Of a stretch of DNA of 64,000 nt, positions 1 to 64,000 are shown one piece after another. The DNA is from Alicyclobacillus mali NBRC 102425. GTDB lineage: Bacteria; Bacillota; Bacilli; Alicyclobacillales; Alicyclobacillaceae. Within the stretch, counting starts at the first letter, position 1. Every line of letters starts with the position of its first letter. A program made the position numbers and the translations under genes. The stretch spans positions 1 to 64,000 of the forward strand of contig NZ_BCSG01000023.1 of NCBI RefSeq assembly GCF_001570745.1, in the 5' to 3' direction. The notes below the pieces were generated by a model. It had not been told where the DNA came from. It did no database searches and saw nothing but the letters and a program-made list of their open reading frames with translations.

Positions 1-661
1 TCTGATGAAAATTAAGATCAGGCGCATAGTACCCATAGGTCTTTTTTGCTTCAGTGACCATCCCTGATATCTTTACGTATACATTCTCATTGGAAGCTAT
101 TACTTTGATATACTATGCCCAACGCGCAAAGTCCCTCGGTTGCATCGTGGGTTTTCCCATATGGTCAAGAATGATTCTAAGATTCGGAAATCGATCGATT
201 ACGTCTAACAGGAAGCTCAATTGGTCACAGCGAACCAAGATGTCTATCGGAATGTTTTCTAGTGAGGAATACATAAGTAATTCTTTACTCGTTCCCTCTA
301 ATAAACTGTACGTATTTTCTGTATATTCCACCATCAACCGATATCCGCGCCATTTAGGTATTCTTCGATATGCCTCGATCCTTGTCAGCCACTGTCCATC
401 GTACGGATCTATCCACCCAACGACACCTAGAATGGTGGAATCCGACGCTGCAAGGTCGATAAGAAAGTTAGTCTCTTCATACGTAGCAGCCGCTTGGACT
501 GCTATACTTCCATAAAAGTTATGCCTGAGTAGAGTTGGTACTAGATCTCCAGGGAGGTAGTCCCTTCGAATCGAACTCATATCATGTGTCATCCAATCGT
601 AGTCCCCTCGTGAAATACGCCAATAATGCTGATGTGCGTCTATGCGTTTCAGTTCTGGCAC
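1..661 (-). pseudogene. L-fuconolactonase-like amidohydrolase, interrupted by in-frame TAG, cut by window edge
   Basis: The protein begins with an amidohydrolase-2 signature (IDAHQHYW, metal-ligand His10 and His12) and a later ILDHMGKP motif, as in L-fuconolactonase and related sugar lactonases that hydrolyse an aldonolactone to the acid. The start is a GTG at 661 preceded by AGGGGG. After residue 182 (…DFARWA) a TAG at 113-115 stops translation, but the same frame continues without another stop to the window edge and reads NVYVKISGMVTEA, which is the expected next block of this family. So one nonsense change splits an otherwise intact gene. Family length is about 280 residues; the end lies outside the window. 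It is last in the sugar operon. A sequencing error is possible. Confidence 0.72.
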
Positions 662-691
662 CTTATTTACCCCCTAGTTTAAAATGGTCAT

Positions 692-1708
692 TCATACTTC
701 AAATACGCATTTTACCGCGTTCTGCATCGACAGTTCCCACTCTGTCCATACGTGTTTGATGTCGACTAGCATAGCTCTATGTGTGATGTATCCATCCACT
801 ACAATTTTCTTGTTCCGCATGAGCTCGATGACATAATGAAAGTCGTCACGTAAGGCGTTTCGACACGACAATAAGGTGAGTTCTCTCTTATGAATCTCAG
901 GATGCGGATAACACAACGAACCTTGTGCAATTCCAACCAAGGCCAAACACCCACCGTGGCCCACATACTGCAAAGCAGACTCCATGGACTGTTTATTTCC
1001 CGTCGCGTCGAAGACAATCTCCATCATGTTGCCTGCTGTCAACTCACGTACCACTTGCAACGACGTATCACTCGGGATTACATTAATCTGGTCTGACCCA
1101 CCCCACTGCGCAGCTGCTTCTAGACGGTCACGCCGGAGGTCAGTGATATATACATGTGCTCCACGGAATGCTGCGAGCCGAGCAACAGCAATTCCAATAG
1201 GGCCCGCCCCAATAACGAGAACGTGGTCCCCGCTCGATACGGATGCTCTGCGCACTGCATGTGCTGCGATACTGAGGGGCTCCACAATGACTACTTGATC
1301 GAGATCAAGCCCGTTACAACTCACCAATTGATCTTCTGGAACGGATATCAGGTCACTCATGCCTCCGTCGGACGTTACACCGATGACATCGAGAGCCCTG
1401 CAACAATTAGGCTTGCCTCGCAGGCAGGCCTTACATTTCCCACAAGACCTGTATGGAAATAGGCACACGACCTCGCCCGTAGAAAGCGAAGAAGCGCCTG
1501 AATCTACATCTTCAACAACGCCCGCCACCTCATGACCGAGGATTCGTGGGTACGTAACGAGCGGCTGTTCCCCGCGGTATGCGTGAAAATCTGTCCCACA
1601 AACGCCCACACGTTTTACGCGGACTAGCACCTCTCCTCTGCCACGCGAAATAGGCTCACAGTTCAACACACGAAACTGAAATGGGCGCTCACATTGCACC
1701 TTAAGCAT
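692..1708 (-). CDS. Zinc-dependent medium-chain dehydrogenase (sugar/polyol type)
   Basis: A 338-residue MDR-family NAD(P)-dependent alcohol or sugar dehydrogenase. Catalytic zinc ligands are visible as Cys37 (GVCGTD) and His59-Glu60 (GHE); the structural zinc lobe has Cys88, Cys91, Cys94 and Cys102 (CGKCKACLRGKPNCC). The Rossmann nucleotide loop is GAGPIG. The start ATG at 1708 overlaps the TAA of the preceding aldo/keto reductase (TAATG), suggesting translational coupling; an upstream in-frame start exists but would overlap more. Placed between an L-galactose/L-fucose dehydrogenase-like gene and a lactonase-like gene, it probably oxidises a deoxysugar acid or the sugar itself; the substrate is inferred only from context. 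It is AT-richer than genes to the right. Confidence 0.88.
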   Translation of the reverse strand: MLKVQCERPFQFRVLNCEPISRGRGEVLVRVKRVGVCGTDFHAYRGEQPLVTYPRILGHEVAGVVEDVDSGASSLSTGEVVCLFPYRSCGKCKACLRGKPNCCRALDVIGVTSDGGMSDLISVPEDQLVSCNGLDLDQVVIVEPLSIAAHAVRRASVSSGDHVLVIGAGPIGIAVARLAAFRGAHVYITDLRRDRLEAAAQWGGSDQINVIPSDTSLQVVRELTAGNMMEIVFDATGNKQSMESALQYVGHGGCLALVGIAQGSLCYPHPEIHKRELTLLSCRNALRDDFHYVIELMRNKKIVVDGYITHRAMLVDIKHVWTEWELSMQNAVKCVFEV

Positions 1709-2652
1709 TAACCCACATCCCTCCAATCTTCCTCATTTCCGCTACCCCAAGTAATACCTTCAACATCGCTGAAAAGGCCCTTCAACTCTCGTAACATCTC
1801 TTCATCCAGCGGCTCCTCAATCCACTTAATATTCTGCATAATCGTTTCCGGAGATGCTGCCCCAATCAGCGTCGTTGGAACGTCTTCATTACTCACAGAA
1901 AACTGAAGAGCTATCTTCGCGATACTTGTCCCGTGTCGTATGCAGTAGTCTGACCCAGTCTTACAAACCGTCCGCAGTCTCTTGTCAGCTGGATGCCAAG
2001 AGGGGGGGCCAACTTCAGTCAAGAGACCCATTCCTAGCGGAGATGCATTGACCAACCCTACTCCCTTGGCTTTTACCTTAGGAACTAGGTTTGAGAGACT
2101 GTTGTCAATAATGGTATAATGACAGTAAGAAAGCACAACTTCTATATCACTACTGTCTAATGTCCGTTCAAGAACACTAAGCGGATATCCAGACACCCCC
2201 ACAAAGCGTACCTTTCCCTCATCCCTTAATCTGATTGCACACGGAATAGCTTCTTCAAAAATTTGTTTCGGATGTGCAAACTCTATGTCATGGAGATATA
2301 AAATGTCAACGAAATCTGTTCCGAGCCGACGTAGACTCTGTTCTACACTCCGCTTTAGATGCCCAGATGAAAAGTCAAAATGAGAATCAGTTATTCTCCC
2401 GGCCTTTGTAGACAGCAGATATCGATCGCGGGGTACTCCACGAAGCGCTTTACCCAATATTGCCTCGGCTCGGGTATTACCATAATAAGGCGCAACGTCT
2501 ATATAATTTATTCCTCTGTCCAGCGCCGCGTGAACACAGTTAATGCATGAACTTTCCTCAACATCTCCAAACACTCCACCGAATGGCGATGCTCCGAGGC
2601 TTAGAATAGATACATCTAATGACAATAATTTTCTATATTTCATCCAGATCAT
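1708..2652 (-). CDS. Aldo/keto reductase, L-galactose/L-fucose dehydrogenase-like
   Basis: A 314-residue AKR. The catalytic tetrad is visible: Asp52 (INYIDVAP), Tyr57 (YYG), Lys83 (STKAGR) and His121 (LYLHD). The N-terminal GASPFGGVFG and PYYGNTRAE blocks resemble L-galactose dehydrogenase and the related L-fucose dehydrogenases that oxidise the C1 hydroxyl to a lactone. Start ATG at 2652 has GGAGG six bases upstream; longer in-frame starts would run into rhaEW. Together with the lactonase-like gene downstream it would give the first two steps of non-phosphorylating L-fucose (or L-galactose) oxidation; this substrate is inference. Low GC compared with rhaEW 52 bases upstream. Confidence 0.85.
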   Translation of the reverse strand: MIWMKYRKLLSLDVSILSLGASPFGGVFGDVEESSCINCVHAALDRGINYIDVAPYYGNTRAEAILGKALRGVPRDRYLLSTKAGRITDSHFDFSSGHLKRSVEQSLRRLGTDFVDILYLHDIEFAHPKQIFEEAIPCAIRLRDEGKVRFVGVSGYPLSVLERTLDSSDIEVVLSYCHYTIIDNSLSNLVPKVKAKGVGLVNASPLGMGLLTEVGPPSWHPADKRLRTVCKTGSDYCIRHGTSIAKIALQFSVSNEDVPTTLIGAASPETIMQNIKWIEEPLDEEMLRELKGLFSDVEGITWGSGNEEDWRDVG

Positions 2653-2704
2653 CAAACCTCCGTTCCAAAGGTGGCTCTTTATGTCTACCAGAATAGAATG
2701 CGCC

Positions 2705-4747
2705 TCACCGCGGGAACGCGGCGGCGACGCCTCCGTCCACCGTGAGCATGCATCCGGTCGTTTTGGCCGATCTCGGCGAGCAGAAGAACAGGATGGCCTC
2801 CGCAATGTCCTCCGGTAGGATGTTCACGCCGAGGATGGTGCGCCTGCGGTAGTAGTCTTCAAGCTCCTCCGGCGCAATGCCGTACGCGCGTGCGCGCTCC
2901 TCACGCCAGGCCGAAGTCCAAATGTTCGATCCTTGGAGCACCGCATCCGGCATGACGATATTCACCCTAATGCCGTGAGGCCCGCCTTCGACAGCCAGAC
3001 ACCGGGCGAGGTGATTCTCCATCGCCTTCGCGGCGCTGTACGCCGATGCGTCCTTCCCTGCGTAAACCGCGTTTTTGGACGTCACAAACACCATCGCGCC
3101 GCCGCGCCCCTGCTCCACCATCACGCGGAACGCCTCTCGCGACGTCAGAAAGTAACCCGTCCCGAGCACTGCGACGTTCTTGTTCCACTCCGCGAGCGAC
3201 GTCTCGGTCACGGGTGCTGAACTCGCGAGGCCCGCGTTGGAGATGACGAGATCGATCCCGCCATAGGCCAGGATGGCCTCCTCGATGGAGCGAGCGACCG
3301 CCTCCTCCTGCGTGACGTCTAGCGCCACGCCGATGGCTGCGCCGGGGCCGTGCTGGGCGTTCAACTCATCCGCGAGGCTCTGCGCGGCATCCGCGGCGAG
3401 ATCGGCGATCACGACGTGCGCCCCTTCTTCCGCCAGACGGCGGGCGGTCGCACTGCCAATGCCGCCGGCCCCGCCCGTGATGTACGCAACCTTCCGCGAC
3501 AATTCCTTCTCTGGCGGAGCAAGCGTGAGTTTGTAGAGCTCGAGCGGCCAATACTCGACGTCGAAGGACTCCTTCTCGTCGAGCGACACAAACTCGCCGA
3601 TGGCCGTCGCACCGCGCATGACCTCAATGGCTCTGCGGTACAGATCGAGCGCGATGTTCGCCATCTTCTTGTTCTTGCCTGTGCCAATCGCACCGAGCCC
3701 CGGGATGAGGATGATGCGTGGAAACGGATCGTGCATGGGCACGTCGAGATCGACGTTCCGTTCGTAATAGGCCGCATAGTCGTCCCGATAGGCTGTAAGC
3801 CCCGCCCCCAGTTTTTCTTTCAGCGCGTCGACGCCTTCGGAAGGGGACCAATCCACAAACAACGGCCGACGCTTTGTATGAACGAGGTGATCCGGACAGG
3901 CCGCACCGACCTGCGAAAGCGACGGCGCATCGTGGCTGCCCGCGAACTCGACAAATTCGGAGCTGTCATCATAGGAAAGAATGGCGCCTTGCCGCTTGCT
4001 CACGATGCCTCGGACAAAGGGCAGGATCTGCACGGCGATGCGCCGCCGTTCTTCCTGCGGCAGCGCGGGATGTTTCACACCGCCGAAGGCCACGCGCCCC
4101 CGCTGTTTCGCCTTCAGATACTCCGACGCCTCATCAATGATGCGCATGGTGTTGGCGTAGCAGGCTTCGGACGTTTCGCCCCAGGTGATGAGGCCATGCT
4201 TCTCCATCAGCACGCACTCGCAATGGGGATTCGCCCGCACGGCCTCCGCGACGAGCTTGGACAGCGCGAATCCCGGCCGCAGGTACGGGACCCACACGGC
4301 GCGATCGCCGAAGATCTCCTTGGCCACCTCGCGCCCGTTGGTGCTCGTGCAGATGGCGATGATGCTATCCGGGTGCGTGTGATCCACGTGCGCGTGCGGG
4401 ATGAAGGCGTGAAGCAGAGTCTCGATGGACGATCGCGGATGCTTGGCCTCCACCATACAGTGGGCGAGGTAGTCGACCATCTCCTCGTCCGTCATCGCGT
4501 CGCGCTCCATAAGCGGCAGCACTTCGTCAAGCCGAAGCGCGGTGAAGCTCTTCTCCGTCGCCTCGGCGAGGTCGGAACCGCTGCCTTTCACCCACATGAC
4601 GCGGATTTCGCGGCCCATGTGATCGAGCATGGTGGTCTTGGCGGACGTGTTTCCCCCACCCCAATTGCATACGCTGCGATCCGCGCCGAGGCGGCGAGAT
4701 CGATCGACCAGCTCCTGAAGAGCGGTTGCTTCTTGTGTGACGATCAC
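2705..4747 (-). CDS. rhaEW: Bifunctional rhamnulose-1-phosphate aldolase / lactaldehyde dehydrogenase
   Basis: A 680-residue fusion. Residues about 1-420 form a class II aldolase domain with the zinc-binding run HAFIPHAHVDHTHPD; residues about 425-680 form a short-chain dehydrogenase with TGGAGGIG nucleotide loop, NAG and YSAAKA active-site blocks. It matches the architecture and size of Bacillus RhaEW (YuxG): the aldolase cleaves L-rhamnulose-1-phosphate to dihydroxyacetone phosphate and L-lactaldehyde, and the dehydrogenase half acts on the aldehyde. GTG start at 4747 follows AAGGAGG with eight bases spacing, 17 bases after the rhaB stop. Earlier in-frame starts lie inside rhaB and are rejected. 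No isomerase gene is in the window. Confidence 0.93.
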   Translation of the reverse strand: MIVTQEATALQELVDRSRRLGADRSVCNWGGGNTSAKTTMLDHMGREIRVMWVKGSGSDLAEATEKSFTALRLDEVLPLMERDAMTDEEMVDYLAHCMVEAKHPRSSIETLLHAFIPHAHVDHTHPDSIIAICTSTNGREVAKEIFGDRAVWVPYLRPGFALSKLVAEAVRANPHCECVLMEKHGLITWGETSEACYANTMRIIDEASEYLKAKQRGRVAFGGVKHPALPQEERRRIAVQILPFVRGIVSKRQGAILSYDDSSEFVEFAGSHDAPSLSQVGAACPDHLVHTKRRPLFVDWSPSEGVDALKEKLGAGLTAYRDDYAAYYERNVDLDVPMHDPFPRIILIPGLGAIGTGKNKKMANIALDLYRRAIEVMRGATAIGEFVSLDEKESFDVEYWPLELYKLTLAPPEKELSRKVAYITGGAGGIGSATARRLAEEGAHVVIADLAADAAQSLADELNAQHGPGAAIGVALDVTQEEAVARSIEEAILAYGGIDLVISNAGLASSAPVTETSLAEWNKNVAVLGTGYFLTSREAFRVMVEQGRGGAMVFVTSKNAVYAGKDASAYSAAKAMENHLARCLAVEGGPHGIRVNIVMPDAVLQGSNIWTSAWREERARAYGIAPEELEDYYRRRTILGVNILPEDIAEAILFFCSPRSAKTTGCMLTVDGGVAAAFPR

Positions 4748-4764
4748 GGCAATTTCCTCCTTGA

Positions 4765-6237
4765 TCACGAGTTCGCAAGGGTCGGACGGTGGATCAGTCG
4801 CTCGCGAAAACGAGCGTACGCGTCTTCCCACGAAGCCGTATTCGCCGGCTCGTACGTGCGAAGCGCGACGGAAGACCGCAAGAGTGCTCTGGCTTCTTCC
4901 AAATTCGATATCTCGCCGAGACCGACAAGCTGCATCAGCGCGTTTCCCCACGCGCTCGCCTCCGAGGGGCCAGCGAGCACCGGAAGACCTAAGCAGTCCG
5001 CTGTCCACTGGGAGAGAAGCGCGTTTTGCGAGCCACCGCCGACAACGTGGACGGCGTCGTAGTGGAATCCTGTGAGAGCTTTCACTTCCTCCACCACGAC
5101 GCGGTACTTGAGCGCCAGCGACTCGAGGACCGCTCGAACCATTTCGCCTCGGTCTTCCGGCGGATGGCCACCCCATTCCTTCACCGCCTGTTGGATGGCC
5201 TCCGTCATCGATGGCGGATGGAGAAATCGAGGGTGGTCGGGATCGAAAAGATGAGCAAACGGTTGGGCACGCTGGGCTTCCTGCAACATCTGGAACAGCG
5301 ATACCGGCTCGCCCCTTGTCGCCCATTCGCGCTCGAGCTCCTGGAGAAGCCACAGGCCCATGACGTTCTTGAGCAAGCGGTAGTTGCCCACGCCGCCCTC
5401 GTTCGAAAAGTTCCACCGCAGCGCCTCATCCGACGTGATGGGCTCTGGCACCACGGTTCCGACGAGCGACCAGGTTCCTGAGCTGATGTAAAGGTACGGT
5501 TGGCCCATCGCCGGGACGGCGACGACCGCGGAGGCCGTGTCGTGGGAGGCGACGTGCACCACCTGTGGCGGTCCAACCTCCACAAGATGGCGAGCCGGGC
5601 CGAGTAAAGTGCCGGGGCTCCGGATTTCCGGGAAGAGACTCGCGGGTAATCCTAGCCGCTCCAAGACCTCGGTGGCCCATCCCTTCGTGCGCACCGACAC
5701 AAGCTGGGTCGTAGTGGCGTTTGTCCACTCCGCGTGCGCGACGCCCGTCAACATGAAATTCAAGAGATCAGGCAGAAGCAGAAGCAAACGGCTCCTCGAC
5801 AAAAGCGGTTCGTTCTCTTGTTGCAGCGCAATCAATTGATAGATGGAGTTAAAGGGAAGAAATTGAATGCCCGTCTCGCGAAACAGGTCCTCGAGCGAGA
5901 TACGCTGCATTGCGCGGCGGACGCCGACCTCGTGAGCGCCGTCCCGGTAGTGACGCGGTGGCTGAACGAGCCGTCCTACTTCGTCAATCAGGCCGAAGTC
6001 CACGGCCCACGAGTCAATCCCCACCGACGCGAGCGGATGCACACCAGCGATGTACCGGAGCCCTGTTTCGATGGCACGATACAGAGTGTCGACGTCGACG
6101 ACCAGGTGACCGTCGCGCTTGACGGGGCGAGTCGAAAATCGGTGGCGTTCCTCCAGTTCAAGTCGCGATCCGTCGAACAGCCCGTGCATGACGCGACCGC
6201 TGGATGCGCCGAGATCGACCGCAGCGACATGAAGCAC
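4765..6237 (-). CDS. rhaB: Rhamnulokinase
   Basis: FGGY-family sugar kinase of about 490 residues. The N-terminal phosphate-binding block reads AVDLGASSGRVM, and the ATP-binding block VVGGGSQNALLSQWTADCLG is near residue 400. It phosphorylates L-rhamnulose at O1. It is the first gene of the sugar operon, followed immediately by rhaEW, which supports the substrate. Start choice is uncertain: GTG at 6237 has GGGGGTGA five bases upstream; in-frame GTGs at 6246 and 6258 are alternatives that add three or seven residues. Ends …RPTLANS. Confidence 0.92.
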   Translation of the reverse strand: MLHVAAVDLGASSGRVMHGLFDGSRLELEERHRFSTRPVKRDGHLVVDVDTLYRAIETGLRYIAGVHPLASVGIDSWAVDFGLIDEVGRLVQPPRHYRDGAHEVGVRRAMQRISLEDLFRETGIQFLPFNSIYQLIALQQENEPLLSRSRLLLLLPDLLNFMLTGVAHAEWTNATTTQLVSVRTKGWATEVLERLGLPASLFPEIRSPGTLLGPARHLVEVGPPQVVHVASHDTASAVVAVPAMGQPYLYISSGTWSLVGTVVPEPITSDEALRWNFSNEGGVGNYRLLKNVMGLWLLQELEREWATRGEPVSLFQMLQEAQRAQPFAHLFDPDHPRFLHPPSMTEAIQQAVKEWGGHPPEDRGEMVRAVLESLALKYRVVVEEVKALTGFHYDAVHVVGGGSQNALLSQWTADCLGLPVLAGPSEASAWGNALMQLVGLGEISNLEEARALLRSSVALRTYEPANTASWEDAYARFRERLIHRPTLANS

Positions 6238-6281
6238 TCGACTCACCCCCGCACACACATGAAAGGGTTATCACAAGACTG

Positions 6282-6287
6282 ATTATA
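6282..6287 (-). promoter_or_regulatory. Putative -10 box of the rha operon
   Basis: On the minus strand the sequence reads TATAAT, about 45-50 bases before the rhaB start, in a very AT-rich stretch (6282-6340). No good -35 is found 17 bases upstream (AACACA), so an activator is likely; the poly-A/T tract upstream may also act as an UP-like element. No regulator gene is adjacent. Confidence 0.55.
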
Positions 6288-6439
6288 CACGAAAAAATCT
6301 GTTTTGTGTTGTTTTATTTTTGTTTTTGACCGAAAAAATAAGCATCGTCAGAGATGAACACGAGTGCGGATTCTCGACAACACGGGCGACAAGAGGCCAG
6401 CTCACGGCGGGCCGGCACGAATTCGTGCCCAACGACGCG

Positions 6440-6466
6440 AAAAAGCCCCGCCGCAGGGGCGGGGCC
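6440..6466 (-). terminator. Intrinsic terminator of dps
   Basis: Perfect 8-bp GC arms (6445-6452 and 6458-6465) with a five-base loop, followed on the minus strand by five Ts. It lies 14 bases after the dps stop. Confidence 0.9.
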
Positions 6467-6479
6467 ATCATGCCTAGGG

Positions 6480-6974
6480 TCAGTGTTCGATGTGCGCTTC
6501 CAAAAACCACAGGTCCTGATCCAACTGCCTCGAGACCTCGGTGAACAAGTCTGCGGTGTCCGAATCGTGCTCCTCCGACTCCTCGATGAACTTGCGCGCC
6601 TCGTTGGCGACGACGGCCCAGCGATCCGCCAGCGCCTTGAGCACTTCGACGTCCTTCGTGACGGACAGGTCCCATTTCGGAAGCTTCGTCTGCGCCGCGA
6701 GGTCCTGAATCGGCAGCCCCGCCACGCCGCCGAGCGCCGTCGCCCGCTCCGCCACATCGTCAATGGCCTCGACCAGGTGAGCGGCGAGCGTGTCGAGCAT
6801 CTCGTGATACGACAAAAAGTGAGGACCGCGGACATTCCAATGCGCGAGCTTCGTCTGGTTCCAAAGATCCGTGAGATGCACGACATGCGTGTTGAGGAGC
6901 TCAATCATCCGCCTTTTGACGTCGTCAGCGAGATCGATGCGCGTGCGCTTCAACTGGGAGACGTTCGTAGCCAT
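6480..6974 (-). CDS. dps: Dps-family ferritin-like DNA-protection protein
   Basis: A 164-residue four-helix protein of the Dps family. The ferroxidase motif is seen as LAHWNVRGPHFLSYHEMLD followed by HLVEAIDDVAERATALGG, giving the inter-subunit His/Asp/Glu iron site. Family role: dodecamer that oxidises and stores iron and shields DNA under peroxide or starvation stress. ATG at 6974 has GGAGGTG six bases upstream. It has its own promoter and terminator, so it is monocistronic. Confidence 0.93.
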   Translation of the reverse strand: MATNVSQLKRTRIDLADDVKRRMIELLNTHVVHLTDLWNQTKLAHWNVRGPHFLSYHEMLDTLAAHLVEAIDDVAERATALGGVAGLPIQDLAAQTKLPKWDLSVTKDVEVLKALADRWAVVANEARKFIEESEEHDSDTADLFTEVSRQLDQDLWFLEAHIEH

Positions 6975-7005
6975 AGGACACCTCCATTGGAATAGGCTTG
7001 TGTCC

Positions 7006-7034
7006 AGTATACCCCAACTCGTCCCACAACCCAA
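7006..7034 (-). promoter_or_regulatory. Promoter of dps
   Basis: Minus strand TTGGGT (7034-7029), 17-base spacer, TATACT (7011-7006). The spacing to the ATG at 6974 is typical. No PerR-like palindrome was recognised. Confidence 0.65.
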
Positions 7035-7045
7035 GGTTTCCTTAT

Positions 7046-8284
7046 TCATGCCTCGATGAGGCGTAACCATCGCGCCACAAGGGGCGTGGTACTCGCCTGG
7101 ACCAACAACGTGATCAGCACGGCCGTCGCTGCCACCTGTGTGAAGACCTGCGCACCCGGGATCCGCGCGCCCTGCACCAGACCAGCGAGCGCAATGGCGA
7201 TGGTCCCCGTCTCGCGCACCCAGAAGAAAAAGGCGATTTCGCGCCAGCTCCACTTCGCCTGCCGATCCGGCAAGAGACTCGCCAGCACCGTCAACGGGCG
7301 CGCCACAAGCATAAACACGGCGACCACGATGAGCGCGACCCCCACGTGTTGCGCCAACAACCGCAGGCTTAACTGGCTGCCGAGCGAGATGAAGATCAGC
7401 ATGCGAAACTGCAGCGACATTCCGTCCACAAATCCCTCGAGCAGCGCGCGCGCCGGCTCTTCCACCCTTGGCCATCGCTTCGGCGCATGAACGAGAGCCA
7501 TACCGGCCACAAAGCTCGCCATGAAGCCACTGGCGCCGAGTTGGGCGGCGCTGGCATAGCTGCCAAGCGCCGCGAGCACAAGATACAGCGAACGCCCCCC
7601 CGGTGTCGGAGGCGCGTACCGGCTGATGAGCCATGCAGCAGCAAGCCCAAACGCAGCGCCAATCACGGCTCCCCCCAGGGCGAGCCGCGCGATTTGCCCG
7701 ACGAGATCGCCTGCACTCACGTGCGTATCAGCGCTGGCGGCCATCACCCGAGTCAACACCAGCGCCGTCAACATGGCGCCCGTGGCGTCCGTGAAGGCGG
7801 ACTCGGCGATCACGGCCTGCGCCACCCGCGCGCGGATGGACAGGCGCTGAAAGATGGGCACGAGCGAGGCGGGATCCGTCGAGGCGAGCAGCGAGCCCAA
7901 GAGGAGCGCCGACAGCATGGGAAGCCCCAGAGCCACATGTGCGGCGACGCCGACGACCGCGGCCGTGATCGCCAGGCCGAGCGTGGCGAGAAGGAGCACG
8001 GACAGCCAGATGCGGCGCAGGACCTGAAACCGCATTTCGAGCCCGCCCTGAAACACAATCCAAGCTGCGCCGAGCGAGAGGACGGCGTCGTGAAACGCCC
8101 CGCCTTCGGGGATGCGCAGCACGTCGAGGGCCGAGGGCCCGAGCAGGAAGCCTACGAGGACGTGCAGCACGATGTCGGGCAGGCGCAACCGCTCGGCCAA
8201 CCGCGAGGCGAGAGCGCCGGACGCGAGCATGACAAAAAGCGCGAAGAGGTACGATTCCGCAACCTGCAGAGGATTCGACGCCAT
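7046..8284 (-). CDS. Cation/proton antiporter (CPA family)
   Basis: A 412-residue polytopic membrane protein with about 12 hydrophobic segments. Conserved CPA1/CPA2 blocks include VLHVLVGFLLGP near the start, FQGGLEM, LGSLLASTDPASLVPIF and AESAFTDATGAM (the ion-site Asp in a TD motif). Family role: electroneutral exchange of Na+ or K+ for H+, relevant for pH homeostasis. ATG at 8284 follows GGAGGTG. The 5' leader contains a terminator hairpin (see separate entries). It lacks a cytosolic RCK domain, unlike the antiporter near 53 kb. Confidence 0.87.
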   Translation of the reverse strand: MASNPLQVAESYLFALFVMLASGALASRLAERLRLPDIVLHVLVGFLLGPSALDVLRIPEGGAFHDAVLSLGAAWIVFQGGLEMRFQVLRRIWLSVLLLATLGLAITAAVVGVAAHVALGLPMLSALLLGSLLASTDPASLVPIFQRLSIRARVAQAVIAESAFTDATGAMLTALVLTRVMAASADTHVSAGDLVGQIARLALGGAVIGAAFGLAAAWLISRYAPPTPGGRSLYLVLAALGSYASAAQLGASGFMASFVAGMALVHAPKRWPRVEEPARALLEGFVDGMSLQFRMLIFISLGSQLSLRLLAQHVGVALIVVAVFMLVARPLTVLASLLPDRQAKWSWREIAFFFWVRETGTIAIALAGLVQGARIPGAQVFTQVAATAVLITLLVQASTTPLVARWLRLIEA

Positions 8285-8392
8285 CGAGCACCTCCAAAAC
8301 GCGAAAAGGAGCCTGTCGTTTGACAGACTCCACCTGTGTTCTCGCGAAATTCAGTTCGGACTCGCCAAGCGTGTCGGCGACGGTCCACTTCC
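8285..8392 (-). promoter_or_regulatory. Antiporter mRNA leader with two hairpins, possible attenuator/riboswitch
   Basis: From the predicted transcription start near 8386 the leader first folds into a hairpin with GGAC/GUCC and UCGCC/GGCGA paired segments, then into a strong intrinsic terminator before the ribosome site. Because the gene upstream is divergent, the terminator can only act on this mRNA. The class of RNA is not recognised. Confidence 0.5.
8304..8331 (-). terminator. Intrinsic terminator inside antiporter leader
   Basis: Ten-base-pair stem (8308-8317 with 8322-8331, one G-U pair) and loop of four, then TTTT on the minus strand. It sits 20 bases before the ATG at 8284, so it would switch off the antiporter unless an alternative fold forms. 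Confidence 0.75.
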
Positions 8393-8421
8393 TTTATACA
8401 GGAAAGAGGCGGCCTCGTCAA
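8393..8421 (-). promoter_or_regulatory. Promoter of the antiporter leader
   Basis: Minus strand TTGACG (8421-8416), 17-base spacer, TATAAA (8398-8393); close to the vegetative consensus. Confidence 0.75.
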
Positions 8422-8511
8422 CGGCTGAGCAGGAGAATTCCGGTGACGAAGAGAAAGAGTGACGTGGACGAAGCTTCGTGGTTGAGATCACCGAGATATG
8501 GGGTCTGTGAA

Positions 8512-9417
8512 ATGAGCTTCTTGCACCTTCTGTGGACCATCACGGTGCCGATTGTGGTGGTCTGCGCCGCAGGCGCGATTGTGGCGCGATACCAGGATGT
8601 CGAGACGAGATCGCTCTCCACCGTCGCCTTGTACCTGTTGGCGCCGGCGCTCATCCTGTCGGCGCTGCCCACGGCCAACCTGCGTGGCGATCACGTCGTG
8701 CAAATTGTGGCGTTCACCGCAGCGATGACGGCGTTTTGCTGGTTGGCGGCGTGGATGGCGGGCCGCCTGTTTCGGCTGGATCATCCGACCTCGCGCGCAC
8801 TGATGCTGACGACCATCTTCAGCAACTCAAACAACTACGGGCTGCCCGTGCTGCTTTTGGCGTTCGGCACGCAGGGGTTCGCGCTCGGGACGCTCTACGT
8901 CATCCTTCAAATTCTCCTCGTGAACACCCTCGGCGTGTCCATCGCGGCGAGTGGGCGCGCCGAAGGCAGCGGCTTCAAGGCGCTGTATCGGTCACCGCTG
9001 CTTTACGCGAGCGCGCTGGGTCTTGCGTTGTCGCTGGTTCACCACGCCCTTCCGGGCGGCCTAGGCACGGCGGCCAAGCTGCTGGGAGACGCATACGCGG
9101 CCGTCGTGTTGCTCATTCTGGGCGTGCAGCTCGGGCGAACGCGCTGGTCTGCGGCCTTGCAGAGGGACGTATGGCTTGGCGTCGCGCTGCGCGTCGTCAT
9201 AGTGCCAATCGCGGCGAAAGGGTTGCTCATGGCGCTCGGCATCCGGGGCCTGCTCGCGTCCGTCTTGTTCGTCGAGGCGAGCATGCCGGCCGCCGTCAAC
9301 ACGGTCGCGCTCGCGAGCCGCTTCGGCATGGCGGAGGAATGGACGTCGATGGTGGTGGCGGTGACGACCGCCCTTAGCTTCGTGTATCTGCCCGTCGTGA
9401 TCGCGCTCAGCCACTGA
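8512..9417 (+). CDS. AEC (auxin efflux carrier)-family transporter
   Basis: A 301-residue membrane protein with about ten hydrophobic helices arranged as two halves, typical of AEC permeases (YfdV/malate-type carriers). Characteristic blocks are SNSNNYGLPV in the middle and EASMPAAVNT near the C-terminus, both with helix-breaking residues. Substrate unknown; the family moves carboxylates or auxin-like acids. ATG at 8512 gives the normal N-terminus but a weak ribosome site; a GTG at 8443 with AGGAG upstream would add 23 hydrophilic residues. A 12-bp palindrome (ACGAAGCTTCGT, about 8470-8481) lies between the two divergent promoters. Confidence 0.85.
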   Translation: MSFLHLLWTITVPIVVVCAAGAIVARYQDVETRSLSTVALYLLAPALILSALPTANLRGDHVVQIVAFTAAMTAFCWLAAWMAGRLFRLDHPTSRALMLTTIFSNSNNYGLPVLLLAFGTQGFALGTLYVILQILLVNTLGVSIAASGRAEGSGFKALYRSPLLYASALGLALSLVHHALPGGLGTAAKLLGDAYAAVVLLILGVQLGRTRWSAALQRDVWLGVALRVVIVPIAAKGLLMALGIRGLLASVLFVEASMPAAVNTVALASRFGMAEEWTSMVVAVTTALSFVYLPVVIALSH

Positions 9418-9444
9418 GTTGGCGATTCACCAGGAGGACTGTGT

Positions 9445-10689
9445 TCACTCCATCTCGTTGGAGAGTCGGAGTAAATGCGGGAGCTGGAGCGCGGCGGTTT
9501 TTCGTGCAGCTCGCGCAAGTACCATCGACAGGAGACCTACGCAAGCGGTGGAGACAGAAGCCAGCACAGCACAGGCATACCAAGGAAGGCGAAACATGAA
9601 GGTACCCGCGACCAGCGTATAAAGGGCCATACTTCCCGCACACGTAAGAAACATTCCTCGAAACTTCATGTGATAAATCCGAGCCACTTCTTGAGCAGAG
9701 AAGCCAAAATGGCGAAGGATCCCGAGGTCCTTTCGGGAACGGCGTAGATCGCTGCGAAAGGCAAGCCATGGGCCAAGGTACGTAGCCACGACCGTCACTA
9801 GGATGAAGCCGAAGGCCATTCGAGCCGCGGTGCGCCAAGTGGACGAGAGTTGCTGAAACGCCCCCAGTGCGTACGCAACGTTGTAATGGTGCGCTGTGAG
9901 AATGCGCGCCACTTGGTCGACATCCGTCAAATGAGGTATATACACCGCGACGGATGCAACGGGCTCAATCCCGAAATCCTGGCCTCGCTCAAGTGCGCGG
10001 ATCACGCCCGCAAAAGGCTGGCCGAACGCGCGTTCCAAAATGTTGCGGTACGTGTCATACGACACAAATAGTGGGCGACCGTTGGGACTGTCCGCATTCC
10101 ATGCGGAAGACAGCGTCATGAGCGGAGCATGCCTCGAAATCGGTTCGACCCGTGAAAGGGCCATGGGAATACGCTGATCGCTTTCATAGCCGCCCTGCGT
10201 TTGACGCACGACGGGAACGTAGAGAATCAGGCGAGAAGCCGTAGACGACGTGGTATACGCGGTGTCATCGCGCACCTGCGCAAGGCCAAGGAGCGATGCG
10301 GCACCCGGATCCACAGATTCCACCCAATCTGCGCGCCCTTCGGAATCGGTGATGCCGAAATTGATTTGATAGACATTCCAGGCCCGGGCACCCGCGTCGG
10401 ACAGCGATTGATCGAGGATTTGTTGAATACGCTGCCGATCTTGCCACTGGACGTGACGCGGGAGCTCCTGCTCGCCTAAGGATCTGGAGTTTACAAGGAT
10501 CACGTGAACGGCGGTGTTCGTCACAAATTGGCGTTTAGCATCCTGAACGACGCGCCATGCAAATAAACCCATTGTCGATAGCGTGAGGGCGGCGACGAAC
10601 AAGGTTGCGGCGGCAAGTCGAAACTGGATCGGCGCTTTGGCTCGCATCATTCGAGCCGCGCTGCGCAAGATCTTGCCATCACTCCACAT
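9445..10689 (-). CDS. FtsX/MacB-like ABC transporter permease
   Basis: A 414-residue membrane protein: one N-terminal helix (about residues 20-40), a roughly 230-residue extracytoplasmic domain, then three C-terminal helices with the FtsX-type block SDLRRSRKDLGILRHFGFS. This topology is that of MacB/LolC-type subunits, which act mechanically on outer-face substrates and usually dimerise. ATG at 10689 has GGGAGG eight bases upstream and overlaps the end of the ATPase gene by 11 bases. Last gene of the four-gene cassette with two lipoproteins. Confidence 0.85.
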   Translation of the reverse strand: MWSDGKILRSAARMMRAKAPIQFRLAAATLFVAALTLSTMGLFAWRVVQDAKRQFVTNTAVHVILVNSRSLGEQELPRHVQWQDRQRIQQILDQSLSDAGARAWNVYQINFGITDSEGRADWVESVDPGAASLLGLAQVRDDTAYTTSSTASRLILYVPVVRQTQGGYESDQRIPMALSRVEPISRHAPLMTLSSAWNADSPNGRPLFVSYDTYRNILERAFGQPFAGVIRALERGQDFGIEPVASVAVYIPHLTDVDQVARILTAHHYNVAYALGAFQQLSSTWRTAARMAFGFILVTVVATYLGPWLAFRSDLRRSRKDLGILRHFGFSAQEVARIYHMKFRGMFLTCAGSMALYTLVAGTFMFRLPWYACAVLASVSTACVGLLSMVLARAARKTAALQLPHLLRLSNEME

Positions 10690-11281
10690 CAAGTACGCCT
10701 CCCCGCAGTTGCCACCGTACAGGCTCGAATTGCGACGGTATCGGCGCGTGACTACAGATGACCATCGTCTTGCCCGCACCTTCCCGCGCCAAGGTCTCCC
10801 AGACTTGCTCCGACGCCATCGCGTCGAGATTCGAGGTCGGTTCGTCCAACAAGAGTACATCGGAAGGCGGCAGCAGTGCGATAGCAAGTTGAAGTCGCCG
10901 TCGCTCTCCTCCCGAGAGCATACCGACCCGCGCACGGCAGTGGTTCGCGATTCCGAGGTCAGCCAAAAGTCGGTGCGCACGCTCCTCCCATCTCTCTTGC
11001 AGCCGCCTGGCGGCCGCTTTGAGACGCATATGATGCCAAACCGTCAAAGTGGAAAACAGAAGAAAGTCTTGAGGAGCATACTCAAGGCGCAAGGTGTTCG
11101 ACACTTGTACCGCCCCGGAGGTTGGGTGTTCGTAGCCAGCCAAAATTTGCAGAAGTGTCGTCTTTCCGGAGCCACTCGGCCCCGCGATGGCATACACCCG
11201 CCCCGTCTCCAATGTGACCGTAATTCCGCTCAAGATTTCGCGACCGCCATAGCGCTTTCGGAGGTCTTGCAAGACGATCAT
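10679..11281 (-). CDS. ABC transporter ATP-binding protein (LolD/MacB type)
   Basis: A compact 200-residue ATPase: Walker A GPSGSGKTT, Q-loop YAPQDF, signature LSGGERRRL, Walker B VLLLDEPTSNLD and H-loop CSHAP. It begins at ATG 11281, overlapping the stop of the lipoprotein gene by four bases (ATGA), and overlaps the permease by 11 bases, so the three proteins are probably made in fixed ratio. Pairs with the FtsX-like permease downstream. Confidence 0.92.
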   Translation of the reverse strand: MIVLQDLRKRYGGREILSGITVTLETGRVYAIAGPSGSGKTTLLQILAGYEHPTSGAVQVSNTLRLEYAPQDFLLFSTLTVWHHMRLKAAARRLQERWEERAHRLLADLGIANHCRARVGMLSGGERRRLQLAIALLPPSDVLLLDEPTSNLDAMASEQVWETLAREGAGKTMVICSHAPIPSQFEPVRWQLRGGVLDVE

Positions 11282-12237
11282 CTGTGAATCGCTCCGCTCT
11301 TGCCTGATTCACTCCAAAAAACGGTCTCGATGTGACCCTTACAGTCCAATCGAATGCCGTTTTGTATCCATTGAACCCCCTCAACGTCGATGGCACCGCC
11401 AATTCGCCGGCCGTCTCGCAGCTCATACACATCTGCCCGCGTGGTCAGCGCATTCTCATCTTCATCAAACTGGACGAGTATCCCGTTCGGTGTGACGAGA
11501 TTGACTTCGCCCTCAGGAAATAAACGCGATCCATAAACCAAGCGATGACCTCTCACGGTGAGCAAGTCACCTTGACACGCAAGCAACGGCCCCTCAGCCC
11601 ATCGCGTCGACACCAGAACGGGACGAGCATTGAGACGCGTCCCGTCTACGCGGTATAACCACACGCTTCGATCTGGTCGGATCACGGTATAGTAGAGATC
11701 CCTCCCTACCAGAGCGCCTTGCTCGATGGCGCCGTCCACGTATTCAAACGGAAGCAACGCTTTGGAATCGTCGTCCCAGCGCACAATGTGGCGCCACACT
11801 TCGGTACCATCGTCGCGATAATGAACCAAGAGAAAGAACGTCATCCGTCCGTTCGTCGCAAGTGGAAACACTGCCTCGTGTGCTTGATCCGGAAGCACAT
11901 ACAAGGTCTTCACCGTTCCGTTGGCCAACCGCACGATAGAAAAATGATTCGTCAGACTGTTGCCGATGGTGTACACGTCAGAGGGCGTCGAAAAATTGTA
12001 AACGAACTCGTTGGGCACGTTGGTCCAAGTCACGGCGGCTTTCTTCTTTTCGTCGTACAGCACGAACCGCTGATCCACCGGATCCTCAATCACGTGTTCG
12101 TCATCGTTCGATGGCTTTGGAATGACGACGGAATTCTCATAGGCAGGCTGAGACCCGCATCCCGTCGTGATGAGCAATGCTCCGCAAACGGCGAGCAAGA
12201 CAGCCGCTCGCTCCTTCCATCTTCGGATGCGCTTCAT
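11278..12237 (-). CDS. Predicted lipoprotein of the ABC cassette, unknown function
   Basis: A 319-residue secreted protein. A basic n-region (KRIRRWKER) and hydrophobic stretch end in LLITTGC, giving a probable lipidated Cys27. The mature part has many short beta-type segments and repeated Trp/Tyr/Asp motifs (VRWDDDS, LYRVDGT), suggesting a propeller-like fold. No family was recognised. It starts three bases after the stop of the small lipoprotein gene and overlaps the ATPase gene, so it belongs to the same transcript. Possible roles: immunity, accessory or sensor protein for the exported partner. Confidence 0.82.
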   Translation of the reverse strand: MKRIRRWKERAAVLLAVCGALLITTGCGSQPAYENSVVIPKPSNDDEHVIEDPVDQRFVLYDEKKKAAVTWTNVPNEFVYNFSTPSDVYTIGNSLTNHFSIVRLANGTVKTLYVLPDQAHEAVFPLATNGRMTFFLLVHYRDDGTEVWRHIVRWDDDSKALLPFEYVDGAIEQGALVGRDLYYTVIRPDRSVWLYRVDGTRLNARPVLVSTRWAEGPLLACQGDLLTVRGHRLVYGSRLFPEGEVNLVTPNGILVQFDEDENALTTRADVYELRDGRRIGGAIDVEGVQWIQNGIRLDCKGHIETVFWSESGKSGAIHR

Positions 12238-12240
12238 CGA

Positions 12241-12807
12241 TCACACTCCAGCGCTGATGGTGTAGGTCTTCGGATCACCGGCAAGTTTCACGCTGGCCGT
12301 GTTGACCGTCACAATCGATCCTTGCCGGTAATCGACCGCTGGACCGATGACCAGGTTGCCTCGGTAATCCGATTCCTTGGCTCCATTGTTGTTTGTCCAG
12401 TACTTCGACGGCGTTCTCACAGTTTGCCACGAAGACGAATACGAAGCACTTGCTGAATCACCAGAGACGCCCATCGAAATGGATGCGCCGTTTCTTAAGT
12501 CTGCTTGGCTATACCACTGCGTCCGAATCCATTCCACACTGCGTGGCCCGGCGTAAACCGCAGACACCTGCCAATCCCAGGTCAGCGCATTGCCTGTTTG
12601 AGCCACATAGGACGAGCGCCAGACGTTCGCAGTGAGGGTCCCTTCGGCTCCCGGAAGAGTCAGGGTCTGAGATGTATTGGTGTGTGGAACATAAGTCCCC
12701 TGTGGTTCGAGAGCGCTATTGTCATCAGCAGCCACAATTGGACACCCAGCGACTAGCCCTAATCCTGCCACGAAGCACAAGCCTGTCATCCGCTTGAGTT
12801 TCACCAC
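12241..12807 (-). CDS. Small secreted/lipoprotein, unknown family, first gene of ABC cassette
   Basis: 188 residues. Signal: MVKLKRM followed by a hydrophobic core ending in LVAGC, a good lipobox (Cys22); a signal-peptidase I site at VAA-DD is an alternative. The mature region is rich in Ser, Thr, Trp, Tyr and Asn and ends in YTISAGV, like a secreted beta-sandwich. GTG at 12807 follows AGGAGG (five bases); the next codon is also GTG. No family is recognised. Being first in an operon with a lipoprotein and a MacB-like transporter suggests that it is the substrate or an exported effector; this is inference. Confidence 0.78.
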   Translation of the reverse strand: MVKLKRMTGLCFVAGLGLVAGCPIVAADDNSALEPQGTYVPHTNTSQTLTLPGAEGTLTANVWRSSYVAQTGNALTWDWQVSAVYAGPRSVEWIRTQWYSQADLRNGASISMGVSGDSASASYSSSWQTVRTPSKYWTNNNGAKESDYRGNLVIGPAVDYRQGSIVTVNTASVKLAGDPKTYTISAGV

Positions 12808-12882
12808 TTCAACCTCCTAAATTTGCACAGAATCAAGTTTGATAGATGCTGAGGATAGTCTACGTGATCGACGCAAGGAAGT

Positions 12883-12904
12883 TCGCTAGCATTTTGCTAG
12901 CAAT
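12883..12904. promoter_or_regulatory. 11-bp direct repeat, likely operator for the adjacent OmpR-type regulator
   Basis: Two tandem copies of an 11-mer (TCGCTAGCATT, TTGCTAGCAAT; nine of eleven identical) lie in the divergent intergenic region. OmpR/PhoB winged helices bind direct repeats with exactly this 11-bp period. The site is about 80 bases before the secreted-protein start and about 85 before the regulator start. Confidence 0.6.
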
Positions 12905-12988
12905 AGCAGTTCCGAACATGGGATATTGAACAAGAATGTGTAGACTTGAGAAGAAGCACCTTGCGTGGATGGTCAGGAGCGTGAACCC

Positions 12989-13672
12989 ATGCGTATCATC
13001 CTGTGCACAGACGAACTGTGTCTCGCGCGCATGCTTTCCGTCGTATTGGAGGGATGTGATCTGCGGACGTGCAGGACGACCGAGCGCGTCATCGCGCTCG
13101 CTGCAGCATGTTCGGAAGACGTCTTCATTGATGGAGCACTGAAGTTGAATGATGGATTCTGGGAGATGTTAGAGTCTTCTCCGCGACACCGACTGCACTA
13201 CGTTTTGGTTCGGTCGGCACTCACCGAGCGCGACTGGCAACGCGCCCGCGGTCTCGGCCTGTCTGGATTTTTGACCGACCCGCTCTCCGCGATTCGCACA
13301 TTCATCGGCGGAGATGCGCAGACTTTTCTGAGGCGATTCAGCGTACCGGACGGCCTGCCCTCGCTTCCTCCTGTATCCGTCAATCTCGGACTTGGGGTCC
13401 ACTACAAACAGAACGAACGCTGTTTGCTCATTGAACACCGCTTGGTGCCGCTTTCCGAGATGGAGGCAAAGTTACTGGATCTCCTCATAAGTCGCGAGGA
13501 TGAAGTCGTGAGTCGCGACGAAATTGCTCAAGCTCTTTGGCAAGGGCACGTAAATCCGAAGGGTATCGCCAAACTCGTGTCACGCCTTCGCTGCAAACTA
13601 GGTCCCGCTGGGGCACTGGTACAGGGACTGCGCCAAGGGGGCTATGTCTATCGCCGTACGTCGGCACGGTAA
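12989..13672 (+). CDS. Orphan OmpR/PhoB-type regulator with degenerate receiver
   Basis: 227 residues. Residues 1-115 fold like a receiver: acidic pair Asp8-Glu9, putative phospho-acceptor Asp48 (DVFIDG), but the invariant Lys near the end is replaced (LTDPLS where LTKPF is usual). Residues about 135-225 form a winged-helix domain (LSEMEAKLLDLLI, VSRDEIAQALW, VSRLRCKLG, GYVYR). ATG at 12989 has AGGAG nine bases upstream; an ATG at 12965 is less likely. No kinase gene is adjacent, and the loss of the Lys suggests control that does not depend on ordinary phosphorylation. It likely controls the divergent lipoprotein/ABC operon. Confidence 0.85.
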   Translation: MRIILCTDELCLARMLSVVLEGCDLRTCRTTERVIALAAACSEDVFIDGALKLNDGFWEMLESSPRHRLHYVLVRSALTERDWQRARGLGLSGFLTDPLSAIRTFIGGDAQTFLRRFSVPDGLPSLPPVSVNLGLGVHYKQNERCLLIEHRLVPLSEMEAKLLDLLISREDEVVSRDEIAQALWQGHVNPKGIAKLVSRLRCKLGPAGALVQGLRQGGYVYRRTSAR

Positions 13673-14634
13673 AGCCAAGGGTCTGGCCCGTCCTCGCCAT
13701 CCTCGTCCGTGTACTGGCTCTGGATGACAACCGCCTGTATCCGGAAACCAACGCATTTAAATCCCCTGCCCCCTCTCAGCTTGCATCGACACAGATCTCC
13801 GCGAGCCACGCATTAATAGCGCGCACCACGGCTCAGCCCCTTGTTCGCGGGCGACATACCCTCTCGTCGCATGCAGCAAATGCATACGGTTGGCGTTGTT
13901 GGCGTGCTGTACCGTGATTTGTGGCGTCACGCGATCGGCCGAACAAAGCGAGCCATCCAAGGATCCCACAAGGCGGCGGCGTGAGCGGTAGTGTGCGCCC
14001 AGCTCTTTCCAGGCACGAAGCCGCGCCGATCGCGCTCTACGGCAGCGTACCGCAAAATGCGCGCCATTGCGCCGTGGACGAGATCGACATCGAGCAAGCT
14101 CGCGCAAAAGAGCATCTTCGGCATGCACAAGTTCCCGCACGGGGGCAGACGGAACATCACGGGAAACCTCCAGGTCGCCCAATTCGCACGAGCTGTCGTT
14201 CACGTATTCCGTCGCCCATGGAATGCGTTTGAAAATCTTCAGTATCTCCACTCACCTCAATGCCCAGGCGGTGAGGTGCGTTGACTGCTCTCAGCACGTC
14301 CATACCTCCGTGAAGTGCGATCCTTCTTCGACCCTGCGAACGTCGCGTCTCAATGGAAATTATCGGACGCCTCAGGTGACTCGATGCCGTCCATGTGATA
14401 GATTCATCGTAACGTATCACACTCGTTGTGACAGCGCGTGAGTTAACCCAGTGCAAGCCCTGATAGTAGATAGATGCAATACTGGAAACGAAAAGTCCTC
14501 TACTTACGTAGATTTCGTTTACAAAATGATAAGTTTAATCCTCTTGATCCTCTTTCTGAACAGGATTATCATCGCTCTATCGATTCATGGTGGTTGTTTT
14601 CCCTATCCTCGTCTAGGCAAGGAGCGAGTGATCG
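13673..14634. other. Gene-poor, decayed region
   Basis: About 960 bases without a convincing intact gene. The middle holds a DUF2785-like remnant on the minus strand. The right third (14457-14634) is AT-rich with no recognised element. An imperfect inverted repeat around a TATCACACTCGTTGTGACA run occurs near 14417-14436. Confidence 0.5.
13927..14160 (-). pseudogene. Remnant of a DUF2785-type protein
   Basis: A 77-codon stretch contains AVERDRRGFVPGKSWAHTTA, which resembles the conserved E-x-D-x-RG...GK-WAH-x-x-AH core of DUF2785 proteins. The segment before it (LFCASLLDVDLVHGAMARIL) also fits. The N-terminal two thirds expected for the family are absent or in broken frames, and the C-terminal part stops early. 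No ribosome site fits. Assignment is by memory of the motif. Confidence 0.5.
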
Positions 14635-15090
14635 ATGGAACAACAGTCCCAGTCCATTCTGACAGCGATTGAGGGGCTCCAGGGCCTGATCGCAGACCTG
14701 AGACAGGATATCGAGCGTCGGCTCGATGGCGTCGAGGGGCGACTCGATCGCGTCGAAACCCGCCTCTCAGCGGTTGAACATCAACTGGTGACGCAAGCTG
14801 AGACGTTGCGACGCCACACCGAGACGCTGGATGAGCACACGAATCTGCTCCGCGAACACGGGCGCCTGCTGGATGAGCAGTCCCTCACCTTGGCGCGCCA
14901 TGAACATCATCTCACCCAATTGATTTCCATGGTGGCCGCCACCAACACGATGTACGCCGGGCTTCGTTCGGACGTGGTGGATGTGCGCGGCACGCAGGCG
15001 CAACATCATCGCATGCTCGAGACCTTGGCAGTGCGCGCACTGGAACACGATTCCGAACTTCTCCGGCTCCGCCGAGCTCGTTCCGTGTGA
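14635..15090 (+). CDS. Coiled-coil protein of unknown function
   Basis: A 151-residue soluble protein, almost entirely heptad-patterned helix: repeats of the form RLDGVEGRLDRVETRLSAVE and ETLDEHTNLLREHGRLLDEQ with Leu/Val at a and d positions. No signal or membrane segment. ATG has AAGGAG about ten bases upstream. Similar proteins are common in Bacillales and phages as DUF-type coiled coils; none has a firm function. It stands just upstream of the broken hydrolase gene, probably by chance. Confidence 0.75.
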   Translation: MEQQSQSILTAIEGLQGLIADLRQDIERRLDGVEGRLDRVETRLSAVEHQLVTQAETLRRHTETLDEHTNLLREHGRLLDEQSLTLARHEHHLTQLISMVAATNTMYAGLRSDVVDVRGTQAQHHRMLETLAVRALEHDSELLRLRRARSV

Positions 15091-15120
15091 CATGTGAACC
15101 GCGGCGAGGAGGACGGTCTC

Positions 15121-16079
15121 ATGCTCGAGGAAGACGTGATTGTCGGTTCGGACACGGACCATCCGCTGCCGGGCCGCCTGTCTCTCCCGGACGGCGAAAA
15201 GTGCGACTTGCCCGCCGCGCTCTTGGTCCACGGCTCTGGGCCGAATGACCGGGACGAACGCGTCGGCAACAACGCGCCGTTTCGCGATCTCGCCGAGGGG
15301 TTGACGGCGCGCGGCATCGCCGTGCTTCGTTACGACAAGCGGACCTATGTCTACCGCAACCAGATGCGCCGCCTCCCCTACATCACCGTCCGGGAGGAGA
15401 CCATCGAGGATGCCTTGCGCGCGGCGGCGCTCCTGCGCCACCACCCGCGCGTAGCGCCGAACCAGGTCTTTCTCATCGGCCACAGCCTGGGTGGCATGCT
15501 GGCGCCGCGGATCGACGCGGTGGGAGGGAATTTTCGGGAATCATCATCATGGCGGGATCGCCCCGGAGACTTGAGGAGATCATGATGGACCAAAATCTCG
15601 CGGTTCTCAACGGACTGCGCAATCGGTTTGTGAAGCGAATCGCCGAGCGCCAGATTGCGAAGTTGACGGCTGAATTTTCGCGTCTCTACGAACTCAGCGG
15701 CGAAAAGGCCAAGGCGACGAAACTCTTGGGCCGCCGCGTCTCAGCCTACTACTTCAAGGAGATGGGAGAACACCCGAGCGAGCGCTACCTGCAGGATTGG
15801 ACGAAGCCCATTCTCATTCTGCAGGGCGACAAAGACTTCCACGTGTTGGTGGAGAGCGATTTCAACGGGTATCGCAAGTTGCTTGGCCAAAGACCAAACG
15901 CCACATTCAAGCTCTACGCGAACCTCAATCACCTTTTCATGCCGTCAGTCCACGGAGATATCCGAAAGGCGAAACAGGAGTATCGGGTGCCACAACACGT
16001 GCATCCGCAAGTCATCGAAGACATCGCCGATTGGATTCACTCGATTTGCGCAGAACCCGACGCCAGCCATCGGCCATGA
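15121..16079 (+). pseudogene. Alpha/beta hydrolase (dienelactone/acyl-peptidase type), frameshifted
   Basis: The 5' part has the oxyanion block LLVHGSGPNDRDE and nucleophile elbow GHSLGG; the 3' part starts in another frame with IIIMAGSPRRLEE and contains the acid (LILQGDKD) and the catalytic His (NLNHLF). One base is missing in the G run at 15536-15538: adding a G would join NFRG to IIIMAGSP and give one protein of about 320 residues. ATG at 15121 has GAGGAGG eight bases upstream. The first frame ends at 15585; the second reads to 16079. It is either a real loss-of-function mutation or a sequencing error in a G run. Confidence 0.85.
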
Positions 16080-16157
16080 GGACCGCCGCGCCGCAAGGCG
16101 GGGCCAATGGAGAACGCGCGGAAGAGAGCCCGCCACATGGGCGGACCGGTGGCATCG

Positions 16158-17507
16158 CTACCCCCGCCGCATGGTCACCACGCACTCCACGTGCGACGTC
16201 TGCGGGAACATGTCAAACGGCTGCATGTCCGTCACATAGAACCCGCGCGCGGCAAGGAGGCGAAGATCGCGCTCCAGCGTGGCGGGATTGCAGGAGACGT
16301 AGACGAGCCGCTCGACGTTCACCTCGGCCGCTGCCTCGATCGCGGCCCTGTCCACGCCCTTTCGCGGCGGGTCGAACACCAGCACATCGGCTCGGTTGCC
16401 AGCTTCCACGAAACGCGGCAGCCAGCGCTCGACGCGATCGACGACAAACTCCGCGTTCCGGACCTGGTTCAGCTTCGCGTTGGCGCGCGCGTCCTGGATG
16501 GCGTCCTCCACCTCTTCGACGCCCACCGCCCTGGCTGCGTGGCTCGCCAGAAGCAGGGTCATGGCGCCAATGCCGCAGTAGGCGTCGATCACGACGTCCG
16601 TCTCCCGGAGACCAGCAGCGCGCACCACGTGTTGGTACATGCGCTCCGCCATGTCGGCCTGAACCTGCAGGAACGACCGCGGCGACCACCGCACGCGCAG
16701 CCCGCAGAGGTTCTCCTCGAGGTGGTCCGCTCCCTTCATCACGTGAACGCTCGGTCCCCACACGGGCCCATGCGAGCGTGGCTGGACCGTGACGGCCACC
16801 TGCGCGACTCGCGGGGCGTGGAAGCGGCCGACGGATCGCTTGACAGACGGATCGTCCGTGGCCAGCGCGAACACCACCGCCATGTCGCCCGTTGCGCTCG
16901 ACTGCCGCACGATGACGTGGTGCACAAACTGCGCCGTCGAGCCGAGCGACGTGAGAAACCAGCGAGCGCGGCGAAGGACATCGTCCATCGCCTCGGGAAC
17001 GAGGAGGCACGTCTCCGTCACGGCCATGTCGTGGGAACCGAGCTCGAAGAAGCCCATCTCCACGCGCTGCGCGGCCGCGTTCCAGCGCACGGGCATTTGG
17101 ACCTGATTCCGATAGCGGAACGGCGTGCGCGCGGTCTCGATAGGCCGGACCAGGCCAGTATCGAGACCCAGTCGCTCGGCCATCCGCCGTATCCGAGCCT
17201 CCTTCCACGCCGACTGCGCCGCATACGCCACGTGTTGCACCTGACAGCCGCCGCACCGCGTAAACACCGGGCACCTCGGCTGGACGCGGTCCGGCACGTT
17301 GTTCAGCCGGTCCAGCAGTCGTGCGCGGGCAAATCGCTTCTCTACCTGCTCAATTCGCACGCGCGCACGTTCGCCGGGTAACAAAAACGGGATGAACACC
17401 GTCATCCCGCGAATGTGAGCGACCCCGTCGCCGTCGTCGTTCTGCCGCAGAGCCTCGACCTCGTATTCCTCGCCCGCCGCAATTGGCGGCGATTGGGTGC
17501 TCGCCAT
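16158..17507 (-). CDS. rlmD: 23S rRNA (uracil-5-)-methyltransferase, RlmD/RlmCD type
   Basis: 449 residues: N-terminal TRAM domain (GDGVAHIRGMTVFIPFLLPGE), an iron-sulfur cluster set (CPVFTRCGGCQ plus a later ETC), SAM-binding block DAYCGIGAMTLLLA, and the catalytic motif VSCNPATL with the nucleophilic Cys. It methylates C5 of a uridine in 23S rRNA. ATG at 17507 follows GGAGTGA, 15 bases after gatB begins downstream... that is, the gene lies directly after gatB on the same strand, so it is the fourth gene of the gatCAB operon. RlmD versus dual-specificity RlmCD cannot be told from sequence here. Confidence 0.92.
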   Translation of the reverse strand: MASTQSPPIAAGEEYEVEALRQNDDGDGVAHIRGMTVFIPFLLPGERARVRIEQVEKRFARARLLDRLNNVPDRVQPRCPVFTRCGGCQVQHVAYAAQSAWKEARIRRMAERLGLDTGLVRPIETARTPFRYRNQVQMPVRWNAAAQRVEMGFFELGSHDMAVTETCLLVPEAMDDVLRRARWFLTSLGSTAQFVHHVIVRQSSATGDMAVVFALATDDPSVKRSVGRFHAPRVAQVAVTVQPRSHGPVWGPSVHVMKGADHLEENLCGLRVRWSPRSFLQVQADMAERMYQHVVRAAGLRETDVVIDAYCGIGAMTLLLASHAARAVGVEEVEDAIQDARANAKLNQVRNAEFVVDRVERWLPRFVEAGNRADVLVFDPPRKGVDRAAIEAAAEVNVERLVYVSCNPATLERDLRLLAARGFYVTDMQPFDMFPQTSHVECVVTMRRG

Positions 17508-17522
17508 CGAAACATCACTCCA

Positions 17523-18956
17523 TCAGAGGCTCTTGATCTTCTCAATCAGCATCTCGTTCACCAGCGTCGGGTTGGCCTTGCCGCGCGTCGCCTTCATGAC
17601 CTGGCCGACGAGCGCCGCCAACGCGCGCTCCTTGCCGCCCTTGTAGTCCGCCACCGACTTCGGATTGTTTGCCACGACCTCGTCGATGATGGGCTGTAGC
17701 TGGGCCGGATCGCTCACCTGCTCGAAGCCCTTCTCCTTGATGATCTCGGCCGCGCTCTTGCCGGTCTCCCACATCAGCTTGAACACTTCGCGCGCCTGCT
17801 TCGACGAAATCTTACCGCTCGCGATCTCGCCGATGAGCCCCGCCAGATGCTCAGGCGGAATGGGGCACTCCGCAAACGTCTTGCCCTCGCCGTTCAACGC
17901 GCCGGAGACGTCGCTCATCACCCAGTTCGAAGCCTGTTTCGCGTCGGCGCCAGCTGCGATCACGGCCTCGTAGTACGCGGCCATCTTCGGATCCGAGGTG
18001 AGCACGCCCGCGTCGTACGGGGGCAGGCCGAGCTCGTTCACATAGCGGCTGCGCTTCGCGGACGGCAACTCAGGCAGCGCGGCACGGATCCGCTCCAGCC
18101 ACGCATCGTCGATGTCGAGATCGACCAAGTCCGGCTCGGGGAAGTAGCGGTAGTCGTGCGCCTCCTCCTTCGTGCGCATCGACACGGTCGTCTGGGTCGC
18201 CTCGTCGAAGCGGCGCGTCTCCTGGATGACGGGCTCGCCGCTCTCGTATCGCTCGCGCTGCCGCTCGACCTCGTACTCGAGCGCGCGCTGCACAAAGCGG
18301 AACGAGTTCATGTTTTTCAACTCGACCTTGTTGCCAAACGCCGTCTGGCCCACCGGGCGGAGGGAGATGTTGGCGTCGCAGCGGAGCGATCCCTCCTCCA
18401 TCTTGCAGTCGGACACGTCGCAGTACTCCATGATGCTCTTGAGCGCCTCAAGGTACAACCGCGCCTCTTCCGGCGAGCGGATGTCCGGCTCCGACACAAT
18501 CTCGATGAGCGGCACGCCCGTGCGGTTGTAGTCGACGAGCGTGTGCGATCCGTCCGCAGCGTGCATCGACTTGCCCGCATCCTCTTCCAGGTGCAGGCGC
18601 GTGATGCCGATGCGCTTCGTCTCCCCGTTCACCTCGATCTCGATGTACCCGTGTTCGCCGATGGGCTTGTCGTACTGCGAGATCTGATACCCCTTCGGAA
18701 GGTCCGGATAAAAGTAGTTTTTCCGGTCGAACTTCGACTTCTGGTTGATCTTGCAGTGGAGCGCGAGCGCCGCCTTGACCGCAAGCTCCAGCGCCCGCTC
18801 GTTCAACACCGGCAGTGTACCGGGGTGGCCGAGGCAGACCGGGCACACGTTCGTGTTGGGCTCCGACTTGCTGTCGTTGCGGCAGCCGCAGAAGATCTTG
18901 GTGTCCGTCTTCAGCTCGACGTGCACCTCGAGGCCGATGATCGTCTCGTAGTTCAT
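17523..18956 (-). CDS. gatB: Asp/Glu-tRNA amidotransferase subunit B
   Basis: 477 residues. N-terminal [16 protein letters not shown] and [15 protein letters not shown] are GatB signatures; the C-terminal 150 residues form the helical YqeY-like tail that contacts tRNA. With GatA and GatC it turns Glu-tRNA(Gln) and Asp-tRNA(Asn) into Gln- and Asn-tRNA. ATG at 18956 overlaps the gatA stop by four bases. A longer in-frame opening upstream lies inside gatA and is rejected. Confidence 0.97.
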
Positions 18957-20407
18957 TCCGCCACCCCCAGCACCGGTTTCGGCCACGCGAAGTCGCGCAC
19001 CTGCTCGTACGCGTGCGCCACGCGCAGAATCGTCGCCTCGTCGAATGGCCTTCCGATGAGCTGCAGTCCCACGGGAAGTCCATCCGCAAAGCCGCACGGC
19101 ACGCTCGCGCCCGGCAGCCCCGCGAGGTTGGCCGGGATGGTGTAGATGTCGTTCAAATACATCTGCAACGGGTTGTCCAGCTTCTCGCCGAGCTTGAACG
19201 CCGTCGTCGGCGCCGTCGGCATCACGATCACGTCGCACGCCTCAAACGCCCGTTCGTAGTCCTGGCGGATGAGCGTCCGCATCTGCTGCGCCCGCTTGTA
19301 GTACGCGTCGTAATACCCGGAGGACAGGGCGTAGGTCCCGATGATGATGCGGCGCTTGACCTCCATGCCAAAGCCCTCGCTGCGCGACCGCTCGTACATC
19401 TCGAGGAGGCTCGACGCTTCCGCGCGCCGCCCGTACCGCACGCCGTCGTAGCGAGCAAGGTTCGACGACGCCTCCGCGGGCGCGATGAGATAGTAGGTGG
19501 CCACCGCGTACTCCATGTGCGGCAGCTCAATCTCCACAATTTCAGCGCCCTCCGCCTCAAGCTGTTGAATGGCGCGATGAACCGCAGCCTTTACCCCCGG
19601 CTCAAGCCCCTCTTCCGGCAGGTGGCGCACGATGCCCACGCGCACGCCCTTGACGCCCCTGTCGATCCCGTCCGCGAAATTGGGCACCGGCTGGCGGCTC
19701 GAGGTGGAATCCAGCGGATCGTGGCCGCAGATGGCGTTCAGCACGAGCGCCGCATCCTCCGCCGTCCGCGTGAACGGGCCGATCTGGTCCAGCGAGGACG
19801 CGAATGCGATGAGCCCGTACCGGGAAACCCGCCCGTACGTGGGCTTCATGCCGAAGCAGCCTGTGAACGCCGCTGGCTGGCGAATGGAGCCGCCTGTATC
19901 GGACCCTAACGCGAATGGCACCAGGCCAGCCGCAACCGCAGCCGCCGATCCACCGCTCGATCCGCCCGGCACGCGATCCTCGCCGTAAGGGTTCGCGGTC
20001 TTCTGGAACGCGGACGTCTCCGTGGACGAACCCATCGCGAACTCGTCCATGTTCGTCTTGCCCACCATCACGGCCGCGGCCTGCTGCAGCTTGTCGATCA
20101 CGGTCGCGTTGTAGGGCGGTATGTAATTCTCGAGGATGCGCGATGCGGCCGTGGTCCGCACGCCCCGCGTGACGATGTTGTCCTTGGCCGCATACGGAAC
20201 GCCGCGAAGCGGCGCATTCTGATACATCTTGGCGCGATCGATCCGATCCGCCGCGGCGAGCGCCTGCTCCTCATCGACGAGGAGGAACGCCTTCAGGCGG
20301 CCATCCACCTCGCGGATCGCGCGGAGCGAATGCTCCACCCAGTCGCGCGCCCTGGTCTCGCCCGCCGAAATGGACCGGAGGATCTCCTTTACGGTCGGTG
20401 TCCTCAT
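18953..20407 (-). CDS. gatA: Asp/Glu-tRNA amidotransferase subunit A
   Basis: 484 residues of the amidase-signature family. The catalytic Ser-cisSer-Lys triad is in AAKDN (Lys), [16 protein letters not shown] and [12 protein letters not shown]. It releases ammonia from glutamine and channels it to GatB. ATG at 20407 overlaps the gatC stop (ATGA), and its own stop overlaps gatB, so the three subunits are tightly coupled. Length is normal for the family. Confidence 0.97.
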
Positions 20408-20706
20408 GCGCCTCCCCCTCCTTCCAAAACGGCAGGAACGCGCACCATGCCCTGATCCTGATCCGGCGCATTGCGGAGCGCTTCCTCTCTTGACAGACTT
20501 TCGCGTGGCACGTCCGAGCGCACCACGTTCACTTCGTGGAACGGGTGACTTGTCGGTTCCACGCCGTCCAACGAGACGCTCTGCAGTTTTGCGGCGTACT
20601 CGAGAATGTCGTTCAACTGGGGAACGAGTTGCGAGAGTTCCTGGGGATGAAGCCACAGCCGCGCAAGCTTCGCGACGTGACTCACCGTCTCATCGGTGAT
20701 CTTCAA
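20404..20706 (-). CDS. gatC: Asp/Glu-tRNA amidotransferase subunit C
   Basis: 100 residues; the block VSHVAKLARLWLHPQELSQL and the C-terminal EALRNAPDQDQGMVRVP are GatC hallmarks. GatC acts as a belt that stabilises GatA on GatB. The start is taken as TTG at 20706 because AAGGAGG stands seven bases upstream; an ATG start further up would place this ribosome site inside the gene. First gene of the gatCAB-rlmD operon. Confidence 0.93.
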   Translation of the reverse strand: MKITDETVSHVAKLARLWLHPQELSQLVPQLNDILEYAAKLQSVSLDGVEPTSHPFHEVNVVRSDVPRESLSREEALRNAPDQDQGMVRVPAVLEGGGGA

Positions 20707-20774
20707 TGAGCATCCTCCTTCTCCAGGGTGCCATTGGATGGTCATGAGGCTTGCCAGACGAAGTTCCTCTCGGG

Positions 20775-20783
20775 ATTATAGCA
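20775..20783 (-). promoter_or_regulatory. Extended -10 promoter of gatCAB
   Basis: Minus strand TGCTATAAT, about 70 bases before gatC. No strong -35; the TGn extension compensates. Confidence 0.6.
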
Positions 20784-20905
20784 CAGGCCGGCCATGGATG
20801 CCGATTTTCCCCTGATGCGCGCGGATGCGCCCTGTTCAGTCATGTCCCTTCTCAGGATCTCATAGACATAGAGCGAATGGAGGACCACATTTCAGGGAGG
20901 GGCCT

Positions 20906-21058
20906 ATGACCTTGACCATGCATGACCTGCTCGTCACCCTCGCCGTCGTCATCCCGGCGTCCTTCATCGCCGGCCGGTATTCCAACCGAATCGCGTTTTT
21001 CCACGCGCGCACAGAGCAGAAGCTAAGCGTGCAGGAATTCCTCCGCTCGCGCAACTGA
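20906..21058 (+). CDS. Small single-helix membrane protein
   Basis: 50 residues. One hydrophobic segment (LLVTLAVVIPASFIAG, about residues 8-23) followed by a basic, polar tail RYSNRIAFFHARTEQ. ATG at 20906 has GGGAGG five bases upstream, and a hairpin terminator follows, so it is a real transcription unit. No family recognised. It is transcribed away from gatCAB. Confidence 0.7.
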   Translation: MTLTMHDLLVTLAVVIPASFIAGRYSNRIAFFHARTEQKLSVQEFLRSRN

Positions 21059-21085
21059 CGCGCGTGCCCTCATCAACTTACACAA

Positions 21086-21124
21086 GGCCACCCCGCGACG
21101 CGCGGCCGCGAGGTGGCCTCTTAT
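21086..21124 (+). terminator. Terminator after the small membrane protein
   Basis: GGCCACC (21086-21092) pairs with GGTGGCC (21112-21118), extended inside by CGCG/CGCG; a short T-rich tail (TCTTATT) follows. Confidence 0.75.
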
Positions 21125-21144
21125 TGACTTACGTGCGCGATGCC

Positions 21145-22542
21145 TCACGCGTTTTCCGCATTCAACATCGTGAGAATTGGATCGTCCGGCGCCTCGTCGT
21201 GGATAGCCGTGATGGCGACGCCGAGTACGTCGGGCACGCTGGACGGATTGTACATCGGATTGTTCTCGAGTTCTTCCCACGCATTCTCAAACGTGTACAG
21301 GCCGTTTTGAATTTGGATTTCCATCTGTGCGTCGAGTAGCCTCTGTCCGGCAACCGTGCCGAACCGCTGCGGTAAGAGGGACACATACATGGTTCCCGGC
21401 GTGGCCGGAATCGCGCTCTTTCTGGTGCCGTCGGGCGGTAAATCCGCCTGCACCTGCCCGGAAGCTGTGACCGTCAAGTGATGCGTACCGGGCTCGGCTT
21501 TGAACGCGCGACCCACAGCCTGATTGGCTGGCTGAACCACGATTTCCCCGCGGTAGCTCGGCGAGATGCTGATCTCGAGCTGCGCACCCCCGCTGGCGAC
21601 ACTGGCCGACTGCTTGAGGGCTTTGGTGAATTGCGCGTTGAACGCTGAAACCGTCTCGCCGTAGGTGTCGTAAAACGCTTGGTTTGGGTTTTCCGATTCG
21701 AGATGACGAACCAGCGTCTGAATGGACGACTTGCCGTAATGTTCGATGAGGTAGCAGACGGCGAGCCAGTCCTGAAGTTCGTAGTCGTAGGTCTCCTGAC
21801 CGGACAGGATAGCGGCCTCGCTGCCCGTCAAAGGAACCAACTGGTTGGATTGGACAACCTGGAGAATATCCTCGGCATCCTGCTTCTCATCGCTGGCAAA
21901 GTCGACCGGATATTCGATGGCTTTCTGTCCGTTCATCCCCATGTAAACTGCCATGCCTTCGTTCATCCAGCTAGGAATATTTGCGATGTGCTGGTTGATA
22001 TCGACGTGTGTCAACTCGTGCGTCAGTACGTTGGCCAAGTCCACATCCGTCGGGTTTTGGAACAGCGGGATGACGACAGTGCTGCCGAGCGTGAAGCCAT
22101 TGGAGTCTTCGGAGAGGCTGGACGCGTCTCCGGCCGACACACCAAGCTGGCGCAGTTCCGTCTGGTAGTCCGCGGCGTTTTTCACCAGCACGATGGTCGC
22201 CGTGTGGTTCATGCGAACTCCGAGAAACTCACGAATGCGCTGAATGGAATTCACACGATTGAGAAGATTTTGGACATGTGTGATCTCTGAGGAAGGAACG
22301 CCGGACCCAAAGGCCTCAATTTTCACCTGAGGGCCGAAGAAAAACGGGAGAGAAAAATGAATGCCTTCTGCTTGTGACGACATGGACGCTAACGACGCCT
22401 TTTCCTGTTTGCCGCGGTTCGACACGGAGGCCGCTTGCCGATGTGCTCCCAAGGCTCCGTGCGAATCATCCCACGCCTGGCCTATGACACCAAGGGCCAT
22501 GACGCTTGCGGCCAACAACCCGCCCATCCACCGACTCCGCAT
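21145..22542 (-). CDS. Secreted zinc metalloprotease (peptidase MA-like)
   Basis: 465 residues. An N-terminal hydrophobic segment (residues 7-21) is a signal peptide or anchor. The zinc site is HELTH (175-179) with the third ligand Glu195 in WMNEGMAVY, the gluzincin layout of peptidase MA-like proteins (H-E-x-x-H then N-E-G about 16 residues on). Residues 330-460 form a second domain rich in beta structure, with APDDPILTML at the end. Likely acts outside the membrane on cell-wall or extracellular protein; substrate unknown. Monocistronic. Confidence 0.82.
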   Translation of the reverse strand: MRSRWMGGLLAASVMALGVIGQAWDDSHGALGAHRQAASVSNRGKQEKASLASMSSQAEGIHFSLPFFFGPQVKIEAFGSGVPSSEITHVQNLLNRVNSIQRIREFLGVRMNHTATIVLVKNAADYQTELRQLGVSAGDASSLSEDSNGFTLGSTVVIPLFQNPTDVDLANVLTHELTHVDINQHIANIPSWMNEGMAVYMGMNGQKAIEYPVDFASDEKQDAEDILQVVQSNQLVPLTGSEAAILSGQETYDYELQDWLAVCYLIEHYGKSSIQTLVRHLESENPNQAFYDTYGETVSAFNAQFTKALKQSASVASGGAQLEISISPSYRGEIVVQPANQAVGRAFKAEPGTHHLTVTASGQVQADLPPDGTRKSAIPATPGTMYVSLLPQRFGTVAGQRLLDAQMEIQIQNGLYTFENAWEELENNPMYNPSSVPDVLGVAITAIHDEAPDDPILTMLNAENA

Positions 22543-23119
22543 GCCCTGATCACCCTGTCGAGTTCACGATGTATCAACCTATGTAAGCGATTGACAACCG
22601 AATCTGGCTTCGCTGCGATTATTGTGGCAACGGAAAACATGACTCGTCAATATGCAATTTTGCGAGACCTGTTGGCAAAACGAATGGACGGTCGGCGCGC
22701 CGCCACAGGCCTCAAACAGAGTATAGCGCCCGTTGGTTACAGGACGATGTCAATTCGAATAAGATTTCGTTTATCGCATATATAGAAAACATGTATTTCT
22801 CTTATCTACGGGTTCGAGGCATCATAGAAGTGCCGGGGCAATCGCAGGACGCTTTTGGCGCAAGCGTACGCGGGCTGGGGCGACTTCATCGATGTCTTTT
22901 GCGGCGACCCCCATCGGTGAATCGCCTCCGCTCACAAGCGGTTGTCCGCGGTGGTGTGAGGCAGGCACCTCCATCGCCATCGCCGCGCCACCCGAACAAG
23001 CGGGAGCGCGTGGTGGCTCATCGCGCGGCGAAAGGCAGCATGTCGGGGACGAACACCGCAACCCATCCTCAAACTCGGGCTGGCCACTTGCCAGCCCGTC
23101 TTTTCGTCCTTCGATGACC
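22543..23119. other. Gene-free region; possible small RNA gene on plus strand
   Basis: 577 bases with no supported protein gene. The left half (22560-22800) is AT-richer and could hold promoters for both directions; a -10-like TATATA lies near 22778-22783 without a good -35. The right half (about 22800-23104) is GC-rich, forms several short perfect hairpins (for example ACGCTT/AAGCGT, CCGCT/AGCGG, GCCACC/GGTGGC) and ends in a plus-strand terminator that belongs to no plus-strand gene. Confidence 0.4.
23077..23104 (+). terminator. Intrinsic terminator with no upstream protein gene
   Basis: GGGCTGGC (23077-23084) pairs with GCCAGCCC (23090-23097), loop of five, followed on the plus strand by TCTTTT. 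On the minus strand only TTT follows, so its main use may be for a plus-strand RNA, with weak service to ligA, which ends at 23120. Confidence 0.8.
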
Positions 23120-25192
<2,073 letters not shown>

Positions 25193-25214
25193 TTACTTGA
25201 GATGGTTCAGATGA

Positions 25215-27485
25215 TCACGGGTCCACCTTTTGAATTGGCGCAAATTTGGCGAACAGCCGCTTCTCGCCGATAGGATCATCAAAGCGGACGACGAGCTCCA
25301 GGGACTCGCCCTCGCCCGACTTCGCGACGATCACGCCGCGCCCCCACTTGCGGTGCTCGACGAGATCGCCAGGCTCGTACGGCACGGACAGGTCCGCGCC
25401 AAACGATCTCGGCACGCTCATCCGCGGCCCGGAGGCCGCATCCGCCACCGCGTGAGCTGGTGCGCGCATCCCCGCGCGCGCGTCGCGCCAGCCGCGCCCG
25501 AACATCGTGTCCTCCTCACCCACGCGTTCGATGTCGGTCGTCGGCATCTCGGACAGAAAGCGAGACGGCGTGAACGAGCGCCGCTCACCGAACAACATGC
25601 GGGAACGACACGTGGTCATGTACACCCGTTCCATCGCCCGCGTGATGCCGACGTAGCAGAGCCTCCGCTCCTCCTCGAGCTCCTCGCCGCCGTCGAGCGC
25701 TCGCCGGTGCGGGAACACGCCCTCCTCCAGGCCGACGAGGAACACCACCGGAAACTCGAGTCCCTTCGCGGCGTGCAGCGTCATCATGGACACCTCGTCC
25801 ACGTCCTCGCGGCGTCCCGGCCGGCCTCCAGGGAGATCCGCGTCCGACACGAGCGCCACGTGCGTGAGGAACTGTTCCAGTGCGCCCATTTCGCCTTCCG
25901 GCACGCCGTTTTCGTCAAACTCGCGCGTCAGGGACAGGAACTCGTCGAGGTTTTCCAACCGGTTCTCAGCTTCCAGGCTGCGCTCGGCGCGAAGGGCCTC
26001 GCGATATCCCGACCGATCCAAAAGCTCGTCCGTGAGATCCGTCAGAGGCAGGAAGGCGCGCTGGAGTTGGAGGGTCTGAATCAGCTCCACGAACGACTGA
26101 AGCGCGGACGCCGCCTTCTTTGAAACGCCCGCTTCGGAGGCGTGGAGCGCCGCCTCAAAAAGTGATGTACCGCGCTGTCGCGCGTATTCCGCCAACTTCT
26201 CGAGCGTCGTGTCGCCGATGCCGCGCTTCGGCACGTTGACCACGCGGAGGAATGACACGTCGTCGTTCGGATTGGCGACGAGGCGCAGGTAGGCGATCAC
26301 GTCCTTCACTTCGCGCCGCTCGTAAAACCGAAGTCCTCCATAGATGCGGTACGGAATCCCGCGGTGCAGAAACGCCTCCTCCAGCACGCGGGACTGGGCA
26401 TTGGTCCGATACAGGATGGCCACGTCTCGATATTGGCGCCCGTCGGACACCGCTCGCGCAATCTCGTCCGCCACCCAATCGGCCTCCACGCGCTCGTCCG
26501 GCGCGATGAACAGCTTCGCCCGCTCGCCTTCGCCCCGATCCGTCCACAGGTTCTTCTCAAGCCGCAGCTGATTGTGCTGAATGACCTGGTTCGCGATGCG
26601 GAGAATGCGCCCGGTGGAGCGGTAGTTTTGCTCGAGCCGGATGACGCGCGCATCCGGATAATCCCTCTGGAATTCGAGGATGTTGCGGATGTCGGCGCCT
26701 CGCCATCCATAGATGGACTGGTCCGAATCGCCGACGACACACAGGTTGCGGCGCCGCTCTGCGAGCAGCTTGACCAGGACATACTGGGCGTGATTGGTGT
26801 CCTGGTACTCATCGACATGGATATGGCTGAACCTGTGCTGATAATACGCGAGGACATCCGGCACCTTGCGGAAGAGCTCGACCGTCTTTACGAGGAGGTC
26901 GTCGAAATCCAGCGCCTGATTTTCGCGCAGCCGCCGTTCGTACGCCAGGTACACGTCGCCCACCATCTTGTCGTACGGCGATCCGGCGAGATCGAGCGCC
27001 TTCTCGGCCGAGCGCAGCTCGTTCTTGTGCTGGCTGATAGCGGAAAGCACGGCTCGCGGCTCGAACTTCCGCACGTCGATGTTCATCTCCTGCATCAGGC
27101 GGCGGACGAGTGAGACCTGGTCCGCGGCATCGAGCACGGTGAACGCCGACGTGTAGCCCAGATGATGAATGTCCCGCCGCAGAATGCGGGCGCACATGGC
27201 GTGGAAGGTCGACGTCCAGATGTCGGAGGCGGCAGGCCCGACCAGGCGCTCAATTCGCTCCTCCATCTCCCGCGCCGCCTTGTTCGTGAACGTGATGGCG
27301 AGAATGGCCCACGGCGGCACGCGGCGCTCGGCGATGAGGTACGCAATTCGCCGCGTCAGCACGCTCGTCTTGCCGCTACCCGCGCCGGCGATGACGAGCA
27401 CCGGTCCGTCGGTCGCCGTGACCGCCTCGCGCTGCTTTTCGTTGAGTTCCTTCAGGATGTCGCTCGCTCCCGCCGTGGCCACCAT
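25215..27485 (-). CDS. pcrA: ATP-dependent DNA helicase PcrA (UvrD family)
   Basis: 756 residues. Motifs: Q motif and Walker A AGAGSGKTSVLTRR, motif Ia TFTNKAAREM, Walker B VDEYQDTN, motif III GDSDQSIYGWRGA, motif IV EQNYRST, motif V TLHAAKGLEFPVVF, motif VI LCYVGITRA. The C-terminal tail ends in the Tudor-like segment (PGDLVEHRKWGRGVI) that binds RNA polymerase. Works in repair, plasmid replication and removal of stalled polymerase. ATG 27485 preceded by GGGTGATGG. Confidence 0.97.
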   Translation of the reverse strand: MVATAGASDILKELNEKQREAVTATDGPVLVIAGAGSGKTSVLTRRIAYLIAERRVPPWAILAITFTNKAAREMEERIERLVGPAASDIWTSTFHAMCARILRRDIHHLGYTSAFTVLDAADQVSLVRRLMQEMNIDVRKFEPRAVLSAISQHKNELRSAEKALDLAGSPYDKMVGDVYLAYERRLRENQALDFDDLLVKTVELFRKVPDVLAYYQHRFSHIHVDEYQDTNHAQYVLVKLLAERRRNLCVVGDSDQSIYGWRGADIRNILEFQRDYPDARVIRLEQNYRSTGRILRIANQVIQHNQLRLEKNLWTDRGEGERAKLFIAPDERVEADWVADEIARAVSDGRQYRDVAILYRTNAQSRVLEEAFLHRGIPYRIYGGLRFYERREVKDVIAYLRLVANPNDDVSFLRVVNVPKRGIGDTTLEKLAEYARQRGTSLFEAALHASEAGVSKKAASALQSFVELIQTLQLQRAFLPLTDLTDELLDRSGYREALRAERSLEAENRLENLDEFLSLTREFDENGVPEGEMGALEQFLTHVALVSDADLPGGRPGRREDVDEVSMMTLHAAKGLEFPVVFLVGLEEGVFPHRRALDGGEELEEERRLCYVGITRAMERVYMTTCRSRMLFGERRSFTPSRFLSEMPTTDIERVGEEDTMFGRGWRDARAGMRAPAHAVADAASGPRMSVPRSFGADLSVPYEPGDLVEHRKWGRGVIVAKSGEGESLELVVRFDDPIGEKRLFAKFAPIQKVDP

Positions 27486-27521
27486 CCATCACCCTTTTCG
27501 CGCACGGTTGTGTTATTGATC

Positions 27522-27530
27522 AGTATAGCA
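27522..27530 (-). promoter_or_regulatory. Extended -10 promoter of pcrA-ligA
   Basis: Minus strand TGCTATACT, about 40 bases before the pcrA start; -35 weak. Same TGCTAT-type layout as the gatCAB promoter. Confidence 0.55.
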
Positions 27531-27594
27531 GGTCTGTCCAACGAATGCGATCACGTGTTCGCATCGAAGAGCGGTGCCGAGGAGTGATGAACCC

Positions 27595-28098
27595 ATGGAG
27601 CGTTCCCGGACTCACCACACCATTCAAGTGATTCGCCCGCAGCGAGAGGCGGATCGACAGTGGCTCCTCGACTTATGGAACCGCGAATGGGGCGGCGAAA
27701 CGATGGTTTCGCGCGGCAGGGTGTACCGACTGGAAGATGTCGAAGCCGTCATCGCGGTGCAGGGCGGCGCCTACGTCGGTGCCGCCACGTTCGTGGTCCT
27801 GGACGAAGAATGTGAGCTGCTGAGCCTGAACAGCCTGGTGGAAGGCATCGGCGTGGGGACGCGCTTGCTGCAGGCGGTGGAAGATGCGGCGCAACAGGCC
27901 GGCGTCCCGCGCGTGACGCTCATCACATCGAACGACAACCTGAAAGCGATGCGATTCTACCAGCGGCGCGGCTACCGGTTTCACGCCGTGCACGTGGGCG
28001 CCATTGACGAGGCGCGGAAGCGAAAGCCGTCGATTCCGCGCCTCGGCCTCGATGGCATTCCGCTGCACGACGAGATCGAGATGCGGAAAGTTTGGTAG
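27595..28098 (+). CDS. GNAT-family N-acetyltransferase
   Basis: 167 residues. The acetyl-CoA pyrophosphate loop is GIGVGTRLLQAVEDAA, followed by the C-terminal strand and helix NDNLKAMRFYQRRGYRF typical of GNAT. ATG at 27595 has GAGGAG about ten bases upstream; a GTG at 27574 would add seven residues. Target unknown. Convergent with the next acetyltransferase gene, ten bases away. Confidence 0.85.
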   Translation: MERSRTHHTIQVIRPQREADRQWLLDLWNREWGGETMVSRGRVYRLEDVEAVIAVQGGAYVGAATFVVLDEECELLSLNSLVEGIGVGTRLLQAVEDAAQQAGVPRVTLITSNDNLKAMRFYQRRGYRFHAVHVGAIDEARKRKPSIPRLGLDGIPLHDEIEMRKVW

Positions 28099-28108
28099 GC
28101 GCCTGACG

Positions 28109-28663
28109 TCACCGAGCTTGCACGCTTGACCATTCTGCAGCGAGCATGCTGTACACGGCGTGGTCGACGTAATGGTCGTAGAGCCACTCGGCTTGTCGTT
28201 TGCAGCCTTCGTACTGGAAGCCGAGCCGTTCCGCGACGGCCCGGCTCTTGTGGTTGCCTGTGGCGGCGCGGATCTCCACGCGGTTCAGGCCGTATTCGCG
28301 AAACAGAATGTCGATCACGGCCCTGCAAGCTCGGGTCATGATGCCTTTGCCCTGATATCGCTCGCCTAGCCAATAGCCGACGGTCGTCAACCGATTGGCC
28401 CAATCGATAAAATGCAACCCGAGCACACCGGCGATCTCGCCGCGGTACCACAGGCCAATCTCAGCACCGTTCTGCGCCGCATATCGTTGGAGGCCCGACA
28501 AAATAAAGGCTCGCGTCTCCTCCGAACTCTGGTTGGCATCTAGAAACGGCAACCACTCGCGCAGGTAGGCGCGCGACTCATCCAGCAGTCGGAACAAGGC
28601 GTCGGCATCTCTGGGTTCCAACAGCCGAAGCCTCAAATCATCGTCAATCGTCTGGTAAAACAT
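28109..28663 (-). CDS. RimJ/RimL-type N-acetyltransferase
   Basis: 184 residues, similar in layout to Bacillus YdaF and RimL: LRLLEPRDADALFRLLDESR at the N-terminus, acetyl-CoA loop GERYQGKGIMTRACRA, and NHKSRAVAERLGFQYEG near the C-terminus. Such enzymes acetylate ribosomal-protein N-termini or small amines. ATG at 28663 follows GGAGGGG; a longer start at 28681 lacks a ribosome site. Confidence 0.88.
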   Translation of the reverse strand: MFYQTIDDDLRLRLLEPRDADALFRLLDESRAYLREWLPFLDANQSSEETRAFILSGLQRYAAQNGAEIGLWYRGEIAGVLGLHFIDWANRLTTVGYWLGERYQGKGIMTRACRAVIDILFREYGLNRVEIRAATGNHKSRAVAERLGFQYEGCKRQAEWLYDHYVDHAVYSMLAAEWSSVQAR

Positions 28664-28749
28664 CGTCCCCTCCCATGGCAATCAGACGTATCTGCATTCC
28701 ATTCTGAACGGAGAAGAAAAATTCCTTCCACAGGGAGAGAAGTAGCCTT

Positions 28750-29529
28750 ATGACGCGCGTAATGCCAAGTCTGTTTATCGCCCATGGCTCACCGTTGGTG
28801 GCGATCGAGAACAGTGTCTACGGACGTTACCTGGATCGATTGTCGCGAGACCTCCCTGTCCCGCGCTCCATCGTCGTGTTCAGCGCCCACTGGACCGAAG
28901 GATGTCAGACCATCTCGGCATCGCCTCACCCCGACACGATCCACGACTTCTACGGCTTCCCAGAGGCGCTGTACCAAATCCGATATCCGGCACCGGGAGA
29001 CCCAGCGCTGGCCGCCCGAATTCAAGAACTTCTCGTGAACGCCGGGATCGAAGCGCGCCTGGCTCCGTCTCGCGGCTTCGACCACGGCGTCTGGACGATT
29101 CTGTCTCGCATCTTCCCGGATGCGTCCATCCCGGTGGTCTCGATGTCCGTCGATCCGACACTTCGCCCGGAACATCAGTTCCAAATTGGCCGGGCGCTCG
29201 CTTCTCTGCGACAGGAGGGCGTTTTAATGATTGGAAGCGGTGCGACGGTGCACAACCTGCGTATGCTTCAGTGGAACCGGGAGAACGGCCAACCAGAAGC
29301 CTGGGCCGAGGAGTTCGAGCGCTGGCTCGAATCGCGCATCTCCGAAGGGGACGTCGATGCGCTGTTCGCATACCGCGAAGAGGCACCGTACGCGGATTGG
29401 GCCGCGCCGTCGTGGGGCGTGGAACACTTGATCCCGCTATTTTACGCGATGGGTGCTGGTCACGAGCAGCGGAAAGGGAGGCTTTTGCATCGCGATTGGC
29501 AATACGGCTCACTCGCCAACAGCGTATAG
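28750..29529 (+). CDS. Class III extradiol dioxygenase family protein (LigB/DODA-like)
   Basis: 259 residues. Family blocks: SLFIAHGSPLVAIE (His12), VVFSAHWTEG (His47), GFDHGVWTILSRIFP (His112), and MIGSGATVHNLR. These His residues fit the metal site of the YgiD/DODA group, which cleaves aromatic diols such as DOPA. Cellular substrate unknown. ATG at 28750 has a GAGAGAAG-type site upstream. Single gene followed by a tRNA unit. Confidence 0.87.
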   Translation: MTRVMPSLFIAHGSPLVAIENSVYGRYLDRLSRDLPVPRSIVVFSAHWTEGCQTISASPHPDTIHDFYGFPEALYQIRYPAPGDPALAARIQELLVNAGIEARLAPSRGFDHGVWTILSRIFPDASIPVVSMSVDPTLRPEHQFQIGRALASLRQEGVLMIGSGATVHNLRMLQWNRENGQPEAWAEEFERWLESRISEGDVDALFAYREEAPYADWAAPSWGVEHLIPLFYAMGAGHEQRKGRLLHRDWQYGSLANSV

Positions 29530-29589
29530 GTATTTGGAGAGCTTGTCTGATGGAAAGCATCTCAGGCATCCCTTTTCCACAAAAAGGCC

Positions 29590-29618
29590 TTGACGAGGAA
29601 GGTGCCCTCTGCTATATT
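29590..29618 (+). promoter_or_regulatory. Promoter of tRNA-Pro
   Basis: TTGACG (29590-29595), 17-base spacer, TATATT (29613-29618): near-consensus vegetative promoter, transcription start expected about 25 bases before the tRNA. Confidence 0.85.
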
Positions 29619-29649
29619 CATTGCTGTCCGCTTTGAGGCGTCAAGGCGA

Positions 29650-29725
29650 CGGAATGTAGCTCAGGTGGTAGAGCGCACGGTTCGGGACCGTGAGGTCGCA
29701 GGTTCGAGTCCTGTCATTCCGACCA
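29650..29725 (+). tRNA. tRNA-Pro (anticodon CGG)
   Basis: 76 bases with encoded CCA. Acceptor arms CGGAATG/CATTCCG pair fully, the D-arm is TAGCTCAGGTGGTAGAGC, anticodon stem CACGG/CCGTG encloses loop TTCGGGA (anticodon CGG), and the T-arm is CAGGTTCGAGTCCTG. C1-G72 is typical of bacterial proline tRNAs. It reads CCG codons, frequent in this GC-rich genome. Confidence 0.95.
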
Positions 29726-29738
29726 CTCAAGATCGAAA

Positions 29739-29766
29739 ATCCGCGCTGGCTTGCGCGGATTTTTTC
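29739..29766 (+). terminator. Terminator of tRNA-Pro
   Basis: ATCCGCGC (29739-29746) pairs with GCGCGGAT (29753-29760), followed by TTTTTT. It lies 14 bases after the CCA end. Confidence 0.92.
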
Positions 29767-29914
29767 GTGTTCACGCGCGGTAACTGCCTCCTGGCCGCGC
29801 TGTCACGTACCGCCCCTTTGCCCCATCCTCGTCTCCGAAGCCGCAGGATTCCCTCGCGCCATCGCGAATGTTTTCAACGATAAACATTTTTCATGGATAA
29901 AGGAGGTCTTCTCC

Positions 29915-30679
29915 TTGCGCCTGGAAGATCGCGTCGCTGTCATCACAGGTGCGGCCTCGGGGATGGGCCGCGCGATGGCCGTCCTGTTTGCGAAGGAAGG
30001 GGCGCGCGTGCTCGCGGCCGACATCGCCGCGGAAGGTCTGGCATCCGTCGCCGACGAAATCCGCAGCGCGGGCGGCCACGTCGAGACCTGCGTCGCCAGC
30101 GTGGCCTCGGCGGACGATGTGGACGGGATGATTCAGCGCGCCGTTGACGCCTTCGGCGGGATCGACATCCTCGTCAACAACGCGGGGATCATGGACGGCA
30201 TGAAACCGGCTCATGAGGTGACGGACGAGCTGTGGGAACGCGTCTTTGCGGTCAATGTCACAGGGCCGATGCGCGCCATTCGCAAATCTCTGCCCCTCAT
30301 GATGGACAAGGGGCGCGGTGCCATCGTGAACATCGCATCGGTTGGCGGCCTGTTTGGCTCCCGCGCCGGGGCGGCGTACACGGCCTCGAAGCACGCCGTG
30401 GTGGGCCTGACCAAGAACGTCGCCTACCAGTATGCGCGCTTTGGGATTCGCTGCAACGCCATCGCGCCCGGCGGCGTGGAGACGAACATCATGGGTTCGA
30501 GCCCGAATGTCGATCCGGCTTCCCTCGGGGTTCAGGCGACCATGGCTGGGATGAGCCTCAATCCGCGCACCGGCAAGCCTGAAGAAATCGCCCACGTTGC
30601 GCTGTTCCTCGCGTCCGACGAAGCGAGCTTCGTGAACGGGGCCGTCGTGATCGCCGACGCGGGCTGGACGGCGTACTGA
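29915..30679 (+). CDS. Short-chain dehydrogenase/reductase
   Basis: 254 residues, classical SDR: cofactor loop TGAASGMG, NNAG at the expected place, catalytic Ser (NIASVGG) and YTASK, then PGGVETN. Substrate unknown; similar proteins act on 3-ketoacyl or sugar-alcohol substrates. Start TTG at 29915 is chosen because AAGGAGG lies eight bases upstream and the protein then begins directly with RLEDRVAVITG. Single gene; a GC-rich hairpin without T tail follows its stop (about 30688-30708). Confidence 0.9.
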   Translation: MRLEDRVAVITGAASGMGRAMAVLFAKEGARVLAADIAAEGLASVADEIRSAGGHVETCVASVASADDVDGMIQRAVDAFGGIDILVNNAGIMDGMKPAHEVTDELWERVFAVNVTGPMRAIRKSLPLMMDKGRGAIVNIASVGGLFGSRAGAAYTASKHAVVGLTKNVAYQYARFGIRCNAIAPGGVETNIMGSSPNVDPASLGVQATMAGMSLNPRTGKPEEIAHVALFLASDEASFVNGAVVIADAGWTAY

Positions 30680-30713
30680 CATGGAGCGGGGCGCCTCGCC
30701 AGCGCCCCGCGGT

Positions 30714-31025
30714 TCACGCCTCCACCTGGATGTTATGCGCGAGCGTCTCATGCGGCGAGCGCAGCACCAGTCCGCTCAAGGGAACGTAGTCGAGTACGAG
30801 CGGCTGTTCATCGCCCAACAGCTTTTGTGCCTCCTCATCCACGCGCACGTCATACCCGAGCGACACAGCGAGCGGAGGCGCGCCGTCGGCAATCATGTGA
30901 ATGTCCACCTGGCAAGCGCAACTCACGTGCGCCTCGATGTCGGCCTTCAGCCGAAGCCGGCTGCCTTCCGGCACGCCCATGGCCACCAGCCTTGATTTCG
31001 CCGCATCCGTCACCTGCACTTCCAT
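30714..31025 (-). CDS. HesB/IscA-fold iron-sulfur biosynthesis family protein
   Basis: 103 residues of the Fe-S_biosyn (YneR/HesB-like) fold: VTDAAKSRLVAMGVPEGSRL at the N-terminus and VDEEAQKLLGDEQPLVLDYV in the middle. It has a CAC pair in the central strand but not the C-terminal CGCG of true A-type carriers, so a role in cluster transfer is doubtful. ATG at 31025 with AGGAGG seven bases upstream. It follows the histidine kinase gene after 11 bases and may be in its operon. Confidence 0.8.
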   Translation of the reverse strand: MEVQVTDAAKSRLVAMGVPEGSRLRLKADIEAHVSCACQVDIHMIADGAPPLAVSLGYDVRVDEEAQKLLGDEQPLVLDYVPLSGLVLRSPHETLAHNIQVEA

Positions 31026-31036
31026 GCCCATCCCTC

Positions 31037-32620
31037 CTAGGCTCCATCTCCATCCGTTCCCGCGACGGGCAAGGTCACCGTGAATGCAGCGCCTTCGCCG
31101 GGCTCGCTTTCACACGCAATTCGGCCGCCGTGCGCCTCCACAATCGCCTTGCAGATGGCGAGCCCGAGGCCCGCGCCGCCTTTCGCGCGCGATCGCGCCT
31201 CGTCCACGCGATAGAATCGCTCAAACACGTGGGGCTGATGCACCTTGGGAATCCCCGTGCCGTTGTCCGCCACCGCGAGCTTGGCCTCGCACCCGTCCGT
31301 CCACACGGAGATGACAATTTCGCCGCCCTCTTCCGGCGTGTGCTGCACCGCGTTCTGCACCAGGTTGAACAACACCTGCTTCAAGGCGTCCGGATCCGCG
31401 AAGACGGCCGGATCGCCCTCGATGCGATACGTCAGCTCGCGAGACCCGCACAGCCCGCGCCACAGCGCGTCGAGCGACATCACCAGCGTCCCGAGCCGCA
31501 CGCGTTCGCGCTTGTCGCCCGCCCACGACGCGCGCACGTCCTCCGCGCGCGCAAGCCTCAGCATCTGCTCGACCAAGCCCGCAAGGCGCCGGGCTTCGCC
31601 GTGCATCTGCTGCAGCGCGTCCCGCCACTCCTCGTCCGTGAAGTCCCCGCCCTTTTGCAGCACCTCGAGGTAGCCGCTCAGTGCCGTGAGCGGCGTGCGC
31701 AGCTCGTGCGAGGCGTCCGCGACAAACTGCCGCATGCGCTCCTTCGCGTCCCGCTCCGCCCAAAACGCGCTCCCCAGGCGATCCAGCATGCCGTTGAACG
31801 ACGCGGCGAGCGACCGCACCTCCGCCTGCATGCCCGGGCGCACCTCAAAACGCTCGTCGAGATTGCCAGCGTCAATGCGCTGCGCATGCTCCACCACGCG
31901 GTGAAGCGGGACGAGCGCCCTGCGGATGAGCGCCCTGTACGCGGCGAGCGCGGCCACCAGCACCGCGAACGCCACCACGCCGTAAAGGAGCATCTGCCGC
32001 GCGACCATGGCGTCGATCTCGCTCGTTGGCACACTCACCTGTGCCAAGCCGAGCGGCCGATCCGGCGGCCCGATGAGGGCTGTGACGACGAGATCGCGCC
32101 CGTGGCTCGTCGAGGCGAGCTGATACGCGGACGCCGGCACGCCGAAGTTGAGCATGGCCTCGTACGTCTCGCGCGACAGGACCGGCAGGCCGTGCGGCGC
32201 ATAGATGGGGTGCACCTGCCCTGACGGATCTATGTACGCGAGGCTGCCACGCGCCGCGAGGAACGGCAGGGGCCCGAGGCGAAACGGCGGCCCGGATGCC
32301 TCGGCGCCACCGGATCCGTTGGCCAGCCAAATCCACGCCTGCGCCGGGACGTCCATGAGCTCCTGATGGAGCGATCTCGCCGTCTCCGCAAGGAGGAACT
32401 GGCGAAGAAAGAGCGCTTGCAGGGCGCCGACGAGCGCAATGGCGGCGATCATCACGGCATAGGTGACCAGCGAGAGGTGAAGCGCGAGCGTCGCCGAGCG
32501 GAGCCGCACGCACGCCCGGGAAACGGCCACCAGCAGGTGACGGGCGAAAGCGCGCACACCCCCGGCGGCCCGCCTCGCCGTGACGGCGGCAACATGCGCG
32601 AACCGGGCAACCGCGCTCAT
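31037..32620 (-). CDS. Sensor histidine kinase
   Basis: 527 residues. Two transmembrane helices (about residues 50-75 and 205-230) border an extracytoplasmic sensor domain of about 130 residues; then HAMP, the dimerisation helix with phospho-acceptor His in DASHELRTPL, and an ATPase domain with N box (NLVQNAVQHTPEEGG), DNGTGIP and GLGLAI. ATG overlaps the stop of the regulator gene (ATGA). Stimulus unknown. Confidence 0.93.
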   Translation of the reverse strand: MSAVARFAHVAAVTARRAAGGVRAFARHLLVAVSRACVRLRSATLALHLSLVTYAVMIAAIALVGALQALFLRQFLLAETARSLHQELMDVPAQAWIWLANGSGGAEASGPPFRLGPLPFLAARGSLAYIDPSGQVHPIYAPHGLPVLSRETYEAMLNFGVPASAYQLASTSHGRDLVVTALIGPPDRPLGLAQVSVPTSEIDAMVARQMLLYGVVAFAVLVAALAAYRALIRRALVPLHRVVEHAQRIDAGNLDERFEVRPGMQAEVRSLAASFNGMLDRLGSAFWAERDAKERMRQFVADASHELRTPLTALSGYLEVLQKGGDFTDEEWRDALQQMHGEARRLAGLVEQMLRLARAEDVRASWAGDKRERVRLGTLVMSLDALWRGLCGSRELTYRIEGDPAVFADPDALKQVLFNLVQNAVQHTPEEGGEIVISVWTDGCEAKLAVADNGTGIPKVHQPHVFERFYRVDEARSRAKGGAGLGLAICKAIVEAHGGRIACESEPGEGAAFTVTLPVAGTDGDGA

Positions 32621-33324
32621 GGCAGATCCACCCGGTAGCCCTGGCCGCGGAGGGTGCGAATGAGCGTCCGATCCCGGTCGCCCAGCTTCTCGCGCAGCGC
32701 ACTGATGTAGACCTCGACGATGTTGTCCTGGCCGTTGAAATCGTAGCCCCAGACGTGATCGAGGATCTGCGCCTTGCTCAGCACGAGCCCGTGATTCTGC
32801 AGAAGATAGCGCAGAAGCTCGTATTCGGTCGACGACAGTTTCAGGGTTTCGCCGCGGAACGAAATCTCCTTGCGGGCATCGTCGATGACAAACGGACCGA
32901 CCTCCTGCTGCTTGAGCAGGCTCGGAAACTGGTTGCGAACGCGAGCGTGAATGCGCGCGAGAAGTTCTTCAAAACTGAATGGCTTGACGACGTAGTCATC
33001 GGCGCCGCCGACAAGCCCTTTGACGCGATCGTCGATGGCATCGCGCGCGGTGAGCAGGATGACGGCGACGTTGCCCATGCCCTTCAGCATCCGGCACACC
33101 TCGAAGCCGTCCGGGCCGGGCATCATCACGTCCAGAATGCAGACGTGCGGCATGGACTCCCGCGCCTTGGCGATGGCCTCCACGCCGTCCTCGGCCGTGT
33201 CGACCGCGTAGCCTTCCCGCCGCAGGCCAAACTCGAGAAATTTGACAATGCTCGGCTCGTCATCGACGACCAACACGCGAACCTTAGACGGATCGTACAG
33301 AACTGCTCGATTGTCCCCTGGCAT
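32617..33324 (-). CDS. OmpR-family response regulator
   Basis: 235 residues. Receiver: VVDDEPS, phospho-acceptor Asp in CILDVMMPGPDG, Lys in YVVKPF. Winged-helix DNA-binding C-terminus with LSSTEYELLRYLLQN and TLRGQGYRVDLP. ATG at 33324 (MPGDNRAV…) has a GGTGGG site; the gene's 5' end overlaps gtrA by 41 bases, which is unusual. It partners with the kinase gene downstream. Confidence 0.92.
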   Translation of the reverse strand: MPGDNRAVLYDPSKVRVLVVDDEPSIVKFLEFGLRREGYAVDTAEDGVEAIAKARESMPHVCILDVMMPGPDGFEVCRMLKGMGNVAVILLTARDAIDDRVKGLVGGADDYVVKPFSFEELLARIHARVRNQFPSLLKQQEVGPFVIDDARKEISFRGETLKLSSTEYELLRYLLQNHGLVLSKAQILDHVWGYDFNGQDNIVEVYISALREKLGDRDRTLIRTLRGQGYRVDLP

Positions 33325-33715
33325 GGCGCCAAACCCACCATTTCGACCCGACAAAATTGAGGCTCCACGTACCCATGGTCACAACCGCCTTTGCCGCGAC
33401 GAGGGACCATCCCTCGCGCGACAAGAGCCCGATGCTGACGGCGGAGGCCACGAGCGACACGCCGTTCACGAGAGCGAAGCGGGCGACTTCCCCCCAGCGA
33501 AACGCGCCGGCCCGAAACGTCACGCCGCGATTCCAGGCGAAACTGTTCACCATTCCACAGGCATAGGATACCACCTGAGCCACGGCCGAGGCGACGTGAC
33601 ACAGCGCCGCAAGCGCAAAAAATACGCCAGTATCGACGGCCGTATTGAGCACGCCCACCGCGGCGAACACCAGGACTTGCCGGCTCAGGCGCGGGCTCTC
33701 ATGCATTCGCCCCAT
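33284..33715 (-). CDS. GtrA-like membrane protein
   Basis: 143 residues, four transmembrane helices, GtrA family (VLVFAAVGVLNTAVDTGVFF; FAWNRGVTF; VGSKWWVWRH). Family role: flipping or assisting undecaprenyl-phosphate-linked sugars in cell-surface glycosylation. ATG at 33715 has GAGGAG nine bases upstream; an upstream ATG at 33775 lacks a site. First gene of a gtrA-regulator-kinase operon, which suggests that the kinase system senses or controls the envelope. Confidence 0.85.
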   Translation of the reverse strand: MGRMHESPRLSRQVLVFAAVGVLNTAVDTGVFFALAALCHVASAVAQVVSYACGMVNSFAWNRGVTFRAGAFRWGEVARFALVNGVSLVASAVSIGLLSREGWSLVAAKAVVTMGTWSLNFVGSKWWVWRHARGQSSSSVRSV

Positions 33716-33933
33716 CAGGTCACGCTCCTCACCGACGACAGCGTACACCCTGTCGCTGAACGCCGCCTGAGCCAAGTCTTAAGCGACGCTGAACGAAGGC
33801 TGGCGATTTCGCCCCCAGGTAATTCCGAACGAACGCTGACACATGCCTGCGCGCGCCAAGCAGCGCCACGAGGTGAAGATGCACGTCCAAGTCGGGCGTG
33901 CTACAATACGCGCAGAATTGCGAGGTGAGGCGC

Positions 33934-34395
33934 GTGCTGGCCATCGTGTTTTCGTACATCAACGAGGCCTGTATCTTGATCAGCGTGGTCTGTTTCGTCG
34001 TGGGCTGGTACCACATCCGGCATCACCGCGTGCGGGTGCATCGGCGCTGGATGCTCCGAGGCGTCGTGTTTGCGGCGCTCTTCTTCATCATTTACGTGCT
34101 GAAGACGGTGCTCCTAGGCGACAACGAATTCGGCGGGCCGAAGTCCATGAGCCCGTTCTACTACGGGTTTCTTCAGGTCCACTCCGTGCTCGCAACGGTG
34201 GCGGCCATCCTCGGGGTCATCACGCTCGTGTACGCGTCGCGCGCGCGCTTTTCGCGTCACCGAAAGATTGCCCCTTGGACGCTTGTCACCTGGTTTGTGA
34301 CGGCAGCCACTGGGCTGGTGGTGTTCATCCTCCTCTACATCGTCTACACGCCGGGTCAAGCGGCGGGCTTGCTATATTCGTATCTCGGGCGCTGA
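33934..34395 (+). CDS. DUF420 membrane protein (YozB/CtaM-like)
   Basis: 153 residues, four transmembrane helices, with conserved His residues in YHIRHHRVRVHRRWM and QVHSVLA. DUF420 includes YozB/CtaM, needed to mature heme-copper oxidases in Firmicutes; this fits with a qox operon 8 kb away. Start GTG at 33934 is chosen since GAGGTGA lies five bases upstream; a longer ATG start (33898) has no site. Confidence 0.83.
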   Translation: MLAIVFSYINEACILISVVCFVVGWYHIRHHRVRVHRRWMLRGVVFAALFFIIYVLKTVLLGDNEFGGPKSMSPFYYGFLQVHSVLATVAAILGVITLVYASRARFSRHRKIAPWTLVTWFVTAATGLVVFILLYIVYTPGQAAGLLYSYLGR

Positions 34396-34425
34396 GACGC
34401 GCGTCCTCGGCCCGACGCCCACATC

Positions 34426-34461
34426 CATCCTCCTGGAGGTTTGCCGCAGGAGGATGTTTTG
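34426..34461 (+). terminator. Terminator after the DUF420 gene
   Basis: CATCCTCCT (34426-34434) pairs with AGGAGGATG (34448-34456), then TTTTGTTTT. Confidence 0.9.
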
Positions 34462-34494
34462 TTTTCCACACGCACAAGCGGTATTCCCCATGTC

Positions 34495-34523
34495 TTGGAA
34501 CGCGCCTCATTCTGCGTTATCGT
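34495..34523 (+). promoter_or_regulatory. Promoter of the SDR/iron-ADH/AKR operon
   Basis: TTGGAA (34495-34500), 17-base spacer, TATCGT (34518-34523), about 37 bases before the SDR start. Confidence 0.5.
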
Positions 34524-34559
34524 GAAAGAGAAACCGAGCTCGCAAAGAAGGTGAACCTT

Positions 34560-35327
34560 ATGGACACGCGTGTGGCCATTGTGACAGGGGGCGGCCAGGG
34601 CATCGGTCGCGCCATCGCGAAAGCCTTCTGGGAGGACGGCTGGCAAGTCGTCATCGCGGAGGTGGACGAGGAGGCGGGCCGCGAGGCGGAAGCAGAACTG
34701 GCCGGCGGCGAAGGCAGACTACAGGCTCTGTTCGTGCAGACCGACGTGGCGGATGAATCTTCGGTGCAGTCGCTCATCCGCCAGGTGGACGAAGCGTTTT
34801 CGAGGCTCCATCTCGTCGTCAACAACGCCGGGCTTGGCTTCCCCGGCGTACCCGTGGAAGAGCTGCCCACCGCTGCGTGGGACCGCATTCTCGGGGTGAA
34901 CCTGCGCGGGCCGTTTCTCATGGCCAAGCACGCCGCGCCGCTCCTTCGCAAGACGCGCGGATGCATCGTCAACATCGCCTCCACGCGGGCGCTCATGTCG
35001 GAGCCCAACACGGAGCCTTACTCTGCCTCCAAAGGCGGCGTGCTCGCGCTCACACATGCCTTGGCCGTGAGCCTGGGCCCGGACGTGCGCGTGAACGCCA
35101 TCTCTCCAGGGTGGATCGAGGTATCCGAGTGGAAAAAGTCATCGCAGCGAGCGGAACCGGATTTGCGCCCCATCGATCACGCCCAGCACCCGGCTGGGCG
35201 CGTCGGCCGGCCCGAGGACATCGCGGAAGTGTGCAGGTTCCTCACATCGGATGGCGCCTCGTTCATCACCGGGCAAAACTTCGTAGTGGACGGCGGCATG
35301 ACCATTAAAATGATCTACGCGGAATGA
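34560..35327 (+). CDS. Short-chain dehydrogenase/reductase
   Basis: 255 residues, classical SDR with TGGGQGIG cofactor loop, NNAG, catalytic Ser in NIASTRA and YSASKGG. Similar to glucose-1-dehydrogenase/YhxC-like enzymes; substrate unknown. ATG at 34560 follows AAGGTGA (five bases). First gene of an operon with an iron-containing alcohol dehydrogenase and an aldo/keto reductase, all oxidoreductases acting on carbonyls or alcohols. Confidence 0.9.
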   Translation: MDTRVAIVTGGGQGIGRAIAKAFWEDGWQVVIAEVDEEAGREAEAELAGGEGRLQALFVQTDVADESSVQSLIRQVDEAFSRLHLVVNNAGLGFPGVPVEELPTAAWDRILGVNLRGPFLMAKHAAPLLRKTRGCIVNIASTRALMSEPNTEPYSASKGGVLALTHALAVSLGPDVRVNAISPGWIEVSEWKKSSQRAEPDLRPIDHAQHPAGRVGRPEDIAEVCRFLTSDGASFITGQNFVVDGGMTIKMIYAE

Positions 35328-35343
35328 CGAAGGGACGAGCCTG

Positions 35344-37433
<2,090 letters not shown>

Positions 37434-37460
37434 CGCTTCGCACGGCGGCTCAGACCGGCG

Positions 37461-38366
37461 TCAGGTGGGCGCATTCACCTGCACGGCGCCGCTGTCCGTC
37501 ACCTCGATGTTCGCGGCCAAGGTTGGCGTCGCGAGCGTCTTGACGAGCGTGGAGGCGCCCGTGGAGGCGTCGTACCTGTACACGGACGTCACGAGGCCCT
37601 GGCTGTTGATGGCGCCGTAGTACAGCGTGTTTCCGACGACCGCGACGAGCGCCGCGTCGCGCTTGATGAGGCGGATGGTGCCCTGATCGTCGAGCGACAG
37701 TACGTTGAAGCTTCCGTCCGCGTAATCCTCGAAGTACAGCTTGCTGCCCGTCTGCGTGATGGCAATGTTTTTGATATAACGGCCGCCCGTCGGCACGAGC
37801 GAGACGTTGCTCATGGTACCGATGTGGTACAGCGAGCTCGATTCGCCACTGTTGATGAGAATGTAGATGTCGTTCGTGTACGTGCTGAACGTGATCTTCG
37901 TGAACGAGGCGTTCGACGGCAGCCCCTCGAAGCGCGTGACGATGGTCTGCACGCCGCTCGGCACGTCCACCGTCTTCAGTTCAAGGTCGCCCGGCTGAAC
38001 TTCTTCGCCCACGAACAGGCGCTCGTCCTCAATCCATTCGACGTACTGAACCGTATAAGGATTGTTCGCCGCGCACAGTTCCTGTTTGCTGGCGAGATCC
38101 ATGACGTGCAACACGTTCTTCGAATCCAGATATGCGGCGTACTGGCCGTCCGCCGACACGGTGACAAAGCGGTACTGCTGTTTGAGCGCCGCAATTTCCT
38201 TCTGTTCCGCCTGCTCCTGTGCCGGCGATACGGTGATGTTGTCCACCGCATTGGCGCTCGATCCTAGCAGGCGGTTGTAATGGTAAAAGAGAGGCAACTG
38301 CAGCGCCGTGATGACCGCTGCGATGCCCACCAGCTTCGGCCACACGCGGTTAGCCACGCTTTCCAC
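37461..38366 (-). CDS. Membrane-anchored extracytoplasmic protein, unknown family
   Basis: 301 residues. One N-terminal transmembrane helix (residues about 11-27, GIAAVITALQLPLFYHY) with a long outer domain of repeated beta segments (VSADGQYAAYLDS, LYFEDYADGS, TLYYGAI), like a beta-propeller sensor or adaptor. GTG at 38366 overlaps the end of the phosphodiester glycosidase gene by 17 bases, so the two proteins are made together and probably work together at the cell surface. No family recognised. Confidence 0.78.
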   Translation of the reverse strand: MESVANRVWPKLVGIAAVITALQLPLFYHYNRLLGSSANAVDNITVSPAQEQAEQKEIAALKQQYRFVTVSADGQYAAYLDSKNVLHVMDLASKQELCAANNPYTVQYVEWIEDERLFVGEEVQPGDLELKTVDVPSGVQTIVTRFEGLPSNASFTKITFSTYTNDIYILINSGESSSLYHIGTMSNVSLVPTGGRYIKNIAITQTGSKLYFEDYADGSFNVLSLDDQGTIRLIKRDAALVAVVGNTLYYGAINSQGLVTSVYRYDASTGASTLVKTLATPTLAANIEVTDSGAVQVNAPT

Positions 38367-39405
38367 CGCCTTCCGGCATCACCACGATGGAGGTGGCCAC
38401 CGCGCGGGCGCCAAGGATGTCGACGGGCCGATTCCACATGCGCCCTTTGTACACGAACGTGGCGGACGATCCTCCGTCCAAGTTGGCGGCGATATCCGCG
38501 TGGAACTGCAGCATGATCCGCGCGACGTCGGCAAAGCTCGCGCCGACGTCATTGGGCCCCGTGGCGTATCGCCCATCCGTCACGAGCAGGATGACGGTCC
38601 CGTCTTTCGTCTGGCCAATGGCTGTGCGCGGGTTCACCGCGTAGTTTTCGGCAGAGACGGTTGGCTTGCCGTTTTCCACGAGCACCGGGCCAAACCCGAC
38701 GCACTGCCACACGTCGAGCGAGCGCAGCTGATTGAGCGAATACGTGCCCGCAATCATTTGGCCCTCCTTGGTAAAGGCGATCACCGGCTGCGGCTGACTG
38801 GGCGATCCCGTCATGGAGACGAGCTTCCCGTCCGTGATGGTGATGCCCTGCGGATAGGCGCCCGTGCCCTGCCAGTTGGTGTCGACAAAGCCGCCCGCGT
38901 TGATGCCCGCAATGGCGCGAGAGTCCTGCACCATCTGCATGACCGTCTCGCCGCGCACGTGCAAGTACTTGGTCGCCACCACGCGGATGCGCTTCGGGTC
39001 CTTCACCAGAAGGACAAACGCGGTGAAGGTCGGCTCGTGCAGCGTGATCATCTGCACGGTCGGATCGTTGATGTGGCTGAAGTCGCGACGCTGGATGTCC
39101 TGGATGGGGATGGTCGGCCCGCTCAGGTTGTCCGGTAGCGCATACTTCTTGATGGTCGCCTCCGGCACCAGGTAGAGGGACATCGGCCGCAAGAGATACG
39201 CGTGCCGAGTCTGATCCACACTTTCAATGATGTACTTCTTTAAATTTGTAAATGGACCCTCAAAAACCCAAAGAACTGTGGACACGTAGCCAAACACCAG
39301 CGTGAACGCCACGTACAGGAGCGCGCGCAAACCCCGGCGCGGCTTCCGCGTTTCCGGGCCCTTCGGCTTCTCCCGACGTGTGCGCGTTGGTCGACGCTCG
39401 TCCAT
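38350..39405 (-). CDS. Phosphodiester glycosidase-domain protein (NAGPA/DUF2233)
   Basis: 351 residues. Lysine/arginine-rich cytosolic start, one membrane helix (ALLYVAFTLVFGYVSTVLWV), then a NAGPA-type domain with AGINAGGF, NPRTAIGQT, LLVTDGR and ANLDGGSSAT, the active-site blocks of phosphodiester glycosidases that remove GlcNAc from phosphodiesters. In bacteria such proteins act on cell-surface or exopolysaccharide phosphodiesters. Followed by the overlapping membrane-anchored gene. Confidence 0.87.
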   Translation of the reverse strand: MDERRPTRTRREKPKGPETRKPRRGLRALLYVAFTLVFGYVSTVLWVFEGPFTNLKKYIIESVDQTRHAYLLRPMSLYLVPEATIKKYALPDNLSGPTIPIQDIQRRDFSHINDPTVQMITLHEPTFTAFVLLVKDPKRIRVVATKYLHVRGETVMQMVQDSRAIAGINAGGFVDTNWQGTGAYPQGITITDGKLVSMTGSPSQPQPVIAFTKEGQMIAGTYSLNQLRSLDVWQCVGFGPVLVENGKPTVSAENYAVNPRTAIGQTKDGTVILLVTDGRYATGPNDVGASFADVARIMLQFHADIAANLDGGSSATFVYKGRMWNRPVDILGARAVATSIVVMPEGGGKRG

Positions 39406-39611
39406 TCTGCGTATTCACCCATTTCGGCCCGTAGGCGCCTTTGATTGGGCAACGGCCTGGGCCGCGCCCACCGCGCAATCAACAACATTCTAATCCGAAA
39501 GCGCATCCGCACCAACTGGTAGACGGCAAAGAATTGACGTGCGTTCGCGCAGGCGTGACAGTCCGCTTCAAACTTCGTACACTCGCATCGTATGCAAAGG
39601 AGGGACTCAGC

Positions 39612-40247
39612 TTGTCCGAACCGCAACATCGCGACGCGTATCTTGAAGCTGTTCTGCCGCCCGATCCAGCCCGCGACGCCATCAGGCGCGACCTTCTGGA
39701 GCGCGGGTGGCCCGACATGTGTGTGCCCCTGGCACTCGGCCGGTTGCTCACGCAGCTGGCCATGGGCTCGGTCTCCGCAATCGAAATCGGCACGTACGCT
39801 GGCTACAGCGCCATCTGCATCGCCCGCGGCCTATCCCCCGGCGGCCGTCTTCTCACGCTCGAGTCTCGCCGCGAGCACGCGGCACTCGCCGCGCAACACA
39901 TCGAAGCCGCGGGACTTGGCGATCGCGTCGAGATCGCCCTGGGCGACGCCGCGGAGACGTTGGCTCATCTCCGCGCGAACGAGCCGCGCTTCGATTTCGC
40001 ATTCGTCGACGCTCACAAGCCCAGTTACCCGCGCTATCTGGACCTTCTCCTGGATCTCATGCGCCCCGGCGGCCTCATGGTCTTCGACAATGCCTTCGGG
40101 CGAGATCGCGCGCTGGATCCGTCGGCCACAAGTCCGACGCCCACGGCGCTCAGGGAACTTCACCGCCGATTGTTCGAAGACGAGCGGCTCGTGAGCACGC
40201 TCTTGCCCATGTTCGACGGCGTGGCCATCGCGCGCGTTCGGCCGTGA
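39612..40247 (+). CDS. SAM-dependent O-methyltransferase (family 3)
   Basis: 211 residues. The SAM loop is IEIGTYAGYSAICIARGL, then LLTLESRREHAALA, the metal/catalytic Asp in FAFVDAHKPSYP, and NAFGRDRAL. It resembles caffeoyl-CoA/catechol O-methyltransferases found in Bacillus (YrrM), with divalent-metal sites. Start TTG at 39612 is set by AAGGAGGG seven bases upstream. Convergent with the carboxypeptidase gene. Confidence 0.9.
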   Translation: MSEPQHRDAYLEAVLPPDPARDAIRRDLLERGWPDMCVPLALGRLLTQLAMGSVSAIEIGTYAGYSAICIARGLSPGGRLLTLESRREHAALAAQHIEAAGLGDRVEIALGDAAETLAHLRANEPRFDFAFVDAHKPSYPRYLDLLLDLMRPGGLMVFDNAFGRDRALDPSATSPTPTALRELHRRLFEDERLVSTLLPMFDGVAIARVRP

Positions 40248-40254
40248 CGAGCTA

Positions 40255-41622
40255 CTACCTGCGGCCTCGTCGCGCGCTCTGCCAGGACTCCTGCCATGGC
40301 TGAACGCGCACGACGCGCCCGCGCGCGGACAGGCGCGACCGTCTGCGCCGACGCCACCCAAACACCAGAGCCGCCATCAGGACCACTGCCGCGCCGGTGC
40401 GCGCAGCAAGATTGGCCCATGGAATGGGCTTTGGCACGGGCTGGTATGGCTCCGCGAGCACCAGCGGCACCGCGCCGAGCTTTTCGCCCGTCGACGCATC
40501 GACGAGATCGAGTTCCCCCGCCACCGTCCCCTTCGGCGCCGCAGGGAGCGGCGCCTGCTCGTGCAACACTTTCTCCACATCGAGAGGGTGACCGATGGGC
40601 ACCGTGGCAAGGACCGGCTCCGACGTGATGACGGCATCCAGTCCGTCGCGCGCCCTGACAAAGCCCGCCCGATACCCCGCAGGCAGGATGGGCTGCGTCT
40701 CGTAATGCGCAAACGCGTAATTCAGCAGGTTTGTGGCGTCCTGGCGAATTTCACCGTCGGTAGGGCAGTCCATGAGCACGGCGAGAAACGTCGTGCCAGC
40801 TCGCTTTGCAGCCACGACGAGCGTTTCGTGGGCCACACTCGTAAATCCGGTTTTGACGCCGATGGCACCGGGATACGTGAAGAGCATGCGATTGAGGTTT
40901 GTGAGCGTCGCTTGCCACGCGGTCCCCTTCCAGACGAACGAGCGCGTGTCGACGATGGCGCGAAACTCGGGAATTTGCATTGCCGCGCGCGCGATCAACG
41001 CCATGTCGTACGCCGTGGTGACGTGACACGGATCCGGGAGTCCACTGGGATTCACGAAATGCGTGTGCGTGGCACCCAGCGCTCGCGCCTCCGCGTTCAT
41101 CATGTCCGCGAAATGCGCCACGGACCCGCCGTACTGCTGGGCGATCTCGACAGCGGCATCGTTGGCAGAATCAATGAGCAGGCCGTCGAGGAGTTCCTTG
41201 AGCGTCGCCTTCTCCCCGACGCGCATGTACAGCTTGTCCGGCGGCTGACTGACCGCGTCTTCCGAGGCCGTCAGCACGTCGTTTAAGTTCCCAAGCCGCA
41301 GAGCGAGAAGCGCCGTCATGATCTTCGTGATGCTTGCGGGATAATGAGGCGCATTGGGGTCTTTGGCGTAGACCACGGCGCCCGTATCCATGTCCATCAC
41401 CACGGCTGCCTGAGAAATAATAGAAGGCCACGAGGAAGCGTCTTCTCCAACGACGTAGGGGATGGAACCGCTTTTGACGTCCAGCACGTCTTCGCGGGGA
41501 ATGAGCGACTCGGCCGCGACGGGTGGCGTGGAGCGTTCCGCCCGCACCGCGGGATCGCAGGCCGCCAGCGACGCGGCCGCTGCCAGCGCGGCGAACCCAA
41601 GGCGGATGAGACGTGATGTCAT
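40255..41622 (-). CDS. D-alanyl-D-alanine carboxypeptidase (peptidase S11)
   Basis: 455 residues. Signal with a LAAC sequence (possible lipidation at Cys22), then the penicillin-binding motifs S-x-x-K (ASITKIM), S-x-N (DSANDAA) and KTG (GVKTGFTS). A C-terminal membrane helix (about residues 412-430) and a basic tail anchor it, as in DacF-type enzymes. It trims the terminal D-Ala from peptidoglycan pentapeptides. ATG has GGAGGTG upstream. Confidence 0.92.
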   Translation of the reverse strand: MTSRLIRLGFAALAAAASLAACDPAVRAERSTPPVAAESLIPREDVLDVKSGSIPYVVGEDASSWPSIISQAAVVMDMDTGAVVYAKDPNAPHYPASITKIMTALLALRLGNLNDVLTASEDAVSQPPDKLYMRVGEKATLKELLDGLLIDSANDAAVEIAQQYGGSVAHFADMMNAEARALGATHTHFVNPSGLPDPCHVTTAYDMALIARAAMQIPEFRAIVDTRSFVWKGTAWQATLTNLNRMLFTYPGAIGVKTGFTSVAHETLVVAAKRAGTTFLAVLMDCPTDGEIRQDATNLLNYAFAHYETQPILPAGYRAGFVRARDGLDAVITSEPVLATVPIGHPLDVEKVLHEQAPLPAAPKGTVAGELDLVDASTGEKLGAVPLVLAEPYQPVPKPIPWANLAARTGAAVVLMAALVFGWRRRRRSRLSARGRVVRVQPWQESWQSARRGRR

Positions 41623-41744
41623 GCGACCGAGCCACCTCCAGCATTGTGTTACCTGAACCTGCGTTGCGCATGTGCGCTCTAATGTCCTAGTTTAGAGGTT
41701 TCATCCGGCGTTTGGCTAGTGCCGCATTTGACCATTCAACCGCG

Positions 41745-41784
41745 AAAAAGAGCCTGTCGGCGCCAAACGGCGACCAACAGGCTC
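41745..41784 (-). terminator. Terminator of the qox-ctaA operon
   Basis: GAGCCTGT (41750-41757) pairs with ACAGGCTC (41777-41784); the minus strand then reads TTTTT. Its 3' arm and tail are nearly the same as the antiporter leader terminator at 8304-8331. Confidence 0.88.
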
Positions 41785-41799
41785 CTCGAGTTGTCGATT

Positions 41800-42807
41800 T
41801 CAATGCGCCGTTCGCTCTCTGCCCACATCCACCGCGCTGCGGCTTGCGGCAGGTACAAACGGAGGCACGGTCTGAAACGCTACAAACAGGAGCGATACGA
41901 ACAACCCGGACACAATGGAAACGTGCAACATGAACGCTTGGATGCTCACATGTGACGCAATGAGGTAAAGACCGGAGAACGCTTGAAGCACGACGAACAC
42001 CAGGGCGAACAGGGCACCGCGAAACAAGTCCGGGCGCTCCCCTTTGAGCCGGTTGGTCCACGCCACGAGTACGATCATCCAGACGACCAAGAACAGCGCG
42101 AACGAACGGTGCACCCAATCCAGCAAAAGCGCGTGATGAAAGTCGTAGATCCCCGACTCCGCCGGAAACGGCAGCCCCCGAAACGCATCGCCCGCGCCGC
42201 TCGACGAGATGTACGCCCCGATGTACATGTCGAGATAGAGAATCGGCACGCCAAGCCACGCAAACCAGCGAAAGCCGACGCCCGGGGCCGGATCACGCAA
42301 CGGCAGTTTGATGCCCGTTGCCAAATACTCGTCGTAGACGCGCTCGGCCCGGCGCACGTAAATGGCCAATAGCACGGTGCAGGCAAAGGCCAAAAGCGAC
42401 ACGCCGAAATGCGTCGCAATCACCGAGGCCGGCTCACTGTACACCACCGCGAGCCCACCGAGGACCGCCTCGAGGAGGACGAAGAAGATGCTCAGGGCCA
42501 CAAACAGCTGAATCTCGCGCCATCCCCGGTACCGCAGTAAGGCGCCCACCGCGGAGACGAGCAGCAGAATCGTGAGGATGGGCACACCCACCCGATGCAT
42601 GAACTCGATGAACATGCTGAGCGACTTCTCGAGGGCCTGGAGGCTCGGGAGAAACTGTCCATTGCACAGAAACCACTCGTGGCCGCAGCCGAACGCCGAG
42701 CCCGTGTACGCGTCCAGGAAACCGATACCGTTCACGATGAAGTTCTGCACCGCCGACAGAATGGCGATGACGAACACGAATACGCCAAAGCCGCGGCTCC
42801 TGATCAT
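41800..42807 (-). CDS. ctaA: Heme A synthase (COX15/CtaA family)
   Basis: 335 residues, eight predicted membrane helices. Heme-ligand His residues occur in EFMHRVG, IATHFGV, HHALLLDWVHRSF and ASHVSIQAFMLH. A Cys pair in the first outer loop (FGCGHEWFLCNG) matches the redox pair of Gram-positive CtaA. It oxidises the methyl group of heme O to make heme A. It follows the oxidase genes and supplies their cofactor; CtaB (heme O synthase) is not in the window. Confidence 0.9.
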   Translation of the reverse strand: MIRSRGFGVFVFVIAILSAVQNFIVNGIGFLDAYTGSAFGCGHEWFLCNGQFLPSLQALEKSLSMFIEFMHRVGVPILTILLLVSAVGALLRYRGWREIQLFVALSIFFVLLEAVLGGLAVVYSEPASVIATHFGVSLLAFACTVLLAIYVRRAERVYDEYLATGIKLPLRDPAPGVGFRWFAWLGVPILYLDMYIGAYISSSGAGDAFRGLPFPAESGIYDFHHALLLDWVHRSFALFLVVWMIVLVAWTNRLKGERPDLFRGALFALVFVVLQAFSGLYLIASHVSIQAFMLHVSIVSGLFVSLLFVAFQTVPPFVPAASRSAVDVGRERTAH

Positions 42808-42837
42808 CTTCTCACCCCCCTCGCGGCCCTCGAAACG

Positions 42838-43158
42838 TCATGCAACGATGGATTTAAAGGTCATGATCCAGATGGATCCTCCCACGACGCAAAACACGAT
42901 GAACAGGCCAAAGTAGATGGCCGGGACCTGCCAGGCGCGATCGTCACTCTCGGTGAAGTGCATGAACATGTACAGCTGAACCAAGAGCTGCCCGACGCCG
43001 AGGATGACGATGATGGTGATGACGAGCGCCGGCGGTTGGTGCGTCGCGAGCGCCAGCCAGAAGGCAATGGCCGTCAGCAACACGGATAGAAACAGGCCGA
43101 GGACGTGCTTCCAGGGGAAGCCCTCCTCGCGGTGGAACTTGTGCTCCTTGGCTTCCAC
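42838..43158 (-). CDS. qoxD: Quinol oxidase subunit IV
   Basis: 106 residues, three transmembrane helices (WKHVLGLFLSVLLTAIAFWL; ITIIVILGVGQLLVQLYMF; FGLFIVFCVVGGSIWI) and the characteristic MHFTESDD block of bacterial oxidase subunit IV (QoxD/CyoD). It helps assemble or stabilise the oxidase. Starts one base after the subunit III stop. Confidence 0.9.
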   Translation of the reverse strand: MEAKEHKFHREEGFPWKHVLGLFLSVLLTAIAFWLALATHQPPALVITIIVILGVGQLLVQLYMFMHFTESDDRAWQVPAIYFGLFIVFCVVGGSIWIMTFKSIVA

Positions 43159-43159
43159 G

Positions 43160-43795
43160 TCAGATCACCTTCCCGGTGAGGTATACGACCGTAAAGATGA
43201 AAATCCAGACGGCGTCGAGGAAGTGCCAGTAAATGCTCCACAAGAACACCTTGCGCGCGGTGGCTGGCGTGATACCGCGGCGCAGGAGCTGAATCACGAG
43301 CAGGGTGACCCACAACAAACCAACGGTGACGTGGCTTCCGTGTGTGCCGACCAGGATGTAAAACGCCGACAGGAACCCGCTCCGCTGAATCGTGGCTCCA
43401 ATCCCGACGTCGTGGATGAACTCGCTCACCTCGAAGCCCAAGAACACAAGGCCAAGCGCCATGGTCACAAGAATCCAGCCAATGACGGCATTGCGATGAC
43501 CTCGCCGCATTTCATATGTGGCAAGGCCACAGGTGAACGACGAGAACAACAGCGCGATGGTTTCAATTGTAAAACCCGTGACGTCAAATAGCTGCTGCGA
43601 TGTGGGTCCGCCGGCGACGCGGCCATGCATCACAATGTACGTCGCAAACAAGCTCGAGAACAGGATCATGTCCTGTCCAAGGAAGAGCCAGAACCCCGTG
43701 ACACGAAGGCTGTTTTCTTCCTCGTGATACTCGAGCGGAACGTTGGGGTCCACGGGGTGGTGATCCCCGTGAACCGCCGTGTTCGCATTCGACAT
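43160..43795 (-). CDS. qoxC: Quinol oxidase subunit III
   Basis: 211 residues, five membrane helices, COX3 family of the short QoxC/CyoC kind. Blocks FWLFLGQDMILFSSLFATYIV, HGSHVTVGLLW and YWHFLDAVWIFIFTVVYL are conserved. It stabilises the core and oxygen access. Lies four bases after subunit I and one base before subunit IV. Confidence 0.93.
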   Translation of the reverse strand: MSNANTAVHGDHHPVDPNVPLEYHEEENSLRVTGFWLFLGQDMILFSSLFATYIVMHGRVAGGPTSQQLFDVTGFTIETIALLFSSFTCGLATYEMRRGHRNAVIGWILVTMALGLVFLGFEVSEFIHDVGIGATIQRSGFLSAFYILVGTHGSHVTVGLLWVTLLVIQLLRRGITPATARKVFLWSIYWHFLDAVWIFIFTVVYLTGKVI

Positions 43796-43798
43796 GCG

Positions 43799-45763
43799 TT
43801 ACAACCTCCCCGCCGCGGCCTCGGTCTGTTCGATCTCCTCGACCGGGATGTAGTGCGAGTCGTCATACTCGAACGAGCGCTGCGCCATGCAGATGAGCAC
43901 GCCCACGAAGCCGACGATGGCCAAGATCCACCACTGGAACACGAACCCCGCGCCCAGGATGAAGAACAGAGCGCTCATGATGAACGGACGGCCCGAATTG
44001 TTCGGCATGTGAATCGGCCGGAACGGCACGCCCTTCGGCCCGTTGATGGACTCGCCGTTTTGCTTCATCAGCCACCAGGCGTCGCGGCCCTTGACCGTCG
44101 GAATGATGGCGAAGTTGTAATGCGGCGCAGGCGAAGTCGTCGCCCACTCGAGCGTGCGGCCATCCCACGGATCGCCCGTCGTGTCGCGCTCGCCGTAGCG
44201 CGCGCTCCACAGGATGTTGTAGACGAAGATGATGAACGCCACGCCCATGAGGAAGGCGCCGATGGTCGAGATCAGGTTGACGACACCCCAGCCGTATCCA
44301 GCCGGATACGTGTACATCCGCCGCGTCATCCCCATGAAACCGAGGAAGAACTGCGGGAAGAAACAGATGTTAAACCCAACCATGAACGTCCAGAAGTGCC
44401 AACGCCCCAGCTTCTCGTTGAGCAACACGCCAAACATCTTCGGCCACCAGTAATACAGGCCGGAGAACACGCCGAACACCGTACCGCCGATGAGCGTGTA
44501 ATGGAAGTGCGCAATCAGGAAGTACGAGTTGTGATACTGGTAGTCTGCCGGCGGCACAGCCAACATGACACCCGTCAGACCGCCGATGAGGAAGTTCGGG
44601 ATGACACCCAAGCTCCACAGCATCGCGGTCGTAAACTCCAGCCGCCCTTTGTGCATAGTGAAAATCCAGTTGAACACCTTGACGCCTGTCGGAATGGCGA
44701 TGGCCATCGTCGAGACGCCGAAGAAGGAGTTCACGCCCGGGCCTGCGCCCATGGTGAAGAAGTGGTGCACCCAGGTCACGAAGCTCAGGATGGCGATGGC
44801 CACCATGGAGACCACCATGGCGGAATACCCGAAAATCCGCTTGTGCGAAAAGGTGCTGATGACCTCGGACATGAGCCCGAAGATGGGCAAGATGACGATG
44901 TACACCTCCGGGTGACCCCAGAACCAGAACAGGTTCACGTACTGCATCGGCGCACCGCCGCCGTTCACGGTGAAGAAGTGCGATCCGAAGTCGCGATCGA
45001 TCAGCAACAGCGCCAGCGCCACGGCGAGCACCGGGAACGCGAACAGGATGATCACAGACGTCACGAAGACGGACCACGTGAACATCGGCATGCGCATGAA
45101 CGTCATGCCCGGCGCGCGCATCCGCAGGATGGTCACCAAGAAGTTAATACCGGTCGCGATGGTACCGATACCGGTGATGGACAGCGCCACCAGGTAGTAG
45201 TTCTCACCGGGGCCCGGATCGAACTGGTTCTCGACGTAAGGCGGATAGCTGGTCCAACCGCCATCCGGCGAACCACCGACGACGAAGGACAGGTTGAACA
45301 ACATGGCTGCGAAGAAGAACAGCCAGAACGAAATGGCGTTCAGATACGGGAACGCGACGTCGCGGCATCCAATCTGCAGCGGCACGGCCACGTTGAAGAA
45401 ACCGATGATGGCCGGCATCGCCATGAACAGGATCATGATGGTGCCATGCGTGGTGAAGATCTGATCGTAGTGATCCGCACTCAGGAAGTGCATGTTGGGC
45501 CACGCGAGCTGTGCGCGCATCAGGAGGCCGTCGGTGCCTCCGCGGAACAGCATCAGGATGGCCGCAATCATGTACATAATGCCGATCTTCTTGTGATCGA
45601 CCGTCGTCAGCCACTCGTCCCAGAGCCACTTCCACAAGCGGAACTTGGTGAGGACCGCCACGATGCCGAGCGACGCACAAATGATCAAGAAGTCGGACAG
45701 CCAAATGAGCGGACCTTCGTCGAGCATGAAGAAATGTACGGCCCAGTTGACCACTCCGTGCAT
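43799..45763 (-). CDS. qoxB: aa3-type quinol oxidase subunit I
   Basis: 654 residues, heme-copper oxidase A-family core with HGTIMILFMAMP, the CuB/Tyr site WGHPEVYIVILP, HHFFT and HFHYTLIGG, and the K-channel TGVKVFNW. An extra C-terminal domain (QRSFEYDDSHYIPVEEIE) is as in QoxB. It reduces O2 to water and pumps protons. The start at 45763 is chosen because AAGGGG lies eight bases upstream; an ATG at 45781 has no site. Second gene of the operon. Confidence 0.95.
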   Translation of the reverse strand: MHGVVNWAVHFFMLDEGPLIWLSDFLIICASLGIVAVLTKFRLWKWLWDEWLTTVDHKKIGIMYMIAAILMLFRGGTDGLLMRAQLAWPNMHFLSADHYDQIFTTHGTIMILFMAMPAIIGFFNVAVPLQIGCRDVAFPYLNAISFWLFFFAAMLFNLSFVVGGSPDGGWTSYPPYVENQFDPGPGENYYLVALSITGIGTIATGINFLVTILRMRAPGMTFMRMPMFTWSVFVTSVIILFAFPVLAVALALLLIDRDFGSHFFTVNGGGAPMQYVNLFWFWGHPEVYIVILPIFGLMSEVISTFSHKRIFGYSAMVVSMVAIAILSFVTWVHHFFTMGAGPGVNSFFGVSTMAIAIPTGVKVFNWIFTMHKGRLEFTTAMLWSLGVIPNFLIGGLTGVMLAVPPADYQYHNSYFLIAHFHYTLIGGTVFGVFSGLYYWWPKMFGVLLNEKLGRWHFWTFMVGFNICFFPQFFLGFMGMTRRMYTYPAGYGWGVVNLISTIGAFLMGVAFIIFVYNILWSARYGERDTTGDPWDGRTLEWATTSPAPHYNFAIIPTVKGRDAWWLMKQNGESINGPKGVPFRPIHMPNNSGRPFIMSALFFILGAGFVFQWWILAIVGFVGVLICMAQRSFEYDDSHYIPVEEIEQTEAAAGRL

Positions 45764-45807
45764 GCTCGCTTCCCCTTTCATCCCTGAATTCGCGTCTGCG
45801 AACGAGC

Positions 45808-46647
45808 TTACTCTGGCGTCGTCGACGAGAAGGTCAGCTTGCCGATGAGACCAGGTTGGTTGATCTGCGCGTCGGCTTGCTGCGTCAACTTCGGCGCGGT
45901 CTGCTGAACGCTCTTGACCCAGTTCTCAAAGTCCGTCGGCGAGAGCGCGTTGACCGTGAACGTCATATGGGCAAACCCGCGCCCGTTGTACTGCGCACCG
46001 CGCCCGAGATAACTGCCTGGGTGGTCGGCTTCAAGCCACAGTCTCAAATCCATGTGCGGCATCGTGAATTCCATGCCGCCGAGCGCAGGCACCCAGAACG
46101 TGTTCATCGGCCCGCTCGAGGTGAGCTGGAAATTGACTGGGACGCCCGCCGGGATGTCCACGTAGTTAACCGTCTCGATGTTCTGAGCCGGGTACTTGAA
46201 CACCCACTTCCACTGTTCCGAAATGACGTCGATGGTGATGGACTTGCCCACGACCTTGGCCGTCGCCGCCTCGACCTTCGGCGGGTAGACCAGCTTGTAC
46301 GTCACGGCGACCGTCGGAATGGCGAGGGCGATCACGACCAGAATCGGAATCACGGTCCACAGGGTCTCGAGCTTGGCGTTGCCCTCGATCTCCGGCGGCA
46401 CGTAATCCGCGTTGTCAGGCCGCGCCCGGTACTTGATGATCACCCAGAAAAACAGGATGAACACGGCCAGGACGACAAGCAGCATCAAGATGAACGAATA
46501 GATGATGAGATAATACTCGCTCCGAGCCACTGGCCCCTGCGGGCTCAGAACCGGCCAATACTTCGGGCTGTCGCATCCCGTGAGTGCGAGTACCGTAAAA
46601 CCAATGAGCGCAATCAGTCCTCCCACTCGACGCCCTTTTGGCTTCAT
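45808..46647 (-). CDS. qoxA: Quinol oxidase subunit II, lipoprotein
   Basis: 279 residues. Lipobox ALTGC (Cys25) and two membrane helices, then a cupredoxin domain with ISEQWKWVFKYP. The CuA ligands of cytochrome c oxidases (paired Cys with Met and His) are absent: the region reads GRGFAHMTF. This marks a quinol, not a cytochrome c, oxidase. ATG at 46647 is the best start; the ribosome site GGGAG is 12 bases away, a bit far. First gene of qoxABCD-ctaA. Confidence 0.93.
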   Translation of the reverse strand: MKPKGRRVGGLIALIGFTVLALTGCDSPKYWPVLSPQGPVARSEYYLIIYSFILMLLVVLAVFILFFWVIIKYRARPDNADYVPPEIEGNAKLETLWTVIPILVVIALAIPTVAVTYKLVYPPKVEAATAKVVGKSITIDVISEQWKWVFKYPAQNIETVNYVDIPAGVPVNFQLTSSGPMNTFWVPALGGMEFTMPHMDLRLWLEADHPGSYLGRGAQYNGRGFAHMTFTVNALSPTDFENWVKSVQQTAPKLTQQADAQINQPGLIGKLTFSSTTPE

Positions 46648-47058
46648 CGTCGCTTTCGTCTCCCTTCTGTCCTTTCTGTTGCGAAACTTCCGCGGCGCCC
46701 CCCGTTTGCAGACGACGATCGACAACGAAACCATCCGACCGGAACGATTGCACGCATCGCAGTCTGCGGGCCATTGCGGCGCGCTCCATCGCCAAGTTGA
46801 TGATACCACTTGACCCGACATATTTCGCGGAGCGGCACGCTTGACAATATGACGATTTTGAAAAACGTTCAATAAGCAAAACATACCCCGGCCGATAAGC
46901 GGCGGACCTGTTTGCCCTCCGCTTGGTCGCATGGCGCCACAAATCCCGCCACCTAGTATTGCTTGTGGGCAGGCAATTTAAACCATGCTACAATGGACCT
47001 AACGGCCTGCGCCTCACGAAGGGCGCGTCTTTCAATCGGAGCAAAGGCGGGAAGTTGC
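46648..47058. promoter_or_regulatory. Divergent promoter region of qox operon and UDG-like gene
   Basis: 411 bases between the two divergent genes, no protein gene seen. On the plus strand an extended -10 TGCTACAAT lies at 46986-46994, about 65 bases before the UDG-like start. On the minus strand TTGTCA (about 46840-46850) and an AT-rich stretch suggest the qox promoter, without a clean -10. Confidence 0.45.
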
Positions 47059-47757
47059 ATGGAACAAGTGAACGCGTTTGCCGACCTGGTGGAAATCCTG
47101 TCCCGGGACTTCCGAGTGCCGGATATCGTGCTCGACACGTCGACGGTGCTCTTCATCTTAGAATCGCCGCACATCCAGGAACTTGTCCATGGCGCTCCCG
47201 TGGCGGGATCGTCCGGAGCGACCATGTCGCGCCACATCTTTGGAGCGGAATATGGACACGCTCCGCTGGGACGAATGGTGAAGAAGAATGTGGAGACCGG
47301 TGCGAAACGCCCGCGCCTTTCCGCCATTGGTCTCATCAACGTGTGCAATATCCCAATGCAGGCGGCTGCCTATCCCCGCGACATTCAGATGCGGTACGCG
47401 GATTGGTTCGTGGCAATGAACGCAGTCCGCACGCAAAATCAGAAGTGGTCATTCGCGGACCCGCGCGAGCAGGACATTCAGTCCTATCTCGCGATGAGCT
47501 TGCGTCGAAAGCTGGAGGCTTATCGGGGCCGCGCCGTCACGCTGGTTCCGTGTGGGCGGTTTGCGCAGAAGTTCTTCGCGCTGGCCGACGTGGCGGACGC
47601 GGCGTGGGACGTGATCGACGGCGTGCCGCACCCTTCGTACAACAGCTGGGATCGCGCGCAATACGCCAGAGCCGTGGAGCGCGTGGTCGAAGCCGTGGGC
47701 CTGGCCGGCGCGGAGCTCGCCGTCCAGCTTGAGTCAGACGGGTCGCGCGGCGCGTAA
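47059..47757 (+). CDS. Uracil-DNA glycosylase-superfamily-like protein
   Basis: 232 residues. FILESPHIQELVHGAPVAGSS near the start and VPHPSYNSWDRAQYAR near the end resemble motif 1 and the HPS motif 2 of the UDG superfamily, but the sequence is far from the usual family 1, 4 and 5 enzymes, so base specificity is unknown. ATG at 47059 follows GGCGGGAAG. The 3' end overlaps the convergent phosphoesterase gene by 24 bases. Confidence 0.6.
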   Translation: MEQVNAFADLVEILSRDFRVPDIVLDTSTVLFILESPHIQELVHGAPVAGSSGATMSRHIFGAEYGHAPLGRMVKKNVETGAKRPRLSAIGLINVCNIPMQAAAYPRDIQMRYADWFVAMNAVRTQNQKWSFADPREQDIQSYLAMSLRRKLEAYRGRAVTLVPCGRFAQKFFALADVADAAWDVIDGVPHPSYNSWDRAQYARAVERVVEAVGLAGAELAVQLESDGSRGA

Positions 47758-48456
47758 CACCCGCTTCATCACGTCAGCCGCCGGATAGCCGATCTCGTCG
47801 TACCACCTGCACGCGGCCTCCACGTCGTATGCAACCCGGCGATGTTCCACGCGGAACGCGTCCCCATCCACGTGCAGGATGACGTATGACGCCTGGGGCA
47901 CACCGTCGAATGGCATGCCGACGCTGCCGAGGTTGACGACGGTCCTCCCACGGACATCGCGGACGTATGGCACGTGAATGTGGCCGTACAGGTATAGCCT
48001 CGCGCCCCGCCCGGCGATGATGCGCGATTCGATGTCGTCATCCGGCGCGTCGGCCGCCACCACCGGAAACGGATCGAGCGGCGTGGCGTGAAAGGCGAGC
48101 CAGCGCCCGAACGGAGACTCCTCCTCGAGCAAAAGCGGCAAGTTGGCGAGGTATTCGAGTTCCGCTCGGTCGAGCAGCCCCCGTGCGAACGCTGCCTCCT
48201 CGTCCATGCCGGCGCGCCGCTCCTCCGGCGCCTCGCCCGTCCGCACCCCGCGCACCACCCATTCGTCGGCGTTGCCGCGGACGACCTTGTCCGCCAGCTC
48301 GGCGACCTTCTGCACGCACGCCTTCGGCGCATAGCCCCGAAAGGCGAGATCGCCGAGCACATAGACGCCATCGCACCCGACGCGCCGAAGGTCGCTGATG
48401 ACCGCATCGAGCGCCAACTCGTTTCCGTGCACGTCTGAGAAAATCGCGAGTCGCAT
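47734..48456 (-). CDS. Calcineurin-like metallophosphoesterase
   Basis: 240 residues, YfcE/YmdB-like superfamily: metal motifs IFSDVHGNELA (D-x-H), VLGDLAFRG (GD), RGNADEW (GN), FHATPLD and YGHIHVPY (GH-x-H). It hydrolyses a phosphodiester or phosphomonoester; substrate unknown. ATG at 48456 has AAGGGGAG five bases upstream; earlier starts have none. It is 70 bases after the response regulator gene and may be read from the same operon. Confidence 0.88.
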   Translation of the reverse strand: MRLAIFSDVHGNELALDAVISDLRRVGCDGVYVLGDLAFRGYAPKACVQKVAELADKVVRGNADEWVVRGVRTGEAPEERRAGMDEEAAFARGLLDRAELEYLANLPLLLEEESPFGRWLAFHATPLDPFPVVAADAPDDDIESRIIAGRGARLYLYGHIHVPYVRDVRGRTVVNLGSVGMPFDGVPQASYVILHVDGDAFRVEHRRVAYDVEAACRWYDEIGYPAADVMKRVLRAARPV

Positions 48457-48525
48457 CGACACTCCCCTTCCCATCGTGATCACGTCCATTGTACGCGTTT
48501 CCATCTGGACGATCACGGCAACGGG

Positions 48526-49128
48526 TCACAGCCAGCCCATGTCGTCCGCCTTGCGGATGGCCTCCTGGCGTGTGGCGCAGCCGAGCTTGGCCAAGGCCCC
48601 AGACAGGTAATTGCGAACCGTGCCCTCGGAGAGGAACAGTTCCTTGGCCATTTGCCGCGTGGTGAGCCCGCGCTTGGCGAGCCGCAGAACGTCGATCTCG
48701 CGCGGGGACAGCGGATTATTCGTCTCGATGGCTGCCATCATCAGGGCGGGATCGAACACGCGCTGGCCCGCCATGATGGAACGAAGGTGAGCCGCGAGTT
48801 GCTCCACTTTGCCGTCTTTCAACAGGTAACCGTGCACCCCGGCCTGCAGGGCGCGCATGAGGTAACCAGGCCGCGCGAAGGTGGTGAGCAACCCCACGCG
48901 CACGCCGGGCACTTCCGTCAGGATTTGCTCCGCGGCGTCGAGCCCGCTCACTTTCGGCATCTCGATATCCAACAGCGCGAGGTCAGGCTGTGAAGCCATC
49001 GCTTTCGCCACCGCCTCCTCGCCATCGCCCGCAGTGGCCACCACGTCAAAGTCGCCCTCCAGGGCGAGGAGCGTCGCAAGCGCATCGGAGACCAGGCCCT
49101 GATCTTCCGCCAATAACACGCGTATCAC
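48526..49128 (-). CDS. NarL/DesR-type response regulator
   Basis: 200 residues. Receiver: LLAEDQGLVSDAL, phospho-acceptor Asp in LALLDIEMPKVSG, Lys in YLLKDGK. C-terminal LuxR helix-turn-helix (LSPREIDVLRLAKRGLTTRQ, SEGTVRNYLSGALAKL). GTG at 49128 has AGGAGGG six bases upstream and overlaps the kinase stop. Partners with the DesK-like kinase and the ABC transporter. Confidence 0.93.
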   Translation of the reverse strand: MIRVLLAEDQGLVSDALATLLALEGDFDVVATAGDGEEAVAKAMASQPDLALLDIEMPKVSGLDAAEQILTEVPGVRVGLLTTFARPGYLMRALQAGVHGYLLKDGKVEQLAAHLRSIMAGQRVFDPALMMAAIETNNPLSPREIDVLRLAKRGLTTRQMAKELFLSEGTVRNYLSGALAKLGCATRQEAIRKADDMGWL

Positions 49129-50300
49129 GGCAAACCCTCCTGTGGCTCGATTGGAACGGGGGCCTTCAACACCACGACCCAGCCTGGCTCGAACTCGGGC
49201 CATCCGAGGGCTCGCCGGCGCCAGTCTTCCCGCCCCAAACATTCGCACTCGCCCTCAATCTGCGCCATGCGGGCGCGCATGCCGGCAATGCCGCTCCCGC
49301 CGCAAGTCGGGATCGTCGCGAATTCTGCCGCTCCCTCGCCGTCGTCTGCGACGGCAAGCGCCACGAGCGGCCCGTCCCGCCAGAGGCGGACGGCGCATCG
49401 CCTGGCGCCGCTGTGCCGGACGACGTTTGTCACGGCCTCGCGAAGGCACATGGCGTAGGCGTGCTCGAGTGTCCTCGGCAGCGCATCCATCTCGCAGGCC
49501 ATCCGCACCTCGATGCCCGCGGCTGCGAGCACCTCTTCCGCGGCGCGCCAGGCGTCCTGCCAATCCGGCGCCCGCATGTCGGCCACGTACGCGCGCACCG
49601 ATTCGAGCGTCGCGCGGCTCACCCGCTCAATCTGGTCGATCTCGTCGCGCGCTCGCGGAATGTCTCCGGTGCGCTCCAGGATCCGCCCGGCCACCTGCGC
49701 CTTCAGCGTGATGAGCGATAGTTGATGACCCAGGAGGTCGTGCAGGTCGCGCCCGATGCGCGCCCGTTCCTCGGCCTGGCTGAGCCGCGCAATCTCGCTC
49801 TGCGCCGCCTGAAGCCGCGCGTTGGTCTGCTCGAGCGCCGCCCAGGCGCGCATCATGTAGATGAGGATGCCCCCGCCGAACAGGGCGCCAACCAAGAGGT
49901 AATGAAAACCCTCCGGGAACGGGACGTGATGGGCCCGCTCGACGGCCACGAGGGCGCCGACGCTCGCGCACAGGACGGCGAATAGCGCCATGGTGCGCCG
50001 AAGAGGCCCGTAGAGAATGGTGGCGACGGGGTAGAAGAGAAGATACACGTAGTTCAGGCTGAATCCCGCCATCAGCGTCAGGAGGATGGCCAGTTGCCCA
50101 AAGAACGCCGCCATCCGCCAAGGGCTGTTGCGCCGCGTGAGAAAGGCCACTGCGTAAAGCGCACCAAAGGCAACCAGGCTCCCCATGCCAGCCGCCATGG
50201 CCCGCACTGGAAGCCCGAACAGAAACGACGCGGGATACACCAGTTGTAGCAAAAAGAAGATCATCGTCTCGATGGCGCCTCGGCGGAGTTTCCGCCTCAT
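49125..50300 (-). CDS. DesK-type sensor histidine kinase
   Basis: 391 residues, about five membrane helices, a coiled-coil linker, then HisKA_3 with the phospho-acceptor His in RIGRDLHDLLGHQLSLI and a HATPase domain (LREAVTNVVRHSGA, GGSGIAGMRAR). No large outer sensor domain, so it probably senses within the membrane, as in LiaS/LnrJ/DesK. ATG at 50300 with GGGAGG eight bases upstream. Confidence 0.92.
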   Translation of the reverse strand: MRRKLRRGAIETMIFFLLQLVYPASFLFGLPVRAMAAGMGSLVAFGALYAVAFLTRRNSPWRMAAFFGQLAILLTLMAGFSLNYVYLLFYPVATILYGPLRRTMALFAVLCASVGALVAVERAHHVPFPEGFHYLLVGALFGGGILIYMMRAWAALEQTNARLQAAQSEIARLSQAEERARIGRDLHDLLGHQLSLITLKAQVAGRILERTGDIPRARDEIDQIERVSRATLESVRAYVADMRAPDWQDAWRAAEEVLAAAGIEVRMACEMDALPRTLEHAYAMCLREAVTNVVRHSGARRCAVRLWRDGPLVALAVADDGEGAAEFATIPTCGGSGIAGMRARMAQIEGECECLGREDWRRRALGWPEFEPGWVVVLKAPVPIEPQEGLP

Positions 50301-50336
50301 GTCGACAGCCTCCCGACTGTTGGGCCTACACATTCA

Positions 50337-51089
50337 TCACGCGACCGAACGAACCTCCCGCGGTCGTGTCGACACCCACGCCGCCAGAAGCACAAAGCCT
50401 ATCAGGTAAGCGAGAAGAACGGCCACATCGCTCCACTGGACGGTGCGCTGCCCGATGAGAGACCAGGCGATATCCGCCAGCCGGTAGGTCGGCATCCAGA
50501 GCGCGAGATGCTGGAAGAAAGGCGGCAGAATCTGAATCGGTATCCATAGCCCGCCCGCGATGGATATCAGGAAATACACGATGCTCGCGAGAATTTGCGC
50601 GGCCTCTCGTCCGCCGACATGCCCAATCAAAATGCCGAGCGCAGTGAACACGAGCGCGCCAAACACCGTCGCCGCCCCGCACGCGATCCACTCCCCGGCA
50701 GGCATTTGAACGTGTTCCACGAACGCGCCGACCACGAACATGATGCCAATGGCGATGGCGTTCACCACCACGTTCGCCGCGATCTTCGTCGTCACCGCCT
50801 GTGTGGCCGGGCGGGGCGTCGTCAACATCCAACTCGTCCACCCCTGCGTCCGCTCGATGGCCACTCGCACCGCGTTGCCGTTCAAGCCCGTGCCTACGAC
50901 GCCGAACACAGACATCGAGATGAGAAAATACTTCGACCACTCGATCCCGCCCACCTGCGCGTGTCGGCCGTACAGATGGACGTACAGGAGGTAGAACCCG
51001 ACGGGAAACAGGAGGGTGAAGATGAAAAAACGGCGATTGCGCACATTCCGCAGCACCTCAATGCGCCACTCCAGAAACCACGAACTCAT
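50337..51089 (-). CDS. ABC-2 type transporter permease
   Basis: 250 residues with six membrane helices, ABC-2 family (IPIQILPPFFQHLALWMP, MLTTPRPATQAVTTKIAAN). It overlaps the ATPase stop by four bases. With the ATPase and the DesK/DesR pair it looks like LnrLMN-JK-type systems that export membrane-active antibiotics. Confidence 0.9.
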   Translation of the reverse strand: MSSWFLEWRIEVLRNVRNRRFFIFTLLFPVGFYLLYVHLYGRHAQVGGIEWSKYFLISMSVFGVVGTGLNGNAVRVAIERTQGWTSWMLTTPRPATQAVTTKIAANVVVNAIAIGIMFVVGAFVEHVQMPAGEWIACGAATVFGALVFTALGILIGHVGGREAAQILASIVYFLISIAGGLWIPIQILPPFFQHLALWMPTYRLADIAWSLIGQRTVQWSDVAVLLAYLIGFVLLAAWVSTRPREVRSVA

Positions 51090-52009
51090 CGGCTCACGCC
51101 CCTCCTTTCGACGCCATCATCCAACTCCGTCAAGGCGACGAACGCATCCTCCAGCGCGCCCTGCGAGACTTCAAACGAAGAGGCGTCGAGATCGCGCAGG
51201 ATGATAGCGCGAAGCACATCGTCCGGGCGGTCCGTCTCAATTCGCACGTGCCTGCCGCTGTATCGCACCTGTCGCACATGCGGAAGCTCTGCGATTTGCT
51301 CGTTGCTGCACCGCGGGCCCGCGATAAAGCTCACGTACCGATTCCCGGCCTGCGCCTTGATCTCGGCAAGGCTCCCGTCCGCGATGACGCGGCCGCCCTT
51401 GAGCAAGATGATGCGATCCGCGACGGACTCGGCTTCCTCAAGGTGATGCGTGGTCAGAAGAAGGGTGCGCCGGCCGTCATGCACGAAACTCCGCAGGCTG
51501 TCCCAGAACGCGCGCCGCGACTCGACGTCCATGCCCGTCGTCGGCTCATCGAGGACCAGGAGAGCCGGATCGCCCGCCATGGCGAGGGCGAACTGGAGCC
51601 GCCTTTGCTCGCCGCCGGACAGCTTCACAGCCTCCCGCTCTGCGAGATGCTCGATCCCGGCCATCTGAAGCAGATGGTCCACGGCCAGCGGATGCGGATA
51701 GAAGCTGCGGAACCAGGCCAAAAGCTCCTTCACCTTCACGCTCTGCGGCAGGGTGACATGCTGCAACATGACGCCGAGCTGCTCTCGCGCGGCGCGATCG
51801 CGCGGGCGATGGCCAAAGACTCGCACCGAACCAGTGGTCGGCTGCGCTAGGCCGAGGATCATCGAGATGAGCGTGGTCTTGCCGGCTCCGTTCGGCCCAA
51901 GCAGGGCCACGATGGTACCGGGGGCGACGTCGAACGTGACGTCGTCCACCGCGTGAACCGCGCCAAACCGCTTCGAAACGTGCTCCACCGAAATGGCGGT
52001 TGACACCAA
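51086..52009 (-). CDS. ABC transporter ATP-binding protein
   Basis: 307 residues: Walker A GPNGAGKTTLI, Q-loop LQHVTL, signature LSGGEQRRLQ, Walker B LLVLDEPTTGMD, H-loop TTHHLEEAE, and a C-terminal extension of about 80 residues. Start taken as TTG at 52009 (GGAGG nine bases upstream), with GTG as the next codon also possible. First gene of the exporter-sensor operon. Confidence 0.92.
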   Translation of the reverse strand: MVSTAISVEHVSKRFGAVHAVDDVTFDVAPGTIVALLGPNGAGKTTLISMILGLAQPTTGSVRVFGHRPRDRAAREQLGVMLQHVTLPQSVKVKELLAWFRSFYPHPLAVDHLLQMAGIEHLAEREAVKLSGGEQRRLQFALAMAGDPALLVLDEPTTGMDVESRRAFWDSLRSFVHDGRRTLLLTTHHLEEAESVADRIILLKGGRVIADGSLAEIKAQAGNRYVSFIAGPRCSNEQIAELPHVRQVRYSGRHVRIETDRPDDVLRAIILRDLDASSFEVSQGALEDAFVALTELDDGVERRGVSR

Positions 52010-52094
52010 AGGAGATCGCCTCCAGGATCTGTCCTCACGTCCATCCTAGCGTTGTGCGCGGTGCGTCAGCCAGTGCATATCGTCATCGATGGCA

Positions 52095-52110
52095 TGTGAC
52101 AATTGTCACA
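52095..52110. promoter_or_regulatory. Perfect 16-bp palindrome, Crp/Fnr-type operator
   Basis: TGTGACAATTGTCACA equals the TGTGA-N6-TCACA consensus of Crp/Fnr regulators. It lies between the ABC operon (start 52009, minus) and the small acidic protein (start 52215, plus) and is about 60 bases from a possible start of transcription on each side. Confidence 0.6.
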
Positions 52111-52214
52111 CGGGCGCCGGCACGATGTCGCGCGTGTGCAGCATGCACAAAGCGAGTGCATGCGCTATCATGGTGGTATGCATTGGCCCGCAGGCAGAAG
52201 GCGAGGGATGTGCC

Positions 52215-52364
52215 ATGCGAGTTTGCACCAAACCCCTGTGGTCCCGCCCTCATTTCGACGATGAGGACGATGACCTCCTGCTTGAGATGGCCGAAGAACT
52301 GCCCGGATTCCGGTCTGTGGAGAATGAGGCAGCCGAGAAGCCGTGTGGTGACGAGCCCTCGTGA
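52215..52364 (+). CDS. Small acidic protein, unknown function
   Basis: 49 residues: MRVCTKPLWSRPHF then a strongly acidic run (DDEDDDLLLEMAEELPGF) and two Cys residues. No signal or membrane helix. ATG at 52215 has GAGGGA six bases upstream, and a -10-like TATCAT lies at 52167-52172. Family not recognised. Confidence 0.55.
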   Translation: MRVCTKPLWSRPHFDDEDDDLLLEMAEELPGFRSVENEAAEKPCGDEPS

Positions 52365-52400
52365 GCCGCCGATTCGTGCGGCGCCGCCCATCATCCATCG

Positions 52401-53879
52401 TCACGGCAGCGCCTCCGCACGCCCCACCTGATCCTCCCGAAACAGCCGCTCCAGATCGCCGACGGCGCCTTCGTGGGCCAGAACCAGCAGGTGATCTCCA
52501 GCTCGGATGCGCGTGCTCCCGCGCGGGACGACGGCCTTCCCGTCGCGCACGACGGCGTAGCACAGTGTGTCGGCTGGAAAGGCGAGATCGCGCAACCTCT
52601 TGCCGGCGCTCGGCGATCCCGGCGCCACCTCGATGGGCACGACGACAGCGGCCTCCCGCGCGACGGCGAGCAACTCGCACATCGACTCCGACGGGGTGGC
52701 CTGCACGAGCCCCAGCTTTTCGGCGAACCACTGCACCGTCATCCCCTGAACGAGCGCGGAGACCAGCACCACGAAAAAGATCACTTCCACGAGTGCGATG
52801 TACCCCTGGACGTGTGCCTCGACGGCAAACAGCACGAGGACGATGGGCGCAGCGCCGCGCAAGCCCGCCCAGGCGATAAACCAGCGCTCGTCGGCGCTCA
52901 GTCGGAAAAAGAGGGTCGTCAGCCACACGGCGGCCGGGCGGGCCACAAAGATGGCGCCGCACGCGAGGAGCAGGCCGGGCACGGCGACGTCTGCAAAGTC
53001 GCGCGGGACGAGGAAAAACCCGAGCACGACGAACATGACAATCTGCACGATCCAGGCGAGCCCTTCGTGGAAGCGCAGCACCGCCAACCGCTCTTGCATC
53101 CGCGCGACCGCCATGGCGACGCCGGTCAGGTACACGGCGAGAAACCCGCTTCCCGACATCGACTGCGCGACGCCGAACGACAGAAGCGCCATCGCCAATG
53201 TCACGGCAGGATAGAGGCCCGGTGTGTCGAGCCGCGCCACGGAAAGCAGTTTGCGCCCGAGATAGCCTGCCACGAGCCCCACGCCAAGGCCAACGCCCAT
53301 CTGCTCCACGAACAGGACGGCCACGTCCATTGGATGCATCCCGCTCCCTCCGATGCGGGCGAGATCGATCAAAACCGTCATGAGGAAGAAGGTCATCGGG
53401 TCGTTGGTGCCGGACTCCACTTCGAGCACGTCGGCCAACCGCTCCCTGAGGGACGTGTTGCCGAGCGCGCTGAAGACACTGGCGGCGTCCGTCGAGCTCG
53501 CCGCGACGCCCAACATGGCGCAGGACAGCCAGGGCAGGCGCAGGACAGCGTGAGCAAGCGCGGTCATGATGGCGCTTTGCACCAACACGCCGAGCGTGGC
53601 CAAGGACATCGCTGGCCAGAACGCGCGGCGCACCCGCGCGGGCGTGGTGTGCAGCCCGCCATCGAAGAGAATCATCGCCAACGCGAAGTAGCTGAGGTTG
53701 GTCGCCACACCCGGAGACACCGCCGTGAGCAAATCCGGGTCCAGCGCGGCGATGGCGCAGCCGAGCGCAACGAACCCCACCATCGCCGGAAGCCCCACCC
53801 GGCTGTGAGCGCTCGCGATAAAGACGCCGGAAAGAAGCACCACCGCCACCACGACGCTCGCGACACTCACCACGCTCAT
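52401..53879 (-). CDS. K+/Na+:H+ antiporter with C-terminal RCK domain (NhaP2/CvrA-like)
   Basis: 492 residues. About 12 membrane helices with CPA1 motifs AMILFDGGLHTT, GVAASSTDAASVF and EVESGTNDPMTFFL (ion-site Asp), then a cytosolic TrkA-C type domain (residues about 400-480, APGSPSAGKRLRDLAF…IRAGDHLLVLA) for ligand gating. The start ATG overlaps the stop of the MarR gene (ATGA), so the regulator and antiporter form one operon. Confidence 0.9.
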   Translation of the reverse strand: MSVVSVASVVVAVVLLSGVFIASAHSRVGLPAMVGFVALGCAIAALDPDLLTAVSPGVATNLSYFALAMILFDGGLHTTPARVRRAFWPAMSLATLGVLVQSAIMTALAHAVLRLPWLSCAMLGVAASSTDAASVFSALGNTSLRERLADVLEVESGTNDPMTFFLMTVLIDLARIGGSGMHPMDVAVLFVEQMGVGLGVGLVAGYLGRKLLSVARLDTPGLYPAVTLAMALLSFGVAQSMSGSGFLAVYLTGVAMAVARMQERLAVLRFHEGLAWIVQIVMFVVLGFFLVPRDFADVAVPGLLLACGAIFVARPAAVWLTTLFFRLSADERWFIAWAGLRGAAPIVLVLFAVEAHVQGYIALVEVIFFVVLVSALVQGMTVQWFAEKLGLVQATPSESMCELLAVAREAAVVVPIEVAPGSPSAGKRLRDLAFPADTLCYAVVRDGKAVVPRGSTRIRAGDHLLVLAHEGAVGDLERLFREDQVGRAEALP

Positions 53880-54334
53880 GGACGCTCCGCCTGCTGTCTT
53901 GCGCGAATTCGATCATTCAATCGGCGCAACAGCGAGAGGAACGTCCTTCGCTCCTCCTCCGTCCAATCGCCGACGAGCGCCCGGTACAACTCGATGCGCG
54001 ATGCGCGCGTGGCCTCGAGCGCCTTCACACCCGCCTCCGTGATGGTGAGGCGAAGCTGGCGCTTATCGTCCTCATCCCGCTCTTTGGCGATCCATCCCGC
54101 CTCGACGAGCGGCGCGATCTGGCGGCTGATGGTGGAAATGTCGAGCAAAAACCGCGCCGCAAGCTGGCCAGCGGTGAGCTCCCCCTCCTCGCACAGCGCC
54201 AGCAGGATGAGATACGCCGAGCGGTCGATCTCGCGATGCTTGCGCCACGACTGGCGAGCGCCTTCCAGACGCCGCGCGAAGATGGCCATCTCGCGCTCCA
54301 AGGCTTCCAACGACTCCATGTTGGCCTGATCCAT
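53876..54334 (-). CDS. MarR-family transcriptional regulator
   Basis: 152 residues with a winged helix (YLILLALCEEGELTAGQLAA, DISTISRQIAPLVEAGWI, RDEDDKRQLRLTITEAG). ATG at 54334 has AAAGGAGG five bases upstream. Divergent from the MFS gene, with a palindrome between them; it likely represses its own operon and the MFS exporter and responds to an aromatic or lipophilic effector. Confidence 0.92.
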   Translation of the reverse strand: MDQANMESLEALEREMAIFARRLEGARQSWRKHREIDRSAYLILLALCEEGELTAGQLAARFLLDISTISRQIAPLVEAGWIAKERDEDDKRQLRLTITEAGVKALEATRASRIELYRALVGDWTEEERRTFLSLLRRLNDRIRARQQAERP

Positions 54335-54369
54335 GTCGGCCTCCTTTGGGTGCATTTTCGCCACGATAG

Positions 54370-54382
54370 TTGTATAATACAA
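54370..54382. promoter_or_regulatory. MarR-type palindromic operator in divergent promoter
   Basis: TTGTAT-A-ATACAA, six-base arms around one base, 35 bases before the MarR start and about 87 before the MFS start. It contains TATAAT, so binding would block a promoter. Confidence 0.6.
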
Positions 54383-54469
54383 TAGTTGTGCAGACTTCAC
54401 TTCTCGTGTCCCTGAACAATTCGGGACGGGCAGTTGACGCTCGGTATCAGACGAAAGGAGGAATTTTTC

Positions 54470-55678
54470 GTGTCCGCGCAACCTGATGTCGCGCAGGAGT
54501 TCGATCACGCCGAGTCGAACATCCTCCGCCAACCTGCGCCCGTGTGGGCGGTCGCCTTTGCCTGCGTGGTCGCCTTCATGGGCCTCGGCTTGGTTGATCC
54601 AATTTTACCCGCGATCTCGGCACAACTCCATGCCACAAAGGCTCAGACCGAACTTCTCTTCACGAGCTATATGCTTGTCACCGGCTGCATGATGGTCTTC
54701 ACAGGTTTCATTTCAACGCGCATCGGACCCAAGTACACGCTGCTCAGCGGACTCGCGATCATCATCGTCTTTTCCTTCCTGGCTGGCCGTTCACACAGTG
54801 TCGGCCAAATTGTCGGCTTTCGCGGCGGCTGGGGGCTTGGCAATGCCATGTTCATCGCCACCGCGCTTTCCGTCATTGTGTCCGTCGCGAGAGGCACCGC
54901 GGCAAGCGCCATCATCCTGTACGAAGCCGCTCTCGGGCTCGGTATCTCCGTGGGTCCGCTCCTCGGGGGGACGCTCGGCGAGCACAGTTGGCGCTATCCG
55001 TTCTACGGCGTGGCGACGCTCATGGCCATCGGATTTGTGGCCGTGCTCCTCTTTCTCCGCGGCGTGCCAAAGCCCGCGCACCGCGCTTCCATCACGGCGC
55101 CGTTTCGGGCCCTCGGACATCTCAGCCTGCTGACGCTCGGCCTGACGAGCCTGTTTTACAACTTCGGCTTCTTCACGCTGCTCGGCTACGGCCCGTATCC
55201 GCTGCACATGTCCGCCATCGGCATTGGCTACACGTATTTCGGCTGGGGCATCCTCCTCGCCGTCACGTCGGTCTTCGTCGCTCCGTGGCTGGCAGAGAAG
55301 TTCGGCATCCTGCCGGTGATGTACACCATTCTCGCGCTCTTCGCGCTGGATTTGCTCGTGATGGGGCTCTTCGTCCACTCGCGGCTGACGCTCGTCATCT
55401 GCATCATCCTCGCCGGCGCCTTCCTCGGCGTCAACAACACCATCATCACGACCGCGGTCATGCAGGCGGCTCCCGTCGAGCGGCCCACCGCATCCGCGGC
55501 ATACAGCTTCGTCCGCTTCGTGGGTGGCGCCGTCGCCCCCTGGCTCGCTGGCAAACTCAGCGATGCCGTCGGTCCCGCCATGCCGTTTTTCATCGGATGC
55601 CTAGGCGTCGTCGTGGCGATCATGGTACTGTGGATAGGACGCAACAGGCTGCGCCACATTCGGTACGTGGCCCACTGA
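54470..55678 (+). CDS. MFS efflux transporter
   Basis: 402 residues, 12 membrane helices. Typical MFS sites: GLGLVDPILPAISAQL, the loop GFISTRIGPKYTLL after helix 2, and YEAALGLGISVGPLLGG (motif C of drug/H+ antiporters). GTG at 54470 has GGAGG eight bases upstream. Close to the YfiS/YfmO-type multidrug exporters; substrate unknown. Divergent from the MarR gene. Confidence 0.88.
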   Translation: MSAQPDVAQEFDHAESNILRQPAPVWAVAFACVVAFMGLGLVDPILPAISAQLHATKAQTELLFTSYMLVTGCMMVFTGFISTRIGPKYTLLSGLAIIIVFSFLAGRSHSVGQIVGFRGGWGLGNAMFIATALSVIVSVARGTAASAIILYEAALGLGISVGPLLGGTLGEHSWRYPFYGVATLMAIGFVAVLLFLRGVPKPAHRASITAPFRALGHLSLLTLGLTSLFYNFGFFTLLGYGPYPLHMSAIGIGYTYFGWGILLAVTSVFVAPWLAEKFGILPVMYTILALFALDLLVMGLFVHSRLTLVICIILAGAFLGVNNTIITTAVMQAAPVERPTASAAYSFVRFVGGAVAPWLAGKLSDAVGPAMPFFIGCLGVVVAIMVLWIGRNRLRHIRYVAH

Positions 55679-55698
55679 CCAGGCAGAGGATGAACGGT

Positions 55699-56640
55699 AT
55701 GGAGCTCATCTTTCTAGGCACGGGCGCCGGGGCCCCTTCCCGGCGCCGCAACGTGACCGCCATCGCGCTTTGGCTCACCCGCGGCGACAGCACTGTGTGG
55801 CTGTTCGACTGCGGTGAAGCGACGCAACACCGCATGTTCGACGCGCCGTTCGGCCCCAACCGCGTCGATCGCGTCTTCATCACGCACCTCCACGGGGATC
55901 ACATCTTCGGCCTCCCCGGGCTCCTCAGCACGCGGTCGTTTCCAGAGAACGTCGGACCGCTGCACCTGTACGGTCCCCCCGGGACCCAGGCGTTTGTCCG
56001 CGCCGCCATCGATGCGAGTCACACCCACCTCAGCTATGAAATCCAATTTCACGAGTGGACATCGCCGAAGCCAGTTCCCGCCCGCGAAGGGCTGTACACC
56101 GTGCGCGCGGCGCTGCTCGATCACGCCATACCCTCCTACGGCTACCGAGTTGAAGAAGCGCCCTTTCCCGGCCGCCTGCACGCTGAACGGCTGCGCGCCG
56201 CGGGCGTGGCGCCAAGCCCCCTCTGGGCGCGCCTCAAGGCCGGCGAGGACATGACCCTCCCCGATGGACGGCGGCTGCGCGCGGCCGATTTCGTCGATCC
56301 GGCCGAACCCGGGCGCGTCATCGCCATCCTCGGCGACACGAGGCCATGCGAGGCCGCGGTGGAACTGGCGCGCGGCGCCGACTGCCTCGTGCACGAAGCA
56401 ACGTTTCTGGACCGACATGCGCATCTCGCCTCGGCCTTCTTCCACAGCACGGCGCGCCAAGCCGCCGAGATCGCCCGGGAAGCAGAGGCCAAGTGTCTCA
56501 TCCTCACGCACGTGAGCGCCCGTTACGAACGGGCGGAGGAGGATGAGATCCTCGCGGAAGCCCGAGCCATTTTCCCCAACACGCTGCTCGCGTACGACGG
56601 CATGGCCCACGAAATCCCTAGGAACAAGCGGGACGTCTGA
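55699..56640 (+). CDS. rnz: Ribonuclease Z
   Basis: 313 residues, beta-lactamase-fold nuclease: THLHGDHIFGLPG (His63, His65, Asp67, His68), the mid-region SYGYRVEE, ILGDTRPCE, HEATF and TLAYDGM. It cuts the 3' trailer of pre-tRNA. Start at 55699 (MELIFLGTG) is chosen because an earlier ATG at 55690 sits on the ribosome site. It lies 20 bases after the MFS gene on the same strand. Confidence 0.93.
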   Translation: MELIFLGTGAGAPSRRRNVTAIALWLTRGDSTVWLFDCGEATQHRMFDAPFGPNRVDRVFITHLHGDHIFGLPGLLSTRSFPENVGPLHLYGPPGTQAFVRAAIDASHTHLSYEIQFHEWTSPKPVPAREGLYTVRAALLDHAIPSYGYRVEEAPFPGRLHAERLRAAGVAPSPLWARLKAGEDMTLPDGRRLRAADFVDPAEPGRVIAILGDTRPCEAAVELARGADCLVHEATFLDRHAHLASAFFHSTARQAAEIAREAEAKCLILTHVSARYERAEEDEILAEARAIFPNTLLAYDGMAHEIPRNKRDV

Positions 56641-56668
56641 CGTCGGCCGAGATCGTCTGCTCGGCCGC

Positions 56669-56697
56669 TTGACATCTCCAACCAGTCCCCGTATGAT
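56669..56697 (+). promoter_or_regulatory. Promoter of the gntR-ABC operon
   Basis: TTGACA (56669-56674), 17-base spacer, TATGAT (56692-56697). The operator starts two bases after the -10 box. Confidence 0.88.
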
Positions 56698-56698
56698 G

Positions 56699-56727
56699 CA
56701 TGTGTACTACTCGAACTAGTACACATG
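56699..56727 (+). promoter_or_regulatory. 29-bp palindromic operator of the GntR regulator
   Basis: Perfect 11-base arms CATGTGTACTA and TAGTACACATG (56699-56709, 56717-56727) separated by seven bases. It covers the expected transcription start, so binding would repress. YtrA-type regulators bind such GTGTACTA…TAGTACAC sites. Confidence 0.85.
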
Positions 56728-56781
56728 AGACACGAGCCTGAGCGCGCCCACAAACGTCCGCCACAAAAGGGGGTGATGGCC

Positions 56782-57189
56782 GTGTGGCTTCAGGTGGATC
56801 CCCGTTCTCCCACGCCGGTCTACCAGCAGATTGTGGACGGGATCAAGGGGGCGGTCGCGGCTGGCTGGCTGAAGCCCGGTGATCGCCTGCCCTCGGTGCG
56901 CGATTTCGCCGTCTCCCTCGCCATCAACCACAACACAGTCGCGAAGGCGTATCAAGAGCTCGAGCGAAGCCGCGTCATCGAGGTCGTCCGCGGCCGTGGC
57001 ACGTTCGTGGCGAGCCCCGGGCAGAGGCCGCCCCCGGATGTCGAGGAGCGCATCGAGAAACTCCGCGACACCCTGAGGCTCGCGTGGATTGAGGCCTACC
57101 ACCTGGGCCTTGTGGAGGACGAGTTCGAACGAATGTTTCGCCAGGCGCGTGACGATGCGCGAGGCGGCGAGGGGAAGGAGGGACTGTAA
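56782..57189 (+). CDS. GntR-family regulator, YtrA subfamily
   Basis: 135 residues: N-terminal winged helix (VYQQIVDGIKGAVAAGWLKP, LPSVRDFAVSLAINHNTVAK, RGRGTFVA) and only a short C-terminal tail, as in YtrA-type autoregulators. GTG at 56782 has GGGGGTGA five bases upstream; an ATG six bases earlier is too close to that site. Encoded first in an operon with two ABC transporters, which it probably represses until a cell-wall or membrane drug appears. Confidence 0.9.
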   Translation: MWLQVDPRSPTPVYQQIVDGIKGAVAAGWLKPGDRLPSVRDFAVSLAINHNTVAKAYQELERSRVIEVVRGRGTFVASPGQRPPPDVEERIEKLRDTLRLAWIEAYHLGLVEDEFERMFRQARDDARGGEGKEGL

Positions 57190-58109
57190 TGGAGGCTATC
57201 CTGTCCGTTCGCGAGTTGAAGAAGCGCATCGGCAACCATCTGGCGCTCTCAGCCGCCACGTTCTCGGCGGACGAGGGATCTGTGCACGCGATTTTGGGCG
57301 CCAACGGATCCGGCAAGACCACGTTGCTTCGCGTCCTTGCGGGACTGTACAGGCCGGACGCAGGGGAAATAGCCTGGATAGGCTCTCGCATTGCGCCCTG
57401 GGACCAACCCGAGTGGCGCGCGGCGATGGCCCTCGTGGACCCTGTCATCTCGCTGCCCACGCGCTTCCATCTGGATGACTGGGGGCGGTATGCGGCGCGC
57501 ACGTACCCCCGCTTTGACGCCGATCGGTTTCACAAGCTGGTGAGAAGTCTCGAGCTGCCGACCGACGAGCGCATCCGGCGTTTTTCCCTCGGAATGCGCA
57601 TGCAGGCGAAGCTCGCCCTCGCACTCGCCATGCGGCCGCGCCTCCTCCTGCTCGATGAACCGACCACGGGGCTGGATCCGGTCGTGCAAAGGCAAATCTG
57701 GCAATGGCTGCTCGGCGAGGCAGCCGACGCGGGCTCGACCATCCTTCTGGCCACGCACGACCTCGACGCCATGGAGCGGCTGGCGGACAGCGCCACCGTG
57801 ATGTTCAAAGGGCGCTCCGTATGGTCGGGCCAACTGGAAAACGCGAAGGAGAGTTTTGTCAAAATCTCGGTACGGACAGAGGGAAAACATGCGCTCGACG
57901 CTGAAGGATGGGCGCTCACCTGGGAGCGGGACAGCGGAGACCGATGGAGCGCCATGGTGGAGCGAAACGCCCTCCCACAGCTCATGGCGAAGTTGCGCGA
58001 CGCCGGCGCCGAGCCCGCCGTGTTGCAGGAACGCCTGCCGCTCGAGGAATGGTTTCGCTCGCTCATGAGGAAGGAGGGCTACGCGCGTGACATCGATGGG
58101 ACCACGTAG
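57189..58109 (+). CDS. ABC transporter ATP-binding protein (YtrB-like)
   Basis: 306 residues. Walker A GANGSGKTTLLR, degenerate signature FSLGMRMQAKL, Walker B LLLLDEPTTGLD, H-loop ATHDLDAME, and a long C-terminal part. ATG at 57189 overlaps the gntR stop (TAATG) with AAGGAGG upstream. Forms a pair with the following membrane protein. Confidence 0.92.
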   Translation: MEAILSVRELKKRIGNHLALSAATFSADEGSVHAILGANGSGKTTLLRVLAGLYRPDAGEIAWIGSRIAPWDQPEWRAAMALVDPVISLPTRFHLDDWGRYAARTYPRFDADRFHKLVRSLELPTDERIRRFSLGMRMQAKLALALAMRPRLLLLDEPTTGLDPVVQRQIWQWLLGEAADAGSTILLATHDLDAMERLADSATVMFKGRSVWSGQLENAKESFVKISVRTEGKHALDAEGWALTWERDSGDRWSAMVERNALPQLMAKLRDAGAEPAVLQERLPLEEWFRSLMRKEGYARDIDGTT

Positions 58110-59076
58110 CGCCGTGTGGTGGTACGCGTGGCGTTCCTTGAACGGGTGGCTCATCGCCACGCCGTTTGTCCTGGCGCGCAACTGGATTCTTCCGTTTCTG
58201 AGTCTCGACTCGATGAGCCTGTTGCGCCAAAATCTCGAGCGCACCGCGCTCGGCCAACCCGCGTATCAGCTGGACGTCAGTATCTTCTGGGCCATGTTGT
58301 TAGGCGTGCTCTCGATCGGACTCGTCACGCGCCGCGGATACATCCTGAGCCTGCTCGCCGGACCCATCCGGCGGAAGGACGTGTACGCCATCCACGCGTG
58401 TCTCACAGGCGCTGCGCTCGTGGTGAGCCAACTGTTGGTGCTCCTCTACCTGTGCGCCCTCGACGCCATCGCCGGCATGCCGGCCAGCCCGACGCTGCTC
58501 GTTCACGTGCTCCTGAAGCGGCTCCTCGTCTACCTCGCAGCCTGGAGCCTGGGCGTAGCGGCAGGTGCGACCATCACGAACGTCGCGATGGCATACGTTT
58601 GCGCCCTTGGTGTCGCGAGTTTCCCGGCGTATGCGGCCGCCCTCATCCAGTACGTCAATGCCAAATGGACGATGATGCAATCCATGCATCTATTGCATCT
58701 ATACAGGGACTTGATTCAACTTTCCCCTGTGACGCTGCTCGACACGGTCACGGGCGCGTCTCTTGCGGCGTACGCACTGTGGTTCACCGCGTGGATTGCC
58801 TTCTGGCTGCTGCTCGGAGCCAGGCTGTTCGAACGACTGCCGCTGGAACTGCTGGAGGAAACGTTTCCGTTTCGCGCCTACCACCGTCTGCTGGCCCTTG
58901 GCATCTCGCTGCTCGCGGGCTTCATCCTGGTCGAGTGGGTCGATCACGCGGTCAATCTCGGCCGGGGCAAGGCGGCCGCGATCGAAGCGGTGTTCATCTG
59001 GCTCGTCGGATCCGGGGCAATCTTCGCCGCCTTAGATCGCGCGGGCGTGTACCGAAAGAGGAGGTGGAACCCATGA
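58087..59076 (+). CDS. ABC transporter membrane protein
   Basis: 329 residues with about eight membrane helices (for example FWAMLLGVLSIGLVTRRGYI, LLGARLFERLP region, LLALGISLLAGFILV). No close family signature was recognised apart from the ABC-2-like layout. GTG at 58087 has AGGAGGG eight bases upstream and overlaps the ATPase gene by 23 bases. Its stop overlaps the next ATPase start. Confidence 0.85.
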   Translation: MTSMGPRSAVWWYAWRSLNGWLIATPFVLARNWILPFLSLDSMSLLRQNLERTALGQPAYQLDVSIFWAMLLGVLSIGLVTRRGYILSLLAGPIRRKDVYAIHACLTGAALVVSQLLVLLYLCALDAIAGMPASPTLLVHVLLKRLLVYLAAWSLGVAAGATITNVAMAYVCALGVASFPAYAAALIQYVNAKWTMMQSMHLLHLYRDLIQLSPVTLLDTVTGASLAAYALWFTAWIAFWLLLGARLFERLPLELLEETFPFRAYHRLLALGISLLAGFILVEWVDHAVNLGRGKAAAIEAVFIWLVGSGAIFAALDRAGVYRKRRWNP

Positions 59077-59987
59077 ACGTGTTGCAACTGTTTGACGTCA
59101 CCAAACGCATTGGGCCCCGCGAGATCGTCCGCCAGCTGAATATGAGCGTGCGCGCGGGCGAAGTGTACGGCTTCCTCGGGCCGAACGGCGCTGGCAAGAC
59201 CACGACCATCCGCATGATTGTCGGGCTCATACGGCCCACGCGCGGTGCCATTCAGGTGTGCGGCCACGACGTCGAGCGCGATCCCGTCAGCGCCAAGCGG
59301 CACCTCGGCGCCATCGTCGAAAATCCCGAGATGTACGGGTATCTGACCGGCCGCCAGAACCTGCTCCACTACGCGCGGCTGGCAGGATTGGATCGCATCG
59401 AAGAGCGCATCGAGCGCGTGGCCAAACGCGTCGGCCTCCAGGATCGCATTGACGACAAGGTCAAGCGCTATTCGCTCGGCATGCGGCAACGACTCGGTGT
59501 GGCGCAGGCGCTGATCGCCGATCCGAAGCTGCTCGTGCTCGACGAGCCCACGAATGGGCTCGATCCTGCAGGCATCCGCGAGTTCCGCGAACTCGTGCGC
59601 GCCCTCGCCTCCGAAGGCTTGGCCGTGTTCGTCTCCAGCCACCTGCTCTCCGAGGTCGAGCAGATGTGCGATCGCGTCGCCGTGCTTCAACAGGGCAGGG
59701 TCATCGCCGAGGCGAGCGTGGCGGAGCTTCGCGCAGGAGCTGGCTCCCTGCGCCTGCGCGTGTCTCGGTGGGACGAGGCGACCGCATGGCTCCGGGCGCG
59801 CGGATTCGAAGTCGACGGAAGCGACGCCAGGCTCGTCGTCCATCATCTTGACGACGCCCGTGTCGCGAAGCTCCTTCGCGATCTCGTTGGCGCCGGATTC
59901 GACGTCTACGAAGCGGCGCGCACCGGCGGACTGGAGCAATCGTTTCTCGCGCTCACAGGCGCAGAGTCGGGAGGGGATACGCCATGA
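59073..59987 (+). CDS. ABC transporter ATP-binding protein (second pair)
   Basis: 304 residues: Walker A GPNGAGKTTTIR, Q-loop IVENPEMYGYLTG, signature YSLGMRQRLG, Walker B LLVLDEPTNGLD, H-loop SSHLLSEVE. The FL-N-P/YLTGRQNL features place it with bacitracin (BcrA) or YtrE/YhcH-type exporters. ATG at 59073, overlap of four bases with the preceding gene. Confidence 0.93.
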   Translation: MNVLQLFDVTKRIGPREIVRQLNMSVRAGEVYGFLGPNGAGKTTTIRMIVGLIRPTRGAIQVCGHDVERDPVSAKRHLGAIVENPEMYGYLTGRQNLLHYARLAGLDRIEERIERVAKRVGLQDRIDDKVKRYSLGMRQRLGVAQALIADPKLLVLDEPTNGLDPAGIREFRELVRALASEGLAVFVSSHLLSEVEQMCDRVAVLQQGRVIAEASVAELRAGAGSLRLRVSRWDEATAWLRARGFEVDGSDARLVVHHLDDARVAKLLRDLVGAGFDVYEAARTGGLEQSFLALTGAESGGDTP

Positions 59988-61051
59988 CGCTCTGGCGCGT
60001 CGTGCAAAACGAATGGATGAAACTCGTGCGCCGCAGGCGGCTCGCCGTCGTGGTGGCGCTCGCCCTATGCCTCGTGGGGATGTTTGCGCTCGGGGAGCAT
60101 CATGAGAAGCAAATTTACAGCCGCGTGCCGACCCAGGCAGCATCCGCCGACTGGAAGGCGAACGCCAAGGCCGATCTTGCAGCCGCAGAGGCGCAGCTCA
60201 GCCTGCTCGAACGCCGGTCCCCCACCTCCGCCGGCGCGGCCCAGGCGCTGGCAGCCCTTCAGCAGCGCGTACAGGAGGACCGTTACCGCCTGGCGCATGA
60301 CGTCGGGCCCATCTCGCCCAACCTGTTGAACGGCTGGGCAGAGACGAGTCAGTTTGTGGGCGCCGCCACCAAGACGTTCATCCCGCTGCTCGTCGTGATC
60401 CTCGTCGGCGACATGGTGGCCGGCGAAATGACCCAGGGGACCATCAAGCTGCTGGTGGTGCGGCCCGTGCGCCGGCGCACACTGCTGCTTGGCAAATGGC
60501 TCGTCTCCGTGGCGTCGTCCGCCGCGCTGTCCTTTCTGCTCTGTTTCGCGTTTTTGGGCGTCGCCCTGGCCATCGACGGCCCTCAGGGCGCGATGCAGCC
60601 CGAGTGGCTGAACGTCCACGTGCGATTCTTCACGCAACCTGGCGCCCTTCAACCCACGCCCGTCGCGATGTACGATCACGCCGCGGTCTGGCCGATGTGG
60701 CATGCATTTCTGCTGCAGAGCGCGCTCGTGGCAGGCGCCATGATGGCGGTGGCCTCCATCGCCTTCACCTGCTCCGTCCTCTTTCCGTCCGCGATGGTGA
60801 GCACGTCGGCGGCCATGGGTTCCATCATCATCGGCTTCGTGGTCGCCGCCATGGCGCGCGGCCAATCCTGGGTGAGAATGCTTTTCACCACCCATCTCAG
60901 CCTGTATGGCGATCTCGCCGGTGGCACCGCCTTCACCGTCGGCTCTCCGGTCTCGCTCGCCCAGGGCGTCGCGGTGCTCCTCGTCTGGACCGTGGTGCTT
61001 CTGGCCGCGGCCTTCCTCCGGTTCGGCCGCCAGGACATTCTGAACGCCTGA
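59984..61051 (+). CDS. ABC-2 type permease (second pair)
   Basis: 355 residues. Helix 1 (RLAVVVALALCLVGMFALG), a long outer loop of about 90 residues with coiled-coil character (DLAAAEAQLSLLERRS), then five further helices. The motif GEMTQGTIKLLVVRPVRRRT is typical of ABC-2 exporters of the YhcI/BcrB type. Overlaps the ATPase stop by four bases. Last gene of the gntR operon. Confidence 0.9.
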   Translation: MTLWRVVQNEWMKLVRRRRLAVVVALALCLVGMFALGEHHEKQIYSRVPTQAASADWKANAKADLAAAEAQLSLLERRSPTSAGAAQALAALQQRVQEDRYRLAHDVGPISPNLLNGWAETSQFVGAATKTFIPLLVVILVGDMVAGEMTQGTIKLLVVRPVRRRTLLLGKWLVSVASSAALSFLLCFAFLGVALAIDGPQGAMQPEWLNVHVRFFTQPGALQPTPVAMYDHAAVWPMWHAFLLQSALVAGAMMAVASIAFTCSVLFPSAMVSTSAAMGSIIIGFVVAAMARGQSWVRMLFTTHLSLYGDLAGGTAFTVGSPVSLAQGVAVLLVWTVVLLAAAFLRFGRQDILNA

Positions 61052-61153
61052 GGCACGCCCCGGCTCCTCCTCCGTCTCTCGTTTTTTCTTCTGGATTGGC
61101 TTGCAAATGGCGGCCCGTCCGGCGACGATAGACGGAAGAAAGGAGCCGGGATC

Positions 61154-64000
61154 GTGCAACTTGCCAAATTCTCCATTCGCCGCCCCGTCACCATCACCAT
61201 GCTCATGATTGCGCTCGTCGCCGTCGGCGTCTTTGCGCTCCTCCACCTGCCGGAAGAGCTGTACCCGAAGCTCAACCTACCGGTGGCGGCGGTGGTCACG
61301 TCGTGGAACGGCGCCTCGCCGGAAGAGGTGGAAAAACAGATTTCCCACCCGCTCGAGCAGGCGCTTGAGGGGCTCTCGGGCGTGAACCTGATTGAGTCCC
61401 AGTCGACGGCCGAAAGTTCGCTCGTAATTGTGGAATTCAACTACGGCGTCAACCTGGACGAGGAACTGAACCAGATGCGCAGCCTGGTGAACCGGGTTCA
61501 GCCGGAACTCCCGTCCGACGCCACGACGCCGCTTGTGCAGCAGTTCGACCCCAACAGCCTGCCCATCATGCGCATTGCCGTGTACGGATCGAAGGGCGTT
61601 TCCCTGCAGACCGTGTCCGACGCGACGACCAACGTCGTAGAGCCGGCCATCGAGCGGCTGAACGGCGTGGCGGGCGTCCAGGAGGCTGGCGGGCTCGTGC
61701 GCCAGATCACCGTCCAGGTGGATCCGGACAAGCTGAAGGCGTACCACCTGAGCATCGAGCAGGTGGTGAACGCCATCGCTGCCAACAACCTCTCGGCGGA
61801 TGCCGGACAGGTCCAAAAGGACAACCTCCTCATTCCCCTCCACGTGAGCGGGGAGATTGGATCCGCATCGCAACTTGGAGATCTCGAGATTCCGCTGCCT
61901 CTGCGCGGCGACGTCAAGCTCAAGGACATCGCTCAGATTGAGGACGGCCATGCGCCCGTCGAACTCGTGAGCACGGTGAACGACGCGCCGGCCGTGACCC
62001 TGTCCATTTCGCAGGCGTCCGACGCCAACATCGTGCAGGTGTCGAACGGCGTGTGGCAGGCGCTCCCGTCCATTGAAGCGCAGCTGCCGCCCGGCGTGCA
62101 CCTGGAGGTGCTCACGGACGACGCGCAGCCTGTGCGCGACACCATCCACACCGTGGTCAACCACACGGTGCTCGGGTTCATCTTCGGCATCCTGGTCATC
62201 CTGCTGATCCTGCGCAGCGTGCGCTCCACTATCGTCGTGGCAGTCGCCATCCCCATCGCCACGCTGTCCACCTTCGCGCTCATGGCCGCTGCCGGGCTCT
62301 CCATCAACTCCATCACGCTGGGATCGCTCGCGGTGGGCCTCGGCTCGCTCGTCGACTTCTCCATCGTCGTGCTGGAGTCCATCTTCCGATCTCGCCAGCG
62401 CGGCCTCCGCCCGATGGAAGCCGCCGTGGTCGGCACCGAAGAGGTGGGCCTGGCCGTATTCGTGGCCGCGTGCGCGCAGATCAGCGTCTTTGCGCCGTCC
62501 ATCTTCGTGCCGGGCATCGCCGGACAGTTTTTCAAGCCGCTGTCGCTCACGGTCTCGTTTTCGCACGTGGCCGCGCTGTTCGTGGCGCTCACCTTCACGC
62601 CGATGCTCGCGTCGCGGCTTCTCAAGGGCCGGCGGTTCGACGAGCCGGATCGCCTGCCGGGTCGAGACGCGCCCATGCGCTGGTACGCGCCGTTTGACTG
62701 GTCTGCGCGCTTCATGCACGGGCTGACGGAACTGTACCGCCGTCTGCTCGCCTTCAGCCTGTCGCACCGGAAGACGATTTTCACCGTCACGGCACTCATG
62801 TTCGTGGCGAGTGTGGCCATGGTGCCGAAAATCGGTTTTGAATTGGTGCCGAACGTGGGCGAGGACGAGATGACGGTGAGCGTGCAGACGCCACCCGGCA
62901 CCTCGCTCGCGGCGACGGAGAAGGTGACCAAGCGCGTGGAGGCGCTCGCCCGCGCGCATCTCCACGGGATTCAACAAATCGACGCGCAGATCGGCGGCAA
63001 CTCTTACGCCGCGCTGCCGGCCACCAACCAGGCGACGGTCACCGTGCGGTTTGAGGATTCCGTCTCGAGCCAGCATGTCGAAGCGATGACGTCGCAGTTC
63101 AATCAGCTTGCCCAAGCCATTTCGGGCGCCACGGTCACCGCGGCTGCGGCGTCCGCCAACGGAGCGAGCGGTCCGGCGTCGGATCAGATTTCAGTGCAGA
63201 TTCAGGGCTCTGACGTCGCCACTCTCACACGTCTCGCGAATCAGGTGGCTGCCGCCATGCACCGGGTGCGCGGCCTGGAGGACATTCAAAATGGCGCCAC
63301 AGCGGCCATGCCAAACGTGACGCTGACGCTGGATCCGTCCTCGCTTGCGGAATACGGACTCACGGCGCAAGCCGTGGAAAGCGTGCTGAAGGCGGACGTC
63401 GGTGGGCAAATCGCCTCGACATACGACGTGAACGGCAACACGTACAACATCGTCGTCGAACTGCCGCCGAGCTACGCGCAGAACCTGAACCACCTGCAGG
63501 ATCTGACGGTGGAGAATCAGGCGGGGCAGATGGTCCCGGTCACGAAGCTCGGCACCGTCTCGAACGGATCGGAGCCGCCGAACATCACTCATATCAACGG
63601 GGTTCGCACCGTGGAGGTGACCGCGACGCCGTACGGCGTCACGCAGGGCCGCGCGCAGCTGGAACTCGCCCAGCAACTGAAATCGATTCGCGTTCCGGCG
63701 GGGTACAGCGTGGGGTTCGGCCAAGGCGGGGCTTTCCTCCGCCAGACGATGTTCGACATGCTGTGGGCGTTCGTCTTCTCCGTGGCGCTCTTGTACATGC
63801 TCATGGCGAGCCTGTTCGAGTCCTTGCTCACGCCGTTTGTCATCATGTTCTCGCTGCCGCCGACCTTCATCGGCGCGGCGCTCGGGCTCACGCTCACGCA
63901 CCGATCGCTCAACGTGGACTCGGCCATTGGCGTGATCATGGTGATGGGCCTCGTCGCGAACAACGCGATTGTGCTGGTGGACTACGCCAACCGGCTGCGC
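61154..64000 (+). CDS. RND-family multidrug exporter (AcrB/SwrC-like), truncated by window edge
   Basis: The frame is open from GTG 61154 (AGGAG upstream) to the right edge, 949 codons of a protein expected to be about 1,030-1,050 residues. Layout: FSIRRPVTITMLMIALVAVG (helix 1), porter domain, central block LAVGLGSLVDFSIVVLESI, second porter domain, then helices 7-10 with NNAIVLVDYANRL. Proton-driven export of lipophilic compounds is the family role. The conserved Asp pair of helix 4 is Asp401-Phe402 here, so the second Asp is missing. No membrane-fusion partner is seen upstream. Confidence 0.93.
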   Translation, partial: MQLAKFSIRRPVTITMLMIALVAVGVFALLHLPEELYPKLNLPVAAVVTSWNGASPEEVEKQISHPLEQALEGLSGVNLIESQSTAESSLVIVEFNYGVNLDEELNQMRSLVNRVQPELPSDATTPLVQQFDPNSLPIMRIAVYGSKGVSLQTVSDATTNVVEPAIERLNGVAGVQEAGGLVRQITVQVDPDKLKAYHLSIEQVVNAIAANNLSADAGQVQKDNLLIPLHVSGEIGSASQLGDLEIPLPLRGDVKLKDIAQIEDGHAPVELVSTVNDAPAVTLSISQASDANIVQVSNGVWQALPSIEAQLPPGVHLEVLTDDAQPVRDTIHTVVNHTVLGFIFGILVILLILRSVRSTIVVAVAIPIATLSTFALMAAAGLSINSITLGSLAVGLGSLVDFSIVVLESIFRSRQRGLRPMEAAVVGTEEVGLAVFVAACAQISVFAPSIFVPGIAGQFFKPLSLTVSFSHVAALFVALTFTPMLASRLLKGRRFDEPDRLPGRDAPMRWYAPFDWSARFMHGLTELYRRLLAFSLSHRKTIFTVTALMFVASVAMVPKIGFELVPNVGEDEMTVSVQTPPGTSLAATEKVTKRVEALARAHLHGIQQIDAQIGGNSYAALPATNQATVTVRFEDSVSSQHVEAMTSQFNQLAQAISGATVTAAAASANGASGPASDQISVQIQGSDVATLTRLANQVAAAMHRVRGLEDIQNGATAAMPNVTLTLDPSSLAEYGLTAQAVESVLKADVGGQIASTYDVNGNTYNIVVELPPSYAQNLNHLQDLTVENQAGQMVPVTKLGTVSNGSEPPNITHINGVRTVEVTATPYGVTQGRAQLELAQQLKSIRVPAGYSVGFGQGGAFLRQTMFDMLWAFVFSVALLYMLMASLFESLLTPFVIMFSLPPTFIGAALGLTLTHRSLNVDSAIGVIMVMGLVANNAIVLVDYANRLR

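Follow-up and report, generated by a model that had tools for sequence, protein, structure and literature searches.

A conserved leader motif with an embedded terminator precedes Na+/H+ antiporter and salt-stress genes in Alicyclobacillus mali and other Bacilli and probably acts as a cis-regulatory switch

In the window (the whole 64,000-nt stretch analyzed here, positions 1 to 64,000 of contig NZ_BCSG01000023.1 from Alicyclobacillus mali NBRC 102425), a minus-strand gene (7046..8284, ATG at 8284) encodes a 412-aa CPA1-type Na+/H+ exchanger, presumed to be the regulated gene. Its product matched the Pfam family Na_H_Exchanger (PF00999; E = 9.9e-54), and its best NCBIfam match was a potassium/proton antiporter model, with a score below the family cut-off. 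A Dps/ferritin-like gene (6480-6941, minus strand) lies 3' of the antiporter on the same strand. The original prediction, made from the sequence of this locus, had placed a promoter ahead of the antiporter, and comparison with relatives bore this out: the predicted sigma-A-like promoter, read by eye, comprises a −35 box TTGACG (8416..8421, minus strand) and a −10 box TATAAA (8393..8398, minus strand) separated by a 17-nt spacer, and the region was alignable and kept in four relatives, with TATAAAGG/TATACAGG conserved at the −10 position. The predicted transcription start, likewise read by eye, falls at ∼8386 and gives a leader of ∼102 nt. Along this leader, on the minus strand, lie an upstream box AACTGAATT (8348..8356; class consensus AAnUGAAUA, with class-wide enrichment) and, 13 nt further 3', a core GGTGGAGTCTGTCA (8321..8334; class consensus GGNGGAGnCUGyCA, nearly invariant in the class) that provides the terminator with its 5' arm. 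The terminator hairpin GGAGTCTGTC-AAAC-GACAGGCTCC (8308..8331, minus strand) has a perfect 10-bp stem and a 4-nt loop, and is followed by an interrupted U-tract TTTTCGCGTTTT (8296..8307, minus strand; class form UUUUUGC or UUUGUC/UGUC, then UUUUU) and an SD-like GGAGG. The distance from hairpin to ATG is 23 nt; a terminator close to the start codon had been predicted, and it proved to be conserved at orthologues. Since the upstream neighbor, a Mem_trans family transporter gene on the plus strand that begins at 8512, is divergent, as had also been claimed, the hairpin is part of the antiporter mRNA leader rather than of the neighbor's 3' end.

Judged from the locus alone (promoter, hairpin and fold), the case is weak. 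A mechanical consensus scan of the window listed neither the antiporter promoter nor the terminator, apparently because of a TATAAA without T6 and the interruption of the U-tract, which is weaker in the window than the average of the class. The leader fold had a moderate advantage over shuffled sequences (−38.4 vs −30.5 kcal/mol; z = −2.4; 2/200 shuffles). The leader of about 100 bases that had been proposed stands, but its fold is not the part that is conserved, and sequence comparison indicates that conservation, rather than folding energy, places the window hairpin beyond chance.

The hairpin is single copy in the host genome, which rules out a generic repeated terminator. Two further Na+/H+ exchanger paralogues are encoded in this genome; a paralogue within the window (52698-53852, minus strand; 29% identity, 503-aa open frame) is without the leader motif. 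Alignment of the leaders of homologues, a check put forward with the original prediction, showed that promoter and hairpin are kept at orthologues within the genus while the remaining leader sequence changes, and the hairpin persisted at orthologues down to 43-48% protein identity. In a scan of the family, the hairpin was found in 10 of 41 genomes, every time ahead of this antiporter orthologue, with zero matches to a reversed control pattern in the same 41 genomes. The motif is absent ahead of antiporters in most Alicyclobacillaceae and in many Bacilli. A separate aptamer in the 5' half of the leader (hairpin GGACCGTCGCC...GGCGAGTCC) was considered and dropped, distant members being without this half. 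In a close relative, box, core and hairpin occur a second time (L259; genome G010, C1:216462-216526; GGAGTCTGTC...GGCAGACTCC), with U-A in place of the usual U-G pair and no antiporter gene behind them; this copy is perhaps a decayed duplicate.

A scan of 84,980 species genomes with the hairpin pattern gave 85 stretches. Of these, 53 led into four transporter clusters (37 NhaD-like/ArsB-like, 11 Na_H_Exchanger, 4 MrpA and 1 ClC), with members in Paenibacillus, Neobacillus, Brevibacillus, Cohnella, Sporolactobacillus, Thermoactinomyces, Alicyclobacillus and Heliobacterium. Nearly all transporter-linked matches were from Bacillota, and matches outside Bacillota look like chance. Chance matches are expected with such a pattern; the Bacillota matches converge on one function over unrelated protein families. 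A covariance model (R1; E ≤ 0.1 per genome) recovered the motif in 134 of 398 Bacilli genomes and 59 of 145 genera, with ∼40 of the 398 genomes expected by chance at this threshold and the best matches far below an E value of 1e-3. The core 14-mer alone gave 91 matches in 200 genomes vs 19 for the reversed pattern; among the additional 14-mer sites, 12 of 29 precede antiporters and the other 17 look coincidental. Viral contigs searched for GGAGGAGYCTGTCACCAAGGG gave no match.

Among R1 matches with a neighborhood, the downstream long open reading frame was a recognized antiporter in 54 of 80, and in 40 of the best 50. The families behind the motif comprise NhaD-like, CPA1, CPA2, MrpA, MrpE, DUF1646, ClcA, BCCT, SulP, KdpD-like and GpgS, the best match of the KdpD-like non-kinase gene being below the family cut-off. 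Proteins behind some copies have weak similarity to MpsC, so that MpsC-like genes are probably among those preceded by the motif. Sporomusa-like genomes carry copies ahead of NhaD-like genes, a CitMHS_2 transporter, an aminotransferase and a DapB-like gene, as well as a glucosyl-3-phosphoglycerate synthase that scored above its curated cut-off. In these genomes, GGAGACUGUCA variants (L148, L305, L307 and L300, L303) occur as several copies in one genome and precede the glucosyl-3-phosphoglycerate synthase (compatible-solute synthesis) and the aminotransferase. At several Paenibacillus-like loci (L210, L216, L231, L246) the first gene is repeatedly a universal-stress-domain protein, kin to the KdpD-like non-kinase potassium sensor and possibly an accessory factor of the regulon. 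Taken together, the genes behind the motif are Na+, pH and osmotic-stress genes, a set close to that of the Na+-I riboswitch (PMC9337991), and the pairing of Na+ transport with osmotic-stress genes that is typical of Na+-I was found here as well.

Across the class, the layout is AAnUGAAUA, 10-15 nt, GGNGGAGnCUGyCA, a variable 3' arm, UUUUUGC or UUUGUC, and then UUUUU. The box, ending 10-15 nt 5' of the core, was present in 69 of 148 leaders vs 2.1 (sd 1.5, maximum 7) in dinucleotide shuffles; this enrichment is a test of position against shuffles, the MAFFT alignment of the 5' part (A3) having aligned the box poorly. Spacing of the box is fixed relative to the hairpin while the distance to the promoter varies, and for this reason a reading of the boxes as sigma-factor elements was dropped. 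Conservation of the hairpin itself is one-sided. In 76 distinct matches that violate the search pattern, nine core positions were unchanged in 76/76, a figure to be read with the core partly fixed by collection (about half of the members came through the exact pattern and the rest through a model trained on it), whereas the 3' arm CAGGCTCC was retained in only 8 of 80. Arm pairs were tabulated by script, as alignment A4 left the 3' arms out of register; the covariance model puts equal weight on both arms, and matches were positioned by a core regular expression that one antiporter match failed. Pair by pair, the 5' letters are constant and the 3' partners drift (GC to GU, UA to UG, GC to GA), so that the 3' arm varies by wobbles, mismatches or replacement with longer nested terminators. 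On this sequence evidence the core appears to be conserved beyond what pairing needs. True compensatory changes were few (C-G/U-G/A-U/U-A at one pair and U-A/U-G/C-G at another), and support for the fold is for this reason mostly perfect complementarity. The search for another pairing that might provide an aptamer stem or an antiterminator gave none. A candidate pseudoknot, in which UGA in the box would pair with UCA in the core, was rejected, as the box does not change to match in members whose core has CUGCCA.

Many members have an additional 3' arm at a more distal site, which pairs with the 5' arm already used by the short hairpin and gives a long hairpin with another U-run (e.g., L212, L242, L168). 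In others (L197-L203, L211, L221), a copy lying further 3' pairs with the entire short terminator. Every nested version relies on the same 5' arm, as would be expected if an effector that removes this arm must defeat all terminators together. Two or three related terminators, each a GGAGCC...GGCUCC-type hairpin, also stand in a row ahead of one antiporter gene at some loci (L168, L118, L107/L184, L205).

A covariance search with the models of known riboswitches (nhaA-I, DUF1646 and ydaO), suggested with the original prediction, gave no match in the window leader, and these classes are excluded at the level of Rfam models. For that leader, Rfam 15 models gave no match, whether at gathering score or at E ≤ 10, and a whole-library cmscan of 18 member loci from other genera gave no match at the motif. 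The Na+-I model (RF03071) matched neither the window (gathering threshold; E ≤ 10 around the leader) nor the whole genome, and matched 2 of 151 Bacilli genomes. There was also no match of the Li+ riboswitch models nhaA-I and nhaA-II to the window or the 18 member loci, of the c-di-AMP (ydaO) model to the window leader or the 18 loci, or of the T-box model to the window leader. No description of the motif was found in the open-access literature searched, and the passages of PMC8632094 and PMC11109978 that contain the key words do not describe it. An earlier mention in subscription papers, preprints or supplementary tables is possible. The comparisons point to the antiporter-leader motif as a genuine cis-regulatory RNA element, widespread and with no entry in Rfam.

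We consider it probable, from the pattern of conservation, that the leader is a member of a conserved Bacilli class of cis-regulatory RNA, a terminator-embedded switch in which an effector captures the core. By default, the core would pair with the downstream 3' arm and transcription would stop ahead of the gene. The inducing signal would most likely be raised cytoplasmic Na+ or a linked pH or osmotic signal, since the gene products export Na+ or confer protection against salt. The effector would hold the core, and probably the upstream box with it, ahead of synthesis of the 3' arm, such that neither the terminator nor a nested second terminator could form and the antiporter would be made (an ON switch). 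The switch would thus probably activate sodium- and salt-handling genes upon disturbed cellular ion balance. Conservation inside the terminator beyond pairing, the mark of a terminator-embedded ON riboswitch, was observed in the form of a 5' arm that is kept and a 3' arm that drifts. The proposal of an ion- or pH-linked attenuator, perhaps of a new class, is supported in part by comparison, though the conserved part is the core with the AAnUGAAUA box and not a fold of ∼100 nt. More tentatively, and with somewhat less than even confidence, the motif may be a new minimal Na+- (or H+-) sensing riboswitch whose aptamer consists of the 5' arm of the terminator and the 9-nt upstream box, and which would be a main Na+-homeostasis RNA switch of Bacilli, where Na+-I riboswitches are nearly absent.

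Several known systems resemble the motif in part. The Na+-I riboswitch (DUF1646 motif, RF03071; PMC9337991) is likewise a predicted ON switch in a leader, in overlap with a terminator, and its genes overlap the present set (kefB/napA-like CPA2, DUF1646, other cation transporters and osmoprotection genes, e.g., dapB; PMC9337991). The architectures differ: Na+-I is built from two extended stems, P1 and P2, each containing conserved nucleotides, and the RNA described here from a single terminator hairpin plus a short box that is single-stranded. The Li+-I/Li+-II (nhaA-I, nhaA-II) and Na+-II riboswitches (PMC9646797) also control cation/proton antiporter genes, including nhaD, but differ from the present motif in architecture and had no Rfam match to the window or the 18 loci. 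HMP-PP (thiS motif) and guanidine-IV riboswitches (PMC6478431, PMC7736828), as described in PMC8632094, are terminator-embedded aptamers with conserved nucleotides inside the terminator stem-loop, in which binding prevents terminator formation to give an ON switch, as proposed here. The present motif differs from both in sequence and gene associations, and its conserved nucleotides lie in the 5' arm and the upstream box.

The strongest alternative is that the sensor is a protein: a putative RNA-binding protein would recognize AAnUGAAUA...GGNGGAGnCUGyCA in the nascent RNA and prevent the terminator from forming (or terminate transcription). Conservation is bipartite and mostly linear, with little conserved secondary structure apart from the terminator and a 5' arm constrained in sequence, all of which a protein-binding site could explain; since no alternative RNA pairing was found in cis, protein-mediated antitermination is nearly as likely as direct sensing. 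ANTAR, LicT/SacY RAT, HutP and TRAP provide precedents in which a conserved site in the leader RNA decides whether a terminator forms. To our knowledge, and in agreement with the Rfam scan, the sequences of those sites have no recognizable similarity to the present one. Unlike in those systems, no cognate protein gene was seen near the motif in the neighboring loci that were read, and the same site is used over many genera and several families. We regard the protein reading as a serious contender that is on balance rather unlikely, and slightly favor direct binding of an ion or metabolite by the RNA over an RNA-binding antiterminator protein.

It is improbable that the leader merely holds a constitutive terminator, a fixed attenuator lowering expression without sensing. 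A hairpin with a U-tract is indeed the ordinary form of an intrinsic terminator, but such an element would not need an invariant 5' arm or a distant upstream box, and the same sequence stands ahead of unrelated ion-transport families, where nested terminators reuse one 5' arm. The remaining readings fit poorly. That the dyad is an operator in DNA, bound by a transcription factor immediately 3' of the promoter, is suggested by the TGTCA-nn-TGACA-like symmetry of some members near the promoter but is very unlikely: the T run is on the downstream side only, symmetry is lost through changes in the 3' half with the 5' half retained, long members shift the 3' half 15-30 nt away, and the position of the upstream box follows the hairpin as promoter distance varies. 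Leader peptides and small RNAs are both known controls of leader terminators, but ribosome-mediated attenuation or pairing with a trans-acting small RNA is very unlikely here, given that the leaders have no start codon position in common (at most 15 of 148), that many leaders have only ∼25 nt ahead of the hairpin by predicted promoter, and that a 64-nt leader query had no complementary copy elsewhere in the genome.

According to the authors of the Na+-I study, just one Na+-responsive protein regulator had been validated, and many further control factors that sense Na+ must await discovery (PMC9337991). The motif described here precedes several unrelated kinds of Na+/H+ antiporter and osmotic-stress genes in about one-third of the Bacilli genomes that were searched, and Na+-I riboswitches are very scarce in this group. 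At ∼60-70 nt, it is short enough for direct work with purified RNA polymerase. If the genes are regulated as proposed, the motif would provide a single handle on the sensing of Na+, pH or salt stress in these bacteria, and hypothetical transporters and accessory genes would fall into one regulon.
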